DNA of 64,000 bases, from assembly GCA_949300515.1 (NCBI GenBank), contig CASGEP010000005.1:1-64000 (forward strand). The letters are read 5' to 3'. The position numbers and the translations under genes are program-made. A model generated the notes under the pieces. It ran no database searches. It was not told the DNA's origin and worked only from the letters and a program-made list of their open reading frames with translations. Of the stretch, positions 1 through 64,000 are shown piece after piece. This stretch comes from an uncultured bacterium. Its GTDB lineage: Bacteria > Cyanobacteriota > Vampirovibrionia > Gastranaerophilales > Gastranaerophilaceae. Positions within the stretch are counted from its first letter, which is position 1. Every line of letters starts with the position of its first letter.

Positions 1-113
1 GAGGTCTCGGCTTTTTGTACTCTTGCCGCCGCAACCATTTACCTCGCACGCGTGATTTTTTGCGTGTTTTGAATACTTTTTATTCTGTCTTTTATGTTTC
101 TTAAATTTGACAC
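1..113 (-). CDS. atpG: ATP synthase gamma subunit, 5' end, interrupted by an in-frame stop (partial)
   Basis: The minus strand reads from a GTG start (111-113), two bases after the atpA stop, with an AAGGA ribosome site inside the end of atpA. The first 24 codons give SNLRNIKDRIKS, then NTQKITRAR, the usual start of F1 gamma. Codon 25 is TAA (39-41), and the same frame continues as MVAAARVQKAET to the window edge. In the family this helix reads A-M-x-M-V-A-A, so AGG-TAA sits exactly where Met-x is expected and no length is lost. This is either a sequence/assembly error or a real nonsense mutation. Gamma is the rotor shaft of F1 and essential for coupling. The gene is the last visible member of the atp operon. 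Confidence 0.8.
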
Positions 114-115
114 TT

Positions 116-1639
116 TTAATCCTTTTTAAAGATGTTTTCTTTAAAGTTTTTCAAGTTATTTTTCAGGTTTTCTTTGTCATTATCGTCCAGAGCGGAGCCT
201 TTATTCAGTTTTTCGCTTAAATCGGACATATTTGCGCCAAAGTATTCAAACCACTGCTTTTTAAATTCCTGAATGTCTTTGTTTTCAACATCATCAAGGA
301 AGCCTTCATTTCCCGCAAAAAGTATTGTAACCTGCTCGGACACGCTAAGAGGGTTATACTGCGGCTGAATGAGAATTTGCGTAAGTTTTTCACCCTTTAG
401 AAGCTGTGCGCGTGTTGCGGGGTCAAGGTCTGAAGCAAATTGCGCAAATGCTGCAAGCTCGCGGTATTGCGCAAGGTCAAGACGAAGCTGACCTGCAACC
501 TGTTTAATACCTTTTGTTTGAGCGGCGCCGCCTACACGGGATACCGATATACCTGCGTTAATAGCCGGTCTTTGACCTGCGTTAAACAAGTTTGACTCAA
601 GGAAAATCTGTCCGTCGGTAATAGAAATTACGTTTGTCGGAATGTAGGCTGATACGTCGCCTGCCTGTGTTTCGATGATTGGGAGCGCCGTAATCGAGCC
701 GCCGCCAAGCTCATCCGATAATTTGCAGGCACGTTCAAGAAGTCTTGAGTGCAGATAAAATACATCGCCGGGGTATGCTTCACGTCCCGGAGGTCTTCTT
801 AAAAGCAAGCTCATTGCACGGTATGCCTGAGCGTGTTTTGTTAGGTCATCATATACAATTAATACGTGTTTGCCTTGCTCCAGGAACTCTTCGCCGATAG
901 CGCAGCCTGCAAATGGTGCAATGTATTGCAGCGGGGCACTTTCGTTTGCGGCAGCGGAAACAATTATTGAATAATCCATTGCGCCGTGTTCTTCAAGTGT
1001 TTTAGCCAACTGTGCAACGGTTGATGTTTTTTGACCGATTGCAACATAGATACAAATTACATCCTGTCCTTTTTGGTTTAATATTGTATCAATTGCAATT
1101 GCCGTTTTTCCGGTTTGTCTGTCGCCGATGATAAGCTCCCTTTGACCTCTGCCGATTGGCGTCAGCGCGTCAATTGCGGTTAAACCTGTTTGCAGGGGCT
1201 GATGTACGGATTTTCTTGTAATGATACCGGGCGCTACACGCTCAATCGGGCGGGTTTTTGAAAAATCAATATCGCCTTTGCCGTCAAGCGCTTTTCCCGT
1301 AGGGTCTATAATTCTTCCGATAAGCGAATCGCCGACCGGGATGGAGGCAATTCTTCCGGTTGATTTAACCTGCATGCCTTCTTTAATTTTTGTATATTCA
1401 CCCAAAATTACCACACCGACATTGTCTTCTTCAAGGTTCAGGGTAATTCCGAGTGTGCCTTCTCCGTCTTGAAACTCTACAAGCTCGGAAGCCATAACGT
1501 TTTTAAGTCCGTAAATACGAGAGATACCATCCGATATTTCAAGTACGGTACCTACATTTGAAACTTCGCTTACGCTGTCAAAATTTTTGATTTTTTCTCT
1601 GATGATAGAGCTTATTTCATCGGGTTTAATTGCTACCAT
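116..1639 (-). CDS. atpA: F1Fo ATP synthase subunit alpha
   Basis: This is the alpha subunit of the F1 head, carrying the non-catalytic nucleotide sites. At 507 residues it has the family's normal length. The P-loop GDRQTGKT lies at residues 172-179, and the arginine-finger segment SRVGGAAQ follows in the C-terminal half. The N-terminal beta-barrel segment (about 28-95) and the alpha-helical C-terminus are both present. The ATG start is followed by [10 protein letters not shown], typical for the family. It lies 12 bases after atpH and 2 bases before atpG in one minus-strand operon. Assignment is certain from sequence. Confidence 0.98.
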
Positions 1640-1651
1640 AATATTTCCTCT

Positions 1652-2200
1652 TTATTTTAATATTGCTTTTTTAAATTTATCAAGTTTCCCCTTTAAGGAC
1701 GTATCAAAAATGTTATCACCCATTTTATAAACAAGCCCGGCCATAATTGATTTATCTGTGTTGTAATTTACAATTATTTCTTTTTTTAAAATTTCACCGA
1801 GTTTGTTTTTAATCTGTTCTTTAAGATTGTCATCAAGCTCAATTGCTGATAAAACTTCGACTTTTGATATATTGTTTATTTTATCGAGCATATTATCGTA
1901 AATTTTTATAATCTCATAGATAAGATTAAAGCGATTTTCTTTAACAAGAAGTTTTAGAAAATTTCTGATTGTTTCATCGGTATCATTTGCAAAAATGCAT
2001 CCGATGAGGTCTTCTTTGTCGTTTATTGATATAACAGGATTGCAGAGCGTATCATATAATTCGCTTGTCAGGCTTAAAATTTCTTTAACGTTTTGAAGAT
2101 TTTGATGCAGCACGCCGTAGTTAAGCCCGCCTTCATTTGCAAGCCCTATTAAAGATTTTGCATATCTTGTCGCTATTAGCTGGTTGTTTGTATTATTCAT
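1652..2200 (-). CDS. atpH: F1Fo ATP synthase subunit delta
   Basis: The 182-residue protein has the length and composition of F1 delta (OSCP), which ties the top of F1 to the peripheral b stalk. Visible family features are the N-terminal RYAKSLIGLA segment and the C-terminal part with VNYNTDKSIMAGLVYKMGD, corresponding to the conserved D-x-S-I-x-G-G region. Here the second glycine region reads AGLVYK. The start overlaps the end of atpF by 8 bases, so translation is probably coupled. Position between b and alpha is the standard operon order. Confidence 0.95.
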   Translation of the reverse strand: MNNTNNQLIATRYAKSLIGLANEGGLNYGVLHQNLQNVKEILSLTSELYDTLCNPVISINDKEDLIGCIFANDTDETIRNFLKLLVKENRFNLIYEIIKIYDNMLDKINNISKVEVLSAIELDDNLKEQIKNKLGEILKKEIIVNYNTDKSIMAGLVYKMGDNIFDTSLKGKLDKFKKAILK

Positions 2201-2696
2201 CGGTTTTTAACCTGTCAAGTTCGTCTATACTTTGTTTTATAAAGTCCATGTGATAATCGGGTTTTTCTTCAAGCGTCTTTTGAATGTGGTTTTTAGCCGT
2301 TTCAAGAGATGCAAGCGCAGTTTTTTGTGTGAGCGAAAGAACCAGTTTTTTGCCTTCCTGTTCGAGCACTTTATTTGCGTTTTCAAAAATTCTCTTTGCC
2401 TGATTGTCTGCCTCTTTTAGGATTTTATCCCCCATAAGCCCGGCATTTTTTTGTGCATTGTCAAAAATTTCCTTTACTTCATTTGCAACGTTTTCAACTG
2501 CTTTTCGTGCTTCATCGAGTTTTTTTTCCGAATCGCTCTTTGCATTGTCCGAATTTTCGATGTTTGTTTTTATTTTTTGACATGCGCCTCCAATCAGGCT
2601 GCCCGCTTTAAAAATTTTGCACAAAAGAATAATAAACCCGAGCAGGATTAAAAAGTTAAATGTATTTGATTTTACAATGATATTCCATATTTCCAT
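2193..2696 (-). CDS. atpF: F1Fo ATP synthase subunit b
   Basis: Peripheral stalk subunit of 167 residues. One N-terminal membrane helix (about 12-30) is followed by a long charged coiled coil rich in Ala, Lys and Glu, which runs to the end and contacts delta. It begins 2 bases after the b' gene and overlaps atpH by 8 bases. It is clearly distinct in sequence from its neighbour b', so the two probably form a b/b' heterodimer as in cyanobacteria and chloroplasts. Which gene is b and which b' is inferred from order only. Confidence 0.9.
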   Translation of the reverse strand: MEIWNIIVKSNTFNFLILLGFIILLCKIFKAGSLIGGACQKIKTNIENSDNAKSDSEKKLDEARKAVENVANEVKEIFDNAQKNAGLMGDKILKEADNQAKRIFENANKVLEQEGKKLVLSLTQKTALASLETAKNHIQKTLEEKPDYHMDFIKQSIDELDRLKTDE

Positions 2697-2698
2697 TT

Positions 2699-3172
2699 TT
2701 ATTTTTCCTGCATTATTTTGTCAATTATGCCTCTGTCAATATCGCAGATTTTTTCTTCCGGTTTTAAAAACCTGTCCGATATCATCTGTGCAAGATTTTT
2801 GATTTCATTGCCCAGAGCCTCTTTTGCCGCGTTGCTTGAATTTATACTCTCGAGCCTTTCGCGTTCAAGATTATTTTTGGCATCAAGCTGTGCTTTTTTT
2901 GTTATTTCTTCTTTTTGATTTTTTAAAAGGCTTATTTTTTTATCAACTTCTTCTTTTGCGCTGTGTCTTGCTTTGGATAGCTCATCAAGTCTTTTATTTA
3001 GGACGTTTTGCGCCTCTTTATTGTTTTCATCCGCCTTGTTGTAATTGTTGTCAATGTAATTTTTACGCTTTGCTATTATATCATTTATTGGTTTATATAA
3101 AATGATATTCATAATAACCGTAAAGATTACAAAGCTTATGAATGCGACTATAAATGTAGCATTGAATTCCAT
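2699..3172 (-). CDS. atpF': F1Fo ATP synthase subunit b' (second b-type subunit)
   Basis: The 157-residue protein has an N-terminal membrane helix (about 6-26, ending in ILYKPINDII) and then a charged coiled coil. The motif Y-K-P-I-x-x-I-I/x-x-R-x-x-x-I is characteristic of b-type stalk subunits. Two non-identical b genes between c and delta are typical of cyanobacteria and other photosynthetic lineages, and are the best phylogenetic hint in this operon. It sits 22 bases downstream of atpE. Confidence 0.9.
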   Translation of the reverse strand: MEFNATFIVAFISFVIFTVIMNIILYKPINDIIAKRKNYIDNNYNKADENNKEAQNVLNKRLDELSKARHSAKEEVDKKISLLKNQKEEITKKAQLDAKNNLERERLESINSSNAAKEALGNEIKNLAQMISDRFLKPEEKICDIDRGIIDKIMQEK

Positions 3173-3194
3173 TTTTAAGGCAGACCTTTCTTAA

Positions 3195-3440
3195 TTAACC
3201 GATAAGCTGAAGTGCTATAAACAAAGCGTAAATTGCTGTTGCTTCAGCAAGACCGAGACCGATGATGAAGTTGATAAATGCTTTACCTGCAATTTCAGGC
3301 TGTCTTGCCATTGCTTCAAGCATACCTTTTGTTGCAATACCGATGCCGATACCGCCGCCTATTGCGCCGAAACCGATTGCAATACCTGCACCTAATTTAC
3401 TGAATGCTGCAACTTCAGTTGCCAATTGTTCTACTGCCAT
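3195..3440 (-). CDS. atpE: F1Fo ATP synthase subunit c (proteolipid)
   Basis: An 81-residue hairpin of two membrane helices joined by the polar loop ARQPEIAGK. The ion-carrying carboxylate is Glu66 in GLAEATAIY. Sodium-type c rings such as that of Ilyobacter have Gln in helix 1 and Ser after the glutamate. Here the matching positions are Ile34 and Ala67, so a proton-driven ring is the better inference. The glycine-rich helix 1 (GAIGGGIGIGIA) allows tight ring packing. It lies between atpB and the b' gene. Confidence 0.97.
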   Translation of the reverse strand: MAVEQLATEVAAFSKLGAGIAIGFGAIGGGIGIGIATKGMLEAMARQPEIAGKAFINFIIGLGLAEATAIYALFIALQLIG

Positions 3441-3465
3441 TTTTTTCTCCTTTTATTTTGTTTGT

Positions 3466-4149
3466 TTATTCTTCTTTATTTACCGCAAGGGCTATATATG
3501 TTGTTGAAAGCAGCGTGAATACAAGCGCTTGAATTAAGGCAACAAATATTTCAAATGCCATAAACGGAAGCGGCAGGAAGTACGCACACATACCTGCAAA
3601 CGTGAATACGAGAATTTCACCCGCCAATATGTTGGCAAAAAGTCGGAGTGCGAGTGAAAAGGGTCTTACAAACAATTCAAGCAAATCAACAAGCGCTATC
3701 ATAATGCCGTCGATTTTAAAGCTGTGAATGAAAAACTTGAAGCCTTTTGCTCTTATTCCGTAGTATATATAATATATCGACACTATTATTGCCATAGCTG
3801 CCGTCATATTTATATCGTTGTTAGGCGAGGCAAGTTCGCCATGGGGAAGGTGTATAAGCCTCAGGGGCAGCTGCCCCACTAAATTTGCAGTTAATATAAA
3901 CATAAAAAGAGTGAGCAAAAGGGGCAGGTGTTTTTTGCCTTCTTTTTCTCCCATATTTCCCGACACTATGTCTGAAAAATATCCTATTATCCCCTCAAAA
4001 ATCATTTGCACCCTGTTTGGCACAAGGGACAATTTTCTTGTAGCAATGAAAGACACCACAATAAGGAGTGCCATCGTGAACCACATCATAATCAATGTGT
4101 CTAAATTTACTTTCATTCCCAAGAACTGGGCGCTTAAATGCTCTCCCAT
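3466..4149 (-). CDS. atpB: F1Fo ATP synthase subunit a
   Basis: Membrane stator subunit of 227 residues forming the ion half-channels against the c ring. The conserved helix is seen as SLALRLFANILAGE, with the essential arginine in LRLFAN. The frame is open further upstream (to 4206), but the ATG at 4147-4149 (MGEHLSAQFL) is chosen because AGGAAAG precedes it and because E-H/x-x-A-Q is the normal N-terminus. It is the first gene of the operon. No atpI is seen upstream, although cyanobacterial operons often have one. Confidence 0.95.
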   Translation of the reverse strand: MGEHLSAQFLGMKVNLDTLIMMWFTMALLIVVSFIATRKLSLVPNRVQMIFEGIIGYFSDIVSGNMGEKEGKKHLPLLLTLFMFILTANLVGQLPLRLIHLPHGELASPNNDINMTAAMAIIVSIYYIYYGIRAKGFKFFIHSFKIDGIMIALVDLLELFVRPFSLALRLFANILAGEILVFTFAGMCAYFLPLPFMAFEIFVALIQALVFTLLSTTYIALAVNKEE

Positions 4150-4473
4150 ATTTGCACTCTTTCCTAGTATTTGCTTTTTCAAGCTTATGATACACGCAAA
4201 ATACATATTTGTTTTGGTCTATTTGGATGAAAAATTCTAAAAAATAATTTTTTTTAAAATCCGGTAGGATTGACAAGGCAGAAAATCCAGACAAAATCGC
4301 TTTGCAGGGGGAATTATAAAACTTTGGATCTAATACTTTCTATCCGCCCCAAATGCCCTAAAATTAAACCTTTCAATTGATGAAGAAATACACTTTAGAG
4401 GGTATATTCAAATTGTGAGGGCTTAAAAAATAGCCTATTGAATGTAAAAAATTAGGGATAAGCGGAGGATAAG
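4150..4473. other. Divergent intergenic region between atpB and the response regulator
   Basis: This AT-rich stretch must carry the start signals for the atp operon (minus) and for the regulator/flagellar operon (plus). A GGAGGAT ribosome site sits just before the regulator ATG. A possible TATATT -10 box at 4403-4408 has no well-spaced -35 partner. No atpI, tRNA or convincing ncRNA was seen. Confidence 0.5.
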
Positions 4474-5184
4474 ATGAGGAGAGCTGATTTTAAAAGAAAA
4501 ACAAGAGTAATTGTTGTGGATGATAACTATGACCACGCATCGGGCATTCGTGAACTTATTAATCTTGAAGGGGATTATGAAGTTATTGCAAATGCGGGAA
4601 ATGTAAATGTTGCAATTTCTCTTATTAAAAAATATCAGCCCGACATTGTTTTAATGGACATTAATATGCCTGAAATAGACGGCATTACGGCAATTTCAGA
4701 AATAGAAAAACTGGATGTAAAATCTAAAATTATTGCACTTACGGGTTATGATGATGCGGATTTAATCTATCGCGCAATGAAAATCGGCGCAAAGGGCTAT
4801 ATTTTAAAAACAATGGCATCTGCCCAGCTGATTCGTGCGCTGGATGAGGTTTCAATGGGTAAAATTTACCTTCCCTCAATTCTCTGTTCCAAATTCTTTG
4901 AATACTTTCAAGCCGCTCAAAAGAACGAGAACCTCTATAAATCGGATGATGATGAAGAAAATTTGCTCAATTATCTGACAAACAGAGAAGAAGAAGTCTT
5001 GGGACTTTTAACCGAAGGAGTAACATACAAAGGTGTTGCACAAAAACTTGTCATTTCAGAAACCACAGTCAAGACTCATGTTAACAATATTTTCCAAAAA
5101 TTACAGGTAAATGACAGAACACAAGCGGTTTTGTATGCTATTAACAAAGGGTTCGGCACAAGAAAGAAAGCAAAAATTGCATAG
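4474..5184 (+). CDS. NarL/FixJ-family response regulator
   Basis: The 236-residue protein has a receiver domain (about 10-130) and a C-terminal LuxR-type helix-turn-helix (about 165-228). The acidic pair is Asp16-Asp17, the phospho-acceptor is Asp62 in LMDINMP, and the switch residues are Thr90 and Lys112. The DNA-binding part shows TNREEEVLGLL and ISETTVKTHVNNIFQKL, classic for the GerE/LuxR fold. It begins after a strong GGAGGAT site. A histidine kinase follows after 38 bases and the flagellar genes follow that, so it may regulate flagellar genes. That target is inferred from position only. Confidence 0.93.
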   Translation: MRRADFKRKTRVIVVDDNYDHASGIRELINLEGDYEVIANAGNVNVAISLIKKYQPDIVLMDINMPEIDGITAISEIEKLDVKSKIIALTGYDDADLIYRAMKIGAKGYILKTMASAQLIRALDEVSMGKIYLPSILCSKFFEYFQAAQKNENLYKSDDDEENLLNYLTNREEEVLGLLTEGVTYKGVAQKLVISETTVKTHVNNIFQKLQVNDRTQAVLYAINKGFGTRKKAKIA

Positions 5185-5222
5185 TAATCTCAGGCAAAAG
5201 TTAAAAAATGGTGAGTTTATAA

Positions 5223-6452
5223 ATGTATAGGAATAACAAAAAAGATCTGAAGAATTTTTTTCAGAGAAGCTACGATGATAATTTTGAATTATTTTCAAAA
5301 AATACCGTTAATGGTCTTTTGCGCAGTCTGTTTGAGCCGATAGCAGCGAACAATGCCGTTTCTTTGATACTTACAAGATTTAAACATACAAATTCTCTTG
5401 AGGGTATTATTAAAAGGCTTGAATACTGTTCAAATGTTGAAATGTACAGTTTTCTTGATTACGATAATATATTGAAGGACGATTTTGTTGAAACGGAATT
5501 TGTGATAATAACTTCGCAAAGATACAATGCTGTTTTAATTTGGGATTATTCGGACTCTAAAGACAAAAATGAAACCAAACTTTATATAAGGTTGAATTCA
5601 AAGGACGTAAACGAGGTTTTTGAAACGGTTAAAACAAGACTCAAAGTAAATCTCGATGATAAATTTTACTCTTTCCGTCCAGAGCGGCGCGAAAACGCCC
5701 TTTTAAACGATGCGGTTTATAACGTTTTAAAAATGCTTAATGAAAATATTAAGGAGAATGAATTTAACTCAAAAGAACAAGAGTTAATTGCAAATAAGCT
5801 TGATGTAAAAACCGATAAAACGCAGCAGGATACAAATATTCGTCATTGTTGTCATGAAATAAAAAATCAACTGAGCGTTATTGATATTTATGCAAAAATA
5901 CTTGAAAAACAATTTGGAGATGACCAAAATATTGCGCTTATACAAAAGTCCGTGTCGTTAATCCGTCTGCAGCTTGAGGATTTAAGGGCAAATGATAATC
6001 TGAATTTTAAGGATAAAAATCTGGCGGATGTAATTAAATCTTCAATGGAGGTATTTAATAAAATTTTGCCCCAGAAAAACAATACGATAAAATTCATCGA
6101 TAATGCAAGCGGAGATTTGTTTGTATATATAGATGAGGACAGAATTTTTACCATTATAAATAATATCGTTAAAAATGCAAATGAGTCAACATCAAACGAC
6201 GAGATAGAAATAGCACTGGATTGCAACGATAAGTTTGCAAAAATATACATTAAAAACCACGGGGAAAAAATACCCGAAGATATTCAGCCAAAGCTTTTTG
6301 AGGAAGGATTTTCAACAAAACAGGGCGGCTGGGGTGTCGGTTTGAATGTTTGCCAAAAATACCTCGCATCGCATCTGGGCTCAATAAAGCTTGTTAAAAG
6401 CGACGATTGCGAAACACAGTTTCTTGTGATGCTTCCGATATCTCACAGGTAG
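5223..6452 (+). CDS. Soluble sensor histidine kinase
   Basis: The 409-residue protein lacks membrane helices. The dimerisation/phospho-acceptor box is CCHEIKNQLSVI with His211. The ATPase domain (about 285-405) has an N-box (NNIVKNANES), an F-box (LFEEGFSTKQ) and a G2 box (GWGVGLNV). The G1 position reads KNHGEKI instead of D-x-G-x-G, so the adenine-contacting Asp is replaced by Asn; activity may be reduced or the sequence merely divergent. The N-terminal 200 residues are an unrecognised cytoplasmic input region. It lies between the response regulator (38 bases) and flgB (19 bases), presumably one operon. Confidence 0.88.
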   Translation: MYRNNKKDLKNFFQRSYDDNFELFSKNTVNGLLRSLFEPIAANNAVSLILTRFKHTNSLEGIIKRLEYCSNVEMYSFLDYDNILKDDFVETEFVIITSQRYNAVLIWDYSDSKDKNETKLYIRLNSKDVNEVFETVKTRLKVNLDDKFYSFRPERRENALLNDAVYNVLKMLNENIKENEFNSKEQELIANKLDVKTDKTQQDTNIRHCCHEIKNQLSVIDIYAKILEKQFGDDQNIALIQKSVSLIRLQLEDLRANDNLNFKDKNLADVIKSSMEVFNKILPQKNNTIKFIDNASGDLFVYIDEDRIFTIINNIVKNANESTSNDEIEIALDCNDKFAKIYIKNHGEKIPEDIQPKLFEEGFSTKQGGWGVGLNVCQKYLASHLGSIKLVKSDDCETQFLVMLPISHR

Positions 6453-6471
6453 TTAAAACGGGGAGGATATT

Positions 6472-6936
6472 GTGGATTTAATTAATAACAGGACAAGAGA
6501 AATAGCAGCCCTCGCGCTGGACGGTTTGTACCAGCGCTCGCGCGCCATTTCGGCTAATACCGTGAACGCTACAACTCCGGGGTATCAGAGAAAAGACGTT
6601 GCCTTTGAAGATCAAATTCAAGAAATGATTGAACGGGAGGACTTAAAAGAACACATAAAAGTCCAAAATTCACAAAAAATCGTGGAAAATCCCGTCGAAG
6701 CCCTTAAAAAACAAGACCCGGCGCAGATTGCTTTTTTAAGAAGCTCAGTAGATAACGGTTTTTCGCCTGAGATAATCGGTGATTATTCAGACCCCATAAG
6801 CGCTGATGGCAACAATGTAAACATTGAAGCGGAAATGATGGACGAGGCAAAAACCGGTACACAGTACACAATCCTTACAAACCTTATGTCAAGGTCGTTT
6901 CAGGGGCTTCAAAGTGTCATAAGAGGACAAATTTAG
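6472..6936 (+). CDS. flgB: Flagellar basal-body rod protein FlgB
   Basis: Proximal rod protein of 154 residues. The N-terminal rod signature reads ALDGLYQRSRAISANTVN, followed by TPGYQRKDVAFE, the standard N-x-x-N-x-x-T-P-G-Y/F pattern. The C-terminal helix is in the MSRSFQGLQSVI region. The start is GTG, 6 bases after GGGAGG. It is first of seven ordered rod and export genes and 11 bases ahead of flgC. Confidence 0.95.
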   Translation: MDLINNRTREIAALALDGLYQRSRAISANTVNATTPGYQRKDVAFEDQIQEMIEREDLKEHIKVQNSQKIVENPVEALKKQDPAQIAFLRSSVDNGFSPEIIGDYSDPISADGNNVNIEAEMMDEAKTGTQYTILTNLMSRSFQGLQSVIRGQI

Positions 6937-6947
6937 GAGAGTATTAA

Positions 6948-7442
6948 ATGAGTTTTGATATTTTTGATATAGCTGGCTCGGGCATGCACGCGCAGAGGGT
7001 TATGATGGACACCGTTTCATCAAACATTGCAAATGCTAATACCACAAGAAATGCAAAAGGCGAAAGAGAAGTCTATACAAAAAAAGAAGTTACTTTTAAA
7101 GCGGTGTATAAAGACTCCCTTCGCCCCGCAATGCCGACAGGTTCGCACGATGTTCAAATGGATTTGATAAACGGTCCTTATTTAAGGGGCAGAGTGGTTT
7201 TTGAAGAAGACGGAATGGCGCAGGGCGTTATGGTGGATGAGATAAGAGAGTCTGAAAATCCTTATCGTATGGTATACGACCCGACACACCCCGATGCCGA
7301 TGAAGAAGGCATGGTAACCCTTCCAAACGTTAATGTGGTAGAGGAGATGGTTAATATGGTAAATGCTTCTAAGGCATACGAGGCAAATGTTACCATAGCG
7401 CAAACCACAAAAACAATGATACAGAGTGCTCTTCAAATATAA
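6948..7442 (+). CDS. flgC: Flagellar basal-body rod protein FlgC
   Basis: Rod protein of 164 residues. N-terminal SGMHAQRVMMDTVSSNIAN is the conserved rod signature. The C-terminal part has VNVVEEMVNMVNASKAYEAN, the conserved helix that packs in the rod. The DP-x-HPDADEEG segment before it is also typical of FlgC. Spacing to fliE is 12 bases. Confidence 0.96.
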   Translation: MSFDIFDIAGSGMHAQRVMMDTVSSNIANANTTRNAKGEREVYTKKEVTFKAVYKDSLRPAMPTGSHDVQMDLINGPYLRGRVVFEEDGMAQGVMVDEIRESENPYRMVYDPTHPDADEEGMVTLPNVNVVEEMVNMVNASKAYEANVTIAQTTKTMIQSALQI

Positions 7443-7454
7443 GGCAAATAAAAA

Positions 7455-7928
7455 ATGAGTTTTGAAATCAATACAAATATAGGTTCGATAGATAGTTTTA
7501 ATAAAAGTTTTGATAAAAGTATTAAAAATTTCGATAAACAGATTGATAATGCATCTGATTTTAACGAGATTTTTAATTCGCTGACATCAAACGAGCCTCA
7601 AAATACAAAAGAGCCGCAAAAAATAAAAGGCTCAATAGAGATGTTTTTGGGTGCGGATGCAATTAATGCCCAAAAGGTTGAAAATCTCTCCGAAACGGCG
7701 CTTATGGCGCGCGATATCGGCAGGGGAATATCAGGCGGAATAAATAATCTGAGCACTACCCAGAGGGCGGCTGAAGATGCCATGGAAACTTTTGCCGCAG
7801 GCGGCGATATAAGCGTGCATGAGGTTATGATTGCCTCTCAAAAGTCCACCCTTGCCATGCAAATGGCTATCCAGCTAAGGAACCAGATGGTAAACGCCTA
7901 TAACGAATTTAAAAATTTAAGAGTTTAA
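7455..7928 (+). CDS. fliE: Flagellar hook-basal body protein FliE
   Basis: FliE links the MS ring to the rod. The C-terminal 60 residues match the family (SVHEVMIASQKSTLAMQMAI, then LRNQMVNAYNEF). At 157 residues it is longer than the usual 100 or so; the extra part is an N-terminal polar region of about 55 residues rich in Asn, Ser, Asp and Phe. Its place after flgB and flgC supports the call. Confidence 0.94.
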   Translation: MSFEINTNIGSIDSFNKSFDKSIKNFDKQIDNASDFNEIFNSLTSNEPQNTKEPQKIKGSIEMFLGADAINAQKVENLSETALMARDIGRGISGGINNLSTTQRAAEDAMETFAAGGDISVHEVMIASQKSTLAMQMAIQLRNQMVNAYNEFKNLRV

Positions 7929-8011
7929 AAAGCTTAACAAATTGAACTAATTGCGAAAACAGTCTAAAATATTGTGGTAAACATACTCAAAAATCAGGGA
8001 TATTTAATAAA

Positions 8012-9748
8012 GTGAACGAACACCTAAAAGCGATGGCGCTTGATATTAAAAGGATTTGGGACAAATTTGACTTGAACCAGAAGTTTGTCATAGCCGCACT
8101 TTTGGTCATTGCAGTGGTTGTTTGCGTTTATTTTATTTTTAAGGCAACGGAGCCCAACTGGTCTGTTTTATATTCAGACCTGTCGCGCGATGACGTGGCT
8201 GCAATCTCTGAAAGCCTTAAAAAAAGCGGCTATGCTTTTAAATTATCGGAGGATAAATCGGCAATTCTTGTGCGCGAGCAGGATAAGGAAGATTTAAGGA
8301 TTTTCGTTGCGGAAAATGACCTTATAAAAGACTCTACTCCGGGGTTTGAGCTTCTTGATGACCTGCAGCTCGGTTCAACGGATTTTAAAAATAAACTTAC
8401 AAAACAGAGAATTTTTCAAGGGGAACTCACGCGCTCGATAGAGAAGATTAACGGTATTCAAAAAGCGCGTGTGCAGCTTGCCGAGCCTGAGCGCTCCGTG
8501 TTTTCGGATGATGATGAGGAGCCGAGCGCAAGCGTTATTTTAATACTTGAGCCCGGGTATCGCCTGAAACCCTCTCAAATTCTTGCAATTAAAAACCTTG
8601 TTGCGTATTCCGTTCCGCGCCTTACAAATGACAGGGTGTTTTTGACCGATCAAAACGGAAATGCGCTAAGCGAGGATGTTGCCAAAAATAACACGGATAT
8701 GCAGTCTTACAGAAGCGCTTTTGAAAAAGAAGCCGCAAAAAAAATTAAAGACACGCTTGAAACCATTATGGGCAAAGACAACGTATCCGTTCAGGTCAGC
8801 GCGGTTATGGATTTTAACTCCACCCGCTCAACCATCGAGAGTTATGTTCCCTCCGACGGAACCCAAAGCGGTGTAATTTTAGGACAGCAGAGCGAAAAAG
8901 AAATATATAAAAAACCTCAGCCTATTGTGCTTAAAAAAGACGAAGTCGCGCTTGACCCCGATAACCCTATCGGTCAAAATCAGCAAGGGCAGCAGGGCGT
9001 GCAAAATATCCAAAATGCCAACGCCCAGAACCCGCAGACTCAAAATGTTATGACGGTTGTTGAGGAGCAGGACGGCATAAGCGATGCGGATGAGAGCGCA
9101 AGAAACGTAACGGATAAAGTCCGCGGCAGAGAATTAAGCTATGAAAAAGAGAAAAACGCGGTTAATTACGCGGTTACAAAAGAGGTCAGACAGGTAGTGT
9201 ACGCACCCGGGTCGGTTGTGCGTTTATCTGTTGCGGTCGCAGTAAATAAAATTTTAACTCAGGAGGAGGAAGAAGATATTAAAAACCTTGTAATTGCGGC
9301 TGCAGGCATGGATATCGCGCGCGGAGATGTGGTAAATGTTTCAAGTCTTAAATTTATGGGAATTGATAAAGCAGAGCAGCTCCAAACGTTAAATGATGAA
9401 AGGTATGCAAAAATTATGGAAATGATGGAGTTTATATTTTCAAATGTTGCACCTCTTGTAGTTGTCCTTGTGCTTGGAATATTGGGACTCACTACATTCT
9501 CCTCAATATTTAAAAAACCCGAGCCTCCAAAACCCGTTTATCAAGATGACACGCAATACAACGGTTTTGACCCGTACCTTATGATGGGCAATAACGACGA
9601 TGTTGCAGGCGAATATATCGAACAAGACGATTCCGACCAGCCCGCTTTTACCTCTGTGGTCGACAGAAAGCGAGCCGAGATTACGGATATAATATTGAGC
9701 GACCCGCAAGACGCGGCAAGACTGCTTACTTCATACATAAAAGAGTAA
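8012..9748 (+). CDS. fliF: Flagellar MS-ring protein FliF
   Basis: The 578-residue MS-ring protein is the base on which the flagellum is assembled. It has membrane helices near residues 24-44 and 470-490. Between them lie the YscJ/FliF-type ring-building domains (LSRDDVAAISESLKKSGY, then GFELLDD and RVQLAEPERSVF) and a Gln/Asn-rich linker around 320-345. The C-terminal tail, with SDPQDAARLLTSYIKE, is the FliG-binding segment. The start is GTG, with AGGGA about 11 bases upstream. fliG follows after 26 bases. Confidence 0.97.
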   Translation: MNEHLKAMALDIKRIWDKFDLNQKFVIAALLVIAVVVCVYFIFKATEPNWSVLYSDLSRDDVAAISESLKKSGYAFKLSEDKSAILVREQDKEDLRIFVAENDLIKDSTPGFELLDDLQLGSTDFKNKLTKQRIFQGELTRSIEKINGIQKARVQLAEPERSVFSDDDEEPSASVILILEPGYRLKPSQILAIKNLVAYSVPRLTNDRVFLTDQNGNALSEDVAKNNTDMQSYRSAFEKEAAKKIKDTLETIMGKDNVSVQVSAVMDFNSTRSTIESYVPSDGTQSGVILGQQSEKEIYKKPQPIVLKKDEVALDPDNPIGQNQQGQQGVQNIQNANAQNPQTQNVMTVVEEQDGISDADESARNVTDKVRGRELSYEKEKNAVNYAVTKEVRQVVYAPGSVVRLSVAVAVNKILTQEEEEDIKNLVIAAAGMDIARGDVVNVSSLKFMGIDKAEQLQTLNDERYAKIMEMMEFIFSNVAPLVVVLVLGILGLTTFSSIFKKPEPPKPVYQDDTQYNGFDPYLMMGNNDDVAGEYIEQDDSDQPAFTSVVDRKRAEITDIILSDPQDAARLLTSYIKE

Positions 9749-9774
9749 ACTAGAAAAGAGATGAATTAAAGAGA

Positions 9775-10797
9775 ATGCTCCCGATACAAGTAGAAGCCAT
9801 GACACATTCACAAAAGGTTGCAGCACTTATGATAGTGCTCGGGCCTGCTGCGGCTTCCGAGATTATGAAAAATATAACGGACGATGACGTTTTGGAGCAG
9901 ATTACACTTGATATTGCGGCGATGAATAAATTGCCGATTGAAACTCTTGAAGCAATTGTGGATGAGTTCCATACTATTTTTCAGGCAAACTCCATGCTCG
10001 CTTCAGGCGGTATGAACTATGCTAAAACCCTTCTGGAAAAGGCTTATGGTACCGAGCAGGCAAATAAAATCCTTGACAGGCTGGTTACAATCTTAAACTC
10101 CAATCCTTTTCAGTTCTTTAATGATGCCGACCCTATTCAGCTTGCGACTTCTTTTCAAAATGAAAATCCGCAGCTTATAGCGCTCATTCTTGCTTATTTG
10201 AAGCCCGAGCAGTCGGCAAAAGTCCTAAATTGTCTGCCTCCCAATGTTCAGCACAAAGTGTCCCTAAAAATTGCACAGATGGAAACAACAAACCCCGAAA
10301 TTATATCGGAAGTTGAAAAAATTGTTGAAAGCAAGTTTTCAAATGTCGTTATACAGGATTTCTCAAAAGCCGGCGGCACCGAAACTCTTGCAAGCATTTT
10401 GAACAGAACAGACCGCGCAACCGAGAAAAACGTTATCGAAATGCTGGAGGAAGAAACTCCGCAGCTTGCTGAAGATGTCAGAAGTCTTATGTTTGTGTTT
10501 GAGGACATTGTTAATCTTGACGACAGAGCAATTCAGAGAATTTTGCGCGAAGTTGATACAAAGGACCTTGCACTTTCGCTTAAAGGTTCAAGAGATGATG
10601 TTAAAGATAAAATTCTTCGCAACATGTCAGAGCGTGCACAGGCAATTTTGCTTGAAGATATGGAGTATATGGGACCCGTTAGAGCGCGCGAAGTTCAGGA
10701 AGTCCAATCAAGAATTGTCGGTATTATAAGAATGCTCGAACAAAACGGAGAAATCGTCGTTGCGCGCGACGGTGCGGGAGATGAGCTGATTGAGTAG
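9775..10797 (+). CDS. fliG: Flagellar motor switch protein FliG
   Basis: Rotor protein of 340 residues coupling the MS ring to torque generation. The N-terminal domain shows QKVAALMIVLGPAAASEIMK. The middle domain carries ENPQLIALILAYLKPEQSA. The C-terminal torque domain has FEDIVNLDDRAIQRILREVD and the charged ridge that meets the stator. The length is normal. fliH starts 8 bases before its end, so translation is probably coupled. Confidence 0.97.
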   Translation: MLPIQVEAMTHSQKVAALMIVLGPAAASEIMKNITDDDVLEQITLDIAAMNKLPIETLEAIVDEFHTIFQANSMLASGGMNYAKTLLEKAYGTEQANKILDRLVTILNSNPFQFFNDADPIQLATSFQNENPQLIALILAYLKPEQSAKVLNCLPPNVQHKVSLKIAQMETTNPEIISEVEKIVESKFSNVVIQDFSKAGGTETLASILNRTDRATEKNVIEMLEEETPQLAEDVRSLMFVFEDIVNLDDRAIQRILREVDTKDLALSLKGSRDDVKDKILRNMSERAQAILLEDMEYMGPVRAREVQEVQSRIVGIIRMLEQNGEIVVARDGAGDELIE

Positions 10798-11731
10798 AAT
10801 AACGTCGGATAAAATAAATCTTGGCAATTCTATTGTCGTGGATTTTTTTGCAAATGAAGAGTTTGAGGAGAAAAAAGAGCGGGAGGAAGAAGAAAAAAAT
10901 GACCGGCCCGCAGTTTCAACCGAGGTTTTAAACAGACTTAATCTCCTTGAAAAAGAAGCGCAGAATAAAGCGCAAAAAATCATTGATGAAGCAAATGCAA
11001 AATCTGAGGAAATTATAAATGCCGCATCTCAAGAGGCACAGGAAATAAGAAGCAAGGCAAGCGCCGAGGTTGATATTTTAAATAAAAATGCAAATGAAAT
11101 TTTAACTCAGGCGCAAGAGCAGGCTAAAAACGCGCTTGATGAAGCAAATGCCAAAGCGCAGCAAATAAAAGAGGAAGCATCACAACAAGGGGCAAAAGAA
11201 GGCTATGAGGCGGGATACTCGGACGGGCTTAATAAAATAAAAGAAGAAATGCTCCAAAAAATTCTCGGGATGGATGAGATAGTAAAAAACGCTTTTGAAA
11301 TGAAACAGAAAATATTAAAAAGTTCAAAAGACGAGATTGTTAATCTTGTGCTTATGATTGCAAGAAAAATCTCCATAAGTTCAGTTGACGCTCAATCTGT
11401 CGCTTCGCTTGTTTCTAAGTCGCTGTCGCTTTTAAGTGATAAAGAAAACATTGAACTTATCTTAAGTGAAAAGTATGCAAGGCTTTTAAATGAAGTTTTA
11501 AGCGGGAATTTAAGTCCGGATGAAAATTGCGCGGATGATATCGATATAGACAAATTAAGAAATATAAAACTTACCTACAATTCAAAATTTCCGGATGACA
11601 CTTTAATTATTCAAACCCCAAAAGAGCGTCTGGACTTGAGTTTTGAACAGCAGCTAAATCAAATATCAAACGAATTTTTAAAAGAGTTAAATTCATCCGA
11701 TGATGATGGTGAGGATAGCGGCATTGGATAA
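10790..11731 (+). CDS. fliH: Flagellar export regulator FliH
   Basis: The 313-residue protein is mostly a charged Ala/Glu/Gln/Lys coiled coil (about 45-150), followed by a C-terminal domain (about 165-305) that in the family binds the FliI ATPase. The pattern GAKEGYEAGYSDGLNK marks the end of the coiled coil, as in FliH/YscL proteins. The start is TTG and overlaps the fliG stop. Identity rests on both sequence and operon position between fliG and fliI. Confidence 0.9.
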   Translation: MSRITSDKINLGNSIVVDFFANEEFEEKKEREEEEKNDRPAVSTEVLNRLNLLEKEAQNKAQKIIDEANAKSEEIINAASQEAQEIRSKASAEVDILNKNANEILTQAQEQAKNALDEANAKAQQIKEEASQQGAKEGYEAGYSDGLNKIKEEMLQKILGMDEIVKNAFEMKQKILKSSKDEIVNLVLMIARKISISSVDAQSVASLVSKSLSLLSDKENIELILSEKYARLLNEVLSGNLSPDENCADDIDIDKLRNIKLTYNSKFPDDTLIIQTPKERLDLSFEQQLNQISNEFLKELNSSDDDGEDSGIG

Positions 11732-13037
11732 ATTTGACTTTTCGCCTTATCATAAAATCGTAAACGAAATAAATCCCATTGTTAAAATCGGCAGGGTTGT
11801 TGAGATTATAGGACTTATAATCGAGGCTGACGGCCCAGAGTCATCCATCGGGGATTTGTGTCATATAATCTCGGATGATATGGAGCCGATATTCTGCGAG
11901 GTTGTGGGTTTTAGAGAGGGCAGAGTCCTTTTAATGCCGCTCGGCTCGATTGACGGGCTTAAAGCGGGTGCTAAAGTTGTAAATACGGGCTCTGATATGA
12001 AAGTAAAAGTGTCCGATTCTCTTTTGGGACGGGTTTTAGACGGTCTTGGAAATCCGATTGACTCTCTTGGTGAAATAAGTGCGGATAAATACTATTCGAC
12101 GGGAGGAAAAATCATCAACCCGCTTAAAAGAAAGCCTATTGATGAGCCGCTAAGCCTCGGCATAAGGGCTATTGACGGATTAATTACCGTCGGCAAGGGT
12201 CAGAGAATGGGTATTTTTGCAGGCTCGGGCGTGGGCAAAAGTACAACTCTTGCCATGATGGCAAAAAATACATCAGCCGATATAAATGTTATTGCCCTAA
12301 TCGGAGAACGCGGCAGAGAGGTAAGAGAATTTATAGAGCACACTTTGGGGGTTGAGGGCATGAAACGCTCCGTTGTCGTTGTTGCAACTTCCGAGCAGCC
12401 CTCTCTGGTCAAAATAAAAGCGGCGTTTGTGGCATGTGCGATTGCCGAATATTTTAGGGACAAAGGCAGGGACGTTCTTTTTATGCTCGATAGCGTAACG
12501 CGTATTGCTCTTGCACAGAGAGAAGTCGGGCTTGCAGTCGGCGAGCCGCCTGCCACAAGAGGATATACACCTTCCGTTTTTGCGCTTATGCCAAAGTTTT
12601 TAGAGCGTGCGGGCTGTAATGAATACGGCACAATAACGGGGCTATATACCGTGCTTGTTGAAGGTGATGATTTTAATGAGCCTGTGTCTGATACTGCAAG
12701 GAGCATTTTAGACGGGCACATTATGCTCTCGCGTGCTCTTGCGCATAAAAATCACTATCCCGCAATTGATGTTCTGCAGAGCATTTCACGGGTTATGAAT
12801 AATATTGTATCAAAAGAGCACAAAAGTGCGGCGGGCAAAATCCGCGCGCTGCTTGCAAGTTACGCCAAAAATGAGGATTTAATAAATATCGGTGCTTATC
12901 AGCGCGGCTCAGACCCTCTGACAGATAAAGCAATTTCGCTTATGGATAAAATTGAGGGATATTTAATTCAGCCGACAGATGATAAAACGGACTATCAAAC
13001 AAGTGTGGATGAGATTATAAGATTGGCGCAGATGTAA
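11700..13037 (+). CDS. fliI: Flagellum-specific ATPase FliI
   Basis: F1-beta-like ATPase of type III export, 445 residues. The P-loop is GSGVGKST (175-182); GERGREVREF and the Walker B region LFMLDSVTR follow. The listed ATG overlaps fliH by 32 bases. An alternative TTG at 11724 has GAGGA at 11711-11715 and would give a start at LDKFDFSPYH; it is equally plausible. No fliJ follows: the next gene is on the other strand. Confidence 0.96.
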   Translation: MMMVRIAALDKFDFSPYHKIVNEINPIVKIGRVVEIIGLIIEADGPESSIGDLCHIISDDMEPIFCEVVGFREGRVLLMPLGSIDGLKAGAKVVNTGSDMKVKVSDSLLGRVLDGLGNPIDSLGEISADKYYSTGGKIINPLKRKPIDEPLSLGIRAIDGLITVGKGQRMGIFAGSGVGKSTTLAMMAKNTSADINVIALIGERGREVREFIEHTLGVEGMKRSVVVVATSEQPSLVKIKAAFVACAIAEYFRDKGRDVLFMLDSVTRIALAQREVGLAVGEPPATRGYTPSVFALMPKFLERAGCNEYGTITGLYTVLVEGDDFNEPVSDTARSILDGHIMLSRALAHKNHYPAIDVLQSISRVMNNIVSKEHKSAAGKIRALLASYAKNEDLINIGAYQRGSDPLTDKAISLMDKIEGYLIQPTDDKTDYQTSVDEIIRLAQM

Positions 13038-13057
13038 AAATCTGTGCCAATCCTTAT

Positions 13058-14125
13058 TTATTCATTGTGAGTGACACTTAACGATATTCTCTTATCGTCC
13101 GGATTAAATTTCAAAATTGTAGTATCTATTTCATCGCCTACATCAAGTATTGTGCCATGTTCGTTTTGATATTGTACAAGCTCGCTTTGCGGCAGGAGTG
13201 CTTCAACACAGGGATAAACTTCTACAAATGCGCCAAAGTGTTTAATTCTTGTAATTTTACCTTTTACTTTTGCGCCTTCCGTTATTTTGCCTTTTGCTTC
13301 AACCCACGGGTCGGGCTCAAGATTTTTAAGGCTCAGAGAAACTCTCTGTTTGTCTAAATCTATACCTATGATTTCAACGTCAATTTTTTCACCGACCTTT
13401 AGCACGTCGCACGGGTGATCCACCCATCTCCAGGAGATTTGTGACAGCGGCAAAAGTCCGTCTACTCCGCCTATGTCGATGAAAGCTCCAAAGTCTGCAA
13501 TCCTTACTACTTCGCCTTTTACGACTGCTCCGACTTCAAGCTGTCCGAATACGTCCTTTTTGATTTCTTCAAGGCTGTCCGTGTAAACTTTTCTGTTTGA
13601 CAGTATAAAGTTATTTTGCGACATATCCATGCTCAAAATTTTAAGTTCGATTTTTTGATTTACAATGTTATCAGGCTCTTTTGAACGAAGATGGCTTGAG
13701 GGAACAAAGCCTCTTATTCCCATAACATCAACAAGGACTCCGCCTTTGACCGATTGAACAACTATGCCTTCGACCGCTTTGTCTTGAGCTTTAGCTTCTT
13801 CTAAAAGCTTCCAGTTGTATGCCATTGCTACTTTTCTGTAGGAAATTGTAAATCTGCCGTCTTCGTCTTCTTCTTTAATAATTAAAAACTCGTATTCTTT
13901 GCCTTTTTCAAGAATTTCTTCAATGTTGTCGTCTTTGTTTAATCTGGCTTCTCTGTCGGGACAAATGGCGTTTGTTTTAGCGCCTATGTCAACAATGGCG
14001 CCTTCCGAGTCATAGGCGCATACGGTACCTTTTACCAAATCTCCCTTTTGGAAACTGTACTCGTATTTTTTGAGAAGCTCCTCGTATTCTTGGTCGCTAA
14101 GCTGGTTTGATGGGCACATACTCAA
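13058..14125 (-). CDS. rpsA: Ribosomal protein S1 (four S1 domains)
   Basis: RNA-binding protein of 355 residues with four S1 beta-barrels at about 25-98, 113-180, 197-267 and 283-353. Domain 3 is the best conserved (VKGEVVRIADFGAFIDIGG). Proteobacterial S1 has six domains; short forms occur in cyanobacteria and Gram-positives. In the cell S1 helps the 30S subunit load mRNA, especially leaders with weak ribosome sites. The gene is monocistronic, converging with fliI and divergent from the WYL gene. An AAGGAGAG site precedes the start. Confidence 0.93.
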   Translation of the reverse strand: MSMCPSNQLSDQEYEELLKKYEYSFQKGDLVKGTVCAYDSEGAIVDIGAKTNAICPDREARLNKDDNIEEILEKGKEYEFLIIKEEDEDGRFTISYRKVAMAYNWKLLEEAKAQDKAVEGIVVQSVKGGVLVDVMGIRGFVPSSHLRSKEPDNIVNQKIELKILSMDMSQNNFILSNRKVYTDSLEEIKKDVFGQLEVGAVVKGEVVRIADFGAFIDIGGVDGLLPLSQISWRWVDHPCDVLKVGEKIDVEIIGIDLDKQRVSLSLKNLEPDPWVEAKGKITEGAKVKGKITRIKHFGAFVEVYPCVEALLPQSELVQYQNEHGTILDVGDEIDTTILKFNPDDKRISLSVTHNE

Positions 14126-14311
14126 AAACTCTCCTTATATATCATCCTTTTTAGATTATAGCAAATTTTTGGGCTTATTACATGTTTTTTGGTTAATATT
14201 TCTTAATAAATAGTACGCATGGTTGAGATAAAAACTTAACACTTGTGCTATAAGTTAAATTTTTTGTTAGTATAGATATGTGGTGTGTCTTTGAAAAGTT
14301 TTGGTTAATTT

Positions 14312-15226
14312 ATGCTTAAAATAAACAATAACATAGCGCAAACAGGATTAAGGGTATTATTTGTAATGCAGCTTTTGCTGCGAGGTCCGATATCAAAAGC
14401 TCAAATTATAGAAGAAATTTCAAAAAACCCGCATTTAAAGGATGTAACCTCAGACACGGTTACTATAGATATTAATACGCTCAAGTCCGCAGGTTTTGAA
14501 ATTGCCTCCGGAAACAAGGGGAATAATTACTGCTATGAGCTGAAACTTATTCCGATTAAAATTAAACTTACAAAGAAAGAAATGAGAGTGCTTTCAGGTA
14601 CAAAGAAAGCTCTTTTTCAGTTTACGGATTACAGGTACATAATACGTATTTACGAAGTTTTTGAAAAAATTGCAAAAATGATTGAATCTGAAGAACAGGC
14701 GCAGTCGCTTTTAAATTTCGGTAATATTTTAAGGACAAATTTTAAAATTTTAAAAGAGCTTGAAGTTCACTGTAAGCACAACAACGAAATAGAGATATGC
14801 TATGCTTCTCCATCCGGTTCGGGGCATAATATGGCTGTTGTGTGTCAAAAAATTGAATATTCAAAGAAAAATGACAAACTGTATCTGTGGGGCGAGTGTG
14901 AAAAGTACGGCTCTGTTTATTTAAGAACCGACCACATCAAGCAAATAGCTAAAATCTTAAAAGTAAATTCCGACACAAAAATAAAGCCCAAAGAGTGTAT
15001 TTACAGAGTTTTAAATGACTGCTGCACACAGATTTGTCTTGACGGCAGTGTTGAAATATTAAAAATATCACGAAAAGATATTCTTTTAAGGGAAGAATAC
15101 ACAAATGAATTTAACTTAATACAAAAAATTCTCTCTTACGGGGACAATTTGCTTGAAGTAGAAAATGACGAAATAAGGCAAAAAATTCTCAAAATAGTTC
15201 AGGATGTGAGGAGCATGTACAGTTGA
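14312..15226 (+). CDS. WYL-domain-type transcriptional regulator, first of a pair
   Basis: The 304-residue protein has an N-terminal winged helix (about 10-75, with SKAQIIEEIS and TVTIDINTLKSAGFEI) and a divergent WYL-like domain (about 155-235, with KIEYSKKNDKLYLWGECEKY and then RTDHIKQI). WYL proteins sense ligands and control transcription; no target is evident here. It overlaps the next gene in a TTGA stop/start. The two share architecture but little sequence. A weak inverted repeat (AACTTA/TAAGTT, 14233-14256) lies upstream and could be an operator. Confidence 0.72.
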   Translation: MLKINNNIAQTGLRVLFVMQLLLRGPISKAQIIEEISKNPHLKDVTSDTVTIDINTLKSAGFEIASGNKGNNYCYELKLIPIKIKLTKKEMRVLSGTKKALFQFTDYRYIIRIYEVFEKIAKMIESEEQAQSLLNFGNILRTNFKILKELEVHCKHNNEIEICYASPSGSGHNMAVVCQKIEYSKKNDKLYLWGECEKYGSVYLRTDHIKQIAKILKVNSDTKIKPKECIYRVLNDCCTQICLDGSVEILKISRKDILLREEYTNEFNLIQKILSYGDNLLEVENDEIRQKILKIVQDVRSMYS

Positions 15227-16104
15227 AAAAAATAGATACTTCATATCGTATAATGAAAATTTTTAAAATGCTCTATAATAATCCCCGTACAATTAACGAG
15301 ATTATTAATGCGCTGCAGACCGATAATATATCAATCAACAAAGAAACTCTGGCAAAGTATTTTAAGACATTTAAAGAGTCAGGGTGCGAAATTAAAAAAT
15401 CAAAAGGCAGATACTCGATAGAAAGTATACCTTTTACCCTTAATTTGTCCGATGAAGATTACTATTATCTTGCAATTTTTGTTAATTTAGGCTCAAAACT
15501 CTATGATGAGAGTATGCGCCGGGATTTAACAAGTGCGGTTGAAAAAATTTTATCGCTTGCAAACAGGTGCAGTTTTGATGAGTATATAAAAAATCAGGAC
15601 AAGTCCGTAAAAATATCTCCCGAGCCTTTTATTTACAAAGAAAAAATTTCAAGACTCATAAAATACGGTTATGAAAACTCAAAGGTAAAAGTCTTGTATA
15701 AAGATAAAAAACTAACCGTTTCGCACATATCTTTTAAATATTGCGATAATGCGGTATATCTGCATGCTTTTAACGAAGATACAAAAAAATATGAACTTAT
15801 GCTTTTAAGTGCGATAAATGAGATATACTCTACTCCTGAAATTTCGGGTAAATCAGCGTTTGCGCCGTGTACGGTTTTTGAGATAAAAGGCAGGCTGATA
15901 AAGTCTTATACGCTTTATGAGGGCGAAAGGGTCATACAGGTAAAAGAGGACGCGCTTGTTATTTCAAACAATTACGAAGATAAAGCGGAGCTTTATAAAA
16001 GACTTTTAAGATACGGAACTCTGTGTAAAATTGTATCAACAAACGAGGATGTTGAAAGATTTAAACAAATGCTCGATAAGGTCGAGGGCGCGCTGTTGAG
16101 ATAA
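15223..16104 (+). CDS. WYL-domain-type transcriptional regulator, second of a pair
   Basis: The 293-residue protein has an N-terminal winged helix (about 8-68, with RTINEIINALQ and KETLAKYFKTFKESGCEI) and a WYL-like sensor half (about 145-210, with KVKVLYKDKKLTVSHISF then CDNAVYLHAF). The start is TTG, sharing bases with the TGA of the preceding gene, so the two are probably made together and may act as a heteromer. It ends 2 bases from the convergent TPR gene. The function of the pair is unknown. Confidence 0.7.
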   Translation: MKKIDTSYRIMKIFKMLYNNPRTINEIINALQTDNISINKETLAKYFKTFKESGCEIKKSKGRYSIESIPFTLNLSDEDYYYLAIFVNLGSKLYDESMRRDLTSAVEKILSLANRCSFDEYIKNQDKSVKISPEPFIYKEKISRLIKYGYENSKVKVLYKDKKLTVSHISFKYCDNAVYLHAFNEDTKKYELMLLSAINEIYSTPEISGKSAFAPCTVFEIKGRLIKSYTLYEGERVIQVKEDALVISNNYEDKAELYKRLLRYGTLCKIVSTNEDVERFKQMLDKVEGALLR

Positions 16105-16106
16105 AA

Positions 16107-16826
16107 TCAGTTTATGTTGTTTTTCTCGTAGCTTAATATTATATTTCTTATTTCATAATCGTCGGGGTTGGTTGTGTAAGCGTGTCTGTAGTACTGCAGT
16201 GCAAGCTCTTTGTTGTCGGTATTTTCAAGGATGCGTGCAATGTTAAAATAGGCATCGGTGCAATTCGGGTCTATATCTATTGCAAGAGTGTATTCAAAAA
16301 CACTCTCCCTGTATTTGCCCGAAAGCCTCAGTATATCTGCTTTTAAAAAATGTCCCTCAAGGCTGAGCGGGTTTTTATCCAGCGCTTCTTCAATCGCCGA
16401 AAGTGCGTTTTTGTATTTTTCTTTGTTTTTGTAGCTGAGCGCCTGTTTAAAGAGTTCCTCGTAAGCAGGCTCAATTTTTGCCGCAGCGGCAATTTTGCCG
16501 TTTTTCAGACTTATGTTATATTCTTTTGGTATTTGTTGTTTAGAGGGTTTTTTAAGGTTTGCTCTCTCGATTGTGTAAGTTTCGCTGAAAGATAGCATAT
16601 TAAGAGGTCTGAAACCTTTAAAATAGGCGACGTTAACTTCTTCATCTTTTATCTCGGGCAAACTTTTTGTGGTGTATTTTGTGCAAGACGGGATTTGATT
16701 TTCCAAATCCAGATAAAATTCATACACAACTCCGGCGTTTATCTTCTCTGCTGCAAATATTGCGCCCGAGCCGCATAAATACAAAATAAATGCTGATAAC
16801 AATACATTTTTGGTGATTTTAATCAT
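16107..16826 (-). CDS. Exported TPR-repeat protein
   Basis: The 239-residue protein begins with a signal peptide (about 1-25, ending GAIFAAEK). A unique N-terminal half is followed by three tetratricopeptide repeats (about 120-235, e.g. YKNALSAIEEALDKNPLS and YRESVFEYTLAIDIDPN). TPRs mediate protein contacts, here probably in the periplasm. It is last in the minus-strand operon MCP-CheA-HD-TPR and overlaps the HD gene by 8 bases. Its link to the chemosensory genes is by operon only. Confidence 0.75.
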   Translation of the reverse strand: MIKITKNVLLSAFILYLCGSGAIFAAEKINAGVVYEFYLDLENQIPSCTKYTTKSLPEIKDEEVNVAYFKGFRPLNMLSFSETYTIERANLKKPSKQQIPKEYNISLKNGKIAAAAKIEPAYEELFKQALSYKNKEKYKNALSAIEEALDKNPLSLEGHFLKADILRLSGKYRESVFEYTLAIDIDPNCTDAYFNIARILENTDNKELALQYYRHAYTTNPDDYEIRNIILSYEKNNIN

Positions 16827-17427
16827 TTTTAAGGCAAACTTTTACTTTAAATACATCCTCAAAAAGGGCTTTTTTCTTATTAAAAACCTCATACATCCCT
16901 TTGTTAAAGATTATATTTATGCCGGGGTCTAAAATCAATGTATTTTGCCTAAAATCATATGTTAAGAGTATATTTTCAACGCTCTGCGAGTGACACGAGT
17001 CAAGCGCATCCGCTATTCTTAAGATCGAGGAGATGACTCTTACCTTGTTTTTATCCCCCTCATCAAGAGAACAAAAAAGCCTGTGCTTATGCTCCTTTGG
17101 TTTAGAGCCTCTGTGATATCTTATGCAAAGTGCCGCAACTTTTACTTCCCGCTCATTCAGACCGTCTATTTTATTTTCCAAAACCAGCTTGCAGCCTGCT
17201 TTGTTGTGGGGTTTTTGTGTTTTGTATTCAAGAAACGCCCCGATGTCATGCAAAAGCGCACTATAGGAGATTAATTTTTCCGCATTTTCAAACTGCAGAT
17301 TTTTGTTGTGCGGAAAAATTTTTTTTAACCGTGCATACAGCTCCAAACTCAAAAATTCAACATGTTTTGAGTGTTCGATGTCATTTTTTGATGTGCAATA
17401 GTTTTTTATGTATTGTTCAACCTTCAT
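16819..17427 (-). CDS. HD-domain protein (Ppx/GppA C-terminal-like)
   Basis: Cytoplasmic protein of 202 residues. HD-superfamily metal ligands are visible: His19/His22 in IEHSKHVEFL, His60-Asp61 in LLHDIGAF, His74, His105 in IRYHRG, and a late Asp in RIADALD. The arrangement resembles the C-terminal half of exopolyphosphatase/guanosine pentaphosphatase proteins and other HD phosphohydrolases. The substrate cannot be read from sequence. It overlaps the CheA end by 11 bases and the TPR start by 8, so it is tightly coupled to the chemosensory operon. Confidence 0.75.
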   Translation of the reverse strand: MKVEQYIKNYCTSKNDIEHSKHVEFLSLELYARLKKIFPHNKNLQFENAEKLISYSALLHDIGAFLEYKTQKPHNKAGCKLVLENKIDGLNEREVKVAALCIRYHRGSKPKEHKHRLFCSLDEGDKNKVRVISSILRIADALDSCHSQSVENILLTYDFRQNTLILDPGINIIFNKGMYEVFNKKKALFEDVFKVKVCLKND

Positions 17428-20400
17428 TTGCAGCCTTTTTCAGAAAACTGCCGACAAGCCTTACAAAGCCTTCCTGCTCAAATTTGTCTTTTTGTACATA
17501 TGCCTGTGTGCCGGCTTCTTTAAACGCTCTGCCCCATTTTGACTCGGGAAGGGAAGTAAGCACAATGATGGGAACGGTTGCCCAGCGGCTTTCTTTTCTT
17601 ATGTGTTTTACAAACTCGAGTCCGCTCATTTTGGGCATTTCATTGTCTGTTATAATTAAGTCAAAATGCTCGTTTTGCATTTTTATAAGCGCATCGGGCG
17701 CATTTGTTGCTATTTGGACACGGTAGCCGTAGCTTTGAAGGATGTTTTTCTGCAGTGTTCTTGTTGTGAGAGAGTCATCTACAACAAGTATTTTGTGGGC
17801 ATAATTTTCCTTCATTCTTATGGCTTTATTTGAAGCCGTTATTTTTGTTATTTTCTTTGGCAGAGTGGTGGAGAATATGTCGCCGACATTTAAAATGAGG
17901 CATATTTCCCCGTTTGCAAGCGTTGTTATGCCCGAGATATTTTTTACTTTAAACAGCGGCGCCTCAAGCCTTTTGTGCAAAACTTCCTGATCGCAGACGA
18001 GTTTTTCAACAATTATCCCTATTGTGGAATTTTCCGATTTTACAATCATAAGAGTATACTTGTTTGCCTGTCTTGGTACGTTTTCAAGCTCGAGAATCTG
18101 CGAGAGCGTGTAAATCGGAATTACGTCGTTATTGTGTACGTAGTAGTTTTTGCCGTCGCGCTCAAAAACATCTGTCGTATCAACCCGAAGCACCGTTTTT
18201 ATTGATGAAGTGGGTATTGCATAAAGCTGGTTTTGTTCGGATACGATAAATGTTTTAATTGTAGCCATTGTCGCGGGAAGCTCTATTGTGACGACCGTAC
18301 CTTTTTGAAATTCGCTGTATATGTCCACCCTGCCGTTCAGCTGCGAGATTTTCGTGTGGACAATGTCAAGTCCCAGACCTCTGCCTGAAAGCTCGGTAAC
18401 GGCATCACCCGTTGTAAAACCGGGGTAGAAAACTATATTTATAAGGTGTTCTTCGTCAATGCCGTCTATTTCTTCCTGAGTTAAAAGACCTTTTTCAAGG
18501 GCTTTTTGCTTTATTTTTTCAACGTCAAGCCCCCTGCCGTCGTCTGTTATGTTAATTACAATCTTGTTTTCAAGGTGTTTTGCACTTATTGATATTTTGC
18601 CGACAGGGTTTTTGCCCGTTTCTTTGCGTTCCGAGGGAAGTTCTATGCCATGGTCGATAGAATTTCTTAAAATGTGTATGAGCGGGATTTTAATTTCTTC
18701 AATAATTTTTTTATCTGCCGCAACATCCGAGCCTTCGGTTATAAATTCTATCTGTTTGCCTTTGTCTTTGGCTATATTGTGCACCATACGCGGAAAAAGG
18801 TGAAATATTGTAGACAGGGGCAAAATGCGCATGTTTTTTACCATGCCCTCAATTTCCGTTGTTGCGCTGTTGAGCTTTGAGTCGTTTTCCTGCATTTGCT
18901 TGAAAAGGTCCGTGGTTTCTTTTACCAGATGAACCATCCTCTCGGCGTGGTAGTTCTGCAGAACCATAAGCTGTTTGTTAAAAGCGGAAATTGCCCTCGG
19001 GTCGAGAGCCACGCCTAAAGTAGAGTTTGCAACGTATTTTCTGTCGAAATATTTTATGTAGTAACCCATTTTATTAAAGCTTTTTTGCCACTCAAGAAGT
19101 TCGTTTTGGATATTTTTTGCAACGTTTAAATGTTCGTTTGTTTTAATTCTTGTAATAATAAGGTCGCCTATTTGATTTACAAGTTTATCAAGCTTAAAAG
19201 AGTCGATTCTGAGCGTTTTTATGTCGCTTGTATCAATCGCGCTCATCCAGTCCTGAGTGCTTTTTTCCGTCTTTTGGGGGCTTTGTTTCGGTTTCGGTCT
19301 TGCGATGTTTAATTTTGACATCTGCTCAACTATTGTTATTTTTTGCAGCAGAAGTTCTATTTCAAATTTTCTCTCCTCGGGCTTTATTCCGTCGGGTTCA
19401 AAGATTTTTCTTGTGTTTTCGCAAATCTCTTTTATGGCTTCAAGAGTGTCTGTTTCAAGGTTTTTGGAGTTTGTTTGATACAGATTTAAAATTCTTAAAA
19501 CGGATTCAAATATTTTTTTGATTTCAAGATTTCTTACTTTTGTGAGCACCTGAGTCAAAAGCTCTTTTATATCGGGTAAAAATTCCAAATTAATCTCAAG
19601 AAGGCTGAGTTTTTCATATATTCTGTCGATTAAGTCCGCTATTATTTCTTTGTCGCTTGCTTTATTTTGTTTTATCGCATCTTCGGCATCGCTCGATAAA
19701 AGTTCGTTTGCGATTTCAAAATAATTTTGGGTGCCCACGCCCCTTTCTTTGCAATAGTTTGTGAAAAATTCCTCTATTGCATCGACTTTTGAGTTTAACT
19801 CAAGAATTTCATTCTCGCTTATTTTTTTTGTATTAAGGGCGGAAACGTATCTTCCCATCTCGCCGATAAGCTTTTCAAGAGGCTCTATGTCAAGCTCCCT
19901 TGCTATTATGTTAAGCTCGGCAAGGGGTGCTTTTATTATGCCTATTTCGCCAAAACTGTCGCTTTGTCTTGCTGAGGAGAAAATGTATATTATCTGCACA
20001 ATAAGTTCCTCAATTTTATTGAGTTTTGAGAGCAGTTTTTTTGTACTTTCGCTGCAGTTATAATGTGCTTCAGGTTTTACTTCCCGATTTTCATCCGCAA
20101 GGGCAATTTTATCTAATTTTTCTAAAAACTCTTTAGTATCGTCCGTAATGTATTCTTTTTTGTTTTCGACCGTTTTGTTTATCAAAATCTGAATGTGTGA
20201 AAGCGCTTCGGATATTGTATCCGTTACATCATCCAAAGCTTCAGCTCTGCCTTCTTTTATTAAACCCAGAACATCTTCAATTTTGTGGGCGACATTTTGT
20301 ATATTGCTAAAACCCAGCATTCTTGCGGAGCCTTTAAGGCTGTGGATATCTCTTGCCAGACGGATAACTATATCAAGGTTTTTCGGGTCTTTTTCGAGCG

Positions 20401-20494
20401 CAAAAAGGTTTTTATCCATGGATTGCAGAATTTCTCCGCTCTCCTGCTGGAAGATATTCAGTATTTCATCCAGTTCATCATCCAGAAAATCCAT
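17417..20494 (-). CDS. Hybrid chemotaxis kinase CheA (HPt-kinase-CheW-REC)
   Basis: The 1025-residue protein has, in order: an HPt domain with phospho-acceptor His51 (DIHSLKGSARML); a long helical region (about 130-410); a CheA dimerisation helix pair; an ATPase domain with N-box HILRNSIDHGIELPSERK (near 606), DDGRGLD and GRGLGLDIV; a CheW-like domain (about 746-885); and a C-terminal receiver (about 898-1020) with VVDDS and the phospho-acceptor Asp near 948 in ITDNEMP. A receiver fused to CheA is typical of Pil-Chp and cyanobacterial Pix/Hmp systems rather than E. coli-type CheA. It lies 12 bases after the MCP gene. Confidence 0.95.
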   Translation of the reverse strand: MDFLDDELDEILNIFQQESGEILQSMDKNLFALEKDPKNLDIVIRLARDIHSLKGSARMLGFSNIQNVAHKIEDVLGLIKEGRAEALDDVTDTISEALSHIQILINKTVENKKEYITDDTKEFLEKLDKIALADENREVKPEAHYNCSESTKKLLSKLNKIEELIVQIIYIFSSARQSDSFGEIGIIKAPLAELNIIARELDIEPLEKLIGEMGRYVSALNTKKISENEILELNSKVDAIEEFFTNYCKERGVGTQNYFEIANELLSSDAEDAIKQNKASDKEIIADLIDRIYEKLSLLEINLEFLPDIKELLTQVLTKVRNLEIKKIFESVLRILNLYQTNSKNLETDTLEAIKEICENTRKIFEPDGIKPEERKFEIELLLQKITIVEQMSKLNIARPKPKQSPQKTEKSTQDWMSAIDTSDIKTLRIDSFKLDKLVNQIGDLIITRIKTNEHLNVAKNIQNELLEWQKSFNKMGYYIKYFDRKYVANSTLGVALDPRAISAFNKQLMVLQNYHAERMVHLVKETTDLFKQMQENDSKLNSATTEIEGMVKNMRILPLSTIFHLFPRMVHNIAKDKGKQIEFITEGSDVAADKKIIEEIKIPLIHILRNSIDHGIELPSERKETGKNPVGKISISAKHLENKIVINITDDGRGLDVEKIKQKALEKGLLTQEEIDGIDEEHLINIVFYPGFTTGDAVTELSGRGLGLDIVHTKISQLNGRVDIYSEFQKGTVVTIELPATMATIKTFIVSEQNQLYAIPTSSIKTVLRVDTTDVFERDGKNYYVHNNDVIPIYTLSQILELENVPRQANKYTLMIVKSENSTIGIIVEKLVCDQEVLHKRLEAPLFKVKNISGITTLANGEICLILNVGDIFSTTLPKKITKITASNKAIRMKENYAHKILVVDDSLTTRTLQKNILQSYGYRVQIATNAPDALIKMQNEHFDLIITDNEMPKMSGLEFVKHIRKESRWATVPIIVLTSLPESKWGRAFKEAGTQAYVQKDKFEQEGFVRLVGSFLKKAANEG

Positions 20495-20506
20495 CTAGCG
20501 TGCCTA

Positions 20507-21559
20507 TTACTCCTCGTCTATATTTGATTTGAAAGTTTTTGAAAGAGTTTGTATATTCTCGATATTTTGGAAATTTTCTTCGGTTGTTTTGTAGTTATTT
20601 TCAAGCATAGAGTTTATTTCACCGAGAGCACTTTCCGTTGTTGCGGTATCTGTCGAGATTTTTTTGGAGGAGCCTGTCATATCGTTTATACCCTGAGAGA
20701 TTTCATTCATCAAAAGTATGAGCTGTTCAATATTAGAGCCGATATTGTGGGCAAGGTCAATTCCCGATTCGACTTCTTTTGTACCTTCTTCCGTTGCAAG
20801 TACGGTCGAGTTTGCACTCTGCTGGATGTTTGTTATCAGCGAGGTAATTTTTGATGTTGCCTGTTTGGACTCGTCGGCGAGTTTTCTGATTTCGCCCGCG
20901 ACAATTGCAAAGCCTTTGCCGTGTTCGCCCGCGCGCGCAGCTTCGACGGCAGCATTTAGGGCAAGCAAGTTTGTTTGTTCCGCAATATCTTCAACAAGAC
21001 CGATGGTTGAGGATATAGACTGGATATAGTCTGATAATTCAAGGATTAATTCGGCAATAGTTTGAATTTTATGCCTTATCGTAAACATTTTCTCAATATT
21101 TGCTTTAACCGCGTCGTACTCGGTATTTGTATAGTTAAGTGATTCTATCGCTTTTTCTTTTGTATTTGTGATTATTTCGTTTAAATCGCTGCTTTGATTT
21201 TTAAGATTTTCAACCAGAAGTTTTATGTTTGATAACTTTGCAAAAGTGAGATTTATGTTTTCTTTCTGGACGGATGTTGCACCTTCGATTTTTTTTGCGT
21301 TATCTATAGCATTTTCAAGGAGTAAATTAATCTCGCTCGCCGCTTTCTTTTTATAGAGTTTTTTTGTTGCTTCAAAAATTACAACCGTCAGGCAAAACAA
21401 AAGAACAAGCATCCCCGCGCTCAGCGCCCGCGACATTTCCGTAAATTCCACAACTATAAAGACAAACACGAAAATAATGAGTATAACAATTAAATCTATG
21501 GTTTGTTTTCTTGCAAAATGTTCGTTAATACCGTTCTTTTGTTTGATTTGTTTGGACAT
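20507..21559 (-). CDS. Methyl-accepting chemotaxis protein without a periplasmic sensor domain
   Basis: The 350-residue receptor has two membrane helices (about 21-38 and 46-62) joined by only a few residues, so no periplasmic ligand domain. The rest is a cytoplasmic coiled coil with the conserved signalling tip at about 192-230 ([18 protein letters not shown] then [15 protein letters not shown]). Input must come from the membrane, the cytoplasm or a partner. It heads the minus-strand operon with CheA, HD and TPR genes, and AAGGGGA precedes its ATG. No CheR or CheB methylation enzyme is seen in this window. Confidence 0.93.
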
Positions 21560-21624
21560 AAATCCCCTTTTTTGAAAAAATAATGTATAATTTATACGTT
21601 CAATTATATAAGATATTTAACCGT

Positions 21625-23016
21625 ATGGCAAAAAAAGTACTCATAATAGATGATAGCACAGATGAAGCAAATGCAATCGCGGAAATTTTTGAAAAATCCG
21701 GCTACAGCACCGTGCAGACAAGCGACACTTTCGGCGCGCTGGAGTTTGTGTATAAAGAGGCTCCGGACTTGATAATTCTGGACATTTTAATGCCCGATTT
21801 GGGCGGATATGAACTCTGCCGGATGATTAAGGCGGATGAAACGGCAAAAAATATCCCTGTCGTTATGTATTCAAAACTGGACAAAAACATAGACAGATTC
21901 TGGGCTTTTCGCTCCGGCGCAAATGCTTTTGTAAATAAGGGCGAACTTACATCGGAACTTGTGAAGGTGTGCGGCGAGGCAGTAGAAAATCTGCCTGTTT
22001 CGCTTGAAATAAAAGGAAAGCTTTTGAGTACAAAAACAAAGGTTAATGCGCGGGCGGATATTTCAAGTAAAGATGCACTTGTAAAAGACTTTGGTCTTAT
22101 TAAAGAGGTTGATGCCGATGCCGATGTGCTCGCGCTTAAGATACTCGGTACCATAAGCCGATATTTTAAGTATGACTGTGCCATGGTTTCATTTAAGGAT
22201 GCAAACAACGGCAGCACTTTGTTTTTTGATACAGGTTCTCTTTTGATGGATGAGAAAGTTTTTGATGAGATAAAGCAGACTGTTGCAATTAAAGACCCTA
22301 TTGCGGACGTTATTATGCAAAAAGAGGAAAAAACCCAAAGCGTTGTGGATTTGAGTGATTTTTTTGTCAAATATGAGTATGAAATAAGCGCCGAGTCAAA
22401 TCTTATAGGGTATTTATACCTTTATGCCATAAACAACCTGAACTCCCGCCAGCTAAAACTTATCGGCACGATAAAAGACCTTGTGGAGCACCTTATGCGC
22501 TTAAGGTACTTTAAAGTGTCGAAAAAGGACAATAAAAGCAGCGCTAACCCGAGGAAATTGTACACCCAGCTTGATTTTGACAGAATTTTAAGCTACGAGT
22601 GCGAATGGCACAAAAGAAACAGTGCACCCTTGTGCCTTGCATTTGTTGAGGTTGAGGCAATAGAGAATATTGAAAGTACTTACGGGAACCAGTATACGGA
22701 TTTATTGCTTGCAAAAATTTCAAACTTTTTAAGCAGCTGCCTGAGTGACGGGGATTTTATCTACAGAAACGACGAAAATATTTTTGTCATACTTATGACA
22801 AATTCCGACTATCAAGGCGCCCATCGCAAACTCGAGTATCTTGTGGAAAAAATAAAAGATAAATCAATCTCGCCCGGCGAAGATGAGAGAATAAGCGTAA
22901 AAGCGGCGGCTCTGGTTTTGGACGAGAAGTATAAAAATCACTATGAATACGTCGATGCGCTCTATGATGTATTAGAGCTTGCAAGACATTCAAAAGAGGA
23001 TATTGTGTTAAAGTAG
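21625..23016 (+). CDS. Receiver protein with degenerate GGDEF domain
   Basis: The 463-residue protein has an N-terminal receiver (about 3-120, with LIIDDS and phospho-acceptor Asp in ILDILMP), a middle region of GAF-like size (about 165-300), and a C-terminal diguanylate-cyclase-like fold (about 315-455). The active-site signature reads RNDENIF at about 381-387 in place of R-x-G-G-D-E-F, so cyclase activity is unlikely. The frame is open from 21583, but the ATG at 21625 (MAKKVLIIDD) fits receiver starts. It is divergent from the MCP-CheA operon and abuts the CheW gene. It is a plausible output regulator phosphorylated by CheA. Confidence 0.85.
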   Translation: MAKKVLIIDDSTDEANAIAEIFEKSGYSTVQTSDTFGALEFVYKEAPDLIILDILMPDLGGYELCRMIKADETAKNIPVVMYSKLDKNIDRFWAFRSGANAFVNKGELTSELVKVCGEAVENLPVSLEIKGKLLSTKTKVNARADISSKDALVKDFGLIKEVDADADVLALKILGTISRYFKYDCAMVSFKDANNGSTLFFDTGSLLMDEKVFDEIKQTVAIKDPIADVIMQKEEKTQSVVDLSDFFVKYEYEISAESNLIGYLYLYAINNLNSRQLKLIGTIKDLVEHLMRLRYFKVSKKDNKSSANPRKLYTQLDFDRILSYECEWHKRNSAPLCLAFVEVEAIENIESTYGNQYTDLLLAKISNFLSSCLSDGDFIYRNDENIFVILMTNSDYQGAHRKLEYLVEKIKDKSISPGEDERISVKAAALVLDEKYKNHYEYVDALYDVLELARHSKEDIVLK

Positions 23017-23022
23017 GTGTTT

Positions 23023-24063
23023 ATGAGTAATATGGAAAATCAAATTGTCGAAGCGGAGCAAAATGGCATTGTTGAAGCGCAAGAGGAAAAAATATACACG
23101 ATAGTAAGTATCTCGGATGACATTTATGCACTGGATGCAAAAAACGTGCTTGAAGTTTTAAAATTTGCCGAACTTTCACATCCTGAGAGGCTGCCTTCTC
23201 ACATTGCGGGGCTTTTTGAGTACGACGGCAAAATTATTAATGTTGCGGATATAAAATCTGTTTTAAACATTGAACCTACCCCTTACGATTTAAACTCCAT
23301 GATTGTAATTATCAAGGTCCAGGACGATATTTTCGCAATTATGGTTAACAAAGTAATTGATGTTAAAAGAATTGATACATCCATCCTGCAAAAAATTCCC
23401 TATAACACCGAGCATAATTTTATAGAATCGATTTTTGACTATAACGCTATGCAGTGCAACGTTTTAAACCTGCAATCTCTCGGATACTGGATTTTAAATA
23501 ATCGGGACACGGGCGAAGGAAAGAGCGGTTTTGATTTAATTCCAAAAGACGAACACTCGCTTGCGGTTTTGCGCAAGAGAAAACTTGAATACATAGAAAA
23601 AACAAACAAAAATCCCTATGCAATTTTATCCGATAAGGACGAGTTTGTGTCATTTAGCGTATGTGATAATAAATATTGCATAAAGATGAATGATATCAGG
23701 GGTTTTTATAAGCTGCAGGAAATAAAAATGATAAAAGTTCCCTGTACGCCCGAGTTTATTTTGGGGCTTGTGAATATAAAGGGTGATTTTATTTGTGTTG
23801 TGGATGTTAAAAGTTATTTTCATTCGCAGCACCCCCACTATAATCAGACGGGCACAATAATCGTGCTTAATTCGGATGAGTTTAAAATAGGCGTTCTGGC
23901 GGATACAATAGGCGACAATATTCAAATAAAACCCGATGAAATATTGACCTTAAAAAAGCAGGAGAGCAGAAACGAGCTTATGCAGTATGTAAAAGACGGC
24001 GAGATTTATTTAATAATAAACGTACCCGAAATGCTCGCAAATGATAAATTGTACGTCAGATAG
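23023..24063 (+). CDS. Double CheW-domain coupling protein
   Basis: The 346-residue protein has two CheW-like domains (about 20-165 and 205-342). The first shows YTIVSISDDIYALDAKNVLEVL-type features and the second VSFSVCDNKYCIKMNDIRG and VPCTPEFILGLVNIKGDF. CheW couples receptors to CheA; a tandem form may bridge the array or replace separate CheW/CheV proteins. The frame opens at GTG 23017, but ATG 23023 after TAGGTG is preferred. It follows the receiver gene directly, on the strand opposite the MCP-CheA operon. Confidence 0.88.
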   Translation: MSNMENQIVEAEQNGIVEAQEEKIYTIVSISDDIYALDAKNVLEVLKFAELSHPERLPSHIAGLFEYDGKIINVADIKSVLNIEPTPYDLNSMIVIIKVQDDIFAIMVNKVIDVKRIDTSILQKIPYNTEHNFIESIFDYNAMQCNVLNLQSLGYWILNNRDTGEGKSGFDLIPKDEHSLAVLRKRKLEYIEKTNKNPYAILSDKDEFVSFSVCDNKYCIKMNDIRGFYKLQEIKMIKVPCTPEFILGLVNIKGDFICVVDVKSYFHSQHPHYNQTGTIIVLNSDEFKIGVLADTIGDNIQIKPDEILTLKKQESRNELMQYVKDGEIYLIINVPEMLANDKLYVR

Positions 24064-24121
24064 TTTTTAGAGAGCGGATTTGGCGGACAAAAACAAGCGG
24101 TAAACGGCGCTAAAGAATGTA

Positions 24122-26029
24122 TCAGCAGTAAATTAAGTATTCTGCAAGTTTTTTGCTGCGAATTTTTAAAGAATTAAGCAGTTTTAAGTTGCTGTCCTCA
24201 AGATTTTTTATCTGCTCAAAGTCTTTTGCTTCTTTTATTTTTTTTAAATTTTCAAAATATCTGCTTGTGTATGAGCTGCAAAAAAACATGGTAAAAGGGT
24301 ATTTGGCGTATTTTTTTGTAAGTTCAAGAAGCAAATTTGTTATTTTTTGCTGAGTTTTTTCTGTCGAGCTGCTCAGAGTTTTTCTCATGGAAAATTCTTT
24401 TATAAGTTCCTGCTGATATTTTAAGGGAGTATTTGAAAATTCGCAGAGCTGAGTGTAGATATCCGCAGCTTTTTTAAATTCGTTTTTAATTTTATCTTGC
24501 CCGTAACCCGGGTGCTTTGCGGCTATTTCAGCCTTTTTGATATCGGGACACTCATTTAGCGCGCAATCAAGCCCGAGATTTTTAAATCCGTCGATTTGCG
24601 CACCGCCTCGGGATGAGTTTATGAGTGTGAGGTTTGCGTTTTCTTTTGCAAAATTTTCAAAGTGTTTTATAAAAATAGCATAACACGCCTGTGTGGGAAG
24701 GATTTCCCCGTTTTGTCCTTTTACGGCGTAAATTGTCGAGTTTAGTTTTTTCAGGTAATTTTTGGTATAGATATCAGCGTATTGTGTGTCTATATATTTT
24801 TGGGATATGAGTTTGCGTTTATAGTTTTCGTAGTCTTTTGCGACTATTTCGTATTTATTTGTTTCGGGATTTATAATACATTCTAAATCCTCGTAAGCAC
24901 TGCCTTTTGCATAGCAATTTCCGTCTTTAAAGGCGAGGTCTTGCCCGCAGAGTATTATTTTCTTAAATCCCATTGTTTTTGCGCTTGAGAGAGCAAGATA
25001 AGAAACGGTGCCTATTGTTTTGTTGTCTGAAATATTTATGTCTAAAACATTTGCAAGCCAGTCGTTTAAAAAATTGTCCCGCGAAAAATAGAGAAATTTG
25101 TTTTTTGTTTTTAAATTCCAGAGGTAAGAGTGCGAAAAGGGTTCAAATATTAAATTAATGTTTTCAAGATTTATGCCCTCTATCTGCGCGCTTGTGTCCA
25201 AAGACTCCGCGATACATAAAAAATCAGGCTCTATGGAGTTTTGGCATAAGAGCTTAAGGGAGGGACCGACCGCAAATAAAATAAATTTTTCCCTGTATTT
25301 TTTTATTGTTTCTATGTTTTCGCGAAGCGAAGGACCCGCGGAAGCAATAAGTGCGGTTTTATCTTTGTAAATATCTTTTAGCGACGATACAAGCGGAGCG
25401 TTTATAATTTTTTCCGTATTTGCAAGAGTGTTTATTGTGGCTATTGCCCCGAGTTTATTAATAGTGTTTATGTTTGCCTGTTTTTCGCCCCTTGTCTTTT
25501 CGACAAATCCGGCGGTTTTATATATTTCATTTTTATACAGACTCAGGTAGGACGATAAAAAAGATATGGTGATTTTTGTATCTTTATCTGCAAGTATATC
25601 GAGCATTTTAAGCAGTTTATCGGGGTTATTTGTTAAAAATACGTTTGGTTTTTTAAGATTTTCTTCAAACTCCACTATCTCAAAAACAATTCTTAAAAGT
25701 TCAATATCAGGTTCAAAAATTATAACCGTGCCGTTTGACTTTGAAATAAATTCATCCGCAAGATAGCCGAGCCCGAGTCCCCAGACTATTCTAACGGTGT
25801 TTTTTTCCGAAATATCCTGAATTTTATCCGCGATTTTTTGTGCTTCTTCCTGCGCCCCCGCAAGCGAGTGCAGGGGTATTGAGTTTTTTAAAAGATTATA
25901 CTCGCCGTTTTTGTTTTGTATAAGTTCAAAAGTTGATTTTGTTTTATTTATCCTTAAAATTTCATCCGCAAGCACTCTGTCATACTTTTTGAGTGCATCG
26001 ATATTTGCATTTAGTACTTTATTTTCCAT
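24122..26029 (-). CDS. Maf-type (DUF115) motility accessory protein
   Basis: The 635-residue protein has a central DUF115/MptE-like domain with SAGPSL at 230-235, followed by FILFAVGPSLKLL and, further on, KTMGFKKIILCGQDLAF. Family members (Maf) attach nonulosonic sugars such as pseudaminic or legionaminic acid to flagellin, and others are pterin pyrophosphokinases. Flagellar and chemosensory neighbours favour the Maf role. The open frame runs up to 26563 but overlaps the divergent gene; ATG 26027-26029 (MENKVLNANI) is chosen although no clear ribosome site precedes it. Confidence 0.82.
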   Translation of the reverse strand: MENKVLNANIDALKKYDRVLADEILRINKTKSTFELIQNKNGEYNLLKNSIPLHSLAGAQEEAQKIADKIQDISEKNTVRIVWGLGLGYLADEFISKSNGTVIIFEPDIELLRIVFEIVEFEENLKKPNVFLTNNPDKLLKMLDILADKDTKITISFLSSYLSLYKNEIYKTAGFVEKTRGEKQANINTINKLGAIATINTLANTEKIINAPLVSSLKDIYKDKTALIASAGPSLRENIETIKKYREKFILFAVGPSLKLLCQNSIEPDFLCIAESLDTSAQIEGINLENINLIFEPFSHSYLWNLKTKNKFLYFSRDNFLNDWLANVLDINISDNKTIGTVSYLALSSAKTMGFKKIILCGQDLAFKDGNCYAKGSAYEDLECIINPETNKYEIVAKDYENYKRKLISQKYIDTQYADIYTKNYLKKLNSTIYAVKGQNGEILPTQACYAIFIKHFENFAKENANLTLINSSRGGAQIDGFKNLGLDCALNECPDIKKAEIAAKHPGYGQDKIKNEFKKAADIYTQLCEFSNTPLKYQQELIKEFSMRKTLSSSTEKTQQKITNLLLELTKKYAKYPFTMFFCSSYTSRYFENLKKIKEAKDFEQIKNLEDSNLKLLNSLKIRSKKLAEYLIYC

Positions 26030-26059
26030 AACTGTTATGTTAACATTAAGGGGGTAGAT

Positions 26060-26674
26060 ATGGCAAATTTTGCAGTATTTAAAAAAGCATTTTTCACTTT
26101 TGCACTGATTTTTGCGGTGTTTATTTCCGTTCCCTTTGCTTTTGCTCAGGACGAAACCGCGCAGGCGCAAAGTGAAAATCAAAAATACGCGCAGATTTAC
26201 AACGATTTGCCCGAGGCTGATTTCAGTTATATTTTTAACCTTGACCCCTATCAAACCGAGGAGTATACAAAATATATGTATGCGCCCTATCCGCTTTTTA
26301 GAACAGCCATACGCTTTGTTTTTAAAAACACGGTTATTGAGCCTGGGTATTACCTTTTGACTCCGAGGGAAAAAAACGGAAAATGGTATGTGCTTTTTAA
26401 AACAAACGGAAAAGTGCAGCATATTGTGCCCGTTTATCAAAAGGAGCTTGTTGACCCTATGTTTTATAAAATGTATGTGCCCGAAAGAAAGCTTACGTTG
26501 TGGCAGAATATTTGTAAAAAATCGAGCGATACCATGGGCAGGCTTTTTAAAAAACAAACACAAAGGACCCCCGCGCCAAAATCGTATATTGATGTAAATG
26601 AATTAGGTACGGATTTTTGGCAGGTTGTACTTTATTACGGTGAAAGTAAATATTGTATGATTTTTATGAGATAA
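26060..26674 (+). CDS. Exported protein of unknown function
   Basis: The 204-residue protein has a signal peptide (about 1-30, ending PFAFAQDE). The mature part contains aromatic-rich short repeats of the type PYPLFRTAIRFVFKN and GYYLLTPREKNGKWYVLFK, suggesting a small beta domain. No family is recognised. AAGGGGG precedes the ATG. It is divergent from the Maf gene (30 bases) and 37 bases ahead of another exported protein, with which it may form an operon. Confidence 0.7.
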   Translation: MANFAVFKKAFFTFALIFAVFISVPFAFAQDETAQAQSENQKYAQIYNDLPEADFSYIFNLDPYQTEEYTKYMYAPYPLFRTAIRFVFKNTVIEPGYYLLTPREKNGKWYVLFKTNGKVQHIVPVYQKELVDPMFYKMYVPERKLTLWQNICKKSSDTMGRLFKKQTQRTPAPKSYIDVNELGTDFWQVVLYYGESKYCMIFMR

Positions 26675-26711
26675 TTGGTAATAATCCCTTTTTAAGCTAG
26701 AGGAAAGTAAG

Positions 26712-27716
26712 ATGAAAAAAACTGTTTCACTTTTTATACTATCGTTAATGTTATGTCAGAGCGCGTTTGCCGCCCCAAGATATTTTGCTTTTATAAATGT
26801 GGGGCAAAAAGACCAGTCCAAGATTAAAAAATTTATTGAACAAAAAAAAGAGGAAAGAGAGCTTGAACGCCAAAAAAAAGAGGATATAAAAGAAATTAAA
26901 AAAGTAATCTCTCTTTTAACCAAGTACTCAAACGAGCATGACAGCGAGAAACTGGCAACCCTGTACGACAAAAAATACAGAAGCTATGACGGTTTTAACT
27001 ATGACACGCTGTTAAAAATGTTAAACGATACATTTGATTCTTATGAAAATCTCAGCTACAAGAGCGATTTAAGGAGTATAAATCTCTACGGCGATAAAGC
27101 TGTTGTTAACCTTGTCGATACAACGGAAGCCGTTATCAGTTCAAAAAGCAGAAAAATGAATTTGAAAAAAGTTCCTCCCGAAATTGATTTGAGAACGGGA
27201 TATCTTGAGGGTGTCTGCAACTATGCGATATATCTGCAAAAAATTAACGACGAGTGGAAAATCATCGGCGATAATATAATCTCGGAAGTTACCGCGGTTA
27301 AATACGGTGCTGCAAGAAAATATCCGATGGAATTTACCGCCCCGCTTGATGTACCGAAAGACAGCGAATACTGCCTTACTTTAAAAATGCCCGTAAAAAA
27401 AGGGGTGAGTATAGCGGCTTCTCTGGCTAAAGAAAAAATTATGTACCCGAGTATAGAACCCGAGGACGTTTTTAGAAAAGTTCCCAAAGACGGTATTTTG
27501 GAGCGTGTAGTGCGCTCAAACAAAGAAGGATACAACGAGTACGCGATTGCATCCGTCGGCATTACAAATACTACAATCTCTCCTGATTTCAGGTCTTTAA
27601 CCATTTCAATGTCAGGATTGGCTTTTTTAATGCAAAGAGTAAATTTATTTGACGATGTTAACCCCGTAAGCGAGGTGAAGGAAGATAAAGAACAAGATTC
27701 TAAAGATAAAGGATAA
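26712..27716 (+). CDS. Exported protein with an NTF2-like domain
   Basis: The 334-residue protein has a signal peptide (about 1-20, ending SAFAAPR), a charged helix (about 35-65), and a region resembling SnoaL/NTF2-like folds (about 65-185, with LATLYDKKYRSYDGF, AVVNLVDTTEAV and DEWKIIGDNI). A C-terminal part (about 200-310) is unassigned, and the tail is acidic. Function is unknown. The tail overlaps the probable true 5' end of lspA. Confidence 0.68.
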   Translation: MKKTVSLFILSLMLCQSAFAAPRYFAFINVGQKDQSKIKKFIEQKKEERELERQKKEDIKEIKKVISLLTKYSNEHDSEKLATLYDKKYRSYDGFNYDTLLKMLNDTFDSYENLSYKSDLRSINLYGDKAVVNLVDTTEAVISSKSRKMNLKKVPPEIDLRTGYLEGVCNYAIYLQKINDEWKIIGDNIISEVTAVKYGAARKYPMEFTAPLDVPKDSEYCLTLKMPVKKGVSIAASLAKEKIMYPSIEPEDVFRKVPKDGILERVVRSNKEGYNEYAIASVGITNTTISPDFRSLTISMSGLAFLMQRVNLFDDVNPVSEVKEDKEQDSKDKG

Positions 27717-27735
27717 AAGAGCGTTTGTATTTTAT

Positions 27736-28200
27736 TTGATTGCAAGTGTAATGCTGTGGCAGTTCGGTGTTGTGTTGTCCGAGCTGTGCACGGATACTTT
27801 TGCACAGATGGTAAGTTCGCAAAATCCTTTTGCCTCTTTTGTTTACGTTCAAAATACGGGCGGGGCTTTCAGTATATTTAAAGGGCACACAAATCTGCTC
27901 TCGCTTTTTGCGGTCGCGGTCTTAGGCGGGCTTGTGGTTTATGTTTATAAAAAAGTAGCCTTTAACGACAAATATAAAATTCTGGCTCTTGTGCTCTTTA
28001 GTGCGGGTATTTTAGGTAATATGTACGAAAGGATTACCCTCGGGTATGTAATTGACTATATAAAATTAAACTTTGTCGATTTTGCAATTTTCAATGTTTT
28101 TGACATTATGATATGCTTGTCTGTTTTGATTTTTATTTTAATTATTTTATTTGAAGATATAAATGAAATTTGTTTAAAAAATGGAAAAAATAAAAATTAA
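27736..28200 (+). CDS. lspA: Lipoprotein signal peptidase II (start uncertain)
   Basis: Inner-membrane aspartyl protease that cuts prolipoprotein signal peptides. Family motifs are present: NTGGAFSIFKG, GNMYERITLGYVIDYI with the first catalytic Asp, and FAIFNVFDIMI with the second. Four membrane helices are expected. The listed TTG start cuts off the first helix; the frame is open upstream to 27679 and reads KIKDKRAFVFYLIASV, a normal LspA N-terminus. No ATG, GTG or TTG lies in that stretch, so an ATT/ATA start or a sequence error must be considered. It overlaps the downstream synthase gene by 20 bases. Confidence 0.9.
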   Translation: MIASVMLWQFGVVLSELCTDTFAQMVSSQNPFASFVYVQNTGGAFSIFKGHTNLLSLFAVAVLGGLVVYVYKKVAFNDKYKILALVLFSAGILGNMYERITLGYVIDYIKLNFVDFAIFNVFDIMICLSVLIFILIILFEDINEICLKNGKNKN

Positions 28201-29128
28201 TCCCGAATATAAAAATCAAAGACTTGATGTTTTTTTGTCAAATTATTTAAAAATAAGCCGCAAACTTGCCCTGAGTGCAATTGATAATGCCCTTGTGCTT
28301 GTTGATAATATATCAAAAAAGCCCTCTTATAAGCTGAAGGGAGATGAGATTGTCGAATATGATTTGAAATTATTTGAAGAAAAAGAACTTGTTATAAAGC
28401 CATGGAATGTAGAGCTTGATATTAAATACGAGGACGATTTTTTAATTGTTTTAAATAAGCCAAAAAATATGCTCACTCACCCTAGTGCTTATGAGTGCGA
28501 AAACACGCTTGTTAATGCTCTTTTGTATCATTGTGGGGATAAACTTTCAAACTCGCCTGAGCCAAACAGGCGCGGAATTGTGCACAGATTGGATAAAAAT
28601 ACTGCAGGACTTATGCTTGCGGCAAAAACCGATGAAGCCGCAAAGTCTTTGCAGGAGCAAATTAAAACAAAAAAGGCAAAAAGGAAATATTTGGCAATTG
28701 CCCTTGGAAACTTTGAGCAAAATGAGGGAATTATTAATAAACCCCTAAAGCATTACATGTCAGATACCGTTAAAATGCGCGTAAGTGACACAATAGGTGC
28801 AAAAGAGGCTATTACGCACTATAGAGTTTTAGAAAAATTTGACGGAGCAGCACTTGTGGAGCTGGAGCTTAAAACCGGCAGGACTCATCAAATAAGAGCT
28901 CATTTAGCAGCTATTAATCACCCCGTCTTTGGCGATAGCTTATATGGTGCCAAGGGGTATACAATTGAAAAATACAGGGGGATTAAGACAAACGAGCAGG
29001 TTTTAGAGTCTTATTATCTCAGCTTTACACATCCCATAAATAATGAGATAATGACTTTTGAACTTGAACCCAAGGATTGGGACGAGGATTTAATTAAAGT
29101 TTTGAAAATAATGAGGGGACAAAAATGA
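28181..29128 (+). CDS. RluA-family pseudouridine synthase
   Basis: The 315-residue enzyme converts specific uridines in RNA (23S rRNA or tRNA) to pseudouridine. It has an N-terminal S4 domain (about 1-70, QRLDVFLSNYLKISRKLA) and the catalytic domain with HRLDKNTAGL, where Asp138 is the nucleophile. KTGRTHQIRAHLAAINHP is the second family motif. The domain order matches RluD. The exact target is not deducible. ATG lies inside the end of lspA, suggesting coupling. Confidence 0.93.
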   Translation: MEKIKINPEYKNQRLDVFLSNYLKISRKLALSAIDNALVLVDNISKKPSYKLKGDEIVEYDLKLFEEKELVIKPWNVELDIKYEDDFLIVLNKPKNMLTHPSAYECENTLVNALLYHCGDKLSNSPEPNRRGIVHRLDKNTAGLMLAAKTDEAAKSLQEQIKTKKAKRKYLAIALGNFEQNEGIINKPLKHYMSDTVKMRVSDTIGAKEAITHYRVLEKFDGAALVELELKTGRTHQIRAHLAAINHPVFGDSLYGAKGYTIEKYRGIKTNEQVLESYYLSFTHPINNEIMTFELEPKDWDEDLIKVLKIMRGQK

Positions 29129-29460
29129 AAAATATAGGTTTAATTTTAGCAGTTATAATAACCGTTGGTTTTGTATATGTTTTTGGTGCAAACAACTCAA
29201 CAATAAGTGTAAATTTTATCAATCACAATTTTAATACGGGTTTATTTATATATGCTCTTTGTGCTTTTCTTTTGGGTTTATTCTCAGGTGCTCTTTTAAT
29301 GTTGAGAGGTTTTTTTGAAAGTTCTGACAACTATAGAAAATTAAAAAGACAATATGAGAAAACCTCAATAGGTGCGGATGATTCGGGATTAAGGGTAAAA
29401 ACTCTTGAAAACAAGATAAAAACTCTTGAAGAAGCGCTTAAAAAAGCTCTTGAAAAATAG
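29125..29460 (+). CDS. LapA-like (DUF1049) membrane protein
   Basis: The 111-residue protein has two membrane helices (about 3-22 and 38-60) and a cytoplasmic coiled coil (about 70-110). The pattern GANNSTISVNFINH between the helices is typical of LapA/DUF1049 proteins, which in E. coli act with LapB in envelope lipid control. It overlaps the upstream synthase gene by 4 bases (ATGA). It converges end to end with trkH. Confidence 0.8.
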   Translation: MKNIGLILAVIITVGFVYVFGANNSTISVNFINHNFNTGLFIYALCAFLLGLFSGALLMLRGFFESSDNYRKLKRQYEKTSIGADDSGLRVKTLENKIKTLEEALKKALEK

Positions 29461-30918
29461 TTATTTTGTTGTCCATAAATCTTTATGTAAAAGGGCTAAA
29501 AACGGTATCAATTCAAGTCTTCCTATCAGCATATTGAAAATAAAAATCCATTTTGTAATACAGCAAAGGCCGTCAAAGCTGCCCATAGGGCCTATTTTTG
29601 CGCTGAGCCCGGGGCCGATGTTACCTAAAGTTGTAATTGCGCCCGATAATGCGGTTGCCGGACTTTTTTCAAGAAGCGCTGTGACAAATGCGCTGAGTGC
29701 GAAAATAAAAAAGTAAAATATACAAAAAGCCATTATTTGCGATCCTGTATCGTCAGAAACAGGCTTGCCTTCAAGCCTTATAGGATAAACCGCATTCGGG
29801 TGAATGATTTTTGCAACTTCTCTTTTTATGTATTTGAAAAGGTAAATCCATCTTGCAATTTTTAAACCTCCTGCGGTAGAAGCAGCACAGGCACTTGCAA
29901 ACATTGCCGCAAAAAGCATAATTTTGGCATCGGCGCCCCATTTTATAAAATCAACGGAGGCAAATCCTGTTGATGTTATAAGGCTTATAACCTGAAAGAA
30001 GCTGTCTGTAATGTGTTTTAAAAAACTGCCTTTGTGTGCGCTCCACAGAAAAAAAGCAATTGATAAACTGAAAAATACTGTCATACCAAGATAAGTCAAA
30101 AATTCTTCACTTTTTAAAAACGAGCCCCATTTTCTCTGTATAAAAACTTTGTAGAGTAAAATAAAGTTTGCACCGGATAAAAACATAAAAATCCCGGTAA
30201 TAATAACGGCAGATTGATTATTATATCCCATAATACTTTGTGCATTGGGTGAAAGCCCGCCGGTTGAAACAGTTGAGAGCGTTGTACAAAGCGAATTGTA
30301 AAAATCCATACCGCAAAATTTAAGCGCAATAAGCTGAACAATTGTAAGTCCCAGGTATATCCCCCAAAGCCAGCTTGCCGTGTGGCGGATGCGCGGAGTT
30401 ACTTTTTCTTCCACAGGTCCCGGGGATTCCGCGGAGAACATCTGTCTGCCTGCAACCGAGAACTTTGGCAAAACCGCGATAAATAAAACAACAATCCCCA
30501 TCCCGCCGAACCATTGAGTCATAGCGCGGTAGAAAAACAGTGTTTTAGGGTAAATTGTATAATCGTTTATAATGGTTGCTCCGGTTGTTGTAATTCCTGA
30601 AACCGATTCAAATATGGCGTTTGTAATGTTAAAATCATAAAAAAGATAAGGAATTGCGCACACAAGCGAAAAGAAAACCCAGGAAAAAAACACTCCTGCA
30701 AGCGCTTCCGTTTTTTTCATTGAATCAATATCTTTTTCTGTAGTTTTTGGCAGCGCGAATAAAAAACCCAGAATAACGGATACAAATGCCGCACAGATAA
30801 AAGGCAGCGAATGGTTTGCTTCTTGGTATAAAAGCGCAAAAATTACCGGGATTAACATTACAATGCCTATATACCTTAAATTTGAACCTATAACGGTTGA
30901 TAAAATATTATATCTCAT
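29461..30918 (-). CDS. trkH: Potassium uptake channel TrkH
   Basis: Membrane ion-conducting subunit of the Trk/Ktr K+ uptake system, 485 residues with about ten membrane helices. Pore-region signatures are visible: SVSGITTTGATI, QWFGGMGIVVLFIAVLP, LSTVSTGGLSP, LITSTGFASVD and ALSGAITTLGNIGPG. These are the four pore loops, each with the selectivity glycine. It shares one base with the trkA stop (TAATG), so the two subunits are translationally coupled. Confidence 0.96.
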   Translation of the reverse strand: MRYNILSTVIGSNLRYIGIVMLIPVIFALLYQEANHSLPFICAAFVSVILGFLFALPKTTEKDIDSMKKTEALAGVFFSWVFFSLVCAIPYLFYDFNITNAIFESVSGITTTGATIINDYTIYPKTLFFYRAMTQWFGGMGIVVLFIAVLPKFSVAGRQMFSAESPGPVEEKVTPRIRHTASWLWGIYLGLTIVQLIALKFCGMDFYNSLCTTLSTVSTGGLSPNAQSIMGYNNQSAVIITGIFMFLSGANFILLYKVFIQRKWGSFLKSEEFLTYLGMTVFFSLSIAFFLWSAHKGSFLKHITDSFFQVISLITSTGFASVDFIKWGADAKIMLFAAMFASACAASTAGGLKIARWIYLFKYIKREVAKIIHPNAVYPIRLEGKPVSDDTGSQIMAFCIFYFFIFALSAFVTALLEKSPATALSGAITTLGNIGPGLSAKIGPMGSFDGLCCITKWIFIFNMLIGRLELIPFLALLHKDLWTTK

Positions 30919-32255
30919 TATTTAAAGAAATCCTTAATATTTGCGACATTTTGCGATTTTGTGAATATTAAAAGACTGTCGTTTGCGCGGATAAGAGTCT
31001 GGCCTTTGGGGATTATTATTTTCCCGCCGCGCTCAATAATTGCAATAACCGCCCTTGCCGGCAAATTCAATTTCATAAGCGCCGTGTCAGGGAAATCTTC
31101 TCTTACTTTAAGTTCTAAAATTTCCGCAAGTCCGCGCTCAACCGTGGCTAAAATTCCGGCATGGGATTCTATTATACGATTTTTAATCTCGTTAACCGCA
31201 GCTTCTTTTGGTGAAATTGCAACATCGACTCCGACTTTTTCAAAAAGCGTTGCCGTTGCTGCCTGTGTTACCCTTGTTATTGTTCTTTTTGCGCCCAATT
31301 GTTTTGTTAAAAGTGAGCACAGTAGATTTTTTTCGTCATTATTTGTTACGCATATGGCAACATCACAGTTTCCAATGCCCTCTTGCTCAAGAAATTCAAG
31401 GTTTGTGCCATCAGCATTTAATACCAAGGTTTTTTTAAGGTTTTGGGATAAAAACTCGCACCTTTTATAGTTATTTTCAACAATTTTTATTTTTAATCTT
31501 GTATTTTCAAGGCTTTTTGCAAGTTCGTAGCCAACCGAACCTCCGCCGATAATTGCCACATTTTTTATATTGTTGTCCTCAATAAAGAACTGACCCGCCG
31601 TATTATCAAGGGCATCGGGTGTGCCCATAAAAATTGCTTTATCCCCTATTTTAAATTCGCTCTCGCCGTTTGGTATAAACAATTCCTCATCTCTTGCTAT
31701 TCCCACAACCAGCGTTTCTTCGTTAAAGGGGCAGTTTTTAAGTTTTTTATCTTTTAAAATTGAATTTTCTTTTATTCTGTACTCAAGAAGTTTTGCACGA
31801 TTATTTGAAAAATACTCCACATCAACGGCATCGGGCACCGTTATTATTCTTAAAATTTCATGGGTTAAAAGCCGCTCGGGCCAGATGATGTTATCTATGT
31901 AAAGCGGGTGCGACCTGTTGTGTTCTTCCCTTATTACTCTGAGCGAATCGCGGCATTCTTTTTTGGACACAAAACATACCGTTTCAGCATTTGAGAGCTG
32001 TTTTGCAATGAGGCATGCCACAATGTTCCCCTCATCAATGCTTGTACAGGCAATAAACACATCGCAGTTTTTAATATCTGCTTCGCGCAATATGTTCATA
32101 TTTGAAGCATCCGCACACATTGTGGTTAAGTCCAGATTATTAAATTTTTCAAGACTTTTTGAATCGGGATCAATTACGATTATGTCGTGGTCTTCAAAGA
32201 ATTCCGCCGCTATAATCGAGCCCATTTCATTTGCGCCGTAAATAATTATTTTCAT
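30918..32255 (-). CDS. trkA: Potassium uptake regulator TrkA
   Basis: Cytoplasmic gating subunit of 445 residues with two RCK units. The first Rossmann fold starts IIIYGANEMGSIIAAEFF, a slightly altered glycine motif; the second starts VAIIGGGSVGYELAKSL and is canonical. A TrkA-C domain follows each (about 140-215 and 370-445). The start sits within a few bases of a TAATAAT box on the minus strand, with TTGAAA further upstream. It precedes trkH. Confidence 0.95.
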   Translation of the reverse strand: MKIIIYGANEMGSIIAAEFFEDHDIIVIDPDSKSLEKFNNLDLTTMCADASNMNILREADIKNCDVFIACTSIDEGNIVACLIAKQLSNAETVCFVSKKECRDSLRVIREEHNRSHPLYIDNIIWPERLLTHEILRIITVPDAVDVEYFSNNRAKLLEYRIKENSILKDKKLKNCPFNEETLVVGIARDEELFIPNGESEFKIGDKAIFMGTPDALDNTAGQFFIEDNNIKNVAIIGGGSVGYELAKSLENTRLKIKIVENNYKRCEFLSQNLKKTLVLNADGTNLEFLEQEGIGNCDVAICVTNNDEKNLLCSLLTKQLGAKRTITRVTQAATATLFEKVGVDVAISPKEAAVNEIKNRIIESHAGILATVERGLAEILELKVREDFPDTALMKLNLPARAVIAIIERGGKIIIPKGQTLIRANDSLLIFTKSQNVANIKDFFK

Positions 32256-32257
32256 AA

Positions 32258-34810
<2,553 letters not shown>

Positions 34811-34816
34811 AACAAT

Positions 34817-34846
34817 AAAAAAGGCGGATTTGCTCCGCCTTTTTTA
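34817..34846. terminator. Bidirectional terminator after gyrB
   Basis: An 8-base-pair stem (AAGGCGGA/TCCGCCTT, 821-841 of the local block) with a 5-base loop is flanked by A and T runs. It lies between the gyrB stop and the convergent kinase-like gene, whose stop codon sits in the tail. Confidence 0.9.
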
Positions 34847-35860
34847 TTCTAAAACACCCATCTGTTCAAGCTTTTCCATTTTTTCGTAAATATTGGCTGT
34901 CTTTAAATAAAAACTCATTGGTATGCTTGAAACAAGCTGTGTGACAAATTCAAAACCTTCTTTTGAATATTTTTTATTGTTGTTTATCAAAGCTTTTGTA
35001 AATTTGTCTATTATCTCTACATTGTTTTTTAATACTTCATTTCTATCTTCATCGCTTGTCCTTGTCCCGTCATAATCAGACATATATGTTCCGAAATATG
35101 TAATATCGGTTAGTGCCCAAAGCGCGTTTCCAAGGTCATTTTTAAAGCCCGAGGGAGCTTTTTCGATATCAATTATGTTAATTCTGTCATTTTGTGCATC
35201 GAGCAAGAAATTATTAGGATTGTAATAGTCAAATCTGTATCCTGCCTTATCAAGTTGCGAAAATTCACTTATAAGCCTGTCGTATGCTTCTTGCGGCATA
35301 TCTGCAAGTATTTGTAAGCATTTTGCATAGTGTTCTTTTCTTTCTTGTGCTTCATATGGCAGCTCGCCTGTTTTTAAGCCCACATCTTTTATATATACCA
35401 CTGATGTCGGCGGATTTGCGTTTGTTATGCCTTCTTGCCTTTTTAAAATCTCAAATGTCGGATTTTTAGGGTTGTCACTTATTAATCTTGCCACAGCTTG
35501 CCCAAAGTTGCCCTGAAGGTCGCTGTCCTCACAATCTTGTATTCTGTATGAACCGAAGTCAATTTCATCAAGATTTGCTCCCCCGTCAATATTGCTTAGC
35601 CTTAGCACGTAGCCTCTGTTTGAGGGTATATCATAAACGGTATTTGTAAAACCGTTGCCGATTTTATTCTCCTCGCTCAGTGTTTGTGCAAGACCAAAGG
35701 GTATAAAGTCACTGTCTTTTGCCCATTTTATAAATTCATTTGTCCTTTGTGCGTCTGACTTTTTGAAACTGTCGTTTTGAATAGGGTCACTAAAAGTTCT
35801 TTGTGTGTTGTGAGTGCTTATCGGTTTTATTTGGCTGCAGAAATTTATTGCTTTTATCAT
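34844..35860 (-). CDS. Kinase-like orphan protein
   Basis: The 338-residue protein is not recognised as a named family, but its motif order fits the protein-kinase/aminoglycoside-kinase fold. A glycine-rich loop is at 68-75 (GNGFTNTVY). The beta-3 segment VLRL has Arg87 where Lys is usual. The catalytic-loop-like segment is FDYYNPNNFLL with Asp211 and Asn216. A DFG-like site is IIDIEKA with Asp231. The first 40 residues are polar and probably disordered. There is no signal peptide. It could phosphorylate a small molecule or protein, or be a pseudokinase. Confidence 0.6.
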   Translation of the reverse strand: MIKAINFCSQIKPISTHNTQRTFSDPIQNDSFKKSDAQRTNEFIKWAKDSDFIPFGLAQTLSEENKIGNGFTNTVYDIPSNRGYVLRLSNIDGGANLDEIDFGSYRIQDCEDSDLQGNFGQAVARLISDNPKNPTFEILKRQEGITNANPPTSVVYIKDVGLKTGELPYEAQERKEHYAKCLQILADMPQEAYDRLISEFSQLDKAGYRFDYYNPNNFLLDAQNDRINIIDIEKAPSGFKNDLGNALWALTDITYFGTYMSDYDGTRTSDEDRNEVLKNNVEIIDKFTKALINNNKKYSKEGFEFVTQLVSSIPMSFYLKTANIYEKMEKLEQMGVLE

Positions 35861-35954
35861 ATTTACACCTTTCTTTAAACCAACTAAGGCATATGAATAT
35901 AAAAATTGCTATTTTTGTTAAAATTGTAACAAAAAATTAATGTTAATTAAACTG

Positions 35955-35970
35955 TGTTATAATTGCCCTA
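35955..35970 (+). promoter_or_regulatory. Extended -10 promoter of comM, predicted leaderless
   Basis: TGTTATAAT (35955-35963) matches the extended -10 consensus TGnTATAAT. The transcription start expected 7 bases after the hexamer falls on the A of the comM ATG (35970). No ribosome site and no good -35 box are seen. Confidence 0.65.
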
Positions 35971-37493
35971 TGGTAGCAAAGATTACAACTGCAACGCTTA
36001 TAGGACTTGAGGCATATAAAATTGAGGTTGAGGTGGATGTTGTAAACTCCCTTCCTCAAATTGCGATAATAGGGCTTGGTGATACGGCAATTGCCGAGGC
36101 TAAAGAGCGCCTGAGGCTTGCTATTAAAAATTCCTCCTTTGATTTTCCTCAGACAAAAGTTGTTATAAATCTTGCCCCTGCCGATATTAAAAAAGAGGGA
36201 ACAAGTTACGATCTTGCAATGGCGGTGGGAATTTTAGCCAAAGAAAATATAGTAAAAAATATTCCCTCAGATACCGCTTTTTTGGGCGAGTTGTCGCTGG
36301 ATGGCTCACTAAGACCGATAAGCGGCATTTTACCGATAGTCTGTGCGCTTGGCGATTTGGGAATAAAAAAAGTTATTTTACCCTATCAAAACTTAAAAGA
36401 GGCGAGTTTTGTCGAGAATATAGAATCTTTGGGCGTAAAAAACCTAAATGAACTTGTAGCTTTTCTTAACGGTGAAGGTAGACTGCAGAGTTTAAAACAA
36501 AATGTGGATGACTTTTTAAGTATTGGAAATAATTTTGAAATTGATTTTAAACATGTAAAAGGACAAAAAAGTGCAAAGTATGCCCTTGAAATTGCAGCTG
36601 CCGGTGCGCACAATGTTTTAATGTGCGGTGTACCCGGCTCGGGCAAAACAATGCTTTCAAAGGCTTTTGTATCAATTTTGCCCCCGCTTGAGAAAAGCGA
36701 AGCAATAGAGCTTACAAAAATTTATTCGGCATCGGGGCTGTTGGATTACGATAAGCCTTTGATATCTTCACGCCCGTTTCGCTCTCCTCATCATAGTGCC
36801 TCTGCCGTCGGTATTATAGGCGGAGGTTCAAAAGTTCGCCCCGGAGAAATTACCCTTGCGCACAGGGGAGTGCTGTTTTTGGATGAGATGGTCGAGTTCC
36901 CGCGTCAGGTTTTAGAGGTGTTAAGACAGCCTTTAGAGGATGGCGTAGTTACAATTTCTCGTGCAAGCCAAAGTGTCAGGTTCCCTGCAAAATTTATTTT
37001 AATAGGGGCAATGAACCCATGCCCTTGCGGTTATTTGGGAGATACAAAGAAACATTGCACCTGTTCGGATTATCAAATAAGGCGTTATCGCTCAAAGCTC
37101 TCGGGGCCGCTTTTAGATAGAATTGATCTGCAGATTGATGTACCAAGATTATCTGAAGATGAACTTTTAAACATAAAAGAAGACGGCGAGGACTCTTTGA
37201 GCATAAGAAAAAGAGTTGTAAGGGCAAGAAATATTCAGCTTGAAAGATACAAGCAAGACGGCATTTTAACAAATTCCGAGCTTAGTGCAAAACTTGTCAA
37301 AAAGTATTGTAAAATCGATGATGAATCAAAAAGTATGTTAAAGTTTGCAATTTCAAAATTTGATTTGTCCGCGCGCTCTTATGAAAGACTCTTGAAACTA
37401 TCAAGAACCATAGCAGACCTTAATTGCAGGGAAAATATCGAATTAAACGACGTTGCGCAGGCCTTGCAATTCAGGGGGCTTAAAATATACTAA
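35970..37493 (+). CDS. comM: YifB/ComM-family Mg-chelatase-like ATPase
   Basis: AAA+ protein of 507 residues from ATG 35970. An N-terminal Lon-type S16 fold (about 20-165) precedes the ATPase domain with P-loop GVPGSGKTM, Walker B LFLDEM and sensor GAMNPCPCGYLGD. A cysteine set (CPCGYLGDTKKHCTC) is typical of the family. ComM is a hexameric helicase that drives branch migration during natural transformation. pilT at the right end would fit a competence-capable cell, but no other com gene is visible. Confidence 0.93.
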   Translation: MVAKITTATLIGLEAYKIEVEVDVVNSLPQIAIIGLGDTAIAEAKERLRLAIKNSSFDFPQTKVVINLAPADIKKEGTSYDLAMAVGILAKENIVKNIPSDTAFLGELSLDGSLRPISGILPIVCALGDLGIKKVILPYQNLKEASFVENIESLGVKNLNELVAFLNGEGRLQSLKQNVDDFLSIGNNFEIDFKHVKGQKSAKYALEIAAAGAHNVLMCGVPGSGKTMLSKAFVSILPPLEKSEAIELTKIYSASGLLDYDKPLISSRPFRSPHHSASAVGIIGGGSKVRPGEITLAHRGVLFLDEMVEFPRQVLEVLRQPLEDGVVTISRASQSVRFPAKFILIGAMNPCPCGYLGDTKKHCTCSDYQIRRYRSKLSGPLLDRIDLQIDVPRLSEDELLNIKEDGEDSLSIRKRVVRARNIQLERYKQDGILTNSELSAKLVKKYCKIDDESKSMLKFAISKFDLSARSYERLLKLSRTIADLNCRENIELNDVAQALQFRGLKIY

Positions 37494-37568
37494 ATTACTC
37501 CTGTGGCTAATTTGAATTTTTTAATATCAGGTTTTATAATTTTAGGGTAACTAAAATGAGGTGATAAT

Positions 37569-37967
37569 ATGAAAAATTGGATTATAGTACTTTTGGTTTT
37601 TGCAATTCCTTTGGGTCTTTATGCCTATCTTGAGTCAAATTCTCAAAGTACGGTTGCAAAAGAAGAAGTTACAACAAATCTTTCCGGCAAACCGCGCGTT
37701 ATAAAATTCTACTCTCCGATGTGCTCGGACTGCAAGAAGGTGAGCGAAGAGATGACGGGAATTGTTGAAGATTACAAAGATGCGGTAACTTTTGAAGAAA
37801 TTAACGTATCGGAGCAGACGGATAAAAACAAGGCATTAATCAAAAAGTATAAGATAACCCTTGTTCCGACTCTTGTTTTTGAGTCTGTGGACGGTAAAAC
37901 GGTAAATAAAGTCGAAGGCTTTATTGAAAATGATGAAATCGAGAATAATATAGTTAATATTAAATAG
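37569..37967 (+). CDS. Membrane-anchored thioredoxin-like protein
   Basis: The 132-residue protein has an N-terminal membrane anchor (about 3-22) and a thioredoxin fold (about 40-130). The active site is MCSDCKKV (C-S-D-C) and the cis-Pro is in LVPTLVFE. The domain probably faces the periplasm as a reductant or disulfide exchanger. AGGTGA precedes the ATG. It lies 9 bases ahead of a CcdA-like gene, the expected electron donor. Confidence 0.88.
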   Translation: MKNWIIVLLVFAIPLGLYAYLESNSQSTVAKEEVTTNLSGKPRVIKFYSPMCSDCKKVSEEMTGIVEDYKDAVTFEEINVSEQTDKNKALIKKYKITLVPTLVFESVDGKTVNKVEGFIENDEIENNIVNIK

Positions 37968-37976
37968 GTAAAACAG

Positions 37977-38690
37977 ATGGAAACCATAGTTGCAAATCTG
38001 ACGACTTATTTAAAAACACAGGAATTCTCTTACCTTTTTTTGCTGATTTCATTTGTCGGAGGGGTGCTTGCTTCGCTTTCGCCCTGCACGCTTTCCGTTT
38101 TGCCGCTTGTTGTGGGCTATGTCGGCGGCTACAGCGGAGAGTCGAATTTCAAAACGTTTGTGCAGCTGGTGTCTTTTGTTATAGGTTTATCGGTGCTGCT
38201 TAGCGCCATTGGTATATTGTGCGCGCTTTTCGGCAGGGCTTTTGTGTCAATCGGCGGAGCTTATTGGGTAATTTTTATTGCTTCAATAATTCTGCTTTTG
38301 GGTTTAAACTTGCTTGGGGTAATAGAATTTAATATGCCCCCCATAATAAAACAAATGCCAAAGGGCGATGCGCACAGTCTGTTTATTTATCCTTTTGTTT
38401 TGGGTGCGCTTTTTGCCCTTGCCGCGACTCCTTGTTCTACCCCAATTCTTGTTGGGATTATGAGCTTTGCAACGCTAAGCAGTAACCTTATATACGCTGC
38501 TTTAATGCTTTTTGCGTTTGCGCTGGGGCAAGGTGTTATTATAGTCCTTGCAGGGGTATTTACATCTTTTGTAAAAAAAGCTCGCGTATTTTCAAGTGTT
38601 TCCGAGATGTTTATGAAGGCTATGGGTGTAATACTTATTTTGTGTGCCGTTTTAATTTATATAAAAACGTTTTCAAGGTTTTTTGTCTAA
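37977..38690 (+). CDS. ccdA: CcdA/DsbD-type transmembrane electron carrier
   Basis: The 237-residue protein has about six membrane helices. The two redox cysteines are in SLSPCTLSVLPLVVGYVGG and ALAATPCSTPIL, which are CcdA-family hallmarks. It moves reducing power from cytoplasmic thioredoxin to periplasmic acceptors such as the thioredoxin-like protein just upstream. Cytochrome c maturation is the usual client, but no cytochrome genes are seen here. Confidence 0.9.
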   Translation: METIVANLTTYLKTQEFSYLFLLISFVGGVLASLSPCTLSVLPLVVGYVGGYSGESNFKTFVQLVSFVIGLSVLLSAIGILCALFGRAFVSIGGAYWVIFIASIILLLGLNLLGVIEFNMPPIIKQMPKGDAHSLFIYPFVLGALFALAATPCSTPILVGIMSFATLSSNLIYAALMLFAFALGQGVIIVLAGVFTSFVKKARVFSSVSEMFMKAMGVILILCAVLIYIKTFSRFFV

Positions 38691-38838
38691 TGTTATAAAA
38701 ATTTTCAATATCTTAATAATGTCTTGCAAAAAAGCAAAAACACCGTTAAAATATATAATATTCAACTATGCGAGCAATAGATTTTTTAAATTTCTGCTCT
38801 ATGGTCTGAAAACAACTTACTAACCAAAGGAGACCAAA

Positions 38839-39117
38839 ATGTACCAAGACGAAACCCTGAAATGCGAAGATTGCGGCAAAGAATTTGTCTTTAGCACGGG
38901 TGAACAAGAATTTTACGCTGAAAAAGGTTTGGTTAACAAACCCAAAAGATGCCCCGAGTGCAGAAAAGAGCGCAGACAGAAAAACAGAAGAAAAATGCAT
39001 GAAGCCGTCTGTTCGCAGTGCGGAGCGAAAACAAAAGTTCCTTTTAAACCTATCGAGGGCAAAGAAATCTATTGCAAGGAATGTTACCAGAAACGCCAGA
39101 GCGAAGCAAATGTTTAA
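38839..39117 (+). CDS. Small double zinc-ribbon protein
   Basis: The 92-residue protein has four CxxC pairs: Cys9/12, Cys38/41, Cys58/61 and Cys79/82. This gives two zinc ribbons joined by a basic linker (RKERRQKNRRKMH). The pattern fits the small CxxC-x17-CxxC and zf-trcl-type proteins found in many bacteria, whose role is unknown. GGAGACC precedes the ATG. A strong terminator follows, so it is monocistronic and probably well expressed. Confidence 0.8.
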   Translation: MYQDETLKCEDCGKEFVFSTGEQEFYAEKGLVNKPKRCPECRKERRQKNRRKMHEAVCSQCGAKTKVPFKPIEGKEIYCKECYQKRQSEANV

Positions 39118-39123
39118 AATTTG

Positions 39124-39150
39124 AAGCCGCCTTTATAGGGCGGCTTTTTT
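39124..39150 (+). terminator. Rho-independent terminator after the zinc-ribbon gene
   Basis: Stem AAGCCGCC/GGCGGCTT with a 7-base loop, followed by TTTT, starting 7 bases after the stop codon. Confidence 0.9.
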
Positions 39151-39236
39151 AATATTAAATCAATCTCAAAGGGTATTTTAAAATATTGCAAAATATGCTT
39201 TAATATTTAGTTGTAGGGAGCTTGTGAAGGCATTTT

Positions 39237-40475
39237 ATGTTTAGTGATGATGTTTTAGCAATGATACTTGCGGGCGGACAGGGAAAAAGACTTTTCCCGC
39301 TCACACGCGACAGGGCAAAACCGGCTGTGCCTTTTGGCGGCAGATACAGAATTATAGACTTTGTTTTAAATAACTTTGTAAATTCGGGCTTTTATAAAAT
39401 AAAAGTTCTGACTCAATACAAGTCTGATTCGCTGAACAAGCACATCTCGCGCGGGTGGAATTTGTCATCGTCCGTCGGACAGTATGTTGACTGTATTCCG
39501 GCACAAATGAGAACTGACGGTTCCTGGTACAAGGGCACTGCAGATGCTATATATCAAAACTTAAATCAAATACTTGATGATAAATTTAAAATAGTATGCG
39601 TTTTTGGCGGAGATCATATATATAAAATGAACGTCCGCCAGATGATAGATTATCACATCAAAAAAGAGGCTGATTTAACAATATCCGCAATTCCCATTCC
39701 GATTGAGCTTGCGGGCGAATACGGTATCATGGAGGTGGATGAGTCATGGCGCCTTGTGAATTTTGTCGAAAAGCCCAAGCACACCCCCAAACACATCCCA
39801 GGCGACCCGACAAAGTGTCTTGCTTCTATGGGAAATTATGTATTTAAACCCGAAAAGCTCATCGGAGAGCTTGAAGCGGATGCACTGGACGAGGCTTCAT
39901 CGCATGACTTCGGCAAAAATATTATCCCGAATATGCTAAAGGGCGGAAGAGCCGTGTATATTTATGATTTTGCCTCAAATACGTATCCCGGCATGACAGA
40001 TTCCGAGCGCGGATACTGGAGAGATGTGGGCAACATTGACAGCTATTGGCAGGCGAATATGGACTTATTGGAGTACAGTCCCGAGCTTAATTTGTACTCG
40101 AGAGATTGGCCGCTTCGCACTTTTAACTACAACTATCCTCCCGCGAAATTTATCTGGGATGAGGATAAGCGTGTCGGCATGGCGAAAAATTCTCTTGTGT
40201 CCGAAGGCTGTATTATAAGCGGCGGCTCGCTTTCGCGCTGTGTTTTATCGCCAAAGGTAAAGATAAACAGTTTTTCCACTATTTCAAATTCAATACTTCT
40301 TGAAAATGTAAATGTGGGCAGGCATGTGCATATAAATCGGGCGATTATAGACAAAAACGTCATAATTCCTTCTTATACCGAGATTGGATTTAACAAGGAG
40401 GAGGATATTAAACGCGGTTTTTATGTGTCGAACGACGGTATAACCGTTGTGCCAAAAGATGCTATACTTGACTAA
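39237..40475 (+). CDS. glgC: Glucose-1-phosphate adenylyltransferase
   Basis: The 412-residue enzyme makes ADP-glucose from ATP and glucose-1-phosphate, the committed step of glycogen synthesis. The N-terminal nucleotidyltransferase signature is MILAGGQGKRLFPLTRDRAK, followed by KPAVPFGGRYRIIDF. GDHIYKM and VEKP mark the active site. A left-handed beta-helix (about 300-400) carries the C-terminal regulatory part. The last 14 bases overlap the convergent murI gene. No other glg gene is in the window. Confidence 0.95.
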   Translation: MFSDDVLAMILAGGQGKRLFPLTRDRAKPAVPFGGRYRIIDFVLNNFVNSGFYKIKVLTQYKSDSLNKHISRGWNLSSSVGQYVDCIPAQMRTDGSWYKGTADAIYQNLNQILDDKFKIVCVFGGDHIYKMNVRQMIDYHIKKEADLTISAIPIPIELAGEYGIMEVDESWRLVNFVEKPKHTPKHIPGDPTKCLASMGNYVFKPEKLIGELEADALDEASSHDFGKNIIPNMLKGGRAVYIYDFASNTYPGMTDSERGYWRDVGNIDSYWQANMDLLEYSPELNLYSRDWPLRTFNYNYPPAKFIWDEDKRVGMAKNSLVSEGCIISGGSLSRCVLSPKVKINSFSTISNSILLENVNVGRHVHINRAIIDKNVIIPSYTEIGFNKEEDIKRGFYVSNDGITVVPKDAILD

Positions 40476-41268
40476 ATGCGGGCATTTTTACGCTTTTTAC
40501 CTCCTTTTTGATGTCAAAAAAGAGTTTTGCGCTTTTTTTAAATTCATCGGGGTCGCCCGTAACATAAAAGTCAATGTCGCCCGTATCGTTTGTGTTTTTT
40601 ATAAATGAGCGGATATTTTTTGCAAGGCTGAGCGCAGGGTTGAAAAAAATATCCCTTGGTACATAGAGCGAAAACATATCAAGAAGGTAGGGGTAGTGCG
40701 TACAGCCCAGAATTACCCTTTTTGCTTTGTTTTCAAGGATAATTTTCATTTTTTCCTTGACGGCTTTTTTGCTTTCATCCAGATTGTAGAGCCTGTTTTC
40801 GACTATTTCCACAAATCCGGGGCAGGGTATTTCGACAACTTTTAAATTCGGGTTTACTTTATTTATTTCATTTGTGTACTTTTTACTCTTCGCGGTGGCT
40901 AAAGTTGACAGCACGCAAATACAATCCCCGTCATCAAGCCCGCAGGCGGCAGAGTATGCCGCACTTTGAATAAGCGGAAAAATCCTCAGCCCCTTCGGGG
41001 TAAATTCTTCTCTTAAATCGTCATAAGTCAACGCGGATGTTGTATTACAGGCTATCGCAATGTCTTTTACGCCGAGTGTCAAAAAGAAGTTTAAAATATT
41101 CCTGTTAAAAAACAGTATTTCCTCTTTTGTTTTGGAGCCGTAGGGCAAATTTGCCGTGTCGCCAAGGTAGATGTATTTGGCGGATGGCAAAACTTTTACA
41201 AGTTCGGATAAGACCGTTAAGCCTCCGACGCCTGAATCCATTACTCCTATTGTGTCAGAATATGTCAT
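40462..41268 (-). CDS. murI: Glutamate racemase
   Basis: The 268-residue enzyme supplies D-glutamate for peptidoglycan. Catalytic cysteines are in AIACNTTSA and LGCTHYPYL, and the conserved Asp is in DSGVGGLTVL. GDTANLPYGSK is a further family motif. The start overlaps the end of the amidase gene by 4 bases, making a two-gene cell-wall operon. Confidence 0.95.
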   Translation of the reverse strand: MTYSDTIGVMDSGVGGLTVLSELVKVLPSAKYIYLGDTANLPYGSKTKEEILFFNRNILNFFLTLGVKDIAIACNTTSALTYDDLREEFTPKGLRIFPLIQSAAYSAACGLDDGDCICVLSTLATAKSKKYTNEINKVNPNLKVVEIPCPGFVEIVENRLYNLDESKKAVKEKMKIILENKAKRVILGCTHYPYLLDMFSLYVPRDIFFNPALSLAKNIRSFIKNTNDTGDIDFYVTGDPDEFKKSAKLFFDIKKEVKSVKMPAFSQV

Positions 41269-43223
41269 TTTCTTGATTTCAAATACTCCATTATCCCATC
41301 AGCAAGAGATTTTGCAATTTCTCCCTGCCTTTTTTCCTTTATAAGCTCGCGTCTTTCGTTGGGATTTGACAGAAATCCTATTTCAACAAGTATGGCGGGA
41401 GCGTTTGTGTGATTTATAACATAAAATTTAGACTGAAACAAGCCCCTGTCTGTCGTTTCCCATTTTGAGAGATTTTTGGACGAAGCCATTTTTTCGTGGA
41501 CTTTTTGGGCAAATTCAAGACTGTGCGGGTGATACCAGTGTGTTTCAAGCCCTATTATATCTTCTCTTACGGTTGAGTTAACGTGGACACTTATAAATAC
41601 ATCAGGCTCTATTGAATTTGAAAAGTCACTTCTCTCGCTTAATTCCACGGTTTTATCTTTGTCGCGCGTCATATACGTAAATACATCCTGCTTTTTAAGC
41701 TGTTCTTCAAGCAGTTTTGAAACGCTCAGGGTCAAGTCCTTTTCGTATATATTTTCTCTTGTTGCGCCGACGTCAGAGCCGCCATGACCGGGGTCAATTA
41801 CAACACTGTAAAGCTGTTTTATGGTAGAGGGGCGTATGTTTTCTTTTTGTTCTTCTTTTTTGGGAGGTGTTACGCTCGGCGCTTCGGGTTCGGTTTTGAC
41901 CCTTTTCTTAAAATATATTCTAATTTGCTTTGCATCGGGCGAAATTTGCGCGTTTATTGCCGTTGAGTCTTTGAGGGCGAATGTCACCCTTGTTTTTTCC
42001 GTAGCGATTTTTTGTGCGGTAATTCCGCTGTAGTCAGGGTTTTCATGCAGTTTATCAAGCGCCTGTTGATTAATGTCGTTGACGTTTTGTAAATCCAGAT
42101 AAAATTTTAAATTTTCCTCAAAAGTTGTAACGGAGGCGGGGTTTGTGAGGGTGATATTTACCACATCAAGGTTTTCGCCCGCGTTTTTTGCTTCATAAGA
42201 AATTACCTGACTCGTTGTTTCCGTTAATTTGGCGTTAAGTACATCTGTTCTTCTTGCAATAAAAAGACCCTGTAAGTCGGGCGAGAGAACTAATCTGTAG
42301 TCTTTTGCGTTATCCCCCTGAATAACCAGCCGTGCCGTTGTCGGGGTATTTTGCCCTATTCTTAAAATTTCCCGCTGGGTAACAACCCCGTTTACAACAA
42401 GCGAAGATGAGTTTGGGATGGTAAAACTCTTGTTTCTCAACTCTTTTGCCACATTTGCGTTTTCTATGTCGTAAACTGCCCTTAGCGGGTTTTCAAGGAC
42501 AAAAGAGTTTTTCAGCGAAACATGCCCGCTCCCTTTTAACATCAGACCCGTTTTTAGAGTGTCTATAGAGTCAATATAGAAAAGGGATTTTAACTTTGTG
42601 TCTTTTTCCTCTGTTTTTACTGTTTTATACTTTGTTTCGGCCGTATTTGAAACATCGATTATTTTTTCTTCCGTTTCGCTTGAATAGGTTGCAGCCTCAA
42701 GAAAATCAGCGTTTCTCTCCCCCGTTGTCATGTTATTGTATATTGTTTTAAATTTTTCGCTTGCAAGGAGAGATTTGGAGTATCTTAAAATTATTTGTCT
42801 GTCGTTTGCATATACGGCAAAGTCTTTCGGGTCGAATTTGTCGTTGTATTCAAAAACAATCCTTACGGTATGGGGGTTTGTTGAAAATTGCGAGATTTTA
42901 ACGGTATTGACCGAGGAGTTTTTAAGAGTGTATATTTTTTGATTTCCCGTTAATATTGCATTTGAAATGTCTACAAAGACTCTGTCAGGACTGCCGAGAA
43001 AACATTTTGTAATGACGTTTTCGGGTGTTCTTACGCTTTTGTCGTTGTCCTCGGGTGTCTGCATTGTTTTTGGGAAAATTTTTCCGACGGATTTTATAAT
43101 CACAAGGTTGTCCGAGTTATCAAATTCAAGCCCCGTTATTTTAATGACAGGTGCTGCCTGTGCACAGTATGTGAAGGCAAAAAACATTAAAAAAGCCAGT
43201 ATGAATTTTATAACTTTCCCCAT
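41265..43223 (-). CDS. AMIN-domain N-acetylmuramoyl-L-alanine amidase
   Basis: The 652-residue protein has a signal peptide (about 1-23, ending TYCAQAAP), a long region with AMIN-type beta domains (about 25-150 and further copies up to 430), and a zinc amidase domain (Amidase_3, about 465-650). Catalytic features are VVIDPGHGGSDVGA, YEKDLTLSVSK, SVHVNS and ILVEIGFLSNPNE. It cleaves the peptide from murein, mainly in daughter-cell separation. A GAGGAGTT site precedes the ATG. It is coupled to murI. Confidence 0.93.
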   Translation of the reverse strand: MGKVIKFILAFLMFFAFTYCAQAAPVIKITGLEFDNSDNLVIIKSVGKIFPKTMQTPEDNDKSVRTPENVITKCFLGSPDRVFVDISNAILTGNQKIYTLKNSSVNTVKISQFSTNPHTVRIVFEYNDKFDPKDFAVYANDRQIILRYSKSLLASEKFKTIYNNMTTGERNADFLEAATYSSETEEKIIDVSNTAETKYKTVKTEEKDTKLKSLFYIDSIDTLKTGLMLKGSGHVSLKNSFVLENPLRAVYDIENANVAKELRNKSFTIPNSSSLVVNGVVTQREILRIGQNTPTTARLVIQGDNAKDYRLVLSPDLQGLFIARRTDVLNAKLTETTSQVISYEAKNAGENLDVVNITLTNPASVTTFEENLKFYLDLQNVNDINQQALDKLHENPDYSGITAQKIATEKTRVTFALKDSTAINAQISPDAKQIRIYFKKRVKTEPEAPSVTPPKKEEQKENIRPSTIKQLYSVVIDPGHGGSDVGATRENIYEKDLTLSVSKLLEEQLKKQDVFTYMTRDKDKTVELSERSDFSNSIEPDVFISVHVNSTVREDIIGLETHWYHPHSLEFAQKVHEKMASSKNLSKWETTDRGLFQSKFYVINHTNAPAILVEIGFLSNPNERRELIKEKRQGEIAKSLADGIMEYLKSRK

Positions 43224-43378
43224 AACTCCTCATATTAATAATAACACTAACTTGTTTTTATAGCCAATAATGCAAAGTAAATTTTTTTAAATTGCTTTAT
43301 TGGTCATGCTTTTTGACTTTTGCAAGTAAAATTTTCTTCATTAAGTTTGTAAATTTTAATTTTTCCTATTGTTTTCTC

Positions 43379-43433
43379 GGGGCATGGTCAATTGTAAAAA
43401 TAAATTAATATTAAAAACATTGCCCATGCTCCC
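43379..43433. ncRNA. Candidate structured RNA element (long hairpin)
   Basis: The arms GGG-GCATGG-t-CAAT and ATTG-c-CCATGC-T-CCC pair over 13 positions, with one bulge and one mismatch, around an AT-rich 26-base loop. It is far more stable than its surroundings. Either strand could be the transcribed one: it may be part of a leader for secD (plus) or for the amidase gene (minus). No family is recognised. Confidence 0.35.
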
Positions 43434-43533
43434 GTTTTGGTATTAGATGGTAACAACAAGGAATTGAGAATACTTCATTGAAAGGAGTGGTGGCATAGTA
43501 TTTCGGTGTTTAGGTCACTAAAATAACAGAGGA

Positions 43534-43680
43534 ATGAAAAAAGAGAATTTTAGATTATTAACAACAAAAAAAGTTTGAAAAAAGGCGGCGAACGCTGCTG
43601 GACTTGAAAAAGAGGAAAAATTACCGCTTCCCGTGTGGGGCGGTTTATTTTTATATTGCTTAATCGGGCTAATTTTGTAA
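43534..43680 (+). pseudogene. Possible small membrane-protein gene with in-frame TGA
   Basis: From ATG 43534 the frame reads MKKENFRLLTTKKV, then TGA (43576-43578), then KKAANAAGLEKEEKLPLP and VWGGLFLYCLIGLIL before TAA. If TGA were Trp, the product would be a 48-residue basic protein with a C-terminal membrane helix, plausible next to secD. The ribosome site (AGAGG) is too close to the ATG, and the 3' half coincides with a possible terminator hairpin. It could equally be chance in T-rich DNA or a short leader peptide. Confidence 0.25.
43623..43650 (+). terminator. Possible terminator or attenuator before secD
   Basis: ACCGC/GCGGT plus CCC/GGG around a GTGT loop (two-base bulge) is followed by TTTATTTTTAT. 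It lies about 100 bases before secD and could end an upstream small RNA or attenuate secDF. Confidence 0.5.
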
Positions 43681-43747
43681 ATTTATTAGGCTCTTTTTTA
43701 TTTTTTTGTTAGAATTTATATGTAAATTCATATAAGGACATTAAGAG

Positions 43748-45061
43748 ATGAAAAATAAAATCATTCTTTTTTGGGTAATTGTTGCAATATCTGCCGCTTG
43801 TTTGGGCATAATCATAAACAAACCGACATCGCTCGGACTTGACCTTGTCGGCGGTTCAAGACTTACTCTTGAGGCTCAAACATCGGATACGATTAAAAAA
43901 ATTACTCCCGAAATTATGGACTCGCTTCAATATGCAATCGAAAACAGGGTAAATGCCCTCGGTGTAGGTGAAACGACAGTTCAAAAAGTCGGCGATAAAA
44001 GATTGATGATTGAAATACCCAATATCTCCGACACTGCGCAGGCAAAAGAATTTTTGGGCGAAACGGCGGAACTTGAATTTAAACGCCCCGCAGGAATTGA
44101 TGAATACGGAGGTATAAAATGGGAAAGCACGGGCTTAACGGGTAAAGACCTCAAAAAAGCTCTGGTCGGCTCGTCCCCGGGTAACGGCGAATGGGTCGTA
44201 TCGATTGAATTTAATCAGGAAGGCGCCAAAAAATTTGCCCATCTCACGCGCGATTTAGTGGGTCAGCAAATGGCAATTTTCTTTAACGGCGAATTAAAAT
44301 CCGCACCGAGAGTAAACGAAGAAATAACGGGCGGTCATGCTCAAATAACGGGCGGCGACGGCGGTTTTGAATATGAAGAAGTTAAAAACATGGTAGACTT
44401 GCTCAACGCAGGCGCGCTCCCCGTGGGTGCCGAAATTATTGAAGAAAACTCCGTCGGTCCGACACTTGGCGCAGACAGTATTCAAAAAAGTAAAATTGCG
44501 GGCATAATCGGGCTTACACTTGTTATGTTATTTATGATTGCATACTATAGAGCCCCGGGGGTAATAGCCTGTGTCGCTCTTATGATATACAGTGTTATTG
44601 TTTTTGCAATATTCAAATTAATCCCGGTAACTCTGACACTTGCAGGTATAGCAGGTTTTATACTGTCAATCGGTATGGCGGTAGATGCAAATATTCTTAT
44701 ATTTGAGAGAACAAAAGAAGAACTGAGGGCGGGTCGTTCGCTTTTCACCGCCATAAACTCCGGTTTTGAGCGGGCTTTTACAAGTATTCTTGACTCAAAT
44801 ATGACTACGTTTATCACCTGCGCCATCCTGTATGCCCTTGGCACGGGTGTTGTAAAAGGTTTTGCGGTGACACTTGCAATCGGGGTTGCCGTCAGTATGT
44901 TCAGTGCAATTACAATTACAAAGAACTTTATGCATCTGGTATTCGGTACGGGCGAGCTTAAACATCCGGCACTTTTCGGACTTAAGCCCGAGGATATCCA
45001 AGATGCATACAGTGCGGTTGAAACAAAGAAAGAAAAAGCTAAATTTGGCGTACTTGATTAA
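43748..45061 (+). CDS. secD: Protein translocase subunit SecD
   Basis: RND-type membrane protein of 437 residues that uses the proton gradient to finish protein export. It has one N-terminal membrane helix (about 4-22), a periplasmic P1 region (GLDLVGGSRLTLEA, NRVNALGVGETTVQ), and five C-terminal helices with GMAVDANILIFERTKEELR. The periplasmic part is shorter than in E. coli (615 residues). GGACATTAAGAG precedes the ATG. secF follows after 17 bases. Confidence 0.96.
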   Translation: MKNKIILFWVIVAISAACLGIIINKPTSLGLDLVGGSRLTLEAQTSDTIKKITPEIMDSLQYAIENRVNALGVGETTVQKVGDKRLMIEIPNISDTAQAKEFLGETAELEFKRPAGIDEYGGIKWESTGLTGKDLKKALVGSSPGNGEWVVSIEFNQEGAKKFAHLTRDLVGQQMAIFFNGELKSAPRVNEEITGGHAQITGGDGGFEYEEVKNMVDLLNAGALPVGAEIIEENSVGPTLGADSIQKSKIAGIIGLTLVMLFMIAYYRAPGVIACVALMIYSVIVFAIFKLIPVTLTLAGIAGFILSIGMAVDANILIFERTKEELRAGRSLFTAINSGFERAFTSILDSNMTTFITCAILYALGTGVVKGFAVTLAIGVAVSMFSAITITKNFMHLVFGTGELKHPALFGLKPEDIQDAYSAVETKKEKAKFGVLD

Positions 45062-45078
45062 TTTTTAAGGAGATAAAA

Positions 45079-46065
45079 ATGGCTAATCCCAATTTAATAA
45101 AAAGCAGTTATTTGGTTGATGTCGTAAAACACAGATGGCATTATCTGATGATTAGTATAATTGCGCTTTTACTCTGTTTTATTGCAATGGGTTATTTAAT
45201 GTTTACCCAGCCCAACCATTCGCCCGTTAAACTGGGTATTGACTATACGGGCGGTACGATTTTGCAGTACGGTACTGAAGATTCGATTACTCCCGATAAA
45301 ATCAGTGCCATAAGAGCAGAACTTGAAGAAAACGGTATTGTAAACCCTGTAATTCAAAACATCAGCAGCGAAACAAAAGACGGCGGTATCAATAATATTA
45401 TCTCTATTAAAACAGGATTTATCGGCGAAAAAAATAATAACCAAATAAATAAAATAACGGCTGTTTTAGCCGATAATACCACTGCTCCGCAGTTGATTTC
45501 AACCACGTCGGTCGGTCCGACATTAGGTAAGGAACTGGTCAAAAACTCGCTTATAGCTGTACTCTTAGCGTTTTTAGGCATTGTTGTGTATATTTCACTC
45601 AGGTTTCAGTCTGATTATGCCGCAATTACGCTGTTGACACTGTTTCACGATGCGATATTTGTTGTCGGCGTTTTTTCCGTGCTCGGAATATTCTACGGGG
45701 TGCAGGTAGACAGTTTGTTTATCACGGCAATACTTACCGTAGTGGGCTTTTCGGTGCACGATACAATTGTTGTTTTTGACAGAATAAGAGAAAACAACAG
45801 ATTTTTGGCGAAAAAATATTCAAGCGGAGAAATTATTAACGCAAGTGTCAATCAAACCCTTGCAAGAAGCTTGAATACGTCCCTTACAACCCTTTTAACG
45901 TTGCTCGCACTTTATTTCTTCGGCGGTGCAACGACAAAAGACTTTGTTCTGGCGATGATTTTAGGTATCATAGCAGGTACTTATTCAAGTATATTCTTCG
46001 CATCGGTACTTTTGGCGTGGGATAAAGAAATTAAAGCGAAAAAGGCAAATGCACAAACCAACTAA
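45079..46065 (+). CDS. secF: Protein translocase subunit SecF
   Basis: Partner of SecD, 328 residues with six membrane helices. GIDYTGGTILQY is the SecF counterpart of the SecD start of P1. SVHDTIVVFDRIRENNRF carries the conserved Asp and Arg of the proton path. An AAGGAGAT site lies before the ATG. Its last 17 bases overlap the following HTH gene. Confidence 0.96.
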   Translation: MANPNLIKSSYLVDVVKHRWHYLMISIIALLLCFIAMGYLMFTQPNHSPVKLGIDYTGGTILQYGTEDSITPDKISAIRAELEENGIVNPVIQNISSETKDGGINNIISIKTGFIGEKNNNQINKITAVLADNTTAPQLISTTSVGPTLGKELVKNSLIAVLLAFLGIVVYISLRFQSDYAAITLLTLFHDAIFVVGVFSVLGIFYGVQVDSLFITAILTVVGFSVHDTIVVFDRIRENNRFLAKKYSSGEIINASVNQTLARSLNTSLTTLLTLLALYFFGGATTKDFVLAMILGIIAGTYSSIFFASVLLAWDKEIKAKKANAQTN

Positions 46066-46483
46066 ACAATACGATTCGCTTGCGCATTTTGTATCCTGTG
46101 AGCGCGAGGTTCTCGGGCTTTCTCAGTCGGGGCTTGCAAAAAAGTGCAATTTGCAGCTTGAACAGATAAGCTCGATAGAATCAGGTATTGAAACGTTTCT
46201 CTCTACAACGGTAAGGCAAAAACTCGCAAAAGGGCTGAAAACTTCTCTTGAGCAGATAAAAATTTACGAAAAGGGCGAAGTCTTTACTTTTGGCAGCGCA
46301 AGAGAAATTGAAGATTTAAAAGAGCAGATTTTACAAAACGGTGAAAACTCTAAAGCTGCACTGTATTGCCCTGTTTGCGGCTCAAAACTCATTGTAAGGA
46401 TTGCAAAAATGTATGACCTTGAGGACAATTTGGTTTTACACCCGAAAGCACGGTGTTCAAAGTGTCCTTTTCAAATTTCATAA
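46049..46483 (+). CDS. XRE-type HTH protein with C-terminal zinc ribbon
   Basis: The 144-residue protein has an N-terminal helix-turn-helix of Xre/Cro type (about 10-72, LGLSQSGLAKKCNLQLEQIS) and a C-terminal zinc ribbon with Cys107/Cys110 and Cys136/Cys139. The combination suggests a transcription regulator that may sense metal or redox state, or binds nucleic acid with both parts. It overlaps secF by 17 bases, so it is probably cotranscribed with secDF. A strong terminator follows. Confidence 0.75.
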   Translation: MHKPTKQYDSLAHFVSCEREVLGLSQSGLAKKCNLQLEQISSIESGIETFLSTTVRQKLAKGLKTSLEQIKIYEKGEVFTFGSAREIEDLKEQILQNGENSKAALYCPVCGSKLIVRIAKMYDLEDNLVLHPKARCSKCPFQIS

Positions 46484-46500
46484 TTTTACAAATATACTAA

Positions 46501-46532
46501 AAAAGCCCCCGATAAAAATACCGGGGGCTTTT
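46501..46532. terminator. Bidirectional terminator between HTH gene and gltX
   Basis: Perfect 11-base-pair stem AAAAGCCCCCG/CGGGGGCTTTT with a 10-base loop, A-rich before and T-rich after, between two convergent genes. Confidence 0.95.
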
Positions 46533-46544
46533 AAAATTTTAAAA

Positions 46545-47990
46545 TTAAACCCCGCAGGCTGATTTCAGGCGTTTTAACACTCTTTCTTTACCTAAAATCC
46601 AAACTGTCTCCGCCATATCTGCGCCGCGTGTTCTGCCCGTGAGCGCCGCGCGAATTGCCCACATGGTTTCTTTTGGCTTATAGCCTTTGTTTTCTTTAAA
46701 ATATGTTCTTAAATCTGCCAGTTTGTTATGGATATCTTCTTCGTTGTCAAAATCCCAGTTATCGGCGTTATTTATGACATACTTTATTACTTCTTTTGAC
46801 AAGTCTTTATCCAAAACTTCTCTCACTTCATCATAAGACAGGTCATCTTCAAAGAAATAACTTGCGTCATGCTCGATTTCAGAAAGCACGGTCAGCGGCT
46901 CGCGCGTAATTTCGACGATTTTTTCAAGCTTTTGTCTTGAATACTTTGTAATGTCATATTTAGCCAAAAACGGAATAATCATATCGGTAAGTTTGGGTAT
47001 TTCCATTTTTTTAATGTATTGTCCGTTCATCCAGTTTAATTTGTCATATTCAAAAACCGAATTTGAACTTGAAACTTCATGAATTCTAAAGTCTTTTGCT
47101 ATTTCATCAACCGATTTAATCTCAACACCATCAGATGGCGACCAGCCCAAGAGTGCAACAAAGTTAATAAGCGCGTCCGTTAAATATCCTTGTTTAACAA
47201 AGTCGCTTACTGCAGTTGCGCCATGGCGTTTGGATAATTTTGTCCTGTCAGGTGCTAAAATCATACCCAAATGTCCGAAATTCGGCACTTTTGCACCGAG
47301 AGCCTCGTAAATCAAAATCTGTTTCGGCGTGTTTGAAATATGGTCTTCACCCCTTATAACATCTGTAATATTCATCAGCATATCATCGACAACAACCGCA
47401 AAATTGTACGTTGGTGTGCCGTTTGATTTCATAATTACAAAATCGCCGATTAAACTTGTGTCAAATTTTAACTCTCCTTTTACAAGGTCGTTAAAAATCA
47501 GCTCTTTATGCTCAACTTTAAAACGGATTGAAGGTTTAATCCCCTTTGCTCTCAGTTCGTTTTTTTCTTCTTCGGATAAGTTTAAACATTTCCTTGAATA
47601 AACGTATGCGCTGTGATTTTTTATGGCTTCTTCTTTTTCCGCTTCAAGTTCTTCATTTGTACAGAAACACTCATAAGCATACCCCTTGTCCATCAGCATT
47701 TTTGCATATTTGGGGTAAATATCAAACCTTTGGGACTGATAATAAGGGCCGTATGGGCCGCCTACATCAGGGCCTTCATCCCAGTTAAGCCCGAGCGCTT
47801 TTAAGCTGTCAAAAATATTTTGAGTATAGGCTTGCGAACTTCTGTCCAAATCCGTATCTTCAATCCTTAAAACAAATTCGCCGCCCGTCTTTTTTGCATA
47901 CAAAAAATTAAAAAGTGCCGTCCTTGCCGTACCTATGTGCAAATTTCCGCTAGGAGAGGGTGCAATTCTTACTCTTATTTTATTTTCCAT
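46545..47990 (-). CDS. gltX: Glutamyl-tRNA synthetase
   Basis: Class I synthetase of 481 residues. The HIGH motif is in SGNLHIGTARTALF (about 15-28) and the KMSKS counterpart is KLSKRHGA. ATG 47990 (MENKIRVRIAPSPSG) is chosen because GAGGT lies 6 bases upstream and the family starts there; the frame is open 60 bases further. It is divergent from hom. No gatCAB or other tRNA gene is in the window to show whether it is discriminating. Confidence 0.96.
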   Translation of the reverse strand: MENKIRVRIAPSPSGNLHIGTARTALFNFLYAKKTGGEFVLRIEDTDLDRSSQAYTQNIFDSLKALGLNWDEGPDVGGPYGPYYQSQRFDIYPKYAKMLMDKGYAYECFCTNEELEAEKEEAIKNHSAYVYSRKCLNLSEEEKNELRAKGIKPSIRFKVEHKELIFNDLVKGELKFDTSLIGDFVIMKSNGTPTYNFAVVVDDMLMNITDVIRGEDHISNTPKQILIYEALGAKVPNFGHLGMILAPDRTKLSKRHGATAVSDFVKQGYLTDALINFVALLGWSPSDGVEIKSVDEIAKDFRIHEVSSSNSVFEYDKLNWMNGQYIKKMEIPKLTDMIIPFLAKYDITKYSRQKLEKIVEITREPLTVLSEIEHDASYFFEDDLSYDEVREVLDKDLSKEVIKYVINNADNWDFDNEEDIHNKLADLRTYFKENKGYKPKETMWAIRAALTGRTRGADMAETVWILGKERVLKRLKSACGV

Positions 47991-48044
47991 AGTAAACCTC
48001 ACAAATCTGCTTTGTATAAAAATCATACCTCTAAAATAAAATTT

Positions 48045-48079
48045 TTGCATTTTAAAATTTATTTAGTATTATTTTTTTA
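48045..48079 (+). promoter_or_regulatory. hom promoter, predicted leaderless
   Basis: TATTAT at 48067-48072 is a -10 box with TTGCAT at 48045-48050 (16-base spacer, weak -35). The start predicted 7 bases after the -10 falls on the A of the hom ATG (48079). Only Ts lie between, with no ribosome site. Confidence 0.55.
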
Positions 48080-49335
48080 TGGAAAATAAATTAAAAATCG
48101 GATTAATAGGGCTTGGTACAGTCGGCGGCGGAGTTGTTAAGACTCTTAGGGAATTTGATGGGCAAATTGAAATTAAAACAGCCGCGGTCAGAAATTTGAA
48201 TAAAAAAAGAGATGTTGAAGTTAAAGAGTTGACCGACGACCCGTTTAAAATTGTAAATGACCCTGAAATAGATGTGGTGGTTGAAGTTGCGGGCGGAATT
48301 GATCCTGCTTTTGAACTTTTAAAGACAGCCATTAAAAACAAAAAACATATCGTAACCGCAAATAAAGAGCTGCTTGCAAAGCATGGCGCCGAGCTTTTCG
48401 ACCTTGCAAACGAATATAACGTCGCAATTTTATATGAAGCTGCGGTCGCGGGCGGCATACCGATTATTATGCCGATTAAAACAACCCTTAAAGGCAATAA
48501 ATTTAAAAAAGTTGCGGGCATTTTAAACGGTACGACAAACTACATCCTGACCCAGATGGAGCAAAAAGGAATTTCTTATCAGGAATGCCTGAAGGCGGCA
48601 CAGGAGCTTGGCTACGCTGAAGCCGACCCGACAGGGGATGTTGAAGGCTATGATACGATGTATAAAATTGCAACGTTAGCCAATATTACATTTAACAAAA
48701 GAATTGACGTAAATAAAATCTATAGGGAAGGCATTACAAAAATCAGCGCCCAGGATATTAAATTTGCAGATGAACTTGGATATAAAATTAAGCTTATTGC
48801 CCTTGCACAGGATAACGACGGACAAATTGACGTTCGTGTACATCCTATGCTTGTTTGCAAGTCAAATGTTATCTCAGGGATTAACAATGCACTGAATGCC
48901 GTAATGCTTGAGGGTTTTCCCGTAGGACAGGTTATGTTTACGGGCCCCGGTGCGGGTGAGTTCTCGACTGCAAGCTCTGTTGTGGGTGATATTTTGGCAA
49001 TAGATGCAGAATTTGGTAAATGTGAAACAATTTTGCCGATGACGCGCTGCCATCATAGAGAAATGGCTGTTCAAACGGATATTTTGGATACTAAAAACAG
49101 CTACTATATTTCAATTACCGCGCCTAATGCCATGGGAGTTATCGGCGTAATCGGTACTGCATGCGGTAAAAACAAAATAAATATCTCAAGCGTTTTGCAA
49201 AAAGGTACTCAAAAAGACGGTACTGCGCAAATCATTGTAATTACAGAGGAGTGCTCGGAGCGCGATATTCAAAATGCTATTGAAGAATTAAAAAAACAAT
49301 CTATAAAGATTAATAATTTAATAAGGGTTATGTAA
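48079..49335 (+). CDS. hom: Homoserine dehydrogenase
   Basis: The 418-residue enzyme reduces aspartate semialdehyde to homoserine for Thr and Met synthesis. The NAD(P) site is [27 protein letters not shown] and [15 protein letters not shown] are in the catalytic domain, with the Lys of [22 protein letters not shown]-terminal ACT domain (about 345-416) suggests feedback control, usually by threonine. thrC follows after 1 base. Translation probably starts without a leader (see promoter). Confidence 0.96.
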
Positions 49336-49336
49336 A

Positions 49337-50389
49337 ATGAGATACAACGGATTAATAGATAAATACAGGGAATATTTACCCGTAAGTGATTCGACAGAGA
49401 TTATAACATTGTGCGAAGGTAATACCCCGCTTATTAAAGCTGAGAATTTGGCTAAAAAAATAGGTTTGGATTGCGAAATATATTTAAAATATGAAGGTTC
49501 AAACCCAACAGGAAGTTTTAAAGACCGCGGTATGACAATGGCGGTTACAAAGGCAAAAGAAGAAGGGTCGCATGCTATAATATGTGCTTCAACAGGCAAT
49601 ACATCAGCTGCTGCAGCTGCATACGGCGCTAAGGCGGGTCTTAAAACTTATGTTTTAATACCTGACGGATACATTGCTCTTGGTAAATTGTCGCAAGCTA
49701 TGATGTACGGGGCAAAAGTCATTGCAATAAACGGTAATTTTGATAATGCTCTCGATGCTGTTCGCGAAATTTCAAAAAATTATCCGATAACCCTTGTGAA
49801 TTCCGTAAATCCATACAGAATAGAGGGGCAAAAAACAGGTGCTTTTGAAATTATTGAAGCGCTCGAGGATGCGCCTGATTATCACTTTATTCCCGTTGGT
49901 AATGCGGGCAATATAACGGCTTATTGGAAAGGTTATAAAGAATTTTACGGACTTAAAAAGTCGACAAAATTTCCTAAGATGATGGGAATTCAGGCGGAAG
50001 GCTCGGCAGCCATTGTAAAAGGGCATAAAATCGACAATCCGCAGACTATTGCAACGGCGATTAGAATAGGCAACCCCGCAAGCTGGAAACAAGCAGAAGC
50101 AGCGCGCGATGAGTCAAAAGGTACTATTGATATGGTATCTGATGAAAAAATTATCGAAGCGTATAATTTGCTTGCCTCAAGCGAAGGAGTTCTTGCGGAA
50201 CCTGCCAGCTGCGCACCTATTGCAGGGTTAATCAAGCTTAAAGATACCATTAAACCAAAATCAAAAATAGTCTGCATTTTAACGGGCAACGGACTAAAAG
50301 ACCCCGACTGCGCGATTAAATACGCGAAATCTCCTGTTGAGAAAACAACAAGCGAAATAAAAGATATTGTGAAATTGATGGGTTTGTAA
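49337..50389 (+). CDS. thrC: Threonine synthase
   Basis: PLP enzyme of 350 residues converting phosphohomoserine to threonine. The cofactor lysine is Lys62 in [12 protein letters not shown]. The phosphate-binding loop is [15 protein letters not shown], and the C-terminal region has [13 protein letters not shown]. It is the short form without the N-terminal plant/yeast-type extension. With hom it forms a two-gene threonine operon; thrB is not in the window. Confidence 0.95.
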
Positions 50390-50466
50390 GTTGTTTTAGC
50401 AATTTGAGGCATTTTTTTGGTTAACTGTTTTTATATTTAATATAGTAAACAGGAAGGGTTTTGTAT

Positions 50467-50655
50467 ATGAACATTAGACCAAAAGTTTTAAGCAGTGCGG
50501 ATTTAGCTAAATCAGGTGCGGCAGACATCCTAAAAACCGCAGTAGAAGAACAAATTAAAAAGAACACTACTAAAAAGGCAGTTTCTCTGCAAGATTTAAA
50601 AGCGGCTTATAGCGCCGGTGATGTTTTCCAAAAAATTGGGAAAACTGTAAAGTAA
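50467..50655 (+). CDS. Small protein of unknown function
   Basis: The 62-residue basic protein is predicted helical (ADLAKSGAADILKTAVEEQI, then DLKAAYSAGDVFQKIGK). ATG 50467 is chosen over TTG 50461 because AGGAAGG precedes it at good distance. A strong terminator follows, so it is an independently expressed small gene. No membrane segment, signal peptide or known family is seen. Confidence 0.6.
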   Translation: MNIRPKVLSSADLAKSGAADILKTAVEEQIKKNTTKKAVSLQDLKAAYSAGDVFQKIGKTVK

Positions 50656-50681
50656 AAGTATATTAAACAACTAAACAACAG

Positions 50682-50713
50682 CTCTTTTGCATATAATTGC
50701 AAAAGAGTTTTTT
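50682..50713 (+). terminator. Rho-independent terminator after the small gene
   Basis: Stem CTCTTTTGCA/TGCAAAAGAG around a short AT loop, followed by TTTTTT. It ends at the convergent orphan gene. Confidence 0.93.
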
Positions 50714-51323
50714 ATGCGATTTCATCCAAAATAATTGCAAGTGACAAACTGTCGGGTGCGTCTATAATCATGCCTTCTTTGTCGTAAGTTACACCGATTG
50801 TTTGCTGCTCAACTTTCTTTTGGGTAATCATATTTTTTAATACGGTAAGTGACATTGTTGCAGCACCTGCAAGAGCTGCAAAGTATGCTATCGGACGCGC
50901 CTTTTTAGCTTGTTTTATGACTTTTGTATTTTCTGCGTATTCTGCTAATTTGCCCGCGTCGGCAACTCTTTGAACACAAGTGTTAAAAGCTTCTTTTGCA
51001 TTTTCATCCAAGTTTTGAGCAATTTGCTCAATTCCTTCTTTTGTTCCTTGAATTATGCTGTCTTTACTCTTTACAAAAACATCTGCTACATTATCCAACG
51101 ATTTGTTTTTTGATATGTTGTCGACAACTTGTTGGAATTCTGCTTCTTTTGCGGATTTTACCATATCTTGAATGTGCTGTGATGCGGTTTTAAAAGCTGT
51201 ATCGTGTTCTGCTCTGCTGAGCGGCACATAACGAGATACGAGCGCAGTAGCAGCTGCACCTGTAATGCCTGAGGCAATTACGTTTGTGTTATTATTGGCA
51301 CTGTTAATTCTTTCTGTTCTCAT
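50712..51323 (-). CDS. Orphan helical protein
   Basis: The 203-residue protein from ATG 51323 (MRTERINSANNN) has GAGGT 7 bases upstream. An N-terminal Ala/Gly-rich segment (about 17-33, ASGITGAAATALVSRYVP) is followed by a long amphipathic helical region (about 40-140), a possible membrane or packing segment (PIAYFAALAGAATMSLTVL, about 148-166) and a short acidic tail. No family is recognised. The frame extends 33 bases upstream, but without better signals. Confidence 0.6.
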   Translation of the reverse strand: MRTERINSANNNTNVIASGITGAAATALVSRYVPLSRAEHDTAFKTASQHIQDMVKSAKEAEFQQVVDNISKNKSLDNVADVFVKSKDSIIQGTKEGIEQIAQNLDENAKEAFNTCVQRVADAGKLAEYAENTKVIKQAKKARPIAYFAALAGAATMSLTVLKNMITQKKVEQQTIGVTYDKEGMIIDAPDSLSLAIILDEIA

Positions 51324-51525
51324 ATACTCTACCTCAATTTCACACAAACAGACCACCCCGAAATCCTTAAAGGAACGGTGTGACCCACAAGTAACCTATG
51401 GTTAAAACTAGCTAACCGTGTTTTCAAATTTTTAACATTGTATCATAACAAGAATAACTTGTCAATAGTTTGTGCAATTTTAAATATAAGTTTTTCTTAC
51501 CCTGAGTCATTTCCTCTCATCTCAG

Positions 51526-51546
51526 ATGCCGAAACAAGTTCGGCAT
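51526..51546. repeat. Palindrome, copy 1
   Basis: ATGCCGAA-ACAAG-TTCGGCAT, a perfect 8-base inverted repeat followed by GAC. An identical copy lies 268 bases downstream. Similar short palindromes near CACCCTGAA are scattered through the island. Confidence 0.9.
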
Positions 51547-51558
51547 GACGGTGACGGG

Positions 51559-51677
51559 TCTGTTGTCACCCTGAATAATATCCTCTCACACCAGACAACC
51601 GCCTGTCGCCTTTATTAACACCCCTCCTGCTCTCAAAAATCTCTTTGCCACCCTGAACAACCGCCTGCTGCCATCGA
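51559..51677. repeat. 119-base direct repeat, copy 1
   Basis: Begins TCTGTTGTCACCCTGAATAA and ends CTGCTGCCATCG. It matches the second copy at 51821 with seven substitutions and no gap by eye. Confidence 0.9.
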
Positions 51678-51691
51678 TAACTCTACCTGTC

Positions 51692-51712
51692 ACCCTGAAC
51701 TTGTTTCAGGGT
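51692..51712. repeat. Palindrome of the CACCCTGAA type
   Basis: ACCCTGAA-CTTGT-TTCAGGGT, a perfect 8-base inverted repeat between the two direct-repeat copies. Confidence 0.85.
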
Positions 51713-51793
51713 CTGTTCATTATTGTCACCTTGAATTTGTTTGGAGGTCTACCCCCTATTTTAGGTGCATTTTATAATGCAACAACTTTTAAG

Positions 51794-51814
51794 ATGCCGA
51801 AACAAGTTCGGCAT
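51794..51814. repeat. Palindrome, copy 2
   Basis: Identical to the palindrome at 51526-51546 and in the same position relative to its direct-repeat copy. Confidence 0.9.
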
Positions 51815-51820
51815 GACAGA

Positions 51821-51939
51821 TCTGTTGTCACCCTGAATAATATCCTCTCACGCCAGTCAACCGCCTGTCGCCTTTATCGACACCCCTCCTGCTCTCAAAA
51901 ATCTCTTTGTCACCCTGAACAACCGCTTGCTGCCGTCGC
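51821..51939. repeat. 119-base direct repeat, copy 2
   Basis: Second copy of the unit at 51559-51677, about 94% identical by eye. It ends where the inverted-repeat block begins. Confidence 0.9.
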
Positions 51940-51956
51940 ACTTTGCACACTTGTGC

Positions 51957-52009
51957 AAAACTTGTTTTTTCTAACGTGGCACAAGCCACGTACGGAAAAA
52001 ACAAGTTTT
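51957..52009. repeat. 54-base-class inverted repeat, copy 1
   Basis: The arms AAAACTTGTTTTTTC-ACGTGGC and GCCACGT-GGAAAAAACAAGTTTT surround an ACAA loop, with a small mismatch between outer and inner stems. It resembles a miniature mobile or REP-type element. Confidence 0.85.
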
Positions 52010-52176
52010 GGAAATTACATCATTCCCATGCCCCTGGGCAACTTCGTTGCACGGCGCAGCAGTACGGTTACATTTTGACCCGCAAAACTCTCGTTTCATG
52101 GGTCAAAAATTCACACACTTTTGGGTCATTTGTAATTTTTTACGCAGCACATGTACTTAAAGGGTAAGGACTACAA

Positions 52177-52211
52177 AAATGGTCGCCAAACTCCTCGTTT
52201 GCCGACCATTT
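52177..52211. repeat. Long hairpin
   Basis: AAATGGTCGCCAAAC and GTTTGCCGACCATTT pair over 15 positions with one mismatch around a 5-base loop. Confidence 0.85.
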
Positions 52212-52228
52212 CTTTCGCACACCTTGGC

Positions 52229-52282
52229 AAAACTTGTTTTTTCTAACGTGGCACAAGCCACGTATAGAAAAAACTTTGTTTT
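52229..52282. repeat. 54-base-class inverted repeat, copy 2
   Basis: Shares the left arm, loop and GCCACGT of the copy at 51957 exactly; the right outer arm has diverged (TATAGAAAAAACTTTGTTTT). Both copies are preceded by a GCACAC...GCAAAACTTG segment. Confidence 0.85.
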
Positions 52283-52340
52283 GAAGCTCCTGTTGAGTTT
52301 TGTTCCAAAACTCTTACGTCGCAATCGTCCAGTTGCAAAA

Positions 52341-52367
52341 ACGTCGAAAATACAATATTTTCGACGT
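52341..52367 (-). terminator. groL terminator hairpin
   Basis: Perfect 12-base-pair stem ACGTCGAAAATA/TATTTTCGACGT with a 3-base loop; on the minus strand it is followed by TTTTT. It lies about 90 bases after groL. Confidence 0.8.
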
Positions 52368-52398
52368 TTTCTCACATATTTTCGACGTTTTCTCACAT
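52357..52398. repeat. 21-base tandem duplication
   Basis: ATTTTCGACGTTTTCTCACAT occurs twice in tandem (52357-52377 and 52378-52398); the first copy includes one arm of the terminator hairpin. Confidence 0.9.
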
Positions 52399-52457
52399 CC
52401 GTATGCACTTTCGCTCTTGCAAACGCTAAAGCGTAATGCTCGAGCTTCAAGTGTTTA

Positions 52458-54116
<1,659 letters not shown>

Positions 54117-54407
54117 TTATTCAATAATCGCTAATACATCTTTAACAGAAAGGATTTTATATTCAACTTCGTCGATTTTTACATCTGTACCTGAATATTT
54201 TGCAAATAAAACTTTATCTGCAACTTTTACATCCATTTCTTCTCTTGTACCGTTGTCTGTATATTTACCGGGACCGACAGCTATTACTTCACCTTTTTGA
54301 GGTTTTTCTTTTGCACTGTCGGGAATAAAAATTCCGCCTGATGTTTTTTCAACATCATCTATAACCTTGATAACAATTTTGTCTGCCAAAGGTTTAATTG
54401 TAGTCAT
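54117..54407 (-). CDS. groS: Co-chaperonin GroES
   Basis: The 96-residue lid of the GroEL cage, with [14 protein letters not shown] at the start, the mobile loop [20 protein letters not shown] and [22 protein letters not shown] lies upstream of the ATG. No CIRCE element (TTAGCACTC-N9-GAGTGCTAA) is seen upstream, so HrcA control of this operon is not supported by this sequence. Confidence 0.97.
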
Positions 54408-54568
54408 TGTATTATCCTCCTTTTTTACTTTATGTGAAAATCATATAATTATTTTTTTTGCATGGGTGAATAATTAACAAAAAATTAATTATTTGAAAAT
54501 TTAACTTCTTGATATGCTCTATATCTTGTGCTAGTTTTATATTGTTGAGTATTAAGGCGTAAATATTT

Positions 54569-55051
54569 ATGATTAAACCTTGGGATGAGTATTTTTTGGA
54601 AATTGCAAAAACTTGTGCTTCGCGCTCAAACTGTTTAAGAGCTCATGTTGGTGCGGTTATAGTAGGCGAGGACAAAAAAATTAAAGCAACCGGCTACAAC
54701 GGCACTCCCTCAAAAGTGGTATCATGTGCCGAGCTTGGTTTTTGTTACAGAATAAAAAATAATATCCCTTCAGGCACGCGCTATGAAACTTGTCGCTCAA
54801 TCCATGCCGAGCAAAATGCAATAATCCAAGCGGGGCAAGATCGCTGTAAGGGTGCCACAATGTATATATGGGGACATAATTTCATATGTATTTTGTGTAA
54901 AAGATTCATTGTTCAATCGGGTATTGAGAAAATATACCTTCAAAAAGATGAAAACTCCCCTATTGAATTTGTCGACGCAAATACAATCAGAGAGGAGCTT
55001 TCAAAATCTATATTGAGTGAAAAAGACTGTGCTGCTTGTACAAATGACTAG
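54569..55051 (+). CDS. Deoxycytidylate deaminase family protein
   Basis: The 160-residue zinc-dependent deaminase carries HAEQNAI (zinc His and catalytic Glu) and CILCKRF (two zinc Cys). RSNCLRAHVGAVIVGEDK and GYNGTPSK are typical of dCMP deaminases, which supply dUMP for thymidylate synthesis. A ComE-type dCMP deaminase is the nearest named group. Its TAG stop overlaps that of the convergent hsp20 gene. Confidence 0.9.
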   Translation: MIKPWDEYFLEIAKTCASRSNCLRAHVGAVIVGEDKKIKATGYNGTPSKVVSCAELGFCYRIKNNIPSGTRYETCRSIHAEQNAIIQAGQDRCKGATMYIWGHNFICILCKRFIVQSGIEKIYLQKDENSPIEFVDANTIREELSKSILSEKDCAACTND

Positions 55052-55515
55052 TCATCAATGCGAAGTTTTTTTGCAGCTTCGTTTTTTTCCGGTTCTTTCT
55101 TTTCAAGAGTGATTTTTAGTATCCCATGTTTAAATTCGCTCTTTGCATTATCAGTATTGATTAAATGCTCAAGAGGAATTGTTCTTGAAAATTTGCCGTA
55201 GCGAAATTCGCTTGTGTGAATATTTTCCTTTTCTTCCTCTTTTTCAAATTTTGACTGTGCGTGTACTACAATGCCGTTTTCATATAAATCAACGTCAATG
55301 TCCTCTTTTTTGACTCCTGCAAGCTCAATTTTTATTTTGTAATCTTTTGGGGTTTCTTTTACCTCAATTGCGGGGCGAAATGTCATCTCAAGAGGGGTGT
55401 GCCCTTTGTCCATAAACTCCATATCACCGAATGTGTCTTTTAAAAATCTTGTTAAGTCTTCGTGCATATTGTTAAAAAAATACGACGGTTCTCTTTTTAC
55501 AATGCTAAATCTCAT
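55048..55515 (-). CDS. Small heat-shock protein Hsp20
   Basis: The 155-residue chaperone has an alpha-crystallin domain (about 48-142): DYKIKIELAGVKKEDIDVDL, then EFRYGKFSRTIPL and HGILKITLEKKE (the A-x-x-x-n-G-v-L motif appears as FKHGILKI). The N-terminal arm is aromatic-rich (SYFFNNMHEDLTRFL). The tail is short and basic. It prevents aggregation of unfolded proteins. AAGGAGG lies just upstream of the start. Confidence 0.93.
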   Translation of the reverse strand: MRFSIVKREPSYFFNNMHEDLTRFLKDTFGDMEFMDKGHTPLEMTFRPAIEVKETPKDYKIKIELAGVKKEDIDVDLYENGIVVHAQSKFEKEEEKENIHTSEFRYGKFSRTIPLEHLINTDNAKSEFKHGILKITLEKKEPEKNEAAKKLRIDD

Positions 55516-55661
55516 ATACTTACCTCCTTTTTTAAACTGTATTTTTGGTCAAGTCGACACAAAAAACATTGTCTATATGTGTAAAGTTTTGTAACTAAAT
55601 ATGCAATTTTATAAGACTAAAAGTTTTTATATATATGTATAGAAAAATGTAAGGATTAAAT

Positions 55662-55910
55662 ATGTCGATTGGTGCAATAGGCGGATTTGATTTTGAAAAG
55701 TACAAACAGCCGATAAATTACACATCTGCTGTCAACCCTTTTAGCTCAGGTATAACAGGTACACAAGGCCGCGCTGAGCAGCCCAGATTTTCAGGCATGC
55801 AAGAGCGCGAATTGGATCCTCAAATGCTTGCTCAAAAGGCACAAAATTTTCAAAACGGACTTGGGGGAACAAATAACCCCGATGACCACAAAATATTTTT
55901 TGCGGCTTAA
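55662..55910 (+). CDS. Small protein of unknown function
   Basis: The 82-residue protein is polar, rich in Gly, Asn, Gln and Pro, and probably largely disordered (FDFEKYKQPINYTSAVNPFS; LAQKAQNFQNGLGGTNNPDD). AAGGA precedes the ATG and a strong terminator follows. No domain or signal peptide is seen. Confidence 0.55.
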   Translation: MSIGAIGGFDFEKYKQPINYTSAVNPFSSGITGTQGRAEQPRFSGMQERELDPQMLAQKAQNFQNGLGGTNNPDDHKIFFAA

Positions 55911-55928
55911 GTTATACAGACCAATATC

Positions 55929-55955
55929 AAAAAACCCCTTTTTGAGGGGTTTTTT
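55929..55955. terminator. Bidirectional terminator
   Basis: Stem AAAAAACCCCT/AGGGGTTTTTT with a 5-base loop between two convergent genes. Confidence 0.92.
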
Positions 55956-55960
55956 GTTTG

Positions 55961-56689
55961 TTATCCGAATGTCTTAAATGTTGTTTCGACGTTGTTTTGT
56001 ATAACTTTTTGCACGCTTTCTATTTCCGTTTCAAGAGCCTTGTGTTCGGTTTCAAGCTGTTTAAGCCTCATTTCAAGAGTTTTATCTTTGTTTTGAAACA
56101 GTGATTTTTTCTGTTCGTATTCTGCCTCTGCAGCCGCGTCGTCCGTTTTATCAAGTGTTTCTGTTATCATTGTTTCTGTTGTATTTGCGTAATCTACCTT
56201 ATCCCATACGGGTTCTTCTTCGCCCGTTTCATCGGTGAATTTCTTTAATTCTATAAAGTAAATACCTTTTGTAAGGGCGTTTTGAAGCATGTCGCTTCTT
56301 TCGATTTCAGGGTCGACAAAGTAATCATCTTCGCTGAGACCGTCCGCTGACAAGCCGTTTTCGTCAAACTCGGGAAGCTGCGGTACAACGACTTTGCCGC
56401 CTACCGTAACCAACCTGCCGCCTAAGCCTGGGTTTTCGTCTGTTTCCGAGCGCACAATATCATCATAGGTAAGTTTATTATTGTAGTTGTATAAATCAGT
56501 ATCAGAGGCAGTTTTTGCATTGAATAACAATGTGGTGTTATTCATTTTATCATTGTATTCGCTTGTCCAGCCTTCAGTTTCCTGGGCAAGCATAAGTCTT
56601 TCATGAGTTATACGCTGTGCCTGATATTCGTTATTGCTTTTTTGTGCCGTTAGTATTAAAAACCTTGCTTGGCTGGCTGACATTCCCAT
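55961..56689 (-). CDS. Orphan coiled-coil protein
   Basis: The 242-residue protein starts MGMSASQARFLILTAQKSNN; ATG 56689 is chosen because AAGGAG lies 8 bases before it, while the longer GTG start overlaps that site. The first 60 residues and the last 60 (about 185-240, KTLEMRLKQLETEHKALETE) are helical. The middle is acidic and Gly-poor. Termini of this kind recall helical surface-appendage proteins, but no family is recognised. Confidence 0.6.
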   Translation of the reverse strand: MGMSASQARFLILTAQKSNNEYQAQRITHERLMLAQETEGWTSEYNDKMNNTTLLFNAKTASDTDLYNYNNKLTYDDIVRSETDENPGLGGRLVTVGGKVVVPQLPEFDENGLSADGLSEDDYFVDPEIERSDMLQNALTKGIYFIELKKFTDETGEEEPVWDKVDYANTTETMITETLDKTDDAAAEAEYEQKKSLFQNKDKTLEMRLKQLETEHKALETEIESVQKVIQNNVETTFKTFG

Positions 56690-56793
56690 AGGAATCACTC
56701 CTTGCTTTATTGTCCTTATATTTATCTTGTCGTCATTTTTTAGTGTTTCTTTAATGTTTATATAAAATTTTGCCTGTTTTGAAACAAAAATTT

Positions 56794-56808
56794 ACAATTG
56801 CCAATTGT
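56794..56808. promoter_or_regulatory. Palindromic operator candidate upstream of grpE
   Basis: ACAATTG-C-CAATTGT, a perfect 7-base inverted repeat, 21 bases upstream of the grpE -35 box and about 105 bases upstream of the divergent orphan gene. The binding protein is unknown. Confidence 0.4.
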
Positions 56809-56829
56809 TAATAAAAAATAAATTTTAAA

Positions 56830-56857
56830 TAGACAAGGCGCATTGATAATTTATAAT
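56830..56857 (+). promoter_or_regulatory. grpE-dnaJ promoter
   Basis: TAGACA (56830-56835) and TATAAT (56852-56857) with a 16-base spacer form a good sigma-70-type promoter. The predicted start is about 30 bases before the grpE ATG. No CIRCE sequence is seen. Confidence 0.65.
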
Positions 56858-56894
56858 GTTATTAATTAAAGTTTTTATAAGGAGGTTAGTGAAA

Positions 56895-57476
56895 ATGTTC
56901 ATTGAAGATGAAAATGAAATTAACGGCGAAAATATAGAAGTTTCAAATAACCCTTTTGAAGAAAAAGCTGAAAATGAACCTGCAGAGGAAGATAATAAAG
57001 AAGATGTATCAAATGACGATGACGAGTGCGAAAAATTAAAAGCCGAACTTGCCGACTTAAACAATAAATACATCAGAATGGCGGCTGATTTTGATAATTA
57101 CAGAAAACGTCAGGCGCAAGAGAGAGAAAGCCTCCTGAAATACGGTGCAGCCGAAACAATGACAAAGCTTTTAAGCGTTTTGGACACTTTTGAAAGAGCG
57201 CAGGAGTCATTGAAAGATATTGACGATGTAAAAAGTGTTAAAGAAAGCTATGAAGTAGCATTTAAACAGCTTTTGGACACTTTGAAAAAATCGGGGCTTG
57301 AAACAATTGATGCCCTCGGAGCCGAGTTTGACCCTAATTTACACGAAGCCATAGCGCAAACTCCCACTAACGAACATCCCGACAATACGGTTATTTCGCA
57401 AATGCAGACAGGGTATAAGCTTGGCGACAGGGTTCTAAGACCCGCGCTTGTAAATGTTGCGCTTAATGAGGAATAA
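56895..57476 (+). CDS. grpE: Nucleotide exchange factor GrpE
   Basis: The 193-residue protein is the ADP-release factor for DnaK. An acidic N-terminal stretch precedes the long dimer helix ([19 protein letters not shown]), then the beta-wing domain with [16 protein letters not shown] and [13 protein letters not shown] 56895 is used because GGAGGT lies 8 bases upstream; the frame extends further. dnaJ follows after 2 bases. dnaK itself is not in the window. Confidence 0.95.
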
Positions 57477-57478
57477 AA

Positions 57479-58600
57479 ATGGATTACTATGAAACTCTGG
57501 GCGTTTCAAAAAATGCCACAAAAGACGAGATAAAAAAAGCCTTCAGGCAATTAGCGAGAAAATATCACCCCGATGTAAACAAAGAGGAAGGGGCGGAAGA
57601 AAAATTTAAGGAACTCGGACGCGCTTATGAAACGCTTATGGATGATAATAAGCGCGAATTGTACGACAGATACGGCGAGGACGGTCTTAAAAACGCCGGA
57701 TACAATACAAATGCCTTTGATTTTGATTTTGGAGATTTAGGCGACATTTTCTCCTCATTTTTCGGCGGAGGCATGAGCGGTTTTTCTTCGGGACGCTCTA
57801 ACCCTAATGCCCCGAGGCGCGGCGCGGATTTGAGGCTTGATATTGAAATAGACTTTGAAGAGGCGGTTTTCGGCTGCGAAAAAGAAATTAAATTTGACCA
57901 TCTTGAAACCTGTCAGGAGTGCTCGGGCAGCGGACTTGATAAAGATGCAAAAGATACGGTATGCCCTACATGCCACGGTCAGGGCAGGGTACAGCAGAGC
58001 ACAAGGACTATTTTAGGCTCGTTCACATCAGTTACTGTGTGTCCTACATGCCACGGAAGCGGCAAAAACCCCAAAGCAGCCTGTAAGAAGTGTAAAGGCA
58101 GCGGATGTGTCGCAAAGGAAAAGAGTCTGAAAATTAAAATTCCTCACGGAGTTGACTCAGGTTCAAAAATCAGACTTGCAAGCGAAGGCGATGCAGGTGT
58201 AAACGGCGGAAGAAGCGGCGATTTGTACGTTGTTGTACATTCAAAAGACTCTAAAGAGTTTGTAAGAGATGGTTTTGATATCCACTCGAGGCTTGATATA
58301 TCAATTCCGCAGGCTGTTTTGGGCGACAGCGTGAGCGTTAATACTATCCATGGAGAAAAAACAATAAATATCCCGCAAGGTATACAGAGCGGCGAAAAAA
58401 TTGTCCTTAAAGATTTTGGCGTACCCTATCTGGGGTCTAATTCACAAAAAGGCTCGCACTATGTTACAATAATTGTAAATACTCCCAAAAAAATATCCGA
58501 AAGGGAGGAAAAACTCTATCGCGAACTGTATGAAATACAAAACGGTTCAAAAAAAGAAGAAAGTTTGCTCGACAGAGTAAGGGCTACGCTTAAAAAATAG
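57479..58600 (+). CDS. dnaJ: Chaperone DnaJ
   Basis: Hsp40 of 373 residues with the full class A layout: J domain (about 1-68, HPD in [13 protein letters not shown]), Gly/Phe-rich linker (about 75-110), and four zinc motifs [24 protein letters not shown] and CKKCKGSG. The C-terminal substrate domains follow. It delivers unfolded proteins to DnaK. It sits 2 bases after grpE, so the two are translated together. Confidence 0.97.
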
Positions 58601-58608
58601 GAGAATAT

Positions 58609-60075
58609 ATGAAAATATTGCGGGGAAGGGGTTTAAAACTTTTTGTAAGTTTATTTGCGTTTTTTGTGTTATCTCAGAGTGCATTTGCTTCAAAACTCCC
58701 GATTGAGGTGTGGGAATACGTAAAAGAGCAGCTTCCTTCCTCTACCCAGCGTTTTGACTCGGTGATTGTTGTTTCGTCGGATGTTATGTATATTCCGCTG
58801 TATCCCGCACAGACAAATGCCGTAAGCAATATTGCAATCGAGTATACTTATCCGAATAACAAAACGCTAAAAGACAAGCCCGAGATTGTGGTTTTTAACA
58901 ATAACTTTGTGCTCTTAAAACTTTTTAAAGATAAAAACGGCGATTATACCCTGACAAGTTATGAAGATTTTCCCATGAAGGTAAAACTCGGCGTTATGCC
59001 GCAGGATATGCTCGTTCCGCCGGGGCTTAAAATGCCTGAGAATTTAAAACTTGTTCTCGGGGATTTGGTTATTCCTTCAAAAGAGGAGGGAAATTTAGTC
59101 TATTTGAATAAAGATAAAGACAAAAGTCCCTCGGATACGCTTGTTAAAAATGAATTTTTGCCGCTAAATGAGCTTAAAAACAAAAAAACTTACATCACAA
59201 CGTCGGATTCAAAGTTTATGTTCGTGTATGACGATAACTCAAAATCACCGCTGTATGAGCTGAAACTAAGCTCGCTGCCTTCAAAAATCGTTGCTTCAAA
59301 CTCTACAAAATTTGCGCTTGTTGTGTATTTTGCAAATAAAAATCTTGAGATAATAGATTTGAAAAATGAAAGAATTTTAACCCAAATTCCGCTTGATGAC
59401 GTTGCAAAAGACGTTGATATAGACGTTAAAACCAACATGGCATACGTCAGTTCTCAAAACGCAAATACAATATATTGCGTGGATTTAAACTCGGCTCGCC
59501 TTGCAAAGGCAATACGTCTGGAGCAGTCCCCTTCCCGCCTTGCCGTTTCTTCTGACGGCACATCAATTGTCTTTGTGGACGGTGTTTCAGGGGAGCTTTT
59601 CAGCTTAAAACTCGGGGATGAGGCGCAGGTTAACCCTGTTGCAAAAACAAAAAATATATCTAAAGTTATGTGCGACAGCAATTTTATCTACGCACTTTCG
59701 CGCACGCAGAATAAAATGTTTGTGTACGACAGGTACACTCTTGCGCTTGTTGATGAAGAAAAGTTGAATGAAAAACCGGTCGACGCGCTTATGTATCAGG
59801 GCAAAATATACATCCTTTGTGCAAAAGAGGGTGTTTTAGATATATATGACAGCGCTCAAAAGAAAGTCATACTGTCCCAGCAGCTTGACAAAGACGGTTT
59901 TTATTCAAAAATTACTCTTATTCCCGACCAGCATAACGTTATCATAACAGGTGTTAACTCCAAAAAGTTTTTGATTTTTAACCTGGATGAAATGCAGCTT
60001 ATTAAAAAACAGCCGGCTATGATTGATGTTTCAAATATAGTAATAATGGATAAAACCTCTGTAGAGGATTTGTAG
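58609..60075 (+). CDS. Exported beta-propeller-like protein
   Basis: The 488-residue protein has a signal peptide (about 1-27, ending SQSAFASK). Beyond about residue 190 it shows repeats of the YVTN/beta-propeller type (NTIYCVDLNSARLAKAIRLE; PSRLAVSSDGTSIVFVDG; NKMFVYDRYTLALVDEEKL). The N-terminal part (about 30-180) is unassigned. It is probably periplasmic or surface-bound. It lies 8 bases after dnaJ, which may be chance operon membership. Confidence 0.75.
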   Translation: MKILRGRGLKLFVSLFAFFVLSQSAFASKLPIEVWEYVKEQLPSSTQRFDSVIVVSSDVMYIPLYPAQTNAVSNIAIEYTYPNNKTLKDKPEIVVFNNNFVLLKLFKDKNGDYTLTSYEDFPMKVKLGVMPQDMLVPPGLKMPENLKLVLGDLVIPSKEEGNLVYLNKDKDKSPSDTLVKNEFLPLNELKNKKTYITTSDSKFMFVYDDNSKSPLYELKLSSLPSKIVASNSTKFALVVYFANKNLEIIDLKNERILTQIPLDDVAKDVDIDVKTNMAYVSSQNANTIYCVDLNSARLAKAIRLEQSPSRLAVSSDGTSIVFVDGVSGELFSLKLGDEAQVNPVAKTKNISKVMCDSNFIYALSRTQNKMFVYDRYTLALVDEEKLNEKPVDALMYQGKIYILCAKEGVLDIYDSAQKKVILSQQLDKDGFYSKITLIPDQHNVIITGVNSKKFLIFNLDEMQLIKKQPAMIDVSNIVIMDKTSVEDL

Positions 60076-60076
60076 T

Positions 60077-60667
60077 ATGCAGAGTTTATGTGAATTTGGC
60101 GACGACACAAAAAAAGTTCTTCTGGAGCTTGAAAAGACAAGGAAAGACTTTTGGAACATAGACAGAGCAACCGCAAATTTTTTAAATATGCTCATTAAAA
60201 TACATAACTCAAAAAACGTGCTTGAAGTTGGCACGTCAAACGGTTACAGCGGCATATGGATTGCGGATGCGCTGAAACATACAGGAGGGAAGCTCACTAC
60301 AATTGAATTTTGGGACAAACGGCGAAGCGTCGCACAAGAGAACTTTAAAAAATGCGGACTTGACGGAATAATCGATGCGCGCCTTGGCAGTGCGCTTTTG
60401 ATATTAGACGAAATGCGTGGCGAAATTGAACAGGGCGTTCGCGATTCTTTTGATTTCATCTTCATCGATGCCAATAAACCTGAGTATGTCGAGTATTTTC
60501 ATAAGATTGACCCCCTTTTAAAGAGCGGCGGGATAATTGCCGCTGACAACACTATTTCACACGCTAAAAAAGTTGAACCGTATTTGAAAGAGCTTTTGGA
60601 GCACCCTTCTTACCAAAATCAAATGCTTAATTTTGAAGCCGGGCTTTTTCTTTCTTTTAAAATTTAG
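60077..60667 (+). CDS. SAM-dependent O-methyltransferase
   Basis: The 196-residue protein belongs to the catechol-type O-methyltransferase family (Methyltransf_3). Motifs are NVLEVGTSNGYSGIWIADAL for SAM binding, TTIEFWDKR, and DFIFIDANKPEYVEYFHKI with the metal/SAM Asp. GGIIAADNTI follows. The methyl acceptor is unknown. It starts 1 base after the propeller gene and overlaps the convergent NAGPA-type gene by 4 bases. Confidence 0.85.
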   Translation: MQSLCEFGDDTKKVLLELEKTRKDFWNIDRATANFLNMLIKIHNSKNVLEVGTSNGYSGIWIADALKHTGGKLTTIEFWDKRRSVAQENFKKCGLDGIIDARLGSALLILDEMRGEIEQGVRDSFDFIFIDANKPEYVEYFHKIDPLLKSGGIIAADNTISHAKKVEPYLKELLEHPSYQNQMLNFEAGLFLSFKI

Positions 60668-61980
60668 GTTTCAAAATGTTCGCATTTTTCTTCAAAGACT
60701 ACAAAGGCGTTTGATATAGGTATGCCGCCGCTTTGCGCGGGCGAGTTTGCAATTGCGCCTTTTACATACATAACGCTTGAGCCGCCCCCGTCAAAGTTCA
60801 TTGCATATTTACAGCCAAGACCTTTCATTATGTAGGCAAGCTGTGTAAGTGTCACGCCGACCGAGCTTTCTTCGCGCCCGTCAATGGTTACTATTATAAG
60901 CTCGTTTTTCTCGTTAAAGCCGATTGCGCTTCTGGGGTTTTTGCCCGTTATGGAGCCGAATTTTTGCGTCGTAACATCTACAAACACTTCGCCGTCTTTA
61001 ACAAGGTAAGGACCTGCGCCTATGATATGTTTTGCGTCTTTGAAGCTTTCGTTTATTTTTATGTCATAGCTTATGTTCCTTTCTTTTGCCAATTTATCAA
61101 GGATTTTTGCCGGTGCGCTTATTACAAAACCGTCTTTCGGGATTGCAATTTGATTTGCACTCATTGCTATTATTCTGCCGTCTTTAACTGCCGCCACTTT
61201 TCCGTATTTTGGCGCCATAGGCGACATTGTGCCCCATTTCGGGGTGTATATTAATGTGTATGTGCTGAGCATTCTGGGCTGGTTTATGTTGTCTGCCCTG
61301 AGGGTTGATTTATTTGACTTTATTGTGATTGTCATATACACTTTGTCCATTACAAAGCGTGTTTTGCCGTTTTCATTGATTATTCCTATACCGACCCTGT
61401 TGTAGATGGGACCTGTTAAAACTTCCCCGTCTATTACAAGTGCACCCAGAGGCACCCCGCTGCCGGGTTTAAAGTAACTTGCGTTAATTGCCGCAATTGC
61501 GTTGTTTTTTTGTGCTATTGTTCTGATTTGTGCTTTCGAGTTGAGTTTTTCTCCTGCAATTTGAGGTTTTACGTTTATTTTATGGTTTGCGCCCGTGTCG
61601 ATTTCTACTATATTAATTTTTACGGGTCTTTGATTTATGTATCTTGTCTGCTTTATGTGTGCTACGCCCTGTGCCGGGTAAGAAATGCTTTTTGCGGGAT
61701 ATTTTTTGTTAATTCTTTCTATAAAATTGTGTCTGTTTATTGCCTCCTGCTGCAGGGGTGAAACGTAGGCTATTTTTTCCTGTTTTGAATTTTCTTCAAT
61801 AAAAATCGGGTGGCTTGAGCTTAAAGCTTTTGAGCAGACACCCGATGTTACAGTTATACATAGTGTTACTATTGTGGCGAAAAATACGGTGTGGAGCGAG
61901 CCTGGCGGGACTTTTTGCTTTAGCTGCCTTATGTGTCCCGGCGAGCAGGTTAATTTGCCGATTGATTCTGCCGCGTCCAT
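60664..61980 (-). CDS. NAGPA/phosphodiester glycosidase-type membrane protein
   Basis: The 438-residue protein has one membrane anchor (about 32-50) after a cytoplasmic N-terminus of about 30 residues. The external domain matches the phosphodiester glycosidase family (NAGPA, formerly DUF2233): AAINASYFKPGSGVPLGAL, VIDGEVLTGPIYNRVGI, GAGPYLVKDGEV, KNPRSAIGFNEKNELIIVT and YAMNFDGGGSSVMY. Bacterial members are linked to polysaccharide or wall-linked sugar phosphates, but the substrate is unknown. GGAG precedes the start. Confidence 0.85.
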   Translation of the reverse strand: MDAAESIGKLTCSPGHIRQLKQKVPPGSLHTVFFATIVTLCITVTSGVCSKALSSSHPIFIEENSKQEKIAYVSPLQQEAINRHNFIERINKKYPAKSISYPAQGVAHIKQTRYINQRPVKINIVEIDTGANHKINVKPQIAGEKLNSKAQIRTIAQKNNAIAAINASYFKPGSGVPLGALVIDGEVLTGPIYNRVGIGIINENGKTRFVMDKVYMTITIKSNKSTLRADNINQPRMLSTYTLIYTPKWGTMSPMAPKYGKVAAVKDGRIIAMSANQIAIPKDGFVISAPAKILDKLAKERNISYDIKINESFKDAKHIIGAGPYLVKDGEVFVDVTTQKFGSITGKNPRSAIGFNEKNELIIVTIDGREESSVGVTLTQLAYIMKGLGCKYAMNFDGGGSSVMYVKGAIANSPAQSGGIPISNAFVVFEEKCEHFET

Positions 61981-62087
61981 TTGTTGCTCCGTCTGCTTTG
62001 GTTTACTTCTATCTACTACTATTGTAACATAGTTTTACAAACCCCACAACCCCTTTATTTATGGTACTTTCGACACTTTATAACACT

Positions 62088-62135
62088 TTAAAAATATAAA
62101 AAATGCGAACCCCTTAATTTTATTGAGTCCGCATT
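62088..62135 (-). terminator. Terminator after the CreD-like gene
   Basis: On the minus strand AATGCGGAC/GTTCGCATT (9 pairs, one G-U) is followed by TTTTTTATATTTTTA, about 28 bases after the stop codon. Confidence 0.75.
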
Positions 62136-62163
62136 AAGTGTATCTTTTGCAGTGTTAAAAAAA

Positions 62164-63354
62164 TTATTTTTTATACCATTGAATTTTTCTTGTAGAGTAC
62201 ATAATTACCGCAATTATCGCAAAAAGTCCGAAGCTTCCCACAAGAAGCGAAAGGTCTTTTAAAATAAGCAGCAGATACAAATAAACATAAAGCGCGACAA
62301 GCGAGAGTTTTATTATTGCGGCAAGTTTTTTATCAACACTGTAAGCATAAGCGCTGATTAGAGCTATTGTCAGGGCGCTTGAGCAGACATAAGCCGTCCA
62401 AAACGGGCAAAATTCGCTCAGTGCCAGAAGCATAAGATAAAAGACAACAAGCGATGAACCTATTAAAAGGTATTGTATGGGATGGACTTTTATATTTGTT
62501 ACTATTTCAAATACAAAAAATGCGCTGAAAGTTAAAACCAAAAATAATACTCCGTATTTTACCGCGCGCTCGGTCATTCTGTAATTGTCAACGGGAATTA
62601 AAAAAGATACCCCGTATTGCTCCTGTGAGTCGCTGTCGGTTGCGATTTTGGGTATTGACCAGTTTGCGCTAAAACCTTTGTCCGTGATATTTTTTTGGGC
62701 GGGTAAAAATCCGCCTTCAAAGCTCGGGTCTGCCCAGTCGCTTTTAATATTCACTTTTGCAAAGTTTGCGCCCGTCATAAAATTGAGCGAATTGGCGCCT
62801 CTTATTTGAAACTGTATTTCAAAAGGAATTTTAAGAGTGTTATCGGGTACTTGTATTTCAATGTCTTTATCGATATTTTTAACGGGGGTTTTATTAAAAA
62901 CACTTATAAGGGGCTCTTTTGTAAAGCCTCTGCTGTTTGAAACATTAAAACTTAAAAGCGCTTTGTTGTTTTTTACGTTTACATCGTTTAAAAAAGAGCC
63001 TTTCATTTTGATATCCGCCGTGTAAACGGGAATTTTAAAAATGCCGATTTTTCTGTATTCGTTTTTTACGGACACATCAATTGTGCAATCATCAAGCGTA
63101 TAGAAAAGATATTGATTTTGTTTGTTTATTTCATGCATATAAAGCGTTCTCATTTGAGGCATAAATATTTTTTGCCTGCTTGCCCAGCCGCCCGCGATTT
63201 TCTGAATTGCTTCATCTCTGTAGTTTTCTCTGTCCGAAACTATCCCCGATACGGGGATAAGGGCTATTAAAAGAATTAACAGCAGTGCAAAAATTATGCA
63301 TAATTTTTTCATTATTCCGCTCAGGGGTTCTTTATTTCTTGTTTCTTCAGGCAT
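62164..63354 (-). CDS. CreD-like inner membrane protein
   Basis: The 396-residue protein has one N-terminal membrane helix (about 16-36), a large periplasmic domain (about 40-255) and about five C-terminal helices. IPVSGIVSDRENYRDEAIQKI and then GGWASRQ resemble the conserved start of CreD/inner membrane protein family members, which affect envelope integrity and beta-lactam response in other bacteria. YRMTERAVKYGVLFLVLTF and HPIQYLLIGSSLVVFYLML match the membrane part. No creBC genes are near. Confidence 0.85.
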   Translation of the reverse strand: MPEETRNKEPLSGIMKKLCIIFALLLILLIALIPVSGIVSDRENYRDEAIQKIAGGWASRQKIFMPQMRTLYMHEINKQNQYLFYTLDDCTIDVSVKNEYRKIGIFKIPVYTADIKMKGSFLNDVNVKNNKALLSFNVSNSRGFTKEPLISVFNKTPVKNIDKDIEIQVPDNTLKIPFEIQFQIRGANSLNFMTGANFAKVNIKSDWADPSFEGGFLPAQKNITDKGFSANWSIPKIATDSDSQEQYGVSFLIPVDNYRMTERAVKYGVLFLVLTFSAFFVFEIVTNIKVHPIQYLLIGSSLVVFYLMLLALSEFCPFWTAYVCSSALTIALISAYAYSVDKKLAAIIKLSLVALYVYLYLLLILKDLSLLVGSFGLFAIIAVIMYSTRKIQWYKK

Positions 63355-63438
63355 ATTGTTCCGCTCCTTTTATTTTGAAATATTAACATAATTAATCCTG
63401 CAAAGTAATGATTTTAAAGTATTTGTGAAGATATTTTC

Positions 63439-63465
63439 TTTACATTTCAGTATTTGTTGTATAAT
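63439..63465 (+). promoter_or_regulatory. pilT promoter candidate
   Basis: TTTACA (63439-63444) and TATAAT (63460-63465), spacer 15 bases, with the predicted start about 20 bases before the pilT ATG. The spacer is 1-2 bases short of ideal. Confidence 0.45.
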
Positions 63466-63491
63466 GTTGTTAGTAATATACGGAGTTGAGA

Positions 63492-64000
63492 ATGTTAATT
63501 GAAGAAGTTTTAGAATTAACTGTCGCAAAAAAAGCCAGTGATTTACACATATCAGCGGATTTGCCGCCGGTATTGAGGATTGACGGCGAACTTGTGAGAA
63601 CAAATTTGCCTGTACTTAGCGGGGAAGATGTTGAAACAATAGTTTTCCCGATTTTGACAAATGAACAGAGAAGAAGTCTGGAGCAAAACTGGGAGCTTGA
63701 CTTTGGCTACGGTTTACACGGTGTCGGACGTTTCAGGGTAAACGTTTATCGCGATAAGGGCAACTATGCCGCCGCTTTTCGTGTAATTAATTCGGAACCG
63801 CCGAGCTGTGACGAATTAGGCTTGCCCGAGATTGTAAAAACAATTGCAAAAAGACCGAGAGGCTTAATACTTGTTACGGGTCCCACGGGTTCGGGTAAAT
63901 CCACGACTCTTGCCGCTATGGTTGATTATATCAACTCTAACAGGACAGAACACATCTTAACAATAGAAGACCCTATAGAATTTATTCATACATCCAAAAA
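63492..64000 (+). CDS. pilT: Type IV pilus retraction ATPase PilT, 5' part
   Basis: The first 169 residues of a secretion ATPase of the PilT group. MLIEEVLELTVAKKASDLH and ISADLPPVLRIDGEL are the PilT N-terminus, without the longer PilB N-domain. The Walker A is VTGPTGSGKSTTLAAM and the Asp box begins HILTIEDPIEF. The gene runs off the right edge. It retracts type IV pili for twitching motility or DNA uptake. CGGAG precedes the ATG. Confidence 0.93.
   Translation, partial: MLIEEVLELTVAKKASDLHISADLPPVLRIDGELVRTNLPVLSGEDVETIVFPILTNEQRRSLEQNWELDFGYGLHGVGRFRVNVYRDKGNYAAAFRVINSEPPSCDELGLPEIVKTIAKRPRGLILVTGPTGSGKSTTLAAMVDYINSNRTEHILTIEDPIEFIHTSK

Follow-up and report, generated by a model that had tools for sequence, protein, structure and literature searches.

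Wsp systems have been published from beta- and gammaproteobacteria only (PMC8552884). A chemosensory array from an uncultured bacterium of the gut-associated, non-photosynthetic cyanobacterial family Gastranaerophilaceae, found in a 64,000-nucleotide stretch of DNA that was analysed as a whole (the window), resembles Wsp (WspA-F, WspR) in several respects. It has a CheA-REC hybrid kinase, a dedicated MCP and two CheW units, and in six genera its REC-GGDEF protein bears the signatures of both a cyclase and an I-site. There are however a number of differences. First, no match to CheR (WspC) was found in the window genome and the MCP is sensorless, with no periplasmic sensor domain. Second, the output protein has an extra, apparently GAF-like middle domain, and there is an HD partner. 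Third, the cyclase is dead in the window genus.

The cyanobacterial Pix/Tax/Hmp systems share with the array phylum-level kinship, a set of MCP, CheA-REC and CheW without CheR, and the presence of type IV pili, seen here as a co-occurring PilB-type ATPase. The array locus, on the other hand, is without a PATAN-type regulator or a second receiver and has a REC-GGDEF protein and an orphan HD protein. The flagellar and chemotaxis genes of the order have been read together as swimming motility (PMC5877343), yet the array lacks two features of F-class flagellar chemotaxis: CheR, and a phyletic distribution coupled to that of a complete flagellar switch. Clusters of the alternative-function type occur in other Vampirovibrionia families (L175-L177; family f3, another order, large genomes), where CheW, CheR-TPR, CheA-REC, MCP and CheB genes lie together. 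The array is like them in its CheA-REC, CheW and MCP but not in the CheR-TPR and CheB that they carry, and their CheA, of about 760 aa, is about 31% identical. Plasmid relatives of the CheA are too distant to class the system.

Compared by gene and domain content, the array comes closest to Wsp in its output and to Pix/Hmp in having no CheR, and it falls outside the definitions of both. It is best filed among the chemosensory systems with alternative cellular functions. A first-pass annotation, made from the sequence of the window, had called the locus unlike E. coli chemotaxis, which is supported, and closer to Pix/Pil-Chp. The latter fits the cyanobacterial systems as to the missing CheR, but not as to the output: this is, like that of Wsp, a REC-GGDEF protein, and six other genera have its cyclase signature intact. 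No description of an HD-GGDEF-CheA locus, or of a PPX/c-di-GMP combination, was found in the open-access literature.

Open reading frames and Pfam profiles confirmed in place all six genes that had been described as a chemosensory locus with HD and TPR partners and a degenerate GGDEF protein (Table 1), and the arrangement is not due to chance. The TPR, HD, CheA-REC and MCP genes are on one strand and the genes for the REC-x-GGDEF and double CheW proteins diverge from them on the other. CheA is fused to a receiver, as annotated. The "tandem CheW" does consist of two CheW domains, but both are in one protein. Similarly, the HD gene overlaps the cheA frame, by 11 nt, whereas the TPR gene overlaps not cheA but the HD gene, by 8 nt. 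The response regulator most likely starts at 21625 (MAKKVLIIDD), which is the start in most orthologues; the frame is also open from the upstream ATG. The flgB-fliI genes lie beside the array locus, at 6472-13037 of the window. The close relatives of the window genome are Candidatus Gastranaerophilales MAGs, including Ca. Galligastranaerophilus.

Table 1. Genes of the array locus and the adjoining putative regulators, with positions in the window
Feature	Position	Strand	Evidence and remarks
Two tandem HTH/WYL-WCX-like putative regulators	14312-16104	+	Neighbourhoods; convergent with the TPR gene
TPR protein	16107-16826	-	PF13181 E=7e-15; apparent signal peptide, judged by eye
Stand-alone HD protein	16819-17427	-	PF21447 E=1e-13
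CheA-REC hybrid kinase, 1025 aa	17417-20494	-	Pfam: Hpt, H-kinase_dim, HATPase, CheW, REC
MCP, 350 aa	20507-21559	-	PF00015 E=7e-37
Response regulator: REC, putative GAF-like middle region, degenerate GGDEF	21625-23016 (ATG also at 21583)	+	PF00072 E=2.5e-21; PF00990 E=7e-12
Double CheW protein, 348 aa, two CheW domains	23017-24063	+	PF01584 E=8e-39, 2 stretches; conserved across the family

The receptor does lack a sensor domain. Its hydrophobic windows, at about 15-47 and 42-69, correspond to two transmembrane segments joined by a very short loop, so that hardly any residues lie between them. Across 39 MCP orthologues, good conservation is limited to the tip of the signalling hairpin, and most of these lack the methylation-site consensus. 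In the kinase, the P1 His, the N-box N and H, and the G2 box are invariant in 39 of 39 homologues, and the phospho-Asp of the receiver is kept in 36 of them. Other receivers are encoded in the window genome, among them a lone REC of about 120 aa elsewhere, which could be the real target of CheA.

A profile search of the window genome (G000, a 94.6% complete assembly of 1.72 Mb) gave 0 CheR matches, and a Pfam scan of the locus gave no CheB. Thus the report that neither gene is seen stands for the genome in the case of CheR, and for the locus only in the case of CheB. Weak CheR-family hits of 250-400 aa were obtained in 15 of 25 genomes, among them G095 of the window's genus; these were judged to be unrelated SAM methyltransferases, as against the hit in genome G032 (E=6e-58), which lies inside a che operon. 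This second, F-type operon of G032 (L155) coexists with the array and encodes a CheA of 690 aa, CheW, MCP, a canonical CheR, a receiver protein and a FliN-domain protein. A control genome, Synechococcus elongatus, showed MCP and no CheR in the same searches, and therefore, among Cyanobacteria, an array lacking CheR is nothing unusual.

All genes of the block recur at 12 full-length loci of the same genus in named assemblies, as do the flanking genes, fliI/S1 at one end and MptE-like/g26060 at the other; a 13th locus, L041, is partial. A CheA of the array kind is found in 67 of 146 genomes of the family, about half. The stable core consists of the MCP and CheA genes divergent from the double CheW gene; the REC-GGDEF, HD and TPR genes vary by genus. 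A clear MCP is present in 27 of 42 representatives, and all but one of the 27 have exactly one, as does the window genome; the exception, G032, has five. In G018 (genus g19), where no MCP was detected, a divergent CheA-like ORF of about 700 aa is kept (L154:697-2817).

Two of the variable genes behave differently. In all 31 genomes that hold both, the HD gene comes immediately 3' of cheA in the same orientation, and it is truly part of the chemosensory system. The TPR gene occurs only in g1, g37 and g27, and the TPR protein is an accessory add-on. The two HTH/WYL-like genes accompany it there and travel only with it; the HTH, WCX and WYL matches in their orthologues are weak and below cut-off. 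Hence, of the two genes said to be built into the system, the HD gene is, and the TPR gene is near cheA in three genera only. It had been proposed that the idea would fall if both genes were not beside cheA in relatives; the HD gene stays there and the TPR gene in part does not. A genome of a sister family, G263, has MCP-CheA; the same contig carries a stand-alone HD gene some 35 kb from it, linked to neither CheA nor GGDEF. The core therefore probably predates the family, and the link to HD was either gained within the family or lost in G263.

The HD protein is what remains of a Ppx/GppA exopolyphosphatase, its orphaned C-terminal half, as judged from PF21447, from its match to exopolyphosphatase sequences in the PDB (E=1e-34) and from the fold of its model (pLDDT 92.9), which superimposes on residues 309-484 of H. 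pylori PPX/GppA (6pc3) with a Z of 20.4. It corresponds by sequence and fold to domain III, and the catalytic N-terminal half is absent from the gene. The same HD domain ends PPX proteins of 530-590 aa in other orders of the class. The Ppx catalytic domain, PF02541, gave no match in 13 of 13 genomes of the family, nor in G263; it is present in three of three genomes of other orders. The catalytic half has apparently been lost from the whole family. An earlier suggestion of a role in (p)ppGpp or polyphosphate levels fits the Ppx/GppA likeness, but with no catalytic half in the 13 genomes only an activity of the HD site can remain.

H19, H60, D61, H74, H105 and D140 are invariant in 42 of 42 stand-alone HD proteins. 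H19/H60-D61/H74/H105/D140 are the putative metal ligands, and by this alignment they are intact; H19, H60, D61 and D140 make up the H...HD...D set of metal ligands that marks HD-superfamily phosphohydrolases. The E. coli and Deinococcus PPX proteins have HE where the stand-alone protein has HD, and ten full-length relatives from the class have E at the position of D140. Since a complete HD site suggests an enzyme, the protein is probably a phosphohydrolase.

Motif alignment showed that the GGDEF active site is lost in the window genus, where it reads YRNDENIF. The annotation of a degenerate, non-cyclase domain (RNDENIF replacing RYGGEEF) is correct for this genus. At the same place, the REC-x-GGDEF proteins of g37, g27, g17, g16, g25 and g9 have RYGGEE[I/L/V/F], the catalytic Asp and the RxxD inhibitory site; that of g22 is likewise degenerate. 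The loss of the active site is lineage-specific. Within the window genus the median dN/dS was 0.09 for the dead GGDEF domain and 0.15 for REC plus the middle region, both rough values with synonymous sites near saturation. The dead domain is under strong purifying selection, as a conserved non-cyclase part; its decay as a pseudogene was rejected by the value of 0.09. The middle region has no Pfam match and is probably GAF-like by the order of its strands and helices. The structure model of the response regulator has a low pTM (0.48), and the domain arrangement was not read from it.

The HD gene also occurs without the array. In 36 of 36 examined genomes with HD and without CheA it is divergent from the gene for a short, roughly 220-aa GGDEF protein, which nearly always has a GGEEF site. 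In a tree of GGDEF domains, the REC-GGDEF and short GGDEF proteins are separated together from 16 paralogues (98/97). Those of the short proteins that were sampled form one group (90/81), which joins the REC-GGDEF proteins of g16 and g25 (83/88). The simplest history is that the array and the REC and middle domains were deleted, with the HD-GGDEF output pair left over. The pair is not strictly interdependent, because g39, g34 and g6 have HD beside CheA without a GGDEF nearby, and in g16, g25, g26 and g30 the GGDEF protein is intact and HD was not detected.

With moderate confidence, we consider the locus to encode a methylation-free array with a WspR-like REC-GGDEF protein as its dedicated output and with an HD protein, probably a phosphohydrolase, built into it. 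The sensorless receptor, with its two transmembrane segments, and the double CheW protein would together control CheA, a coupling suggested by their observed domain content. Phosphate from CheA would then pass to its own receiver, acting as a sink or for tuning, and to the REC-GGDEF protein, as the intact His and Asp residues and the gene linkage suggest. In the six other genera the phosphorylated output, with its complete diguanylate cyclase signature, would produce c-di-GMP. The output that phosphorylation switches in the window genus is most likely non-catalytic, namely the binding of a nucleotide or a partner. The HD protein, which would hydrolyse or read a related guanine nucleotide, is most likely an enzyme that acts on, or is regulated by, the same guanine-nucleotide pool, because the HD-GGDEF pairing is kept even where the array has been lost. 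The end target would more likely be a surface behaviour than flagellar reversal.

The persistence of the pair in the 36 kinase-less genomes as divergent neighbours, together with the invariant metal site of HD, is also what would be seen if the HD and GGDEF-family proteins formed a two-part switch of their own, for c-di-GMP or pGpG turnover or readout, with the chemosensory core as an optional input. This is possible, and we put it forward tentatively; it overlaps the explanation preferred here and differs from it in the unit of function. It does not sit easily with the genomes in which HD persists beside CheA without a local GGDEF, nor with G263, where HD is unlinked to both. In a stronger form, which we regard as unlikely, HD and GGDEF would make up a module, in which the HD protein is a new kind of phosphohydrolase or effector for c-di-GMP (or pGpG). 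The array would be a detachable input to this module, and the former cyclase of the window genus would be a phospho-switched nucleotide sensor controlling HD.

A PilB-type ATPase is found in every array-bearing representative, and the three genomes without it (G018, G040, G070) are also without MCP. This would be consistent with a cyanobacterial, Pix/Hmp-type control of type IV pili in which the REC-GGDEF protein replaces the PATAN-type regulator, as would the combination of CheA-REC, MCP and CheW without CheR, S. elongatus likewise having MCP and no CheR. However, neither a PATAN regulator nor a second stand-alone receiver is encoded at the locus, and PilB is present in the other array-less genomes as well, which makes the correlation weak. 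We think this reading rather improbable as an account of the locus. Nearly all genomes of the family have PilB, and the independent lineages are few, so that its support for a pilus target is weak in general. Type IV pili or surface adhesion may nevertheless be a somewhat likelier final target than the flagellar switch.

The relation to flagella was seen from the FliMN_C proteins. Flagellated array-bearing genomes have three or more of them, the best of which matches strongly; a FliM/FliN set is present in the window genome. The array is also present in 11 representatives from six genera (G037, G021, G026, G061, G088, G130, G002, G042, G049, G077 and G012) whose one or two FliMN_C proteins are weaker and which are without strong FliM/FliN. 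Genus g40 (G040, G070) has a FliM/FliN set (four FliMN_C matches) but no MCP, CheA or PilB-type ATPase, and its flagella are apparently without any chemosensory array. Thus the array does not follow the complete flagellar switch. A flagellar chemotaxis system acting on rotation through CheY-FliM, with HD and GGDEF as passengers, is the most doubtful of the readings: the flgB-fliI neighbourhood, the FliM/FliN set of the window genome and the swimming-motility reading of the group's genes (PMC5877343) favour it, but it is weakened by the 11 representatives and by g40, by the separate canonical F-type operon with CheR in G032, and by the lack of a stand-alone CheY at the locus.

Some of the genomes without the FliM/FliN set have kept an export core, and they are therefore not called non-flagellated outright. 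G021 has a compact export cluster (L185:7115-10829) with a FliMN_C-like protein of 405 aa, FliO, FliP, FliQ and FliR and no strong FliM/FliN, and G042 has a FliI/YscN-type ATPase (L058:5627-6973). By their gene content these look like a reduced flagellum-derived export apparatus. A FliMN_C protein of about 400 aa also occurs in array-less genomes.

The array looks like a minimal methylation-free unit, with one receptor, one kinase and one coupling protein, tied to c-di-GMP chemistry, in contrast to the reading as swimming chemotaxis. The family offers a natural series, from an intact cyclase to a conserved dead cyclase and then to genomes that have lost the sensory input altogether and retain the output pair. 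In addition, it presents a split enzyme: the HD half of Ppx/GppA, with a complete metal site, was retained and rewired after the apparent loss of the catalytic half. The orphan HD protein makes the function of the C-terminal HD domain of Ppx/GppA directly testable.

Follow-up and report, generated by a model that had tools for sequence, protein, structure and literature searches.

What is encoded in the 524 bases that separate an amidase gene on the - strand (41265-43223) from secD (43748)? The gap lies in a stretch of 64,000 nucleotides (hereafter the window) of contig C5 of a Gastranaerophilales (Melainabacteria) genome bin of 1.72 Mb (G000). An earlier note, made from the sequence alone, had delimited it exactly (43224-43747) and had read it as a structured small RNA or as a leader through which secDF could respond to export stress. 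That note recognized no RNA family in the gap, which agrees with Rfam, as the whole window gives 0 matches at the gathering score and lax filters return chance-level matches only (best E 0.2), hence the region is not assigned to any Rfam family.

One unit in several neighbourhoods

A predicted promoter block, a short core and a predicted terminator keep together as a unit that is almost always single-copy and stands in several gene neighbourhoods, as shown by comparison of sequences across the order. When the gap served as BLAST query, 32 of 39 relatives had a match (E <= 0.01), among them all 14 genomes of the same genus; in the family's other genera, even the best matches are confined to ~43329-43412 of the window. 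Of 241 genomes of the order, 202 match a sequence-only model of the upstream block (R1; Table 1), once each except for two genomes with two matches, and all R1 matches of this search fall in the window's family (f1). Seven genomes that belong to the order but not to f1 yielded one weak match (G037, E 0.004), which was discarded, as were two extra weak matches in G193; the core motif is absent from all three. Seventeen listed f1 genomes have no R1 match. In G016, G022, G107, G110 and other members of genus g35 (f1), the match to the promoter block is absent or weak. Genomes of f1 of either kind could have lost the block, or their copies could have drifted beyond the model.

A pattern derived from the block retrieved at least 116 stretches from the named genome collection, which together with the first BLAST set make up 134 loci, 119 of them unique (among the matches listed). 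Among these listed matches, the next gene downstream is an anmK-cluster gene at 73 and secD at 19 of the 134 loci, a count in which some genomes present in both sets figure twice; the remaining loci are followed by other genes or by a contig end. The block precedes secD only in the window's genus, and elsewhere mostly anmK: six loci of other genera (L016-L021) have no secD or amidase match, and anmK is the next gene in five of them (L016-L020). The small RNA of the earlier note is thereby supported, in that promoter, terminator and body motif recur jointly across one family.

Two features of the neighbourhoods were noted in passing. At 75 of the 134 loci, among the matches listed, a conserved gene of ~310-340 aa is divergent from the RNA gene (L017:454-1467 and relatives); it has no Pfam family at 1e-5 and is a possible regulator of the RNA promoter. 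A WYL regulator had been considered for the upstream neighbour of the anmK type and was dropped, as no Pfam family was obtained at 1e-5. The RNA's terminator and the anmK promoter (TTGC, 17 bp, TATTAT) seem to share sequence at L017, L043, L048, L054 and loci like them; the promoter's -10 element lies about 9-15 bases 5' of the ATG, which suggests that the anmK mRNA may be leaderless there.

Predicted promoter block and RNA body

Table 1. Predicted and conserved features of the gap between the amidase gene and secD (positions in the window).
Feature	Position	Strand	Basis or remark
Conserved upstream/promoter block, ~140 bp	43315..43456	+	Sequence-only model R1 against the window's genome: 71.7 bits, E 7e-20
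CTTCATTAAG, near-palindromic, putative activator site	43336..43345	+	Conserved across genera
Inverted repeat (long hairpin), overlapping -35	43378..43434	.	Arms 43378-43394 and 43419-43434
GGGGCATGGTCAATTGTAA, putative regulator site ~60-75 bp before the start	43379..43397	+	BLAST, before any pattern was used
Predicted -35 element TTGCCC	43420..43425	+	Same offset and 17-bp spacing across loci
Predicted -10 element TTAGAT	43443..43448	+	TTTGAT in most other genus members
Predicted noncoding RNA, ~195 nt	43455..43650	+	Promoter offset and terminator; 15 genus members aligned; no conserved frame
GAAAGGAGTGGTGGC, extended match to the 16S 3' tail	43480..43494	+	Hallmark GGAGTGGTGGC at 43484-43494
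TTATTAACAACAAAAAAAG, A-rich element conserved in the genus	43555..43573	+	Similar stretch in divergent L206, L209 and L211
GCTGCTGGA, second recurrent motif GCTRCYRGA	43594..43602	+	Recurrence across bodies
Predicted intrinsic terminator	43623..43653	+	Stem 43623-43644, then T-rich
secD's own upstream region	43667..43747	+	Retained where the RNA is separated from secD

The RNA start is placed at about 43455, give or take a few bases, by a promoter that, as predicted from its sequence, is of sigma70 type and probably activator-controlled. TTG-type -35 and -10 elements, 17 bp apart, stand at the same offset in 94 of the 119 unique loci (among the matches listed). The argument for the promoter rests on conservation; a generic promoter scan of the window did not list the -35/-10 site at 43420-43448. 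Selection of loci by the pattern forced some invariant promoter columns, and the invariance of ATTAAG in the pattern-found set is partly forced, since ATTAAG belonged to the search pattern. Further upstream, CTTCATTAAG and GGGGCATGGTCAATTG are putative factor-binding DNA sites, and the 17-mer core of the block is mostly unique within its genome when up to two mismatches are allowed, with no sign of a regulon.

The long hairpin to which the earlier note had drawn attention exists as an inverted repeat, and a 67-nt stretch containing it folds better than shuffled sequence (z -3.2, P 0.015), but it lies upstream of the predicted start and is poorly conserved even in the genus. P falls below 0.05 in 4 of 15 members (L001, L007, L011, L013), L014 has lost the 5' arm, and over the 119 unique loci the hairpin region has a mean z of -0.42, with 14 loci below -2 (among the matches listed). 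A conserved RNA helix at 43379-43439 was rejected on the count of 4 in 15 and the lost arm, and the repeat, which overlaps the -35 element and ends before the predicted start, is more plausibly a dyad in promoter DNA than a transcribed hairpin.

The RNA itself is probably noncoding, to judge by its reading frames, none of which is conserved. Among the matches listed, bodies are 83-420 nt long with a median of 242 (96 of 116 bodies in which a terminator was found), and their mean purine content is 63% over 116 relatives, against 46% in the upstream block; the window's own body, which the earlier note had rightly called purine-rich, likewise has 63%. The GC-rich hairpin followed by T-rich sequence is also present as that note described it. 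A terminator-like site occurs in 96 of the 116 related bodies (among the matches listed), and this conservation is the better evidence for a terminator, since pattern alone is expected to yield 1.3 such sites per 1.6 kb.

The idea of an RNA structured overall did not hold, as the fold is no better than that of dinucleotide shuffles (z -0.50 for 43370-43660 and z -0.63 for the body), and the region as a whole was rejected as a structured RNA. Conservation in relatives, which the earlier note had proposed as a check, is strong in sequence but does not extend to base-pair covariation. In the fold of the genus, the main long-range helix joins the core to GCTRCYRGA (10 pairs, 150 of 150 cells paired); there it has no double changes, and shuffles equal it. 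The same helix was rejected family-wide, where 12 of 130 cases reach P <= 0.05 and the mean energy is -6.3 kcal/mol vs -6.0 for shuffled sequence (among the matches listed), so that with energies this close to shuffled ones the pairing fits the genus and is not supported across the family. A stem enclosing the core (GGAC/GTCC and others) is suggestive only, with 20 of 98 cases at P <= 0.05 (among the matches listed). In predicted folds, the unpaired fraction of the core (0.53) is only slightly above that of the whole RNA (0.47), and the core exceeds the mean of its own RNA in 68 of 114 cases (among the matches listed).

The conserved core and the 3' tail of 16S rRNA

The core is recognized by a hallmark, RRGTGRTGGY, which took no part in any search that found the loci. 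By strict pattern it is present in 110 of the 119 unique loci, and the nine misses comprise three contigs that end early, five loci one flanking letter off and one locus (L115) without it (among the matches listed); in 1.37 Mb of flanking strand it turns up 3 times. Among the divergent loci that were found by R1 alone and judged real, 17 of 18 have the core. At the 18th (L203), it reads GGAGTGACGGT, with ACG replacing RTG, ~150 nt after the start of the block.

The core matches the 3' tail of 16S rRNA, which reads ...GGATCACCTCCTTTCT in six genomes of the order. This tail, used for all pairing estimates, comes from families other than f1; a search of 24 f1 genomes, G000 included, yielded no 16S 3' end, which is expected to read CCUCCUUU in f1. 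Predicted pairing of core and tail has a mean energy of -15.6 kcal/mol (sd 0.8, n=133 RNAs), a uniformity that is partly favoured since the hallmark pattern selected the loci. Elsewhere in these RNAs, 20-mers give -4.8, and 485 putative gene starts give -5.0; the core is the best-pairing 20-mer of its RNA in 129 of 133 cases (all among the matches listed). An energy of -15 is reached by 1 of 516 ORFs, even when the best start within the first 60 codons is allowed, and by 34 of the 42,008 20-mers in a quarter of the loci retrieved, a number that may include copies of the element. The window's own core pairs at -15.3, its secD start at -4.8.

Two registers keep a perfect 16S match of at least 8 nt, namely GAGGTGAT in 91 RNAs and (A)GAAAGGAG or AGAAAGGAG in 25; the other 17 of the 133 consist of one with a longer run (GGAGGTGAT) and 16 with shorter ones (among the matches listed). 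RTGGY, the 3' half of the hallmark, is conserved beyond what the 16S match explains.

Proposed docking on the ribosome and competing explanations

On sequence comparison, we give about half of our confidence to the reading that the region is a free-standing noncoding RNA gene, the product of which would dock on the anti-Shine-Dalgarno sequence of the 30S subunit and thereby restrain translation or protect itself. A sigma70-type promoter would start the RNA near 43455, the RNA would end near 43650, and the core would hold it on 30S subunits. An RTG only a few nucleotides from the paired Shine-Dalgarno bases is too close for normal initiation. The docking would be non-productive, since RTG lies too near the paired bases and is followed by no conserved frame. 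Two outcomes can be envisaged: docking could compete with mRNA loading and so restrain translation while the promoter is on, or it could shield the RNA from 5' exonucleases, leaving its remainder free to act. Ribosome docking is favoured as the conserved function, with neither outcome preferred. A narrower proposal, that the sole conserved job of a dedicated, promoter-regulated RNA retained throughout the family is to occupy the anti-Shine-Dalgarno sequence untranslated, as a 30S-parking device or translation brake with two interchangeable registers, is put forward tentatively and with clearly less than even confidence.

If ribosome docking is true, these gut bacteria, known here from genome bins, would possess a family-wide noncoding RNA aimed at the mRNA-docking site of the ribosome. 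Promoter block and core would then provide a sequence handle on translation control in these cells, and the family would offer a natural test of whether anti-Shine-Dalgarno docking without initiation is a regulatory device. Among the listings of a literature search, none described an RNA of this kind in the Gastranaerophilales group. A partial parallel is SprF1 of Staphylococcus aureus, described in its report as binding ribosomes via a purine-rich 5' sequence and lowering initiation (PMC8938821). A purine-rich segment that could make such a contact is present here as well (63% purine, with a core predicted to pair with 16S rRNA). SprF1 additionally serves, according to the account in PMC10579593, as antisense antitoxin to SprG1, as part of a system located in a prophage.

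It is possible, though on the unlikely side, that an independent regulatory RNA acts mainly by base pairing or through another protein, and that the core is no more than a 30S-bound stabilizer in its 5' part, comparable to STAB-SD. This would account for the other motifs that are kept, namely GCTRCYRGA or close variants in 73 of 116 bodies (0.06 expected per body from dinucleotide shuffling; among the matches listed), the A-rich element and, in the anmK type, GATTAGGGAT. It also has a precedent, as STAB-SD of the Bacillus cry3A mRNA is reported in PMC4113751 to bind the 16S 3' end without initiating. Like STAB-SD as presented there, the core is a Shine-Dalgarno-like 16S match near the (predicted) 5' end of an RNA, and in the anmK type it can sit >100 nt into the RNA; unlike STAB-SD, which that source places in the untranslated leader of a protein-coding mRNA, it is followed by a predicted terminator and no conserved ORF. 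Against an RNA acting by base pairing, the body outside the core varies quickly in sequence and in length (83-420 nt among the matches listed), and a search of 39 genomes detected no Hfq, although it missed the cyanobacterial control as well.

That the gene is instead a tiny mRNA, in which a Shine-Dalgarno sequence and RTG GCN open a short peptide, is unlikely. GC or GT follows RTG, and the first base of RTG varies between A and G as in start codons, but in the GGAG register the paired Shine-Dalgarno bases are only 2 nt from RTG. Moreover, among the matches listed, a stop follows RTG at a median of 5 codons over 110 loci and is the second codon in 23 of them, frames differ between close relatives, and ACG stands in for RTG at L203.

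CsrB/RsmZ sponges are independent genes whose upstream control is conserved while their GGA-rich RNA evolves fast, and the putative RNA of the window resembles them in all of these respects. CsrA, the protein that such a sponge would titrate, is found in 28 of 39 genomes, including that of the window and 14 of 15 in its genus. A sponge of CsrA is nevertheless very improbable as the shared function, since five carriers of the RNA (G015, G018, G020, G021, G023) have no CsrA match and GGA is barely enriched (842 observed vs 771 expected from dinucleotides; among the matches listed). ANGGA was observed 346 times vs 300 expected (among the matches listed), and per 100 nt it is not lower in five CsrA-negative loci (1.36) than in 13 CsrA-positive ones (1.00). 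The csrA gene of the window's genome lies at G000:C6:50265-50420, and several other f1 genomes have no match, a patchy retention within the family.

The leader of secDF that the earlier note had in mind is hardly credible. secD is the next gene in 12 of 15 genus genomes, and, as with VemP and SecM, the RNA precedes a sec gene, though in one genus only; outside that genus the sec linkage is absent and the same unit mostly precedes anmK, or stands at other loci. The RNA has its own predicted terminator, no arrest-peptide frame was seen in it, and an additional ORF lies between it and secD in three of the 15 genus genomes, G005 (L008), G014 (L009) and G002 (L012). At these three loci, the secD-proximal bases remain 95% identical over 81 nt (L008), 93% over 97 nt (L009, from 43652) and 88% over 77 nt (L012) despite the intervening ORF, as would follow from an upstream region that belongs to secD itself. 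As a minimum consequence, the region should not carry a secD-leader annotation. A diverged form of a housekeeping RNA (6S, RNase P, tmRNA or SRP) is equally implausible. It would fit the nearly always single copy and the absence of a detected 6S in G000, but that genome has its RNase P RNA, tmRNA (partial, at a contig edge) and SRP RNA at other places, and in G004 a 6S match below threshold (39.7 bits) sits on a contig other than that of the element, 6S being detected in 7 of 16 genomes.
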